From Deltaproteobacteria bacterium (GTDB lineage: Bacteria > Desulfobacterota > Syntrophia > Syntrophales > Smithellaceae): a stretch of DNA of 35,017 nt. Under the pieces are notes generated by a model. The model worked only from the letters and a program-made list of their open reading frames with translations. It searched no databases and had not been told where the DNA came from. This document shows, piece by piece, positions 1 to 35,017 of the stretch (positions within the stretch are counted from its first letter, which is position 1; each line of letters begins with the position of its first letter). The position numbers were made by a program, and so were the translations under genes. The stretch lies in assembly GCA_026388535.1 (NCBI GenBank), contig JAPLJP010000164.1, forward strand, positions 1 to 35,017. Reading direction: 5' to 3'.

Positions 1-1100
1 ATGTTACGTATGTGCCCGGCTCGATCAAAGTCAGTGTCAATGGCGCCGGCTTTGCGGTCAAAACAGACTCAGCGGACAACGATGGGATTAAGTATGACGC
101 GGGAACGAAGTCGGTCATCGCTCCCGACGGCGCGACCACTCTCACAATACCCAGCGGACAGACATGGGCCGTTCAGTTTCAGGCGACCCTCAACGCCGGC
201 ACCTCTTCAGGGAGCGCTGTCGTCAACCAGGCATCTATTCAATTTACCTCCGGCGGCAGCACCATTACGGAGCAGACTAACGGGGATACTTGCCTCGTTT
301 CCCAATTGGCCGGCATTGACCTGACCACCACCGCCACACCTAAAACAGGAGACCCAGGCGACCAGATCATCTATCCTTTCACGGCCGTCAACAACGGTAA
401 CAACCCCGACACCATCAATTTCACCACCCCCCCCACCTCAACGCAGGGATGGACATGGGCTATATGGGCGGACACCAATGGCGACGGGATTCCCGATTAT
501 CTTTTGACCGACACGAACGGCGATGGGAAGAAAGATACCGGAGTTTTGCCCCAGAACGGGACGATCAATCTCCTTGCTGTAGCAACGATTCCGGCGGGAA
601 CAGCAAACGGAACGACTGATACGGTGACGATTTCCGGATTCTCCGTTTTTGACCCGACGAAGACGGACACACTGTCTTTCACTACGACGGTCAGGGCTCC
701 GATATTATCTATGGTTAAAGAGCTTGTGTTTGTTAAAGTGCCCAGCGGCAGTGGTCTTACGGACTGTACTCCGACAAATAAGCAAACCGGAGCAGGTTGT
801 GAAAACACCTACGTTCCCGGTTCGATCCTGACCTATCAGGTGACAGCTACCAACTCCGGTAACGGAAATGCCACTGTTGTCGTGCTCACTGATCTTATAC
901 CTACTCACACGACCTACAAGACCGGCACCATCAGAACCGGCTCGAGCGTCGGCACTTTGACGGCGCGAACTGATGCTACGGACGGGGACGGGGCAGAATT
1001 CAATACGGGTGCCAATGCTATAGTGGTTCCCGACGGCGGCACTTTGACTATCGGTCCCACCGGGACATCGGTCTTTGAATTTCAGGTCACGATTAATTGA
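1..1100 (+). CDS. DUF11-repeat surface protein, C-terminal part (5' end outside window)
   Basis: The frame is open from the window edge (first full codon at base 3) to the TGA ending at 1100, so only the C-terminal ~366 residues are visible. The GTG at 12 used by the ORF track is not convincing as a start, because the same domain continues upstream of it. The visible part contains DUF11-like beta-sandwich repeats with motifs such as YVPGS followed by DGDGxxFNTG-type segments, present near both ends of the fragment. In the middle is a D-rich DTNGDGIPD / DTNGDGKKDTG stretch resembling calcium-binding type-3 repeats. Such repeats usually occur in exported or cell-surface proteins as structural stalks. 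It lies 36 bp upstream of the next DUF11 gene in the same direction, so the two are probably co-transcribed. Specific function is unknown. The protein ends inside a DUF11-like fold, with no visible anchor. Confidence 0.8.
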   Translation, partial: VTYVPGSIKVSVNGAGFAVKTDSADNDGIKYDAGTKSVIAPDGATTLTIPSGQTWAVQFQATLNAGTSSGSAVVNQASIQFTSGGSTITEQTNGDTCLVSQLAGIDLTTTATPKTGDPGDQIIYPFTAVNNGNNPDTINFTTPPTSTQGWTWAIWADTNGDGIPDYLLTDTNGDGKKDTGVLPQNGTINLLAVATIPAGTANGTTDTVTISGFSVFDPTKTDTLSFTTTVRAPILSMVKELVFVKVPSGSGLTDCTPTNKQTGAGCENTYVPGSILTYQVTATNSGNGNATVVVLTDLIPTHTTYKTGTIRTGSSVGTLTARTDATDGDGAEFNTGANAIVVPDGGTLTIGPTGTSVFEFQVTIN

Positions 1101-1136
1101 CGATCGTGATGATTTGTTGAAGTTGAGGATTTCCGC

Positions 1137-4100
1137 ATGAAAGCTTTTCTGCGCCATATAGCAGAAATTGGCTTCCCGCAGGGGAGGTTCTTCGCTATTG
1201 TTCTCGCTGTCGTTTTATGCTTATGGACGGCGGGCGCGATGGCGCTGAGCCCTCCTGTAGGGACGCCCATAGTAAACACGGCCACCGTTCAATACCGCGA
1301 TGCCAACGGGACCGGTGATGCCCTTGGGAGTTCTCTGTCTGCATTAAGCAATACTGTTTCGTTTCCACTTTCCGGCGCACCGCTTCTGCGCATTGAAAAA
1401 ACCGCCGATTCCAATCCGGTTGCCGCAGGCGCTGTCTTTACCTACACTCTCCGCTACGAAAATACCGGCAATGCTTCGGCTACGGGAGTGACACTGATTG
1501 ATACCCTTCCGGCGAATGTTACATTTCAAAGCGCCTCGGCGGGCGGCGTCTATTCGGCGGCAACCCGCACGGTCACCTGGAACATCGGAACACTCATTTC
1601 AGGAACCGGAGGCTTCCTTACGGTGACGGTTCAGGCTCAAGCTGATCTTATCATCGGCACATCCATTATCAATTCAGCGTCGATAACTTCCACGGGGGGT
1701 ATGACAGGTACGGCAAATTTAACAACGACGGTTGGTCTAGGTTCCAATCTGGTATTGGAAAAATCCGGCGCTCCTTCAACAGTGGCGCCCAACAGCACCA
1801 TTAATTACAATTTATCTTATCGCAACATCGGCAACCAGACAGCTCATGGAGTACGCGTTACAGACCAGATGCCTTCAGGCACGGCTTACGTGGCCGGTTC
1901 CGCAACCGCCCCGGGAATTCTTAATGCCAATGTTCTGATCTGGGACATCGGTGATGTGACTGCAGGGAGCAGAGGCGAGTTAACCTTTCAGGTTCGTGTG
2001 TCTTCCCTGGCAGTTTCCGGCCAGCAGATAAATAATCAGGCCTCAATTATCAGCACGGAACAAGCGAAGGCCTCCAACATGGTTGTAACCACAGTTTCAT
2101 CACAATCACTGATGCTGTTAAAAATAGATTCTCCCGATCCGGTGCGTGCCGGAAACAAAATAACCTATACTCTGCAAATTGAAAATACGGGCACCACCCC
2201 GCTGACCGGTATCGTTTTGAGCGATCCTCTGCCGGTAGGAACAACATTTGATTCAGCTGGCAGCGGCGGTGTCGTTGTAGCTGGCAACCGGCAGGTAAAC
2301 TGGAATATCGGCAATCTGGCCGTAGGACAGAAACAGACGGTTACTCTCACCGTATTGGTAGATAAGAATCTGTCCCAGGGCCAGATAATCGAAAACATCG
2401 CCACAGCCACGTCCAACGAAATGGCGACTCAGACGGTTCGAGCTGTCTCCGGCGTGAACGCCAGAACACCGGGGCAAATCGAATTCTTCAATGCCGCCTG
2501 GCAACCCGTTGTCGGCTACATGCACGGCGACACGATCTACATTCAGGTGATTGACCTCGATCAAAACGTCAATCCGACAGTTGCCGAAACGGTTACAATC
2601 GTTCTGACTGATCTGATCACCGGAGATACTGAAAACGTCATTCTTACGGAAACCGGTCCCGGTACGGGCATCTTCCGTGGAAGCATCCCCAGCACATTGA
2701 GCGCAACCGGCAACAACAGCGGCGCTCAGACCGTCGTTGCCAACTCCCGCATTCAGGCTACTTACACGGATTCCCTTGACGATTCCCCGGTCTCCACTGC
2801 CTTGGCCTTGATCGATCCTTTAGGAATTGTCTTCGATTCGATCACGGGGAATCAGGTTTCGGGTGCAGTTGTCACTCTCCGGAATTGGAACGGCGTTACC
2901 AACACCTGCGATCTGACCAGCTGGCCTACTCTGCCGCCCGGTCAGGTCAACCCGGCGGTTGCTACAGGCGCTGACGGCAAGTTTGCGTTTCCCCTTGTTC
3001 CCGCCGGAGATTACTGTTTTGATGTTACGCCACCTGCTGGCTATGTCTTTCCCTCGGTGGTATCCAATACGGATCTGCCCGCCGGTTTCAACATCGGCAA
3101 TGGATCACGAGGAGATAAATTCACCCTGAGCATCGGAGATCCGGCCCTGATACGCGATATCCCGGTGGACCCGCCGATAGGAAGACTCACCGTCACAAAA
3201 ACCGCCAACAAGACAACTGCGGCCATAGGTGATATGATCGGCTATAGCCTGAAAATTACAAACGCCGGAGAGGCTCCGGTCAGTAACATCACGCTAACTG
3301 ACGTGATGCCCCACGGCGTTCAGTATATTTCTGGATCATCCCGACTCAACGGTTCCCCGATAGCCGATCCTCAGCTGACAAGTCATCGAACCTTTGCCTG
3401 GTCCTTCGCCAGCCTCGCTCCGGGCGTGGCTTTGGAAATCACTTACCGAGCGGTGGTTGGTCCTGACGCTCAGCGGGGCGATGGTATCAATACAGTTTTT
3501 GCTTTGGGCTTGAGTCTTGGCCGAACAATTGCCTCCAATACGGCATCGTTTAAGATTAAAATCACGGCGGGGATATTTACCGAAAAAGGGACAATCATCG
3601 GAAAAATTTTCCTCGATCGTGATGGAAACAGAATTCAAAATCAAGGGGATCGCGACAAGGCCGGCAAGCCGGATGAACCGGGCATAGCCAATGTGGTCCT
3701 CTATCTTGAAGACGGGACACGGGTCATTACCGACTCAAGCGGCAAATATTCTATTCTTGGTATTCTGCCGGGAACCCATGTCTTGAGGGTTGACGAAACA
3801 TCCTTGCCCAAAGGTCTGTTCCTGGTTCCACTCTCCAATCGTTTTCTCGGAGACGGTGATTCTCAATTTGTGGATATGACGCCGGGCGGCCTCTTCAAAG
3901 CAGATTTTGCCGTCGAGCGCCGGGGACAGGAACCGGTCAAAGAAGAACTCCGGAAAGAAGAAAAAACAACCACCGCAACGCTCCGCACTACAAAGCTCTT
4001 CTTTGCACCTTCTGCTGAAGATGCCGCAGATGATGTGCTTTCGTCAGCCCCACAGGAAGTTTCTCCTGAATCCGAAGGCACTGTTGAGCAAACCGCAGCT

Positions 4101-7100
4101 TTGCCCATGTCGTCCGGCCTGGCAAACGGTAAGGAAACATCGGTGTTTGGGGAAGGTGGGTCGGATAGTTTCTCCGGACAACCCGAGACCGCATCTACAA
4201 TTGAAGCTCAGGAGAAATCCTCGTCGGATACTCAAAAAGCATTTAACGAATCGGCAGAGGCGACTTCTCCCCGGCAGTCGGTAAAAACAGTCAGCAGTAA
4301 ATGGCAAGAGGATATAAAAACGATGACGCCGGAATTGGCATTCCTCAGCCCGACCGATGCAACAACGACGCTCCGCAAGCAGATTCGCGTCGTTCTTAAA
4401 GCGCCCTTCGGAACAGAACCGTTCCTTTCCGTCAACGGCAAGCCTGTTGCCGCTAATCAGATTGGAAGCAAGATTGAGTATAAGAAGGGGCAGGTGGTGA
4501 TCTACGAGTATATTGATATCCACTTGAACATGGGCGAAGAAAATATTTTGAAGGCGGAGATTAAAGACCAATTCGGTATTTCCCGTGGGGCAAAACAGAT
4601 TACCGTGACGACCGCCGGGGCCCCTGAACGGATCGACATCAAGATGGATAAGGCGGAAATTCCCGCGGACGGAACGTCCCGGATAAAAGTTCAAGTGTCT
4701 CTCCGGGACAAAAAAGGAATGATTGTATCCGATGTGGGTTTTGCCACCGTTTCAGTCTCAGCCGGTGAGATAGTCGAGAAGGATGCGGATCCGCGTATGG
4801 AAGAACACCAGATCGCACTCAGTGAGGGTAACGGCGTTTTTACGATTCAGGCTCCCCGGGAGACGGGTGAGGCCGAGATCACAGTTTCTGTAAATGACCG
4901 CCATGAAACAACTAAGATATTCTTTTCCCCCCATCTCAGGGATCTCTTTATGGTCGGAATTGGTGAGATCAAAATCGGTTACGGCCAAACGAAAGGAGAT
5001 TACGGCTATCTGAAGGATCAAACATGGTTTGACGACGGTCTTTACAAGAATGGCCGGGGGGCGTTCTTTATGAAAGGAAAATTCTTTAAGGATGTTCTTA
5101 TTACCGCTGCCTATGATTCGGACAAGAAAAAACGTGACGATCTCTTCCGGGAGAATGACACCACGTTCGATACGGAAGATAAGTATCCTATTTACGGCGA
5201 CGAAAGCAAGACCGGTTACGAGGCTCTTTCCGCGGACAAATTGTATCTCAAAGTCGAGAAAAATCGTTCCTACCTTCTTTATGGCGATTACAGAACAGAC
5301 CTGAATGATGCGCGGTTGGCCGCTTACAACCGTTCCTTCAATGGTCTCAAATATGAATTAAATACTCCGCGGTTCAAAATACGCGCTTTCGGAAGTTATA
5401 CGGATCAGACGCAGGTGATGGACGCGCTTCCCGGCAAGGGAATATCGGGCTATTATTATTTGACCAAACGTCCGGTTATGGAAGGCTCCGAACGGGTTGT
5501 CATCGAAGTACGCGACCGCTATCGGACGGACATTGTTTTGAGCCGGGAAAGCAAGTCCCGAGGCAGCGATTACGAAATCGATTACGATCAGGGCGCTCTG
5601 CTCTTCAAGGGACCGATTCCGAGCCATGACGGCGATTATAATCCATTCTATATCGTGGTCAGCTATGAAAGCAAATCGAACGGTGAACAATATTATGTCT
5701 ACGGAGGTCGTGGCGCATTCAAGATTATCGATCCTCTGGAGATCGGCGTGACAGGCGTTATTGAGGAAAAAGCCCTCGGCAATTACCAACTCTTTGGAAC
5801 GGACATGACCCTTAATCTGCCTAAAAAGACCGTGGTCAAAGCGGAATATGCCGAGACCAGGGCCATTTTCGAAGAAAGCAGCCTCTTTAACTGGCAGTCT
5901 GATCGCGGCTGGTCAGTCGGTGTGGAAAGCGAGCCGCTCGACAAGTTGAAACTGAAAGGCTATTACCGGACACTGGGCAATTATTTTATGAATATGTCAG
6001 CTGCGGATGTCTCCCGTGGATCAACGAAATACGGGTTTGATGCAATTTACACACTTCGTCCGGACACTCAGATCCATGGCCAATTCTTTGATGAGAAGGA
6101 CGATCTTAACAACATGTATCACCGCCTGGCCTCTATCGGGGCTCAGACGAAATACAATAAAACAAAGTTCAGCGCCGAGCTCTCGAACGAATCCTCAAAT
6201 GCTAACTATATTCCACCGACGAGCACCACAACCCGGAGCCCGTTTGATGTCAGCCAAGACATTCCCCGGGAATTGACGGCCGCCAAGATTGGCATGGAGA
6301 CAGAGCTAAGAGATGATCTATCATTTATGCTCAGTCATAAACACAACCTTGCCGGTGATAACTTCCATACGACCCAGGCGGGTCTTAATTATCAACTCAA
6401 CAAATTAAATCGCCTCTATCTGCGTGAAGAGTATCAACAATACCAGGACCGCAGCGAAACGCGCACACTTTTCGGCGCCGAGTCTCAGGTGATCAAAAAC
6501 ACTGTTGCCTTCAACGAATACCGGCTGTCTAACGCCGCTGACGGTGCGCGGAACCAGTCGGTTATAGGCCTCCGGAATAAATTCTTTCTAGGGAAAGCAA
6601 TAACGGGCAATGCCACTGCGGAATATCTCCGGACGATCAGCGGTGCTCAGCGTCAGGGAGAACCGGATGCGGTGGCCCTATCGTTGGGACTGGAATATCT
6701 TGCTCCCAAAAACACCAAGATCATAAGCCGATTTGAACATCGTCGGGAATTGATGGATAGCGGCAGGGATTCCTATCTGGGAGAATTGGGCGTAGCTTAT
6801 AAGCTTAATCCGGATTATTCGCTTCTCGCAAGTGAAAGATTCTTTACAGAAGAAGGGGGGACGACTGGGCGCCATACGACTTCCCGGACCATGATGGGGC
6901 TGGCCTACAGGCCGCTCTTATCAAACCAGTTTAACGCCCTGACCAAGATGGAATACAAACACGAAACGAATTCAGGCGCCTCACCGGCCCTGCAGGAAGA
7001 CGCCTATATCTTCTCCGGAGAAGGGATTTGGCAGGCAACCTCGAAGCTCCAACTGACAGGGAAGTATGCAGGGAAGCTGTCCAGTGATGAGGATTTTTCG

Positions 7101-7382
7101 GCCTATACAGACCTCATATCGGCACGGTTCATTTATGACCTGACTGATCGCTGGGATGTGGGCGCAGAATACCGTCTCCTTACCAGCCATGCAGTGAACA
7201 CCTGCTACCAAGGCGGCTCCGTTGAAGTCGGCTACCGGATCATCAAAAACCTCTGGGCATCCGTCGGGTATTCCTTTGATAAATTCGACGCCGATCTAAC
7301 CGGTGACGGCTATCAGGGGAATGGGCCTTATTTGAAGCTCCGTTTCAAATTTGACGAAACAATCCTGCGAAGCATGAAATAA
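1137..7382 (+). CDS. Giant exported protein: DUF11/Ig-like stalk joined to a C-terminal outer-membrane beta-barrel
   Basis: 2081 aa; ATG preceded by GAGGA. Residues ~1-36 form a signal peptide (basic start, long hydrophobic core, AMA-type cleavage region). DUF11 domains follow at about 83-205, 205-325, 325-440 and 683-800, each opening with a pattern like LxxxKxxxxxPVxAG and an NTG/NIG turn. SdrD-B/carboxypeptidase-regulatory-like folds lie at ~555-650 and ~818-915, then a low-complexity Glu/Ser/Thr linker (~920-1060), one Ig-like domain (~1065-1160) and an invasin-type Big_1-like domain (~1162-1260, DKAEIPADGTS). From ~1265 to the end the sequence is rich in alternating aromatic/polar strands with short turns (GDYRTD, YLKLRFKF), as in a large outer-membrane beta-barrel. 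This is inferred from pattern, not a family match. An adhesin or surface scaffold anchored by its own barrel is the likeliest role; the substrate or partner is unknown. Confidence 0.85.
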   Translation: MKAFLRHIAEIGFPQGRFFAIVLAVVLCLWTAGAMALSPPVGTPIVNTATVQYRDANGTGDALGSSLSALSNTVSFPLSGAPLLRIEKTADSNPVAAGAVFTYTLRYENTGNASATGVTLIDTLPANVTFQSASAGGVYSAATRTVTWNIGTLISGTGGFLTVTVQAQADLIIGTSIINSASITSTGGMTGTANLTTTVGLGSNLVLEKSGAPSTVAPNSTINYNLSYRNIGNQTAHGVRVTDQMPSGTAYVAGSATAPGILNANVLIWDIGDVTAGSRGELTFQVRVSSLAVSGQQINNQASIISTEQAKASNMVVTTVSSQSLMLLKIDSPDPVRAGNKITYTLQIENTGTTPLTGIVLSDPLPVGTTFDSAGSGGVVVAGNRQVNWNIGNLAVGQKQTVTLTVLVDKNLSQGQIIENIATATSNEMATQTVRAVSGVNARTPGQIEFFNAAWQPVVGYMHGDTIYIQVIDLDQNVNPTVAETVTIVLTDLITGDTENVILTETGPGTGIFRGSIPSTLSATGNNSGAQTVVANSRIQATYTDSLDDSPVSTALALIDPLGIVFDSITGNQVSGAVVTLRNWNGVTNTCDLTSWPTLPPGQVNPAVATGADGKFAFPLVPAGDYCFDVTPPAGYVFPSVVSNTDLPAGFNIGNGSRGDKFTLSIGDPALIRDIPVDPPIGRLTVTKTANKTTAAIGDMIGYSLKITNAGEAPVSNITLTDVMPHGVQYISGSSRLNGSPIADPQLTSHRTFAWSFASLAPGVALEITYRAVVGPDAQRGDGINTVFALGLSLGRTIASNTASFKIKITAGIFTEKGTIIGKIFLDRDGNRIQNQGDRDKAGKPDEPGIANVVLYLEDGTRVITDSSGKYSILGILPGTHVLRVDETSLPKGLFLVPLSNRFLGDGDSQFVDMTPGGLFKADFAVERRGQEPVKEELRKEEKTTTATLRTTKLFFAPSAEDAADDVLSSAPQEVSPESEGTVEQTAALPMSSGLANGKETSVFGEGGSDSFSGQPETASTIEAQEKSSSDTQKAFNESAEATSPRQSVKTVSSKWQEDIKTMTPELAFLSPTDATTTLRKQIRVVLKAPFGTEPFLSVNGKPVAANQIGSKIEYKKGQVVIYEYIDIHLNMGEENILKAEIKDQFGISRGAKQITVTTAGAPERIDIKMDKAEIPADGTSRIKVQVSLRDKKGMIVSDVGFATVSVSAGEIVEKDADPRMEEHQIALSEGNGVFTIQAPRETGEAEITVSVNDRHETTKIFFSPHLRDLFMVGIGEIKIGYGQTKGDYGYLKDQTWFDDGLYKNGRGAFFMKGKFFKDVLITAAYDSDKKKRDDLFRENDTTFDTEDKYPIYGDESKTGYEALSADKLYLKVEKNRSYLLYGDYRTDLNDARLAAYNRSFNGLKYELNTPRFKIRAFGSYTDQTQVMDALPGKGISGYYYLTKRPVMEGSERVVIEVRDRYRTDIVLSRESKSRGSDYEIDYDQGALLFKGPIPSHDGDYNPFYIVVSYESKSNGEQYYVYGGRGAFKIIDPLEIGVTGVIEEKALGNYQLFGTDMTLNLPKKTVVKAEYAETRAIFEESSLFNWQSDRGWSVGVESEPLDKLKLKGYYRTLGNYFMNMSAADVSRGSTKYGFDAIYTLRPDTQIHGQFFDEKDDLNNMYHRLASIGAQTKYNKTKFSAELSNESSNANYIPPTSTTTRSPFDVSQDIPRELTAAKIGMETELRDDLSFMLSHKHNLAGDNFHTTQAGLNYQLNKLNRLYLREEYQQYQDRSETRTLFGAESQVIKNTVAFNEYRLSNAADGARNQSVIGLRNKFFLGKAITGNATAEYLRTISGAQRQGEPDAVALSLGLEYLAPKNTKIISRFEHRRELMDSGRDSYLGELGVAYKLNPDYSLLASERFFTEEGGTTGRHTTSRTMMGLAYRPLLSNQFNALTKMEYKHETNSGASPALQEDAYIFSGEGIWQATSKLQLTGKYAGKLSSDEDFSAYTDLISARFIYDLTDRWDVGAEYRLLTSHAVNTCYQGGSVEVGYRIIKNLWASVGYSFDKFDADLTGDGYQGNGPYLKLRFKFDETILRSMK

Positions 7383-7511
7383 TCCGCGGAAAAAAATCGT
7401 TAATCTTTTTCTAATTGTACAACTGTATACTGAAATAAAAAAATCATTGTTAATTATTTGATTATAAAGATTATTAGGATAGTGATTGCACGTGGATATC
7501 CCGCTTTGCGT

Positions 7512-7567
7512 GATAATTCGACTAACGCTTCAAACTTCACTTCATTCGTTTTCAGCAAGCCTCATTA
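7512..7567 (-). repeat. Dispersed hairpin repeat, copy 1 of a direct pair
   Basis: 56-bp unit opening with GATAATTCGACTAACGCTTC and ending CTCATTA. It matches the unit at 7635-7690 with four substitutions. Read on the minus strand it carries the GAAGTTTGAAGCGTTAG...GAATTATC signature shared with copies near 23457, 26671 and 29471. Confidence 0.85.
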
Positions 7568-7634
7568 CAACTAGCAGATATTACTGCGCTTTAATTGTAA
7601 TACCTGAGTTTCATTAACCCCGCGTCGCTTCGGG

Positions 7635-7690
7635 GATAATTCGACTAACGCTTCAAACTTCACTTCGTTCGTTTTCAGCGAGTCTTATTA
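7635..7690 (-). repeat. Dispersed hairpin repeat, copy 2 of a direct pair
   Basis: 56-bp unit with 52 of 56 bases identical to 7512-7567, starting 123 bp downstream of it. It is preceded directly by the small hairpin CCCCG...CGGGG. Same family as the other intergenic repeats carrying the GATAATTC junction. Confidence 0.85.
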
Positions 7691-7750
7691 TAAAAATCCT
7701 TGATTTTCGTTCTAGTTTGGTATAGAAACCACCCCTACTAATTTTTAGGA

Positions 7751-7791
7751 CTCCTTGCCCGTGTAGTCATGGGCTTTAGAGCCGAAAGGAG
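7751..7791 (+). promoter_or_regulatory. rpsF leader hairpin, candidate S6:S18 (bS6:bS18) autoregulatory site
   Basis: CTCCTT (7751-7756) is complementary to AAGGAG (7786-7791), the rpsF ribosome binding site, and GCCC (7757-7760) pairs with GGGC (7771-7774). The 3' side carries an unpaired TTTAGAGCCG containing CCG next to the outer stem. Known S6:S18 leader motifs in many bacteria are hairpins just upstream of rpsF with a bulged CCG that mimics the 16S rRNA binding site. The fit in position and shape is seen; function is inferred. Stabilising this hairpin by protein binding would hide the ribosome binding site, giving feedback control of the rpsF-rpsR operon. Confidence 0.6.
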
Positions 7792-7797
7792 AAAGTT

Positions 7798-8283
7798 TTG
7801 CAAAGATACGAAGTTATAGCCATAGTTTTATCCAATGTAAATGATGACGACATCACCGCGTTAATCGAACGCAGCCAGACAATTATTACCGACCGCAAAG
7901 GTGTTATTGCCAAGATAGACAAGTGGGGTAAAAGACATCTTGCCTATGAAATCAAAAAACAAAAAGACGGGTACTATTTCCTTATCGATTTCTCCGGTGA
8001 CGGAGCTGTTGTTGCGGAAATTGAAAGAAATTATAAAATTGATGACCGCGTCCTGAAATTCATTACAGTGAAAAAAGAGGGGGCGACAACCCGGGAAGGC
8101 ATTGATCAGGAGATTGCCACGGCTGAGGCAAAACGTACCCAGGCGCGAGCGGAAGGTGAAACCGCTGGTTCAGTTGAAGGAAAATCTATCCGCCAGATAG
8201 AAAAAGCCACGGAAGAAACAAAACCTGCCGTTTCTTCATCCAGAAAAAACATTAAAGAAGAAACATCAGCGAAAGGGGAATAA
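7798..8283 (+). CDS. rpsF: 30S ribosomal protein bS6
   Basis: Small-subunit ribosomal protein that binds the central domain of 16S rRNA together with bS18. The start is TTG: an AAGGAG sits seven bases upstream and the protein then begins QRYEVIAIVLSN, the usual S6 N-terminus. Typical S6 features are the KIDKWGKRHLAYEIKKQKDGYY segment and the ERNYKIDDRVLKFITVK strand. At 161 aa it is longer than the ~95-130 aa of most S6 proteins, because of a charged C-terminal tail (from about residue 100) rich in Glu, Lys, Ala and Thr, probably disordered. It is the first gene of rpsF-rpsR-DUF2232-rplI-dnaB and lies directly behind the leader hairpin proposed to regulate it. Confidence 0.97.
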   Translation: MQRYEVIAIVLSNVNDDDITALIERSQTIITDRKGVIAKIDKWGKRHLAYEIKKQKDGYYFLIDFSGDGAVVAEIERNYKIDDRVLKFITVKKEGATTREGIDQEIATAEAKRTQARAEGETAGSVEGKSIRQIEKATEETKPAVSSSRKNIKEETSAKGE

Positions 8284-8286
8284 GCA

Positions 8287-8559
8287 ATGTCAATACCAAA
8301 CGGAGATAAAACCAGTCGATATCCCCAGAAAAAATTTTTTCATAGAAAAAAGTTTTGCCGTTTCTGCACGGATTCCAATATAAAGATTGACTATAAAAAT
8401 CCCGCCATTCTCAATAATTTTGTTACTGAGCGTGGCAAGATTATGCCGCGCAGAATAACCGGCAATTGCGCCAGTCATCAGAGGGAACTTGCCGTAGCGA
8501 TAAAACGCGCCCGGATGATTGCTATTATGCCTTTTGTGACCGCTGACGGAAAATACTAA
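8287..8559 (+). CDS. rpsR: 30S ribosomal protein bS18
   Basis: 90 aa, starting three bases after the rpsF stop, so translation is probably coupled. S18 binds 16S rRNA as a heterodimer with S6. The core is recognisable: [11 protein letters not shown], then [22 protein letters not shown], then [19 protein letters not shown]. It has a CxxC pair plus CxxH (C...H in NCASH), the arrangement of zinc-binding ('C+') forms of S18; zinc binding is inferred. The N-terminal ~15 residues ([15 protein letters not shown]) are an unconserved basic tail. Antisense ORFs over this gene are shadows. Confidence 0.97.
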
Positions 8560-8828
8560 ATTTGTAAACTGAATTGATTGTATCTTTCCAGTAAAAAAAA
8601 CCGGTTAATTCGTGTTTTTTAGGGAGCGACTGCTTCTATACAATTTGCATTGGATTGAAATTAATCCCGCGACTTGGAATTCTCCTAATCAAGCCTAGGG
8701 GGTGCCACTCTTGCGTAGATTCCCGATGAGGCGGTGTCTGTTTATACGGCGTTGTCGTTTTCCCCGAAACAATTAATCGTTCCAATATGATTGCATGAAA
8801 GTATCAGGTTTTGAGCAGGTTATAGTCC
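8560..8828. other. Intergenic stretch between rpsR and the DUF2232 gene
   Basis: 269 bases with no convincing ORF. The wide gap for an otherwise tight operon suggests that a promoter or processing site may lie here, but no clear -35/-10 pair or strong hairpin was found. Confidence 0.4.
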
Positions 8829-9794
8829 TTGAAAAATTTCAGCATACTCTTTCCCAATAATTCTTTTTTAAAGATTTTATTGATTATCTCGTTTTTTGTT
8901 TTCGTGGCGGCATTTATTCCCGTGATCGGTTCCATTTGCCTTCTTTTTCTGCCCATGATTTTATTTCTTAACGGTACGGTTAATGACCGAATTAAAACCA
9001 CTGCCGCTTTTTTAATTTCCTTTTCACTGCTTGTTCTCCTTGCCCCATTATTGCGAATGGATCTGCCAGTTATCGCCATTTTTACTATGGGCATGGCCGG
9101 TTTGCTTGTCCACATGATTGCGGTGCAAAACGGTTCAGTTGAAAAAACAATTATTTATCCGGCTATTTTTATTATTGCCGCCATTTGTTTATATTTCATT
9201 TACGGCGGTTTTGTACTTTCCGTGAATCCATGGCAACTTGTTGAAAAATATATCGCCTCGACAATCGAAGAAAATGTGAAGCTCTATAGCCAGTTGCCCC
9301 TGAAGGCGGAAGATATCAATTTTATTCAAGATAATAAAAAGAACATAATAGATGGTTTAACACGGATATTTCCGGCGATAATAGTTATGGGTTCGGCATT
9401 TATTATCTGGATAAATTTTCTTCTGGGGAAGAGAATTCTTAACAAAGCCGGTATCATCTATCCCGTGTTTGCCACCCTTGCTCATTGGAAGGCCTCGGAA
9501 TCCATCATCTGGATTTTTATCATCTCCGGCGCTCTTTTCTTTGTGCCGCATAAGGACGCAAATTTCATCGGCTTAAACATATTTCTGGTGATGTGCTTTG
9601 TATATTTTCTGCAAGGTCTTGCTATCGTTAGCTTCTTTTTTCAGAAGAAAAACGCGCCGCTCTTTTTTCGCTATATTTTTTATTTTTTAATTGCAGTTCA
9701 ACAATTCCTTGTGATACCTATAGCAATAATAGGATTATTTGATATCTGGATTGATTTCAGAAAGTTTTTTCAAAAAGACCAGACAACGGCTTAA
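8829..9794 (+). CDS. DUF2232 (YybS-like) multispanning membrane protein
   Basis: 321 aa, very hydrophobic, with roughly eight predicted membrane helices (for example FLKILLIISFFVFVAAFIPVIG and the C-terminal FFRYIFYFLIAVQQFLVIPIAIIGLF). Position between rpsR and rplI together with this topology fits the DUF2232/YybS family, which often occupies this spot in Desulfobacterota and Firmicutes. Function is unknown; the fold has been compared with transporter substrate-binding membrane components, but nothing here shows a substrate. The TTG start is the ORF-track choice. The upstream GAGCAGGT is a weak ribosome binding site, so the exact start is uncertain by some residues. The stop lies 37 bp before rplI. 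Confidence 0.8.
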   Translation: MKNFSILFPNNSFLKILLIISFFVFVAAFIPVIGSICLLFLPMILFLNGTVNDRIKTTAAFLISFSLLVLLAPLLRMDLPVIAIFTMGMAGLLVHMIAVQNGSVEKTIIYPAIFIIAAICLYFIYGGFVLSVNPWQLVEKYIASTIEENVKLYSQLPLKAEDINFIQDNKKNIIDGLTRIFPAIIVMGSAFIIWINFLLGKRILNKAGIIYPVFATLAHWKASESIIWIFIISGALFFVPHKDANFIGLNIFLVMCFVYFLQGLAIVSFFFQKKNAPLFFRYIFYFLIAVQQFLVIPIAIIGLFDIWIDFRKFFQKDQTTA

Positions 9795-9831
9795 TTTATT
9801 CATCACTATTTTTACACGACGGAGGATTTTC

Positions 9832-10284
9832 ATGAAAGTAATTCTGAAGCAAAATGTGCCTTCTTTAGGCAAGGCCGGTAATGTGATTAAAGTTAATGAC
9901 GGATATGCCCGCAATTTTTTAATTCCGAAAGGTTTGGCTACCGAAGCTGACGAAAAAAATATCAAAACCTTTGAACATGAGAAAAAAAATATTTTAAAAA
10001 AGATGGCGAAGGAGAATAAGGATGCCAATGCTCTGGCAGATGTTTTATCAAATTTAACCATAACAATCGCCCGTAAAGTGGGCGATCAGGATAAAATTTT
10101 CGGATCGGTGACGACCAAAGACATAGAAACAGCGCTTAAAGAAAAGGGCTACGACATTAATAGAAAAATGATCGTCCATGAACATGGCGAGCATATAAAG
10201 TCGTTGGGCGAGTTTAAAATAAAATTAAAATTAACACATGATGTGGAAACAGAAATTAAACTGATTGTTACTGGCGAATATTAA
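9832..10284 (+). CDS. rplI: 50S ribosomal protein bL9
   Basis: 150 aa using the ATG at 9832, which has GGAGGA six bases upstream. The ORF track begins at 9739, inside the DUF2232 gene, but the family N-terminus is MKVILKQNVPSLGKAG, so the shorter start is right. L9 binds 23S rRNA domain V with its N-terminal domain and reaches out from the L1 side of the ribosome. The N-terminal signature GxxVxVxxGYARNFLIPKGLA is present, followed by a long charged connecting helix (~residues 42-75) and the C-terminal domain (KIFGSVTTKDIETALKEKG). The stop codon overlaps the dnaB start (TAATG), so the two are translationally coupled. Confidence 0.97.
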   Translation: MKVILKQNVPSLGKAGNVIKVNDGYARNFLIPKGLATEADEKNIKTFEHEKKNILKKMAKENKDANALADVLSNLTITIARKVGDQDKIFGSVTTKDIETALKEKGYDINRKMIVHEHGEHIKSLGEFKIKLKLTHDVETEIKLIVTGEY

Positions 10285-11642
10285 TGAGAGACATTGATCC
10301 TTCTTTATACAAGCTTCCGCCGCAAAATATCGAGGCCGAACAGTCTATCCTTGGTAGTATACTGCTGGAAAACAGCGCTATCAACAGCGTTCTTGAAATT
10401 CTATCACCGGGTGATTTTTACAATGAAGCTCATCGGAAAATTTTCAAGATCATAGTTGAGCTTTCTGAAAGAAACGAGCCGGTTGATCTTATTACTTTAA
10501 GCAACGCCCTGAAAGATAAAAATATGCTGGACCCGGTGGGAGGCGTGGCGTATCTCGCTTCCCTTGTGGATAACGTCCCCTCGGCGGCCAACGCCGCTAA
10601 TTACTCCAAGATTGTTAAGGAGAAAGCGATTCTCCGTGGATTAATCGGTTCAGCGACGGAGATTATCGATAGTTGCTATGAAACCGGTTCCGACGTTGAT
10701 CAGGTTCTGGATAAAGCCGAACACAGTATTTTTGAAATTTCTGAAAATAAAGTGCGCCCCGCTTTTTTCCCGATAAGGGATATTGTCAAGGACAGCTTTC
10801 GTTCAATTGAAGATTTATATTCCCGCAAAGAACTGATTACCGGAGTGCCGACCGGTTTTGAAAAAATTGATGATTTAACTTCCGGCCTGCAGAAATCAGA
10901 ACTGATCATTATTGCCGGACGTCCCAGCATGGGCAAAACAGCTTTCGCCCTGAACATTGCCCTGTTCGCCGCACTGGAAGCGCAGACGCCCGCCGCTATT
11001 TTTTCATTGGAAATGTCCAAGGAACAGCTTGCTTTTCGATTACTCGCGTCCGAGGGCAGGGTTGATTCTCAGCGTTTGAGAAAAGGTTTTTTGGGCGAAA
11101 CCGATTGGCCGAAACTGACGACCGCTGCCGGCCGTCTTTCCGATGCTCCGCTCTTCATTGATGATACTCCCGCTATTACTGTCTTGGAAATGAAAGCTAA
11201 ATCACGCAGGCTGAAAGCCGATTCCGGACTGGGATTGATTGTCGTGGACTACATTCAACTGATGCGTTCTGGAAGTTATCGAGATTCCCGCGAACAGGAA
11301 ATATCGGAAATCAGCCGCTCCTTAAAGGCTCTGGCCAAGGAACTGAGAGTGCCCGTTGTCGCCCTTTCACAGCTGAACCGCAAAGTGGAAGATCGCACCA
11401 ACCGCCGTCCGCAAATGGCGGATTTAAGAGAATCCGGCGCTATTGAACAGGACGCCGACGTTATCGCTTTTATTTACCGTGACGAAGTTTATAACAAAAC
11501 AGAAGAAAATCCCGAAAAAGGAACCGCAGAAATTATCATCGCCAAACAAAGAAACGGCCCCACCGGAACAGTTAAGCTCGCCTTTGTGGACAAATATACG
11601 AGTTTCCAGAATCTTGCCCGGGTGGAATCTCCTGAAAGTTAG
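10284..11642 (+). CDS. dnaB: Replicative DNA helicase DnaB
   Basis: 452 aa, the usual length. It unwinds DNA at the replication fork as a hexamer using ATP and interacts with primase and the helicase loader. The N-terminal primase-interacting domain (PPQNIEAEQSILGSILLE) is clear. The RecA-like C-terminal domain has Walker A GRPSMGKT at residues 212-219, Walker B LIVVDYIQLM and the LSQLNRKVEDR / RPQMADLRESGAIEQDAD motifs that end DnaB helicases. The ATG overlaps the rplI stop by one base. No intein is seen. It is the last gene of the block and is followed ~65 bp later by an intrinsic terminator. Confidence 0.98.
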   Translation: MRDIDPSLYKLPPQNIEAEQSILGSILLENSAINSVLEILSPGDFYNEAHRKIFKIIVELSERNEPVDLITLSNALKDKNMLDPVGGVAYLASLVDNVPSAANAANYSKIVKEKAILRGLIGSATEIIDSCYETGSDVDQVLDKAEHSIFEISENKVRPAFFPIRDIVKDSFRSIEDLYSRKELITGVPTGFEKIDDLTSGLQKSELIIIAGRPSMGKTAFALNIALFAALEAQTPAAIFSLEMSKEQLAFRLLASEGRVDSQRLRKGFLGETDWPKLTTAAGRLSDAPLFIDDTPAITVLEMKAKSRRLKADSGLGLIVVDYIQLMRSGSYRDSREQEISEISRSLKALAKELRVPVVALSQLNRKVEDRTNRRPQMADLRESGAIEQDADVIAFIYRDEVYNKTEENPEKGTAEIIIAKQRNGPTGTVKLAFVDKYTSFQNLARVESPES

Positions 11643-11708
11643 ACTTACCAGGAAATAACTAATATGGTGTCCGCCAATTACAATTAGATCGACTGCGTGA
11701 TTCAAAAA

Positions 11709-11747
11709 GAAAAGACCCCATAACCTTACAGGCTAAGGGGTCTTTTT
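11709..11747. terminator. Bidirectional intrinsic terminator between dnaB and the OmpA-like gene
   Basis: AAAAGACCCC (11710-11719) pairs with GGGGTCTTTT (11737-11746) across a ~17-base loop, with a T-run on the plus strand and a matching A-run upstream. It sits between two convergent genes, so it can end transcription from both sides. Confidence 0.88.
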
Positions 11748-11774
11748 ATTTCAGATTTCTAAAATGCTACAGGT

Positions 11775-12917
11775 TTATTTTATTATTAATGTATTGATGA
11801 CAGCCTCAACCCTGCGATTCTTCTGCCGTCCTTCTTTTGTGTCATTACCGGCTATCGGTCTGGTTTCTCCATAACCAACAGCGGTAATTGTGGCTTGATC
11901 TATCCCGAATTTATCGATTAAGTATTGACGTACACTTTCAGCTCTGTTCTGAGACAGTGTGACATTGTGTTCCTCTGTGCCGACATTATCGGTATGTCCT
12001 TCGATAACAACGTTATTCTGGGGATACGCTTTCATAAAATCGGCTACTTTCTTAATATCTTCATAATATTTTTTCTTAACATAAAACTTATTGGTATCAA
12101 ATTCTACATTAAGCGTGATGGATATCTTCTCATGAACACAGCCGTCTTTATCTACCTTAGCACCGGCGGGTGTATTTGGGCACTTGTCAAGGTAATCGGG
12201 AACGCCGTCCTTATCGGAATCAAGCGGACAACCATCCTTGTCTACAGCCACGCCAGCCGGTGTATCGGGGCACTTATCAAGATTATCGGGAACACCGTCC
12301 TTATCGGAATCTACAGGTGGAGGTGGTGGAGGTGGAGGTGGAGGTGGTGGGGGGGGAGGAGGAGGTTCCTCAACCTTTTTTTCTCCGCCGAAGGCGAAAC
12401 AAATTCCAAAAGAGACAAGTAAGTCGTTATAATTGTCGTTGATCGGAAGAACATGCCGTACATCTGCCCGCAAAGCGATATCGTCCGTCATGAAAAGTTT
12501 AAACCCGGCGCCGTAATCGACAGAGAATTTACTCATATTAGGATCTCCGGGAGGAGTGGTATAATGAATTCCTCCGATACCGACCGCCAGAAATGGAACA
12601 AAGCGGCTCTCGGGCATGAAATGGTAAAGGCCTTCAATACCGTAACTAAATAGCTCAACTTCATTTTTACCGGGCATATCTTCAATTTCCGTTGGAACGT
12701 AGCCTAAAACTCCTTCCACGCCGATATTTTTTGTAAAGTTATAGCCGGCGCGCAAACCAGCGGTATATGTGTTTTTGAAATCATACTCGTTCCCCTCAAA
12801 GAAATAACCTCCAATATAAGGCGTAATTGAAATAGATCCTGCTCTTACTTCTGCCTGTGCTATAGTGGAGACAGCCATCAGCATTATGAGAATTATTAAC
12901 ATGCCAATTTTCTTCAT
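11775..12917 (-). CDS. OmpA-family outer membrane protein with poly-proline linker and type-3 repeats
   Basis: 380 aa. Signal peptide at ~1-22 (MKKIGMLIILIMLM, cut after AQA). Residues ~25-185 form an OmpA-like eight-strand barrel domain (ISITPYIGGYFFEG, GLRAGYNFT). A run of 17 prolines (~188-206) is followed by two thrombospondin type-3-like repeats (DSDKDGVPDxLDKCPxTPAG), probably calcium binding. The C-terminal OmpA/MotB domain (~270-380) has VVIEGHTDNVGTEEHN and SQNRAESVRQYL, including the conserved Asp and Arg that hold peptidoglycan. It links the outer membrane to the cell wall. AAGGAGG precedes the ATG and a near-perfect sigma70 promoter lies about 100 bp upstream. The poly-Pro run is coded by a simple GGT/GGA repeat (antisense view). 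Confidence 0.95.
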   Translation of the reverse strand: MKKIGMLIILIMLMAVSTIAQAEVRAGSISITPYIGGYFFEGNEYDFKNTYTAGLRAGYNFTKNIGVEGVLGYVPTEIEDMPGKNEVELFSYGIEGLYHFMPESRFVPFLAVGIGGIHYTTPPGDPNMSKFSVDYGAGFKLFMTDDIALRADVRHVLPINDNYNDLLVSFGICFAFGGEKKVEEPPPPPPPPPPPPPPPPPVDSDKDGVPDNLDKCPDTPAGVAVDKDGCPLDSDKDGVPDYLDKCPNTPAGAKVDKDGCVHEKISITLNVEFDTNKFYVKKKYYEDIKKVADFMKAYPQNNVVIEGHTDNVGTEEHNVTLSQNRAESVRQYLIDKFGIDQATITAVGYGETRPIAGNDTKEGRQKNRRVEAVINTLIIK

Positions 12918-13017
12918 AATATCCTCCTTTCATACTGGTTGTTTATGATAAACATATTAAAAACACGAATAAGCACGCGTGATGCGATTTGATATTTATT
13001 TTTTTTAATATTTTACT

Positions 13018-13046
13018 TATATAAGATTGCCTATATTTAATGTCAA
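13018..13046 (-). promoter_or_regulatory. Sigma70 promoter of the OmpA-like gene
   Basis: On the minus strand, TTGACA (13046-13041), a 17-base spacer, then TATATA (13023-13018). Both the boxes and the spacing are near consensus. It lies in the gap between the glucan synthase stop and the OmpA-like start, giving a 5' leader of roughly 95 bases. Confidence 0.8.
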
Positions 13047-13072
13047 GGAAATATTTATATAAATTTCAAAGT

Positions 13073-16000
13073 TCAAATTCTTACATAAACCCTGTGTTCT
13101 TGGCCGTCATCAAGAAGAATAATGGTTTTTTCGCTTTGCTTTATTCCATCTATTATGACTTGCGTTTCTTTCTCTCCATTCTGCGCGCGCGAGATGATGA
13201 TGCGGTAGATTGTTTTTCCATATCGGTAATCTAAACTGAAACCATCCCAATCCGCGGGAAGACAAGGCATGAAACACAGTTTGTTTCCCTCACGCTTCAG
13301 TCCCAGGAGTGATTCCACGATCAGCCGGTACATCCAGCCTGCCGAGCCGGTATACCATGTCCATCCGCCGCGACCTGTGTGCGGTGAAAGCGCATAGACA
13401 TCGGCCGCGACAACGTATGGCTCCACTTTGTAAGTATAAATAGCCTCAGATGAACTCGTATGATTTATCGGATTGATCATGGTCATAATTTCCCACGCTC
13501 GCCGATTCTCCTCCAAAGCCGCGAATGCCATAGCCGCCCAGACGGCTGCTTGCGTGTATTGTCCACCATTCTCCCTTACGCCGGGGACGTATCCCTTTAT
13601 GTATCCGGGATTCAAATTGGACTTGTCAAACGGCGGCTTCAAAAGCTGAACCAATCCAATGTCGCTGTGAACAAGATGTTGATTCAGTGATTCCATGGCC
13701 TGACGCGAACGATCAGCTTTCCCGGCTCCGGACAAAACGGACCAGCTTTGGACAACCGAATCAATCCGACATTCAGGATTTTTAGCAGAACCGAGAGGCG
13801 AACCATCATCGAAGTAAGCGCGCCGGTACCACAAACCATCCCATCCATACTGTTCGATATTCAAACGCAATTGCGACGCCTCTTTTTTACAATATTCGCC
13901 AAAAGGCGTGTCGCCGCGATGACACGCAATTTTCGCAAATTGTATAAGGACTTCATAAAGGAAAAATCCCAGCCAGACGCTTTCTCCTTTTCCCTTTATC
14001 CCCACCATGTTCATGCTGTCGTTCCAGTCTCCGGAGCCCATTAGTGGCAATCCGTGCTCTCCGAATCTGAGTCCCCTCTTAACGGCCCTTACACAGTGCT
14101 CATATAAATCTGCCGTTTCCTGAGACCGGCCGGGCAAATCGTAATATGAATCCTCTTCTGGGTTTACCGGACGGCCTTTAATAAAGGGGATAGATTCATC
14201 CAGTATCTCTGTGTCACCGGTATTTGATATATAGCCGCAGGTTGTGAGGGGCAGCCAGAGGTAATCGTCCGAGCACTGCGTGCGCACACCGCGGCCCGAC
14301 GGGGGATGCCACCAATGCTGCACATCTCCTGCCTGAAATTGGCGGGAAGCGCAAAGAAGCAGATGCTCGCGCGCAAGTTTTGGTTCGGTATGAATGAGAG
14401 CTACTACATCCTGCAGTTGATCGCGGAAACCGAAGGCTCCTCCTGACTGGTAATTTCCGGTTCGCGCCCAGAGACGGCAGGCCAGCGTCTGGTATAAAAG
14501 CCAGCCGTTTGCCAGTACGTTGAGGGACGGGTCGGGTGTTTTTATCTGCACTGCGCCGAGCGTATGATCCCAGTATTTTCGAACCTCTTGGAGAGCTTCG
14601 CTGGCCGCCGTTGCGTCTTTGAAACGCTGGGCGAGTTTCCGAGCATCATAGACATTTTGCCCCATGCCGAGCGTGAAGACGATTTCTTTTTCTTCCCCAT
14701 CAACCAGATCAAAGGGAACCTGAATTGCGGCGCAGGGATCCAATCCGGTGCCTACTTTTCCGGAAAGATGCTGACGTTTCATGACGGCAGGATCGGCAAG
14801 CGTTCCATTTCGTCCCAGAAATTCCGTCCGGTTGCCGCTTAAAGTTCGCGTCAGCGCATTTGTGTTAAAAAAGGCAATTCTGTTGGGAAATTCCGTGTTA
14901 TAAGAATTGCGCGCAAAGATGGCGCCGCTTTGGTGGTCAACATCGGTAATTACATGCATGGCGGTTTTCGTTCTAAGGTCGCCCAGAACCCATTCGGCGT
15001 ATCCCATAACAGAGATACGTCGCGGTCGTCCCGTTAAGTTTTTTATCTTCAACACGACAAATTTTACTGCCGCGTCCAGAGCAGCATAAACCCATACTTC
15101 GGAATAGATGCCGCGCTCTGTATGTTCGAAGACGCTGTAGCCGAAACCGTGCCGGGTGATGTATGATGTGCTTCCACGTTTGGGGAGCGGCATAGGTGAC
15201 CAGAAATGGCCGCGCTCCTCATCGCGGATGTAAAAAGCTTCTCCGCTCTTGTCGCTCACCGGATCGTTGTGCCAAGGCGTAAGCCGAAATTCGTGGGCAT
15301 TTTCGGCCCAGGTGTAGGCCATGCCGCTTTCGGAAATTACAGTGCCGAACAGAGGGTTGGCCAGCACATTCACCCATGGCGCCGGCGTTATCTGATCATG
15401 GGCGGTCGAAATCACATACTCGCGGCCGTCAGAAGTGAATCCACCAATCCCGTTGAAGAACATCAGATCATGACGCGGTGGAGCGGAAGCCGGAATGAGT
15501 GGGGGACGATGGGTTCGGCTAGGTATCAGCCGCGGCACTGCTGTTTTCAAACCGCCGCGCTGATTGATCTGGCTGGCCAGTGTCCCACTTCTGTCAGAGA
15601 TGATAATATGAGCGACAGTTTGAATAAGGATTCGATCTTCTTCTGATATCTGGTCTGTGGATCTGACAAAAATACCACCGAGCTGATCGTTTAATTTGGC
15701 GACGATGTTAGAGGCAATGAGTCCCATGATCTGGTCATGCAGAATTTGCCTGTATCCAGCGTGGTCTTCATTCCAGATTACGAGATCCACGGCCAATCCT
15801 TTTAATCGCCAGTAAGCGTGCGCCTGTACGAGTTGACGTACCAATTCGATGTTGGCCTGATCGGCAATCCTTAACAATACAATCGGTAAATCGCCGGATA
15901 TGGCGTATCCCCATAAGCCGGATTGCCCCCGGTTATTTTCGATAATAACACTTGGATCGGCGCGCAAGGAGGCATTGGCGTAAATCAGGGAACTGGCCAT

Positions 16001-19000
16001 TCGGCAGTAAAGCTGCGCTTCCGCCTCGGTGGCATTTATTTGCCGCAGGAGCACCTGGCTTTGCGTCCAGGACAGATCGAAAACACGATCGGCGATCCGC
16101 CTGTCCTGATATTTTTCGACCAGAAACAAAGCAGTCTCCCTGGTTTCGCTGATTCCTAAAACCATATCAACGGTGACCGATTGCTCCGGATCAAGAGATA
16201 TGCGGGACCGGATGGCGACAATAGGGTCAAGCACCGAACCTTGACTGTCTGAGAGCGTTCCGAAAAGATCGGTGGGAGAATCCATCGCTTTTGGATTCCG
16301 GACGGTGTTTCCGCGACCGATGAACCGCATCCTGTCAGTCTCGTAGGAAATCTGCTCAATCTCCGTTTGGTGCACGGACATTAAGTGAATCATCCAGGGA
16401 TTCTTTTCGCCCTCGGAACGCGGCCGTCGAGTGCAAAGGATCGCCCGGCGCTGTTCGATGATCTCAGTTTGAACAAAGAGATTGCTGAACGCGGGATGGA
16501 TTTTATCGGTGGCAGGCGGCGCGAGAACAACCTCAGCGTAACTGGTTACGTCAATTGTTTTGCGCAACCGCGAATGGTTTGTGATGGTGGCGCGGCGTAG
16601 TTCGATGTCATCTTCCGGCGAAACAACGATCTCTGTGTGGATGTCAAAATCATGTTCCCGGCGGCGAAATTCTACGCGACCATCCGAAAAAATAGCTTCG
16701 TAATGCAGAGGTTGTTTAAGCGTCGGCTGATAAGCTGTTGACCAGACTTCCCCGCTTGTTACGTCGCGAATATAACAGAAAGTGCCGAAATTGTCGCAGG
16801 TGCTGTCTTCCAGAAAACGGGTGATGGCTATGTCCTTCCAACGGCTGTAGCCGCCGCCTGCGTTTGTCATCATTAAATGATATCTGCCGTTCGAAAGCAA
16901 CTGCACTTCCGGAACAGGTGTGTCGGGAGTGTTGAAAACACGCACAGGTGTTTCCATGACAACTGCTTCCCGCTGTGAATTGGCGAGTTCGGCGGGCGAT
17001 GTGTAAAAGGCGATGGCTTTAGGAACCCTCTCCTGAAGCAACAACATGGATGACTGGAATAATGGTTCCGATTCAAATCGTTTCTGCATAGGTTGGTTCA
17101 ATAGTAAATAGGCCAGAGCGAGCAAGGTCATGCCTTGGTGGTGCGCCATGAAGGAACGAACCACCGCGTGCGATTGTCCCCGCGACAGGCGCGACAGTGT
17201 GTAATCTATCGCTTCATAGAAACCGAATCTTCCTTCAAATCCCGCCGCGGAAAGCTTTTCCAGATTCAGGCAAGCCTCTTCGGGTGCTACCATTAAAGCA
17301 AGCGCTGAGGCATAGGGGGCGATTACCATATCTTCGGCTAATCCACGCTTGAGACCCAGGCCGGGTACGCCAAAGGCTCGATACTGGTAGTTAAGGTGAA
17401 CGTCAATTGCGTTGTAGCCGGATTCCGAAATTCCCCATGGCCGGGAGTGTTTCTTTCCATACGCGATTTGCGCGGCTACAGCCGCTTTATAGGTCTGATC
17501 TAGAAGAGAGTGTTCATATGTCGGCATGACCAGAAGCGGCATGAGGTATTCGAACATGGAACCACTCCATGATACGAGTGCCGGTTTTCCGCCGGCGGTT
17601 GTAAGAAGCCTTCCCAGGGCGAACCAGCTTTCCTGTGGAAGTTTCCCCTGCGCGATTCCCACGAAAGTGCAAAATCTTGCTTCCGCCGCCAGCAAATCGT
17701 AGTAACTTGTATCCCGCCGCCAGTTACCGACGTTGTATCCGATAGACAGCAAATTACATGCCTTGTCGAACAGAAAATCATATTCCATCTGGGCGAAATC
17801 GTCGCATTGCTTCGCCAGTTTTGCGATATCCTCCATTATGGTCCCGGCGCTCCGGCTGGCGTCGGTAACGAGTCTTCTCACTTCACCAAGCTGCATAAGC
17901 TCATCAGGAGTTATATCAGCTTTCATCTGCTTATCAATGGCAGATAGCAATTGCGCTTCCAGACTGGTTACTTCCAGCAAAGTGGGTATATCATTTAACT
18001 TGGGCAGTTTGTGGATCATATCCGATAATGCCGGGTAAAATATCCAGGGAGTGAGAAACCGCAACTCATCAAGGGCGGCCCAGCATTGATCAGAGAATTC
18101 CTTTGACCACCATCGCAAGGGGCTATTGGGATCGCTATCAAGAGCATTGACTCCGGTAACCATTCCTGCAGCTGATGTCGCCAGTTTTTCAAGGTATAAC
18201 CGCATTCCCATGAGCGTGTTTGTTTCGGAAGTGATTGCCTCTCCCAGTTCCTTTTTAAGTTGAAAGAGAGAAACAGATTTTCCCGCCGTATCCTCGAAAA
18301 CATCAAGAGTGTCTTTAAGTCCCGCAAAGAGTTGCGAACCGGTAATTTTCTGATCAGGAAGGGAAAGGAGCCCCGACTTTAATGTCAGTAGATGACCGGA
18401 AAGATTTCCGCTGTCCACCGACGAAATGTAGAGGGGGAGCAGAGGTTCCAGAGATTGAGTATCGTACCAGTTATAGAAATGACCTTTTTGCCTGTCCATG
18501 GATTCCATCGTGCGTAGCGTGTTTGCCGTACGCTCGATTAACTGCCGCGTTGTGATATAACAGAAATCGCGAGCGGAGAGATTAGCCAGAAGAGACAGAC
18601 CCACGTTAGTGGGTGATGTGCGATGCGCAATCACAGAAACGGGTTGTTCCTGATAGTTGTCCGGCGGCAACCAATTATCTTCCGGACCAACAAAGGTTTC
18701 GAAAAAAGCCCATGTTTTCCGGGAAATTTTCCTGAGAAAAATGATCTGGTCTGACGTCAATCTTACTTCACGGCGGGTTAATGGCCGGCTGACAAACCAG
18801 GCGATCAGGGGAGAAATCAGCCAGGTAACAAGAATAGGCCATGCCGCGATTAAAGCGGCCGGATGGGAAAAAAAGATGGTAATTGCCGTGACAACGGCAA
18901 ATATTGGAGCGAACCACATGGCCCGAAGATATCCGACTATGTCATGGCGATGATTTTGTTTTGGATTGTCCGAGGGATTCCATTCGAGAAGCCGTTTACG

Positions 19001-21802
19001 CGTAATCAGCATTCGCCAGAGAGTGCGCCCAATCGCGTCAATATTAAAATAAGCTTCATAGGGCAGGCATACGAGCATAAACAATGCCTGCATAATGTAA
19101 TTGACGGCTGAACGCGCCGTGGAAGTTAGATGCTGGGTCAGCATTACATTGCGCGGTTTTTGAAACAGAGCCAGAAAAGACATTATTAAAGAAGGAAACA
19201 AGATGATCCCGAGGATAGACAGTGTCCAAAACCAGGCTGTTGGCAGTACTGTCCAGCCCAGCACCATCAGAATAGTCAATGCCGCGGATGTGAGGCTTCT
19301 GCGCAGATTATCGAATATCTTCCATTGCGACAGCATTGATAAGGGATTTTTCTGAGTGCCTCCGCTGGGGGCGGGAATGCTCGATCTGACCCATCGCGAG
19401 ATCTGCCAGTCTCCACGAATCCAGCGATGTCTGCGGCTTACGTCCGCGTTGTAGCAGGATGGATATTCCTCGTATAACTGCACATCGCTTATCAATCCCG
19501 ACCGGGCGTAACATCCTTCGAGAAGATCGTGACTGAGGATTTTATTTTCGGGGAGGTGCCCATTGAGAGCGGATTCGAAGGCGTCAATATCGTAGATACC
19601 CTTGCCGATGAACGAACCTTCACCGTATATATCCTGGTAAATATCGGAAACTGCTTTTGTGTAAGGATCAATGCCGGAATTGCTCGCGTACATGGCCGCG
19701 TACAGTGAACGGGTCATGTTGGGCAGGCTTACGGAAACCCTTGGCTGAAGGATGCCGTATCCCTTGCAGACCCGCTTCTTTTTTTCATCATATTGCGCGC
19801 GATTCAGCGGATGCGCCATGGTTCCGACAAATTGCCGGGCCGCATCGCGTGGCAGGTTTGTATCCGTGTCGAGAGTGATCACATATTTCACATTTCTTAA
19901 TACAGTTGTATCGCCAACGATGAGCGAAAAATAATCTCCTGACGGACCCCGCGTTCTGCCGCGTAGGAAAGCGTTCAAATCCGCCAGTTTCCCCCTTTTT
20001 CGTTCGTAACCCATCCAAATCTGTTCTTGAGGATTCCAGCGGCGCGGGCGATGAAACAAGAAGAAAAAGTTGCCTTTTGAATCCTTGTATTTTTCATTCA
20101 ATCCTTCTATTCCTTTTCGGGCCAGACACAACAGATGTTCGTCTTCCTGCATGGTTTCTTCATTAGCGTCCTGGAAGTCGGTCAGGAGGGCGAAGAGCAG
20201 ATTGTCGTCCCGATTGGCCAGAAATCTGATTTCCAAAGCCTCGATTAGATTCGTAATGTTTTGCGCGCTTATGAGCATTGTCGGAACTGCAACCATGGTG
20301 CGGCACTCAGGTGGTATACCCCGGGAAAAATCCATTCGTGGCAATGGATGAGGCACCACCAGCAGAGTTGCCAGCCAGTTTACCAGGGCTACAGCCAGGT
20401 GGCTTGTGCATAGAAGCGCGAGGAATCCGGTTATAGCCAATGGCCAATACTGCAATCCATCGGTATACGCTTTCACTAGTAAACTTCCTGTAAAGATGAA
20501 GGTCAACCCAACGATAGCGCCAATATACATCAGCAAAGGAATTCGGCGACCTAACCGCAAAATGACTTCAAGTGGTGATAGGCGCACTTTCGCCAAACGT
20601 TCGAGTTCAGGCAATCCCTTGTCAATCAGGTAGAAACCGACATGAGCCGTGCAGTCATAACTGCCATTTCTGGTACTGCAATTGCGGGCGAGGCTTATCG
20701 CCATGCGTGCCACTTCACTTTCGGACAAGCGACTTTTCTTAGCGATTTTTTCCACGACGTGGCGGTAACGGTCACGGGTGGAAAAGTCCATTTTGACGTA
20801 AATATCGCGGGGATCCTCACGCAGGATCTGATCGGCTAAACTCATCGTCTCGACAAACTCGCGCCAGTTCATTGCGCCCAGAAAACGAAGACTACCAATA
20901 CTATTGCTCATGGAGACCTGGTCAGCGGCTTGCTGTTGGCTTTCCAGATGCACTAATGCCTTAATTGTCTGACCGTATTCAGAGAGGTGCTGCTCGATCC
21001 AGGTAAGCGGCAATGACAGAGAGGGACCTTTCCCTTGCAATTGACGCGCAATCTCTGCAACAAAAGCGCCCACCATCGGCGGGTCTGACCGTGCCATGTC
21101 CGCGATTTCCAGGAACAAACTTTTCGGGTCCTTCCGGGCAATCTCCATCATCTTATTCGCCCAATTATGGGCTATATTGCGGTTGGTTCTGTCAGTAGAT
21201 ATGCGAACGGCTATACGTCGAATATTTTCGATCAACGCCAGACGCAGCATAATAGGAATGGCCCACAATTCACCTAGGGTAAGCACTGTGACTGTTTGAT
21301 AAGCGGCTACAAAGAGACTGAGAGTCTTTGAATCCACCCGCCCATCGCCATGGGAGATCATCTCCAGCGCGATGTCATACACTCGCGGAAGATCGGCCGA
21401 CGGGCCATTTGCCAGATGAGGCAGTTCTCTGCTGTAAACTTTCGGCAAATGCCTTCTTGCTGTGCGAATCTGTTCTTCGATCAGATAGAAGTTATCCAGG
21501 AACCATTCTTCGGCCGGTGTAATACGGTGTTTGTCCGTGACTGCCTTCGTCAACAGGTTTCGAACGTCAAACAGGATATCTTCATTATCGGTCAATCTTG
21601 TTAGCAGTTGGTTGGAAGTTCGATCCGTGCTCAGCTTGTGTGCGCTTGCGATAGTCTTGCCGTGCTGCCGCATCTGCCTGGAACTGAATAATTCCGAGCG
21701 CAACAGTTCGTCGCCGGCGATTTTTTTCCGTGAGCCTACGCCAGGAAGGTGCTCCTTCAGACGGCTTAAGTACTTAAAAATGATCTTGCTGCGCATTTCC
21801 AC
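13073..21802 (-). CDS. Cyclic beta-1,2-glucan synthase (NdvB/ChvB/Cgs type)
   Basis: 2909 aa, close to the ~2,700-2,870 aa of rhizobial and Brucella homologues. These inner-membrane enzymes prime, extend and cyclise periplasmic beta-1,2-glucan from UDP-glucose. Membrane helices lie at ~408-470 and ~830-1010. Between them is the glycosyltransferase (GT84) domain with DTDTN near residue 645 and the RHRWIRGDWQ motif (R/QxxRW type) near 790. A glycoamylase-like domain at ~1330-1560 contains SRPWGISESGYN and AHHQGMTLLAL. Two GH94-like regions follow (~1580-2080 and ~2110-2909); the second carries GDWNDSMN near 2595, with the GH94 catalytic Asp, and GVRENGGQYTQAA. The GH94 part controls glucan length. 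The GTG start is chosen because AAGGTG lies six bases upstream; an ATG two codons later is also possible. Numerous plus-strand ORFs across it are shadows. Confidence 0.95.
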   Translation of the reverse strand: MEMRSKIIFKYLSRLKEHLPGVGSRKKIAGDELLRSELFSSRQMRQHGKTIASAHKLSTDRTSNQLLTRLTDNEDILFDVRNLLTKAVTDKHRITPAEEWFLDNFYLIEEQIRTARRHLPKVYSRELPHLANGPSADLPRVYDIALEMISHGDGRVDSKTLSLFVAAYQTVTVLTLGELWAIPIMLRLALIENIRRIAVRISTDRTNRNIAHNWANKMMEIARKDPKSLFLEIADMARSDPPMVGAFVAEIARQLQGKGPSLSLPLTWIEQHLSEYGQTIKALVHLESQQQAADQVSMSNSIGSLRFLGAMNWREFVETMSLADQILREDPRDIYVKMDFSTRDRYRHVVEKIAKKSRLSESEVARMAISLARNCSTRNGSYDCTAHVGFYLIDKGLPELERLAKVRLSPLEVILRLGRRIPLLMYIGAIVGLTFIFTGSLLVKAYTDGLQYWPLAITGFLALLCTSHLAVALVNWLATLLVVPHPLPRMDFSRGIPPECRTMVAVPTMLISAQNITNLIEALEIRFLANRDDNLLFALLTDFQDANEETMQEDEHLLCLARKGIEGLNEKYKDSKGNFFFLFHRPRRWNPQEQIWMGYERKRGKLADLNAFLRGRTRGPSGDYFSLIVGDTTVLRNVKYVITLDTDTNLPRDAARQFVGTMAHPLNRAQYDEKKKRVCKGYGILQPRVSVSLPNMTRSLYAAMYASNSGIDPYTKAVSDIYQDIYGEGSFIGKGIYDIDAFESALNGHLPENKILSHDLLEGCYARSGLISDVQLYEEYPSCYNADVSRRHRWIRGDWQISRWVRSSIPAPSGGTQKNPLSMLSQWKIFDNLRRSLTSAALTILMVLGWTVLPTAWFWTLSILGIILFPSLIMSFLALFQKPRNVMLTQHLTSTARSAVNYIMQALFMLVCLPYEAYFNIDAIGRTLWRMLITRKRLLEWNPSDNPKQNHRHDIVGYLRAMWFAPIFAVVTAITIFFSHPAALIAAWPILVTWLISPLIAWFVSRPLTRREVRLTSDQIIFLRKISRKTWAFFETFVGPEDNWLPPDNYQEQPVSVIAHRTSPTNVGLSLLANLSARDFCYITTRQLIERTANTLRTMESMDRQKGHFYNWYDTQSLEPLLPLYISSVDSGNLSGHLLTLKSGLLSLPDQKITGSQLFAGLKDTLDVFEDTAGKSVSLFQLKKELGEAITSETNTLMGMRLYLEKLATSAAGMVTGVNALDSDPNSPLRWWSKEFSDQCWAALDELRFLTPWIFYPALSDMIHKLPKLNDIPTLLEVTSLEAQLLSAIDKQMKADITPDELMQLGEVRRLVTDASRSAGTIMEDIAKLAKQCDDFAQMEYDFLFDKACNLLSIGYNVGNWRRDTSYYDLLAAEARFCTFVGIAQGKLPQESWFALGRLLTTAGGKPALVSWSGSMFEYLMPLLVMPTYEHSLLDQTYKAAVAAQIAYGKKHSRPWGISESGYNAIDVHLNYQYRAFGVPGLGLKRGLAEDMVIAPYASALALMVAPEEACLNLEKLSAAGFEGRFGFYEAIDYTLSRLSRGQSHAVVRSFMAHHQGMTLLALAYLLLNQPMQKRFESEPLFQSSMLLLQERVPKAIAFYTSPAELANSQREAVVMETPVRVFNTPDTPVPEVQLLSNGRYHLMMTNAGGGYSRWKDIAITRFLEDSTCDNFGTFCYIRDVTSGEVWSTAYQPTLKQPLHYEAIFSDGRVEFRRREHDFDIHTEIVVSPEDDIELRRATITNHSRLRKTIDVTSYAEVVLAPPATDKIHPAFSNLFVQTEIIEQRRAILCTRRPRSEGEKNPWMIHLMSVHQTEIEQISYETDRMRFIGRGNTVRNPKAMDSPTDLFGTLSDSQGSVLDPIVAIRSRISLDPEQSVTVDMVLGISETRETALFLVEKYQDRRIADRVFDLSWTQSQVLLRQINATEAEAQLYCRMASSLIYANASLRADPSVIIENNRGQSGLWGYAISGDLPIVLLRIADQANIELVRQLVQAHAYWRLKGLAVDLVIWNEDHAGYRQILHDQIMGLIASNIVAKLNDQLGGIFVRSTDQISEEDRILIQTVAHIIISDRSGTLASQINQRGGLKTAVPRLIPSRTHRPPLIPASAPPRHDLMFFNGIGGFTSDGREYVISTAHDQITPAPWVNVLANPLFGTVISESGMAYTWAENAHEFRLTPWHNDPVSDKSGEAFYIRDEERGHFWSPMPLPKRGSTSYITRHGFGYSVFEHTERGIYSEVWVYAALDAAVKFVVLKIKNLTGRPRRISVMGYAEWVLGDLRTKTAMHVITDVDHQSGAIFARNSYNTEFPNRIAFFNTNALTRTLSGNRTEFLGRNGTLADPAVMKRQHLSGKVGTGLDPCAAIQVPFDLVDGEEKEIVFTLGMGQNVYDARKLAQRFKDATAASEALQEVRKYWDHTLGAVQIKTPDPSLNVLANGWLLYQTLACRLWARTGNYQSGGAFGFRDQLQDVVALIHTEPKLAREHLLLCASRQFQAGDVQHWWHPPSGRGVRTQCSDDYLWLPLTTCGYISNTGDTEILDESIPFIKGRPVNPEEDSYYDLPGRSQETADLYEHCVRAVKRGLRFGEHGLPLMGSGDWNDSMNMVGIKGKGESVWLGFFLYEVLIQFAKIACHRGDTPFGEYCKKEASQLRLNIEQYGWDGLWYRRAYFDDGSPLGSAKNPECRIDSVVQSWSVLSGAGKADRSRQAMESLNQHLVHSDIGLVQLLKPPFDKSNLNPGYIKGYVPGVRENGGQYTQAAVWAAMAFAALEENRRAWEIMTMINPINHTSSSEAIYTYKVEPYVVAADVYALSPHTGRGGWTWYTGSAGWMYRLIVESLLGLKREGNKLCFMPCLPADWDGFSLDYRYGKTIYRIIISRAQNGEKETQVIIDGIKQSEKTIILLDDGQEHRVYVRI

Positions 21803-22068
21803 TTTTTACACCTTATATGGCGGATGAAGAGTTTTTCGAAAATGTGTCCATGCTTCGAGGGAAACCAGTTTTTCAACAATTAACTGTAGGTTTTAATCGG
21901 GTCCCTCTAAATATTTCAGAAGCAAAATTAAAGGGACTGTTTTATATGTTTCTATTTTAAACGTTACTTGGTTAGAAAGCAAAAAAGTATATTTAAATAA
22001 AAGCCTTATATTTGTATCAATTTTAGATAGACGGGTCAATAGTTTAAACAAAAAATAAAGATTTATTG
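21803..22068. other. AT-rich upstream region of the glucan synthase
   Basis: No credible gene. A weak minus-strand promoter candidate is TTGACC (22039-22034) and TACAAA (22016-22011) with a 17-base spacer, about 210 bases before the glucan synthase start; this is only suggestive. The rest shows no clear structure. Confidence 0.3.
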
Positions 22069-22069
22069 T

Positions 22070-22358
22070 GAAACTCCAATTCCAAAAGCGAAGCGTATAA
22101 CCTAAAGGTCACGCGTTGGAATTGGTAAGTTGTAATGAGACTCAAACTTTAAAAAGCGAATAACCTAAATACCCTAAAGGGCACCGTGGGGTCACTATAG
22201 GCGTAGCGGAATTGGTAAGTTGTAATGAGACTCAAACTTTAAAAAGCGAAGCGAATAGAAGTTTGTTAGTCGAATTATCCAATAGCCAAAGGCTATTGGA
22301 TACAATCCAGCGAAGCGTAGGGTACAATACCCCGGAGCTTGTTTTGGGGTTCATACCC
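22070..22358 (-). repeat. Composite of dispersed hairpin repeats between rpoH and the glucan synthase
   Basis: A chain of related modules. A 43-bp sequence (GGAATTGGTAAGTTGTAATG...AAAAAGCGAA) occurs exactly twice, at 22118-22160 and 22208-22250. It is followed by GTTAGTCGAATTATCC, a perfect hairpin CCAATAGCC...GGCTATTGG and a nested hairpin GGGTA...ACCCC/GGGGT...TACCC (22320-22358) that starts 24 bases beyond the rpoH stop. The minus-strand order of modules is the same as in the element at 25398-25610. No coding potential is believed here; the 108-aa plus-strand ORF over it is mostly repeat and antisense to rpoH. Confidence 0.8.
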
Positions 22359-22381
22359 GTGATAAGTACATTATGGTTTTG

Positions 22382-23227
22382 TTATTTATCGGGTTTAAAA
22401 TACGGCAACGCCAGTTGCATTTTTTTCAGGGCTTGTTTTTCAATCTGGCGTGCTCGTTCCCGCGAGATATTATACTTGCTCCCTATCTCCTGCAGTGTCT
22501 GGGGATCATCAGCCATTACACGGTTAAGAATAATATAACTTTCTCTTTCGTTAAGATTCGCCAGTGCTCCGGCGATATCGCGCCGGACAAGGCCTTTTTC
22601 TTCATCCTTGATTAAAGACACCTCCTGATCATCGCCTTCGTAGGCAAGAAAATCAATATGCGAATTACTGCTTTCGTCATTGATAATTTCATTCAGCGAA
22701 ACGTCACGCGAACCCATGCGCAAGTCCATTTCCGCTACCTCGGAATCTTTAACACCCAATGATTCAGCTATTTCACTGAATTCCGGATTCTTTCTGGAAA
22801 GCGTCTCCAGTTCTTTTTTCGTCTGTCCTAGTTTAAAAAATAATTTTCTCTGTGCCTGCGTAGTGCCTATTTTGACAATGCTCCAGGACTTGATAAGGTA
22901 ATTTTGAATGTAAGCCCGAATCCACCATACCGCGTAAGAAATCAATCTGTAGCCCTTGTATGGATCGAATTTTTTCACGGCGTGAATAAGGCCGATATTT
23001 CCTTCCTGGATTAAATCAGCCAACTTGAAGCCGTAGCTGCGGTATTCATGGGCAATCTTGACTACAAAACGCAAATTGGAAACTATAAGCTTTTCAGCCG
23101 CTTCCACGTCGCCATACTTTTTCAGACGCACGGCGAGCTTGAATTCCTCTTCCGCGGTTAAAAGAGAAAAGCGATTAATTTCAGCTATATATAAGTTAAG
23201 AGTGCCGGTTGCTACGGGCAGTTTCAA
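22382..23227 (-). CDS. rpoH: RNA polymerase sigma factor RpoH (sigma32 family)
   Basis: 281 aa, the normal RpoH length. It directs RNA polymerase to heat-shock promoters. Region 2 is clear (NLRFVVKIAHEYRSYGFKLADLIQEGNIGL through AVWWIRAYIQ, ~51-108). The RpoH-specific box QRKLFFKLGQTK is at ~126-137, which separates it from RpoD and RpoS types. Region 4 carries the helix-turn-helix LQEIGSKYNISRERARQIEKQALKKM near the C-terminus. The TTG start is supported by AGGAGG seven bases upstream; the next residues KLPVATGTLNLYIAEI suit the family. It is transcribed away from dacZ and clpB. clpB and htpX, common members of RpoH regulons, are within 7 kb, but no clear sigma32 promoter was found before them. 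Confidence 0.92.
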   Translation of the reverse strand: MKLPVATGTLNLYIAEINRFSLLTAEEEFKLAVRLKKYGDVEAAEKLIVSNLRFVVKIAHEYRSYGFKLADLIQEGNIGLIHAVKKFDPYKGYRLISYAVWWIRAYIQNYLIKSWSIVKIGTTQAQRKLFFKLGQTKKELETLSRKNPEFSEIAESLGVKDSEVAEMDLRMGSRDVSLNEIINDESSNSHIDFLAYEGDDQEVSLIKDEEKGLVRRDIAGALANLNERESYIILNRVMADDPQTLQEIGSKYNISRERARQIEKQALKKMQLALPYFKPDK

Positions 23228-23259
23228 TGATCAGGCCTCCTTATTAATTTACCCTCTGT

Positions 23260-23384
23260 GGGGCTGTTGAAAAACGCTCATCTACTGTGTTGCGCTGCAA
23301 ACCGCACCGCTCAACGTATATCTATATACGCCTCGCGGTTCGGTTTTTTGTGCGCCTTGCATCTGAACATTTTTGAACAGCCCC
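23260..23384. repeat. ~125-bp hairpin element, copy A (left of the Y1 transposase)
   Basis: Begins GGGGCTGTTGAAAAACGCTC and ends TGAACATTTTTGAACAGCCCC. The ends are inverted repeats over about 20 bases with small mismatches. Inside are CGTATAT...ATATACG and AACCGC...GCGGTT pairings. It shares its outer sequence with copy B at 24293-24419 in the same orientation. The outermost bases differ between copies (GGGG here, TCAGA there) yet pair within each copy. Confidence 0.8.
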
Positions 23385-23456
23385 CAAACATAGGTCTTTT
23401 CAACAACCCCTCTGTAACTTTTTATCCAACTATAATTTTCCGGTCAAGTGAAATAA

Positions 23457-23510
23457 TGACACTCGCTGAAAACGAGTGCAGTGGAGTTTGAAGCGTAAGT
23501 GGAATTATCC
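23457..23510 (+). repeat. Dispersed hairpin repeat before the Y1 transposase
   Basis: Starts TGACACTCG, forms the hairpin CACTCG...CGAGTG, and continues TTTGAAGCGTAAGTGGAATTATCC. It is closely related to 26671-26730 (same TGACACTCG start and GTAAGTGGAAyTATCC end), to 29471-29508 and to the reverse complements of the pair near 7512 and 7635. Confidence 0.8.
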
Positions 23511-23514
23511 TAAA

Positions 23515-23540
23515 TTAGGGACAACGCCCTATTAATTATT
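23515..23540. repeat. Left GGGACAACGCCCTAT motif of the Y1 transposase unit
   Basis: TTAGGGACAACGCCCTATTA lies 34 bases before the probable transposase start. An inverted related copy (AATAGGGCGCTGTCCCCTAT) overlaps the transposase stop, and a third copy (AGGGGACAGCGCCCTATT) is at 25313. They are probably recognition ends or subterminal hairpins of the element. Confidence 0.65.
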
Positions 23541-23573
23541 GACATTCCGGATTAAATAGTGCAATTGAAGATC

Positions 23574-24260
23574 ATGCCCCGATTAGCCAGAATAACAGCC
23601 ATAGGTTACCCCCATCATGTCACTCAACGCGGCAATTATCGCCAGCGAGTGTTTAAAACAAATAACGACTATAAGCAGTACTTGTCTTGGCTGAATGAAT
23701 ATTCTGAGAAGAACTCTCTGGATATATGGGCCTATTGCCTCATGCCCAATCATGTTCATTTTATCTGTGTTCCGCAGAAGATTGATTCTCTGGCTCGCAC
23801 CTTCAACACGCTTCATATGCGCTATTCGCAGTACATGAATAAAAAGCAGGGAGCATGCGGTCATTTATGGCAGGGCAGGTTCTTCTCATGTATTCTTGAT
23901 GAGAAACATCTATTTGCCGCAGTTCGCTATGTTGAAAATAACCCGGTGAGGGCAGGTATAGTCAAGTCACAGGGGGAATATCATTGGTCAAGCGCTAAAG
24001 GACATATTAATAAGGGAGGCGATCTCATATTATGCAAGAAATCATTTTTGCATGATGATATCGAGGACTGGTTATCATATTTAAATTCAGGCGAGGACAA
24101 TAATATAGTTGAATGCATAAGAAAGAAGACGAGAGTTGGCCAGCCTTATGGTGAAGATGGATTTATGATTAAACTGGAGAAAAAGCTCGGCATGAAGTTA
24201 AGTAAAGGCAAGCCTGGCAGGCCGAGGAAAGTCAGAGTGCCAAAAGGCGGCGATAAATAG
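23574..24260 (+). CDS. Y1 (REP-associated type, HUH) single-strand transposase
   Basis: 228 aa from the ATG at 23574; the ORF track starts at a GTG 15 bases earlier. The shorter start gives MPRLARITAIGYPHHVTQRGN, the usual N-terminus of this family, and has GAAG just upstream. These enzymes cut and join single-stranded DNA through a tyrosine and a HUH metal site. The HUH motif is in MPNHVHFI and the likely catalytic Tyr is in AAVRYVENNPVRAG. The C-terminal ~40 residues are basic (KLSKGKPGRPRKVRVPK), suited to DNA binding. The gene looks intact. It is flanked by GGGACA-GCCC motifs and then by two ~125-bp hairpin elements, and other hairpin repeats lie nearby, which fits a TnpA-REP style system. 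Which repeat it acts on is not known. Confidence 0.9.
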   Translation: MPRLARITAIGYPHHVTQRGNYRQRVFKTNNDYKQYLSWLNEYSEKNSLDIWAYCLMPNHVHFICVPQKIDSLARTFNTLHMRYSQYMNKKQGACGHLWQGRFFSCILDEKHLFAAVRYVENNPVRAGIVKSQGEYHWSSAKGHINKGGDLILCKKSFLHDDIEDWLSYLNSGEDNNIVECIRKKTRVGQPYGEDGFMIKLEKKLGMKLSKGKPGRPRKVRVPKGGDK

Positions 24261-24282
24261 GGCGCTGTCCCCTATTTTAATT
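24256..24282. repeat. Right (inverted) GGGCGCTGTCCCC motif of the Y1 transposase unit
   Basis: AATAGGGCGCTGTCCCCTAT overlaps the transposase stop codon. It is the inverted counterpart of 23515-23540 and of 25313-25330. Confidence 0.65.
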
Positions 24283-24292
24283 TTGTGGCAGG

Positions 24293-24419
24293 TCAGACTG
24301 TTGAAAAACGCTCATATGCATCGTTTCCCTTATCATTCGGCGTTGCGGCGTACGCTAAAGTACGCCTCACTTCTCATGATTGCGGGAGCCTTGCCTCTGA
24401 ACATTTTTGAACAGTCTGA
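24293..24419. repeat. ~125-bp hairpin element, copy B (right of the Y1 transposase)
   Basis: Begins TCAGACTGTTGAAAAACGCT and ends TGAACATTTTTGAACAGTCTGA. It matches copy A in its outer ~20 bases at both ends and in orientation, while the interior is diverged. Inside is the hairpin GGCGTAC...GTACGCC. The outer TCAGA/TCTGA pair is complementary, as GGGG/CCCC is in copy A. Confidence 0.8.
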
Positions 24420-24478
24420 AGATATGATTAAAATAAGAAATTAAATAATAAAAAATATTTCTTAGGGAGATTGGTATT

Positions 24479-25300
24479 ATGAAAGAAAAAAATGGAAGGA
24501 GTGGAAATAAAATCAGCATTAGCTTTACTGCCTTACTTATTTTTATCGCAATGGCAGTTACAAGCATTAATGCCTGTGGATATTTGGGCATTTTGGGTGA
24601 ACTAAGCTGGAAAGAAGAGGTATTGCTGCATGACGGCAGTAAAATCATTGTTAAGCGATGGCAGAAATTAAAGACAGTATACACCTTCGAGCCAAGTGCA
24701 CTTATTAAGGAACAGTCCATCAGTTTTAAACTGCCGGGCACAAATAAAAAGATAGCTTGGAAAGATGGGCCTGCGAAGGATGTTATGGAAACTGTTAATT
24801 TTACTTTAATAGCCCTGCATATTAAGAATAACAAACCTTACCTTATCACCTCGCCATATGGTTGTTTGTCCTTCAATAAATGGGGCCGTCCCAATCCAAG
24901 TTATATTGTTTTCACGTATGAAGGCAAAGAATGGAACCGAATAGATATGACGAATTTGCCGCCAGAATTCAGAACTGTCAATCTTGTTCAAGGTACTATG
25001 AATCATAAAGTTAAAGTTGCCATTGGTCAGGGTTTGCTGACTGCAGAAAAGATAAAAGCACTCAACGAAGATGGCAATAAATCGGAGATATACAAAACCA
25101 TTGTTCGCACGCCGTTTAAGGGGAGTGGACAAGGTGGATGTCCGGAGATGGTTTATGATGGGCGAAAATGGATGGGGATTGGTTTTTTTAATAGGAAGGC
25201 TAACTATGAAGAATGTCTGGTTGTGTGTAAAGAAACCATGCACGACATTAAATATTGCCCCTGCAGCAGACTTTTCCCGAATAACAAGAAAGGAGAATAG
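24479..25300 (+). CDS. Secreted or lipoprotein-like protein of unknown function
   Basis: 273 aa; AGGGAGA precedes the ATG. I do not recognise the family. The N-terminus has a basic start (MKEKNGRSGNK) and a hydrophobic core, then SINAC with a Cys at position 33, which could be a loose lipobox; a plain signal peptide is the alternative. The mature part is beta-rich with a YxxSPYGCLSFNKWGRPNPSY-like region. The C-terminal ~60 residues hold several cysteines (GGCPEM, ECLVVC, YCPC) that could form disulfides. It sits between inverted copies of the GGGACAGCGCCC motif (24256 and 25313) and right after hairpin element B, so it may be an accessory or cargo gene. A minus-strand ORF over it (202 aa) is taken as a shadow. 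Confidence 0.75.
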   Translation: MKEKNGRSGNKISISFTALLIFIAMAVTSINACGYLGILGELSWKEEVLLHDGSKIIVKRWQKLKTVYTFEPSALIKEQSISFKLPGTNKKIAWKDGPAKDVMETVNFTLIALHIKNNKPYLITSPYGCLSFNKWGRPNPSYIVFTYEGKEWNRIDMTNLPPEFRTVNLVQGTMNHKVKVAIGQGLLTAEKIKALNEDGNKSEIYKTIVRTPFKGSGQGGCPEMVYDGRKWMGIGFFNRKANYEECLVVCKETMHDIKYCPCSRLFPNNKKGE

Positions 25301-25312
25301 AAATGGAGAAAC

Positions 25313-25330
25313 AGGGGACAGCGCCCTATT
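25313..25330. repeat. Third GGGACAGCGCCCTATT motif
   Basis: AGGGGACAGCGCCCTATT, same orientation as the copy at 23515 and inverted relative to 24256. It lies directly after the unknown secreted-protein gene. Confidence 0.65.
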
Positions 25331-25397
25331 AAATAAGCAAGAAACCCGTCCTAAAAGACTAGCCACGCGAAGTCTTTTAAATGAGAGATCGTTGACA

Positions 25398-25610
25398 ACT
25401 GAATATAGAATCACGGGTAAGACCCCGAAATGAGCGTCGGGGTTCTTACCCTCCGCTGTGCGGGATAATTTCCAATAGCATTTAGCTATTGGATAATTCG
25501 ACTAACCAACTTTAATTCGCTTTGCTTTTAAAGTTTGAGTCTTATTACGACTAACCAATTCCAATGTGTTTCACTTTTGGAATTGGAGTCTCATTAATTC
25601 TATATTCAGT
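25398..25610. repeat. 213-bp element with perfect 14-bp terminal inverted repeats
   Basis: ACTGAATATAGAAT (25398-25411) is the exact reverse complement of ATTCTATATTCAGT (25597-25610). Inside, in order: nested hairpin GGGTAAGACCCCG...GGGTTCTTACCC (25415-25451), hairpin TCCAATAGC...GCTATTGGA, then two CGACTAACCAA units with hairpins AACTTTAA...TTAAAGTT and CCAATTCCAA...TTGGAATTGG, each ending in GAGTCTyATTA. It is non-coding. The module order equals that of 22070-22358 read on the minus strand. Confidence 0.85.
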
Positions 25611-25731
25611 AAGCAGTAGTAAATAAATTCTTATTTGAAAGAAATTAGAGGCAGGAGGGGTAATGAAAAATCGCGCAGTATTAAGAGTCTAATAGTTCCT
25701 AACAATTAAACAAAAACAAACACATCCCACC

Positions 25732-25760
25732 TTGACACAAGACATATTTATGCTTATTCT
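25732..25760 (+). promoter_or_regulatory. Sigma70 promoter of the diadenylate cyclase gene
   Basis: TTGACA (25732-25737), a 17-base spacer and TATTCT (25755-25760), 37 bases before the ATG. Good agreement with the vegetative consensus, so the gene is probably expressed on its own. Confidence 0.7.
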
Positions 25761-25797
25761 AAAGAAAATCCGATAAAAGGTAAGCAAAGGTGAACAA

Positions 25798-26670
25798 ATG
25801 AGATCTATAAACAAAACCATGATTGAACATGCCATTAAAATTGCGCATGAAATTAAAGCAGACGCTTTGCTTGTCAGTGTGGATGTAATCAACGATATGA
25901 GCCTGCTGATGGATGAACTAAAAAAAGATATCAGCTTCATTATCGTTTCTCGCGAGAATGAATCAATATCGGACGAAGTGAAGAAAAACGCCCGAATATT
26001 ATACATTCCCAATGTAAATCTAACCCGCGTGGGAAAAATTAAAATTGCCATTGCAAAAGGGATAGTTTTAGGCTTTTTTAAAAGAGGCGATAAAGTTGTC
26101 TGTTTAAGCGGTGTGCCCAGATTTGGTTACACAGACAGCATTTTTGTAATTGATGTGGGCAAAGAATTTGAGATTTTAACATCTGATTTTATCAATGATG
26201 TAATTGAAAATGTCCGGCCGGAAGTTTTTAACGCCGCATTAAATATAGCCTGCGAACTGGCCGCTCAGGGAAGAGAAAACAAAAAAGTGGGAACGATCTT
26301 TGTTCTGGGAGACGATGAGAAAGTTATGCAGCTTTCCCAGCAAATGATTATCAACCCGTTTATGGGATATTCGGAAGAACAGCTTAACATTTTGAATCCC
26401 GAACTGGAAGAAACCATCAAGGAATTATCGGCGATTGACGGCGCCTTTATTATCAAAGAAAATGGTGTACTTGTGACTGCCGGAAGACATCTTAACGCCG
26501 CGCTGGACAGCCGTGATTTTCCCGCAGGCCTTGGCAGCAGACACATCGCCGCTGCCGGTATTACCAGCGTAACAAAAGCAGTGGCTATAGTCATTTCCGA
26601 ATCTTCGGGAAACGTAACTGTTTTTAAGAACGGTAAGCTGTTTGTGACTATTGAAAAACCGGTAGAATAG
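25798..26670 (+). CDS. Diadenylate cyclase, DacZ-like (DisA_N domain with pyruvate-kinase-C-like N-terminus)
   Basis: 290 aa; AAGGTG lies ahead of the ATG. The C-terminal ~110 residues match the DisA_N/DAC catalytic domain that joins two ATP into cyclic di-AMP: IDGAFIIKENGVLVTAGRHL with the DGA motif at D214, and LGSRHIAAAGIT with R248-H249 (the RHR motif reads RHI here). The N-terminal half resembles the C-terminal domain of pyruvate kinase (GxxLGFFKRGDKVVCLSGVPRFGYTDSIFVIDV). That pairing is like archaeal DacZ/CdaZ and unlike the membrane CdaA or DNA-scanning DisA. No membrane segment is seen, so it should be cytosolic. It has its own promoter, and a repeat begins at the base after its stop. 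The catalytic assignment is strong; the physiological role (osmotic, potassium or envelope control) is inference. Confidence 0.85.
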   Translation: MRSINKTMIEHAIKIAHEIKADALLVSVDVINDMSLLMDELKKDISFIIVSRENESISDEVKKNARILYIPNVNLTRVGKIKIAIAKGIVLGFFKRGDKVVCLSGVPRFGYTDSIFVIDVGKEFEILTSDFINDVIENVRPEVFNAALNIACELAAQGRENKKVGTIFVLGDDEKVMQLSQQMIINPFMGYSEEQLNILNPELEETIKELSAIDGAFIIKENGVLVTAGRHLNAALDSRDFPAGLGSRHIAAAGITSVTKAVAIVISESSGNVTVFKNGKLFVTIEKPVE

Positions 26671-26851
26671 TGACACTCGTTAAGAGTGAATCCCGACATG
26701 CCGGGATGAAGCTCGAAACGTAAGTGGAACTATCCTAGGAACGAAGTGACGTAGGGTAGTGAGTCCCAAGTTTTAGAAGCGTAGCGTATGGGGATAGTGA
26801 CATCAGCCAAATTATCCAATCCCAATGAGTCGGGATTGGAAATTATCCCGC
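26671..26851. repeat. Composite of dispersed hairpin repeats between dacZ-like gene and clpB
   Basis: Starts directly after the TAG stop with TGACACTCG and contains successive hairpins: CACTC...GAGTG, ATCCCG...CGGGAT and CCAATCCC...GGGATTGG. Shared blocks are GTAAGTGGAACTATCC, ATTATCC and AATTATCCCGC. No promoter or ORF was identified, though clpB must be transcribed through or from this stretch. Confidence 0.75.
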
Positions 26852-26876
26852 AAAGCAGGGGTAGAGGAAATGCAAT

Positions 26877-29489
26877 ATGCGTTTTGACAAATTTACTTTA
26901 AAAGTCCAGGAAGCGATCCAGGAGGCGCAGACACTGGCCGGTTCATACGGTCATCAAGAGATTGAGCCGGAACATCTGCTTGTTTCTTTTTTGCGGCAGG
27001 AAGAAGGCATTGTTGGAGCTGTTTTGGAAAAGCTGGGTGCCAAGCCAAATCAGATTGAGAAGGCGCTTATAAGTTTTCTGGAAAGACAGCCTCGCATCGA
27101 GGGTTCAGCCACAGGTCAAATATATCTTTCTGCCCGTTTGAATAAAATTTTCGATAAAGCCCTTACCGAAGCAGCCCGTCTCAAAGACGAATATGTAAGC
27201 GCGGAACATGTCTTGATTGCGGTGACTGAGGAAAAAACCGGTGAAGCCGCGAAAATTTTGCGGCAAGCGGGGGTAACCAAAGACAATATCTTTAAGGTGT
27301 TGGTGGAAATCAGGGGCAATCAAAGAGTTACCGACCCTAACCCGGAGGGGAAATATCAAGCTCTGCAGCGTTACGCCAGAGACTTCAATGAACTGGCCCG
27401 TAAGGGTTCTTTTGATCCGGTAATCGGCCGCGATGAAGAAATACGGCGCATCATGCAGGTGCTTTCTCGCCGTACAAAAAATAATCCGGTCTTAATCGGA
27501 GAACCGGGTGTCGGGAAAACAGCGATTGTTGAAGGATTAGCGCAACGCATTGTCAATGGCGATGTGCCGGAAAACCTGAAAAATAAACGCGTCATTGGTC
27601 TGGACATTGGTTCTCTGGTGGCCGGCGCGAAATATCGCGGCGAATTTGAGGAACGTCTGAAAGCGGTTTTGAAGGAAGTGATCAGCGCTCAAGGTGAGAT
27701 AATTCTCTTTATCGATGAAATACATACAGTTGTCGGAGCGGGTGCGGCGGAAGGTTCGATGGACGCTTCTAACATGCTCAAACCTGCTCTGGCCAGGGGG
27801 GAGTTGCGTTGTGTGGGCGCGACAACGCTTAACGAATATCGAAAATACATAGAAAAAGATGCGGCTCTGGAGCGTCGTTTTCAACCGGTTTTGGTCAAGG
27901 AGCCGACGGTGGAGGATACAATCGCCATCCTACGCGGACTGAAAGAACGTTATGAAGTTCATCACAGGGTGCGGATAAAAGATTCGGCCATAGTAGCCGC
28001 CGCTACGCTTTCGCACCGTTACATAACCGATCGCTTTCTGCCGGATAAGGCTGTGGACCTGATTGACGAGGCGGCATCCCGTTTAAAAATAGAGTTGGAC
28101 AGTATGCCTTCGGAAATTGACGCTATTGATCGTAAAATCATACAACTGGAAATAGAACGTCAGTCTTTGAAAAAGGAAACTGATAAAACCGCCAAGGAAC
28201 GGCGCGACAAGATTGAAAAGGAACTCGCCGATCTTAAATCCAGCATGGCTCAGATGAAAATACACTGGTCAAGTGAAAAGGATATAATCAATAAAATCCA
28301 AAATACTAAAGGCAAGATAGAGGCTTTAAAAACAGAAGAGGCCAATGCCCAGCGCGAAGGCAATCTTGCGAAGGTCGCGGAGATTCGCTACGGAAAGCTT
28401 GTAGCTTTGGACAAAAATTTACAGGAGGATCAGACAAAACTTCTGGAGATTCAAAAAAACAAACAAATGCTCAAAGAAGAGGTGGATGCGGAAGACGTGG
28501 CCGAAGTTGTCTCCAATTGGACGGGCATACCGCTATCAAGGATGATGGAAAGCGACGTGCAGAAACTCATTCATATGGAAGAACGGCTCAAAATGCGTGT
28601 CATCGGTCAGGATGAAGGCATTGGGGCGGTCTCCGCGGCGTTGCGCCGAGCGCGGTCCGGATTGCAGGATCCTAACCGTCCCATCGGATCGTTCATTTTT
28701 CTGGGACCCACAGGTGTTGGCAAAACCGAACTCGCACGCGCTTTGGCGGAATTCATGTTTGATAATGAACAGGCGATGATTCGCGTTGACATGTCGGAAT
28801 ATATGGAAAAACACGCGGTGGCTCGTCTGATCGGCGCTCCACCCGGTTATGTAGGCTATGACGAAGGAGGATATCTGACTGAAGCGGTGCGGCGTAAGCC
28901 CTACAGCGTATTACTTTTCGATGAAATTGAAAAAGCTCATCCCGATGTTTTTAATATTTTATTGCAGATACTCGATGACGGAAGGTTGACTGACGGGCAT
29001 GGCCGAACCGTTGATTTCAAAAACACAATAGTGATTATGACTTCCAACGTTGGCAGTCAATGGATACAGGATCCGACTTTAGATGATAAAGAAAAACAAA
29101 GCCGGACACTGGAGGCATTGCGTGCGACGTTTAAACCGGAATTCTTAAACCGCATAGACGATACGATTATGTTTTCCGCACTGAAACTGGAGGATATCTA
29201 TAAGATTGTTGATATTCAGATGAGTCTGATTGACAAGCGGCTCAAAGAGCGAAAACTGAGCATCGAATTGACAGAAAAGGCGAAAAACTATATAGCCGAA
29301 CAGGGCTACAGCCCTGTTTACGGTGCCCGTCCGCTTAAACGTTCATTGCAGAAACTTATTCTGGATCCGCTGGCGATGGAAATTCTGACCGGCAAATTTG
29401 CCGAGGGAGATCGAATCATCGCGGGTTTATCCAAGAAAGGTGAAATAACTTTAATGAGGCTCGCTAAAGACGAACGCAGTGAAGTCTGA
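26877..29489 (+). CDS. clpB: ATP-dependent disaggregase ClpB (Hsp100)
   Basis: 870 aa, normal for ClpB. It works with DnaK to pull polypeptides out of aggregates by threading them through a hexamer. Two Clp-N repeats occupy ~1-150 ([21 protein letters not shown]). AAA+ module 1 has Walker A GEPGVGKT (208-215) and Walker B LFIDEIHT. The coiled-coil middle domain typical of ClpB, and absent in ClpA, lies at ~410-530. AAA+ module 2 has GPTGVGKT (610-617) and [14 protein letters not shown], with the pore segment [18 protein letters not shown] lies a short way ahead of the ATG; another ATG at 26870 is out of frame and stops at once. The last codons and the TGA stop lie in a dispersed repeat (29471 on). 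Confidence 0.97.
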
Positions 29490-29532
29490 AGCGCAAGCCG
29501 AATTATCCCCGGAGCGTAGCGGAGTGGGATAA
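29471..29532 (+). repeat. Dispersed repeat overlapping the clpB stop codon
   Basis: GAACGCAGTGAAGTCTGAAG followed by CGCAAGCCGAATTATCC. It aligns with the repeats at 23470-23510 and the reverse complements near 7512/7635. It then forms the hairpin TTATCCC...GGGATAA (29503-29532). The clpB TGA is at 29487-29489, inside the repeat. Confidence 0.75.
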
Positions 29533-29567
29533 GCGATTCACTGACAAAATAATTTGGAGGAAAGATA

Positions 29568-30416
29568 ATGGGTAACACGATAAAAACCGCTCTTTTACTG
29601 GGAGCGTTGACCGGATTATTGATGTTTATCGGCGGCCTTGCTGGTGGAAGGGGAGGCGTTTATATCGCTTTCATTTTCGCTGTAATTTTAAATTTCGGCA
29701 GTTACTGGTTTTCCGATAAAATTGTTCTGCGAATGTATAAGGCGCAGGAAGTTTCAGAAAGCTCGGCGCCTGATCTTTACAGTCTTGTTCGTAACCTGGC
29801 GTTAAAAGCCAATTTGCCTATGCCGCGGGTTTTTATTATTCCCGAAGAAACAGCCAATGCTTTTGCGACCGGTCGTAACGAGAAACATGCGGTTGTCGCC
29901 GTGACGGAAGGAATAATGCGGATTTTGAATAAAGAAGAACTCGAAGGTGTAATCTCCCATGAGCTCACACATATTAAGAACAGAGATATGCTTATCAGCT
30001 CTATTGCCGCAACTCTTGCCGGCGCCATTGTATGGCTGGCTCATATGGCTCAATTCGCGGCTATTTTCGGCGGCGGCCGCAGTGATGATGATGATCACGG
30101 CGGAATAATCGGTTTGATAGCGATGGCCATTTTTGCTCCTCTGGCCGCAGCCGTTATTCAAATGGCCATCTCCCGTTCCCGCGAATATCTGGCTGATGCC
30201 GGTGGCGCTAATATCACCAAAAACCCTTACGGATTGGCTTCCGCTTTGGAAAAACTTTCCAGAGCTTCGCAGATTATTCCGATGAATGCCAATCCCTCCA
30301 CGGCGCATTTGTTTATTGTTAATCCTCTGACTGGAAAATCACTCATGAACCTCTTCAGCACTCATCCGCCGCTGGAGGAAAGAATCGCCCGCTTAAGAAG
30401 CATGAAACCATATTAA
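29568..30416 (+). CDS. htpX: HtpX-type membrane zinc metalloprotease (M48)
   Basis: 282 aa; GGAGG seven bases upstream of the ATG. HtpX degrades misfolded or damaged inner-membrane proteins together with FtsH. Two hydrophobic segments at the N-terminus ([39 protein letters not shown]) are followed by the catalytic HELTH zinc motif at 131-135 in [14 protein letters not shown]. Two more membrane segments come next ([17 protein letters not shown] and [21 protein letters not shown]). The third ligand Glu is probably in [14 protein letters not shown] His/Asp-rich loop (SDDDDHGG) lies between the helices. It follows clpB by 78 bp, a protein-quality-control neighbourhood. Confidence 0.94.
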
Positions 30417-30451
30417 AAAAATTATTCCGCAATGCGGCAAGGAGAAAAAAT

Positions 30452-30868
30452 ATGGAAGAAAATAAGAAGGAATCGGGGTTTGTAGTGAAGGATAAACGTC
30501 TTTTTGATGAGTCAGGCAAAGAACGTTCAGAAGAAAAAGCGCAGTCTCAATCTGTCAAAAAAAATCCTGAAGTTCAGGAGAATTCACAAACTGCGCAAAC
30601 TGAAACCAAACAGGATTTCGATTATCCGCCGATAACCTTTACTAATTTTGTTCTGTCTTTAAGCACTTCGGCCCTTTTTCATTTTGGAGATTTTCCCGAT
30701 TCTGAAGGTGGAGAAATACAAAAAAACCTGCCGGCGGCGAAACAAACCATTGATATTCTCGATATGCTCAATGAAAAGACCAAAGGAAATCGCGACGAAA
30801 ACGAAAACAAGTTGATCCAGAGCGTTCTCTACGAATTGAAGATGCGCTACGTCAAAGAAAAGGTTTAA
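30452..30868 (+). CDS. DUF1844 family protein
   Basis: 138 aa. The N-terminal half is charged and probably disordered (repeated Glu, Lys, Gln). The conserved core is in the second half: PPITFTNFVLSLSTSALFHFGDFPD, then NLPAAKQTIDILDMLNEKTKGN and ENENKLIQSVLYELKMRYV. This is the DUF1844 pattern, common in Desulfobacterota; function is unknown. AAGGAG lies ahead of the ATG. The stop is one base before ispE, so the two are coupled, but that does not by itself tell its job. A membrane role is not indicated. Confidence 0.85.
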   Translation: MEENKKESGFVVKDKRLFDESGKERSEEKAQSQSVKKNPEVQENSQTAQTETKQDFDYPPITFTNFVLSLSTSALFHFGDFPDSEGGEIQKNLPAAKQTIDILDMLNEKTKGNRDENENKLIQSVLYELKMRYVKEKV

Positions 30869-30869
30869 A

Positions 30870-31709
30870 ATGCACTGGATTGCTCCGGCGAAAATAAATC
30901 TTTTCCTGCGCGTCTTGCGGAAACGTGCCGATGGATACCACGACATTGTTTCCCTCATGCAGAAAATTACACTCTATGATGAATTGATTTTTTCTCCCCG
31001 TCCGAAAGGTATTATTCTAAACTGCCCCGGGAGCAATTTGTCGGCAAATGAAGATAATCTGGTAATTCGCGCCGCAAAATGCATTTTTGATTATTGCAAT
31101 TATCCTTCCGGCATGGAAATTACTCTTTATAAAAAAATACCTATGACCGCCGGTCTGGGAGGCGGAAGTTCCGATGCCGCTACAACTTTGAAAGCCTTGA
31201 ATAAAATATGTTCTTTAAAGTTGAAAAAGGAAGAACTGCTCAGACTGGGAGCAAAAATAGGGGCGGATGTCCCCTTTTTTATTTTTGGAAACACGGCCTT
31301 AGCATCTGGAATAGGCGATAAACTCAAACACTTACCAAACCTTCCACAATTGAACCTTCTTCTCATTAAACCCCCTTTCGATCTTTCTACAAAAATGGTT
31401 TATAAAAACCTCAATTTAAGATTGACAAGGGGGAAAAATAATTATAGCATTCCGCGGTTTTTTGCACTGAGCGATATAGTTCAGGGGTTGTATAATGACT
31501 TGGAGTCAGTTTCGTTGGAAATTTACCCTGAATTGGCTGATTTTAAAAAAATGTTGCTCAGTCATGGTGCGCTTGGCGCATTGATGTCGGGTAGTGGCCC
31601 AACAGTCTTTGGAATATTTAGGAACGGAAAAGAGGCAAAAAAAGCCCTGGAATCTATCAAGAAAGAAGTTTCAGACCAATGCACGGTCTTTCTTGCCAAG
31701 TCTTTGTAA
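30870..31709 (+). CDS. ispE: 4-diphosphocytidyl-2-C-methyl-D-erythritol kinase
   Basis: 279 aa, family-typical. It phosphorylates CDP-methylerythritol with ATP in the non-mevalonate (MEP) isoprenoid route. The GHMP-kinase N-terminus APAKINLFLRVLRKRADGYHDI is present, including the catalytic Lys and Asp region. The ATP-binding glycine loop is PMTAGLGGGSSDAATTL (G95 onward). The third motif, SGALxALMSGSGPTVFGIF, lies near the C-terminus. The ATG follows the DUF1844 stop by one base. A tRNA-Gln gene lies just downstream, then prs, a frequent ispE-prs neighbourhood. Confidence 0.97.
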   Translation: MHWIAPAKINLFLRVLRKRADGYHDIVSLMQKITLYDELIFSPRPKGIILNCPGSNLSANEDNLVIRAAKCIFDYCNYPSGMEITLYKKIPMTAGLGGGSSDAATTLKALNKICSLKLKKEELLRLGAKIGADVPFFIFGNTALASGIGDKLKHLPNLPQLNLLLIKPPFDLSTKMVYKNLNLRLTRGKNNYSIPRFFALSDIVQGLYNDLESVSLEIYPELADFKKMLLSHGALGALMSGSGPTVFGIFRNGKEAKKALESIKKEVSDQCTVFLAKSL

Positions 31710-31765
31710 TTATTGCATCTTCCTAATAAGATTGTGAGTTATACCCTTCATTGAAGTATTTGTAT

Positions 31766-31840
31766 TGGGGCGTCGTCAAGCGGTAAGACACAGGATTTTG
31801 GTTCCTGCATTCGGAGGTTCGAATCCTCCCGCCCCAGCCA
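31766..31840 (+). tRNA. tRNA-Gln (anticodon TTG)
   Basis: Acceptor arms TGGGGCG and CGCCCCA pair fully, the anticodon stem CAGGA/TCCTG frames the loop TTTTGGT (anticodon TTG, reading CAA), and the T-arm GGAGGTTCGAATCCTCC is perfect. Discriminator G and an encoded CCA follow. It lies between ispE and prs and is 75 bases including CCA. Confidence 0.97.
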
Positions 31841-31865
31841 ATAAATATATTGAAAAGGGCCTAAG

Positions 31866-32807
31866 ATGTTAGAAAAGATCAGGATATTTTCCGGTAATGC
31901 CAACATCGCACTGGCAACAAAAATTTGCAAACATTTGGGAGTGCCTTTAGGCAAAGCTAATGTGACGACTTTTAGCGATGGAGAGACCCGTGTAGAAATT
32001 GATGAAAACGTCCGGGGTATGGATGTTTTCATTATCCAGTCCACTTGCCCGCCTGTTAATGTGACACTAATGGAATTACTCATAATGATTGATGCCATGA
32101 AAAGGGCTTCCGCTGACCGTATCACTGCGGTTGTTCCTTATTACGGATACGCCAGGCAGGACAGAAAAGTTGCTCCCCGCGCTCCTATTTCAGCAAAACT
32201 AGTGGCCGATCTGATTACCACCGCCGGAGCCAACCGTGTACTTTCCATGGATCTACATGCCGGTCAGATTCAGGGATTTTTCAATATTCCGGTGGACAAT
32301 CTTTTTGCCAAACCAGTTCTAATGGATTATATGAAGAAAAATTTTTTAGATAATACAGTGGTTGTTTCGCCGGATACCGGCGGCGTGGAACGGGCCAGAT
32401 CTTTCGGAAAAAAGCTGGGAGCGAGCCTCGCTATTATTGACAAGAGAAGGGAAGGGCCTAACGAAGCCGAAGTGATGAATATCATCGGTAATGTAAAAGG
32501 TAAAAGAGTCATTATTCTGGATGATATGATTGACACGGCGGGAACAGTTGTGCAGGCCGCAAGCGCCATGAAGGAAGCAGGCGCTTTGGAAATTTCCGTT
32601 TGTTGTACGCATCCTGTTTTATCCGGGCCAGCGCTGGAACGTATCGAAGGTTCCAAGATCAAGGAAGTCCTTGTAACTGACACGATACCGCTTGGTGAGA
32701 GGGCGAAAAAATGTAAAAAAATAAAAGTTTTATCGGTATCCGGAATTTTAGGTGAGGCCGTGCGCCGGATTTATTACAACGATTCCGTAAGCTCATTATT
32801 TATATAG
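31866..32807 (+). CDS. prs: Ribose-phosphate pyrophosphokinase (PRPP synthetase)
   Basis: 313 aa, the usual length. It makes PRPP from ribose 5-phosphate and ATP for nucleotides, His and Trp. It begins with a type-I PRPP synthetase fold ([21 protein letters not shown]) and has [26 protein letters not shown]129 starts the metal/ATP segment [11 protein letters not shown], and [13 protein letters not shown] near D219 is the PRPP-binding loop. [16 protein letters not shown] is the flexible-loop region. The ribosome binding site is weak (AAAGGGCC). It lies 25 bases after the tRNA-Gln gene and may share its transcript. It is followed by rplY, the common prs-rplY-pth order. Confidence 0.97.
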
Positions 32808-32829
32808 GAATTTATATTAGGAGGAACAA

Positions 32830-33534
32830 ATGGAGGTAACAGATTTAGCGGCTCAAGTCCGTAAAGAACAAAAGAAAGGACCATCTCGCCGTCTGCGGCA
32901 AAGTGGATTTATCCCGGCGATTTTTTACGGCCGCGCTGCCGAAAATATTTTATTGGCGGTAAGGAATGATGAATTGGTCAAACTGCATAAAGATAAAAAG
33001 GACCATGCCTTTATTAAATTGATTATTGATGACGGTGGCAGTAAAAAGACAGAGAAACTATCATTAATTAAAGAGTTGCAGGTACAGCCCCTGACGGGGA
33101 AATTTTACCATGCCGATTTTTATGAAGTGGATATAAAGCGCAAGATCACCATGGATGTATCCCTGCGTTTTATAGGTAAAGCCATTGGCGTGGAAAACGG
33201 CGGCGAATTGCAGCATATAAGGCGGGAAGTAAAAGTTTCTTGTTTGCCTTTAAACCTTCCGGATCATATTGACGTGGACGTAACTAATCTCGAAATAGGT
33301 GATTCCATAAAAATCAGGGATTTGACGGTTGCCGAGGGAGTAACAATGTTGGATAGGCCCGATTCTTCGGTCGCGTCGGTTGCCGTCATCAAGGTTGCCA
33401 AAGTTGAGGAACCGGTGAAAGAAGAAGGTGCCGCTGAAGAAGGCGCTGCGGTAGCTGAAGGCGAAGCTCCGGCAGCGGGTGCGGCAGCTCCGGCAGAAAA
33501 GGGGAAGGCGGCTCCGGCAGAAAAGGGGAAGTAA
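32830..33534 (+). CDS. rplY: 50S ribosomal protein bL25, CTC-type long form
   Basis: 234 aa; AGGAGG precedes the ATG. It binds 5S rRNA. It is the long form with the L25 domain (~1-95; RKEQKKGPSRRLRQSGFIPAIFYG, then VQPLTGKFYHADFYEVD) and the TL5/CTC C-terminal domain (~96-185; GVENGGELQHIRREVKVSCLPLNLPDHIDVDVTNLEIGDSI). After ~190 comes an Ala/Glu/Pro tail that ends in two exact copies of APAEKGK, coded by a 24-bp tandem repeat (33484-33531). The tail is probably disordered. Position between prs and pth is standard. Confidence 0.95.
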   Translation: MEVTDLAAQVRKEQKKGPSRRLRQSGFIPAIFYGRAAENILLAVRNDELVKLHKDKKDHAFIKLIIDDGGSKKTEKLSLIKELQVQPLTGKFYHADFYEVDIKRKITMDVSLRFIGKAIGVENGGELQHIRREVKVSCLPLNLPDHIDVDVTNLEIGDSIKIRDLTVAEGVTMLDRPDSSVASVAVIKVAKVEEPVKEEGAAEEGAAVAEGEAPAAGAAAPAEKGKAAPAEKGK

Positions 33535-33629
33535 CTTTATAGAAGAATGTAATAATTGGGTGACAGCAAGTGCTTCCCTCGAGTTTAACAAAAATATTTT
33601 TCTGGCGCGGTAAAGAGAGGGAGCAGGCC

Positions 33630-34205
33630 ATGTATCTGATTTTGGGTTTGGGAAATCCCGGCAGCCGTTATCAGTATACAAGACACAACATCGGATTTAT
33701 GGTGTTGGAAAAAATTGCCACTCAATGGGAAGTGGATTTAAAGCAAAAAAGTTTCGAAGCTCTTTGGAATAGAGGTAAAATTTCCGGTATAAATGTGTTG
33801 CTGGCAATACCTCAAACATATATGAATTTAAGCGGCAATGCGGCAAGAAAGTTACTTGCCTACTTTAAAATGGATATAAGTAATTTAATAGTAATTCATG
33901 ATGATCTTGATTTACCTTTTGGAAAGCTTCGCCTTAAGACAGGCGGAGGAGACGCTGGTCATAAAGGATTGAAATCTATTACTACATGCCTCGGTTCTGG
34001 CGATTTTATGCGAGTCAGAATGGGTATTGGTAAACCTTCTGACAGGTCTCGCGTTGAAGATTATGTTTTAAAACAGTTTGGTTCGGAAGAATCTGCTATG
34101 CTCCAGCAAATCATTCAATTTGCAGCCGAAGCCACAACTGATATTGTTATGTCAGGTATGCAACAAGCTATGGCTAAATACCATACAAAAAATATAAGTA
34201 ATTAA
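33630..34205 (+). CDS. pth: Peptidyl-tRNA hydrolase
   Basis: 191 aa from the ATG at 33630, which has GGGAGC a few bases upstream. The ORF track begins 60 bases earlier at a GTG, but the family starts MYLILGLGNPG. It recycles peptidyl-tRNA dropped from ribosomes. The catalytic His is H19 in RYQYTRHNIGF, the Asn in TYMNLSGNA aids substrate binding, and the HDDLDLPFGKLRLKTGGGDAGHKGLKSI segment is typical. It probably belongs to the prs-rplY-pth transcript. The gap to the next gene is only 17 bases. Confidence 0.97.
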   Translation: MYLILGLGNPGSRYQYTRHNIGFMVLEKIATQWEVDLKQKSFEALWNRGKISGINVLLAIPQTYMNLSGNAARKLLAYFKMDISNLIVIHDDLDLPFGKLRLKTGGGDAGHKGLKSITTCLGSGDFMRVRMGIGKPSDRSRVEDYVLKQFGSEESAMLQQIIQFAAEATTDIVMSGMQQAMAKYHTKNISN

Positions 34206-34222
34206 AAAAGGAGGATGGATTA

Positions 34223-35017
34223 ATGTTACACAACAAACGAAGTATCTGGACATTTTTACTGAGCTCATTGATGTTTCTGCTCATGGCTGGCGTCGCATTT
34301 GCCGGTGAAGCGGATATCAAGTTGCCAGATTTAACAACAATTTCTTTTCTGGGCGGCGCCTTGTCAGGCATGATGATTCTTAATGTCGGACTTGTTGTCT
34401 GTCTCATAGGTATGATTTTCGGCGTGCTTCAATACGTACAAACAAAAAATCTGCCCGCACACAAAGCAATGTTGGATGTATCCCAGACAATCTGGGAAAC
34501 CTGCAAAACCTATCTTTTCCAGCAGGGTAAATTTTTGATTGCGCTGTGGATTCTGATCGCTGCTTGTATAGTTTATTATTTCGGCGCTTTACAGGGTAAA
34601 GTAGTATCAGACATCATTATTATTCTTGCGTGCTCGATCGTGGGTATTCTGGGTTCTTATACAGTTGCCTGGTTCGGTATTCGCATCAATACCGTGGCTA
34701 ATTCCCGCGCTGCCTTTGCTTCCCTGAGTGGAGATCCTTTAAACATCGTCAACATCTGTTTACGTTCCGGCATGAGCGTTGGATTGCTTCTGGTCAGCAT
34801 CGAACTGTTCTTCATGATCCTCATTCTGGCTTACATTCCCAAAGAATTAGCCGGTCCCTGTTTTATCGGTTTTGCCATCGGTGAATCTCTGGGCGCTTCC
34901 GCTCTGCGTATCTGCGGTGGTATCTTCACCAAGATTGCCGATATCGGTTCCGACCTGATGAAAATTGTTTTCCATCTACCGGAAGACGACCCCAAAAACC
35001 CCGGTGTTATTGCCGAC
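34223..35017 (+). CDS. hppA: Membrane-bound proton/sodium-pumping pyrophosphatase, N-terminal part (runs off window)
   Basis: 265 codons to the window end with no stop; missing from the ORF track because it is cut. AAGGAGG precedes the ATG. The family couples PPi hydrolysis to ion pumping and may be important for energy saving in syntrophs. An N-terminal hydrophobic segment ending AGVAFAGEA could be a signal-like first helix. At least five further helices follow, then FTKIADIGSDLMK and PEDDPKNPGVIAD, matching the conserved PPi/Mg-binding loop. K, two Asp and the Glu ligands are kept, but the usual DX7KXE signature is altered (DIGSDLMKIVF, one residue shorter). Ion specificity cannot be told, since the deciding motifs lie outside. 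Close spacing to pth suggests possible co-transcription. Confidence 0.9.
   Translation, partial: MLHNKRSIWTFLLSSLMFLLMAGVAFAGEADIKLPDLTTISFLGGALSGMMILNVGLVVCLIGMIFGVLQYVQTKNLPAHKAMLDVSQTIWETCKTYLFQQGKFLIALWILIAACIVYYFGALQGKVVSDIIIILACSIVGILGSYTVAWFGIRINTVANSRAAFASLSGDPLNIVNICLRSGMSVGLLLVSIELFFMILILAYIPKELAGPCFIGFAIGESLGASALRICGGIFTKIADIGSDLMKIVFHLPEDDPKNPGVIAD

Follow-up and report, generated by a model that had tools for sequence, protein, structure and literature searches.

A predicted cytosolic DacZ-type diadenylate cyclase encoded between rpoH and clpB in the Syntrophia

What a diadenylate cyclase of archaeal layout might do beside the heat-shock genes rpoH and clpB is the question raised by a 35,017-nt stretch of DNA (the window) from contig JAPLJP010000164.1 of a Smithellaceae assembly (GCA_026388535.1). 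The open reading frame (ORF) of interest comprises 290 codons from an ATG start. Relatives of its product are encoded at 68 loci, 40 of which span all 290 residues at 70 to 91% identity, so that a chance ORF can be dismissed. A preliminary description based on the letters of the sequence had placed a DisA_N (DAC) catalytic domain at the C terminus, with DGA at residue 214 and RHI at 248, behind a pyruvate-kinase-C-like domain. Both motifs lie exactly at these positions, and the Pfam search of the 290-aa protein that it had proposed returned two domains above their cut-offs, namely, DAC (PF02457; 85.1 bits versus 27) and DacZ_P (PF21755; 63.6 bits versus 27.4). The gene and its parts are as follows.

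25798 to 26670, forward strand: dacZ-type diadenylate cyclase gene, 290 aa (ORF call, profile matches, and structure model).
25813 to 26181, forward strand: DacZ_P N-terminal domain, residues 6 to 128, with the pyruvate kinase C-terminal fold (Pfam PF21755, model, and PDB fold search).
26260 to 26640, forward strand: DAC catalytic domain, residues 155 to 281 (Pfam PF02457; best fold matches, CdaA and DisA structures).
26437 to 26445, forward strand: DGA motif, residues 214 to 216 (DGA kept in 66 of 69 relatives).
26539 to 26547, forward strand: RHI, residues 248 to 250, of the RHxAA motif (RHIAA at 248; R and H invariant in the family).

Structure prediction gave the same picture of both domains. 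The full-length AlphaFold2 model, built on 55 sequences (pLDDT, 79.7; pTM, 0.80), is a monomer with low confidence at residues 126 to 132 and 231 to 240; its top PDB fold matches were the DAC domains of CdaA, followed lower down by DisA. When modeled on their own, the first 140 residues (pLDDT, 78.3; pTM, 0.76) best matched pyruvate kinase C-terminal domains (TM scores of 0.66 to 0.68 by query length; E values from 2.8e-6), and the layout claimed in the preliminary description is therefore right. Membership in PK_C itself (PF02887) was rejected at 13.9 bits, under the cut-off of 28, and was replaced by DacZ_P together with the fold match; the domain thus already has a name in Pfam, which labels it a probable sensor domain. 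No transmembrane segment was found in the 290-aa protein (best 19-residue Kyte-Doolittle mean, 1.53), whose model is alpha/beta, in agreement with the cytosolic enzyme first proposed. CdaA identity was discarded, with no CdaA_N match and 42 bits to TIGR00159 (cut-off, 188.8), as was DisA identity, since DisA consists of an N-terminal DAC, a linker, and HhH, whereas DAC is C-terminal here (PRK13482, 26.7 bits versus 201). The haloarchaeal DacZ equivalog NF041371 was not reached either (131.6 bits versus a curated cut-off of 430). DAC and DacZ_P scores over their cut-offs and the pyruvate-kinase-C fold consequently identify a cyclase of the DacZ type, as distinct from CdaA and DisA.

Known cyclases share some of these traits. 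Haloferax volcanii DacZ (PMC6741144) likewise has a C-terminal DAC with DGA, an N terminus of pyruvate-kinase-C fold, and no membrane anchor, but it adjoins mscS rather than rpoH and clpB and is the sole, essential cyclase of its host, whereas the window enzyme is one of two. Methanocaldococcus jannaschii DacY/CdaZ also carries a PK_C-type domain N-terminal of DAC (PMC6741144); in the window protein, PK_C falls under the cut-off and DacZ_P matches instead. CdaA and CdaA-YbbR (DacC class) have the DAC domain and reaction in common with it, but their membrane-anchored N terminus and YbbR contrast with the PK_C-like domain here. Other DacZ_P proteins of the Desulfobacterota have both domains (35 to 53% identity; mostly about 290 to 320 aa), although their gene neighbors vary from family to family.

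Within the class, 143 of 155 genomes encode a DAC domain and 102 encode DacZ_P; in a phylum sample, 55 of 395 genomes have DacZ_P over the cut-off. Orthologues across Syntrophia loci are 54 to 91% identical to the window protein, and the closest loci are from Smithella and Syntrophaceae, in keeping with the likely syntrophic host suggested at the outset. Remoter relatives include one record each from Phycisphaerales, Myxococcales, and Woesearchaeota; a single archaeal relative (L068; 33% identity) was among those fetched. Bacterial relatives of archaeal DacZ with the PK_C-like fold have already been noted (PMC6741144). The cyclase is thus of a known kind that is common in its class, and its description as little explored was an overstatement.

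An alignment of 55 proteins, down to 31% identity, showed D214, G215, R248, and H249 to be invariant; three relatives have DGS instead of DGA. At the third position of the RHR motif, Syntrophia proteins have I; across the phylum, I, V, L, M, R, A, H, or N occurs. Replacement of RHR by AAA abolishes the activity of the Mycobacterium tuberculosis enzyme (PMC3328451); no published result on the third residue alone was found. The same alignment revealed near-invariant runs at residues 71 to 92 and 97 to 129, inside the N-terminal domain.

A search of the window's own genome for the rest of the pathway, as the preliminary description had advised, recovered a second cyclase and a c-di-AMP system that it had not mentioned. 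The second DAC protein, on contig C188, is a 487-aa CdaA_N-DAC-YbbR protein. A 7TMR-HD PgpH-type protein and a DHH-DHHA1 protein are candidate phosphodiesterases, and two TrkA_C/RCK_C proteins correspond to a potassium channel and to a KtrA-like protein adjoining a TrkH-type transporter. A c-di-AMP riboswitch (84.5 bits; G000:C108:36001-36138, L109:1502-1639) lies about 155 bp upstream of kdpA, and genome G042 repeats this arrangement (L218). It resembles the Bacillus thuringiensis ydaO/kdp riboswitch in the position of RF00379 ahead of kdp, except that the host is Smithella-like (PMC6488665); a 2019 survey had found riboswitch-controlled kdp in Bacillales only (PMC6488665). The kdpA gene of the own genome (L109:1761-3499) is broken into two frames of 433 and 160 aa, by either assembly error or decay, whereas that of G042 is intact.

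Across the class, c-di-AMP riboswitches were found in 34 of 155 genomes. Among 19 whose following gene was read, this gene was kup in 12 cases (4 checked with Pfam, the others called by sequence reading), kdpA in 2, a KimA-like permease in 2, trkH in 1, and unclear in 2. Two genomes listed as 100% complete (G020 and G021) retain the rpoH-dacZ-clpB order and have the DacZ_P protein as their single DAC match; their riboswitches (92.6 and 95.1 bits) are located 56 bp upstream of kup (Pfam K_trans). The presence of c-di-AMP riboswitches in these DacZ_P-only genomes is the best indirect sign here that DacZ_P makes c-di-AMP, and it indicates that such a protein can serve as the only cyclase. In G010 (98% complete), a riboswitch (L231; G010:C51:22436-22576) precedes a KimA-like permease, and no DAC match was found at an E value of 0.001.

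The neighborhood of dacZ includes the rpoH and clpB genes named initially, both supported by profile matches.

22382 to 23227, reverse strand: rpoH, heat-shock sigma factor, divergent from dacZ (TIGR02392, 333.9 bits versus a cut-off of 323.1).
23559 to 24260, forward strand: REP-associated tyrosine transposase, between rpoH and dacZ (Y1_Tnp, 55.6 bits; NF047646, 75.1 bits versus a cut-off of 80).
25732 to 25760, forward strand: promoter-like sequence TTGACA-N17-TATTCT, 66 bp upstream of the ATG (pattern conserved across loci).
26671 to 26876, forward strand: dacZ-clpB gap of 206 bp with repeat elements (5 to 20 bp in most relatives).
26877 to 29489, forward strand: clpB disaggregase, 3′ of dacZ on the same strand (TIGR03346, 1353 bits).
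29568 to 30416, forward strand: htpX membrane protease (NF002826, 389.5 bits).

In Syntrophia loci whose flanks were long enough to judge, rpoH is transcribed away from dacZ in 61 of 64 cases, and clpB directly follows dacZ in 61 of 62; since the window itself and near relatives are among those counted, the cases are not independent events. The dacZ-clpB gap has a median of 13 bp, is usually 5 to 20 bp, and does not exceed 30 bp in 51 of 61 loci. The syntenic block also includes ispE, prs, rplY, and pth. Outside the class, clpB was beside dacZ in none of 29 loci read. There, family f34 has a divergent rpoH (339 bits) followed by an RssA-like patatin gene and dacZ, with dnaJ close by, and in families f78 and f43 a gene for an RpoS-like sigma factor lies within a few genes upstream (302 to 337 bits, under the RpoS cut-offs; one copy is split in two frames). 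In families such as f28, dacZ adjoins pth-rplY-prs-ispE without clpB. Loci L162 and L174 show apt (adenine phosphoribosyltransferase) and an RpoS-like sigma gene ahead of dacZ. The new element of this locus is the fixed place of dacZ between two heat-shock genes.

Of 65 loci, 61 have the pattern TTGACA-N16-18-TAnnnT within 100 bp of the dacZ start, mostly 54 to 67 bp upstream, against an expectation of 0.1 from mononucleotide shuffles. Its −10 part is at odds with the delta-proteobacterial sigma-32 consensus CTTGAAA-N11/16-CCCCAT (PMC545781), and the conserved promoter looks sigma-70-like rather than sigma-32. Matches to the sigma-32 consensus for dacZ or clpB only slightly exceeded those in shuffles, and CIRCE was absent from the 400 bp searched upstream. 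The loci thus show close linkage of dacZ with heat-shock genes rather than heat-shock control. Since radA of the own genome has a similar TTGACA element, this element alone is not heat-shock-specific. Heat-shock genes of this genome offered no promoter yardstick, since groEL and hrcA are situated at the ends of contigs and grpE (L170:959-1564) has an in-frame TAG that may be an assembly error.

In the window, insertions have widened both junctions of dacZ, leaving its promoter element intact. The rpoH-dacZ interval of 2570 bp contains the transposase, a 273-aa ORF (positions 24479 to 25300) without a Pfam or NCBIfam match, and repeats. Inverted and direct repeats, with 86-nt arms that are 84% complementary, lie on either side of the REP-type transposase and again in the dacZ-clpB gap (22111 to 22324, 25447 to 25591, and 26835 to 26861); similar stretches precede dacZ in L011, L013, and L014. 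In this strain, clpB may be partly uncoupled from dacZ.

We assign a probability of about 0.86 to the reading of the window protein as a cytosolic DacZ-type diadenylate cyclase that feeds a c-di-AMP/potassium network, with a regulatory or oligomeric N-terminal domain. The enzyme very probably makes c-di-AMP, a signal that limits potassium uptake. The DAC domain would dimerize in the face-to-face manner of CdaA and DisA and join two ATP molecules into c-di-AMP, adding to the pool from the membrane CdaA-YbbR enzyme; riboswitches and RCK_C proteins would read the signal and restrain potassium import, and the PgpH and DHH-DHHA1 enzymes would remove it. That the DAC is instead degenerate, a sensor binding nucleotides or c-di-AMP without synthesis while CdaA-YbbR supplies the signal, would fit RHI in place of RHR and the canonical second cyclase of the genome. 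We consider this very improbable: DGA and RH are kept family-wide, the third residue in the own CdaA-type enzyme is T, likewise not R, and G020 and G021 carry riboswitches with DacZ_P as their single DAC match. For the pyruvate-kinase-C-like domain, a role in regulation or oligomerization is probable. In pyruvate kinase, subunits meet at the C domain as well, as would suit a pure oligomerization scaffold devoid of sensing; the near-invariant runs, which suggest a kept surface or pocket, and the Pfam label argue for more than that, and we hold the scaffold to be possible, if somewhat doubtful.

A further reading, an addition to that of a cyclase feeding the potassium network, gives dacZ an active role in the response to protein stress. 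Sharing a transcript with clpB and htpX, the gene would raise c-di-AMP and lower potassium import at unfolding or growth restart. The divergent rpoH, the adjacent clpB, and the short median gap in Syntrophia favor this idea, as do rpoH and dnaJ near dacZ in f34 and the RpoS-like gene in f78 and f43. We nevertheless regard it as rather unlikely, given the sigma-70-like element, the lack of CIRCE, the near-shuffle level of sigma-32 matches, the widened junctions in the window, and the absence of clpB beside dacZ in the 29 loci read outside the class. Moreover, shared ancestry could preserve the order because ispE, prs, rplY, and pth belong to the same block. More speculative, and unlikely on present grounds, is the general proposal that DacZ of the Desulfobacterota couples RpoH/RpoS and ClpB to potassium homeostasis, c-di-AMP made at this locus lowering import under folding stress; if true, the route would run through the riboswitches and RCK_C proteins.

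Research on c-di-AMP has dealt mostly with Gram-positive bacteria, whereas the whole pathway is present here in an anaerobic, partly syntrophic Gram-negative class that combines two unlike cyclases with riboswitches ahead of potassium importer genes. The constant arrangement of rpoH, dacZ, and clpB makes a role of c-di-AMP in the protein-stress response testable.
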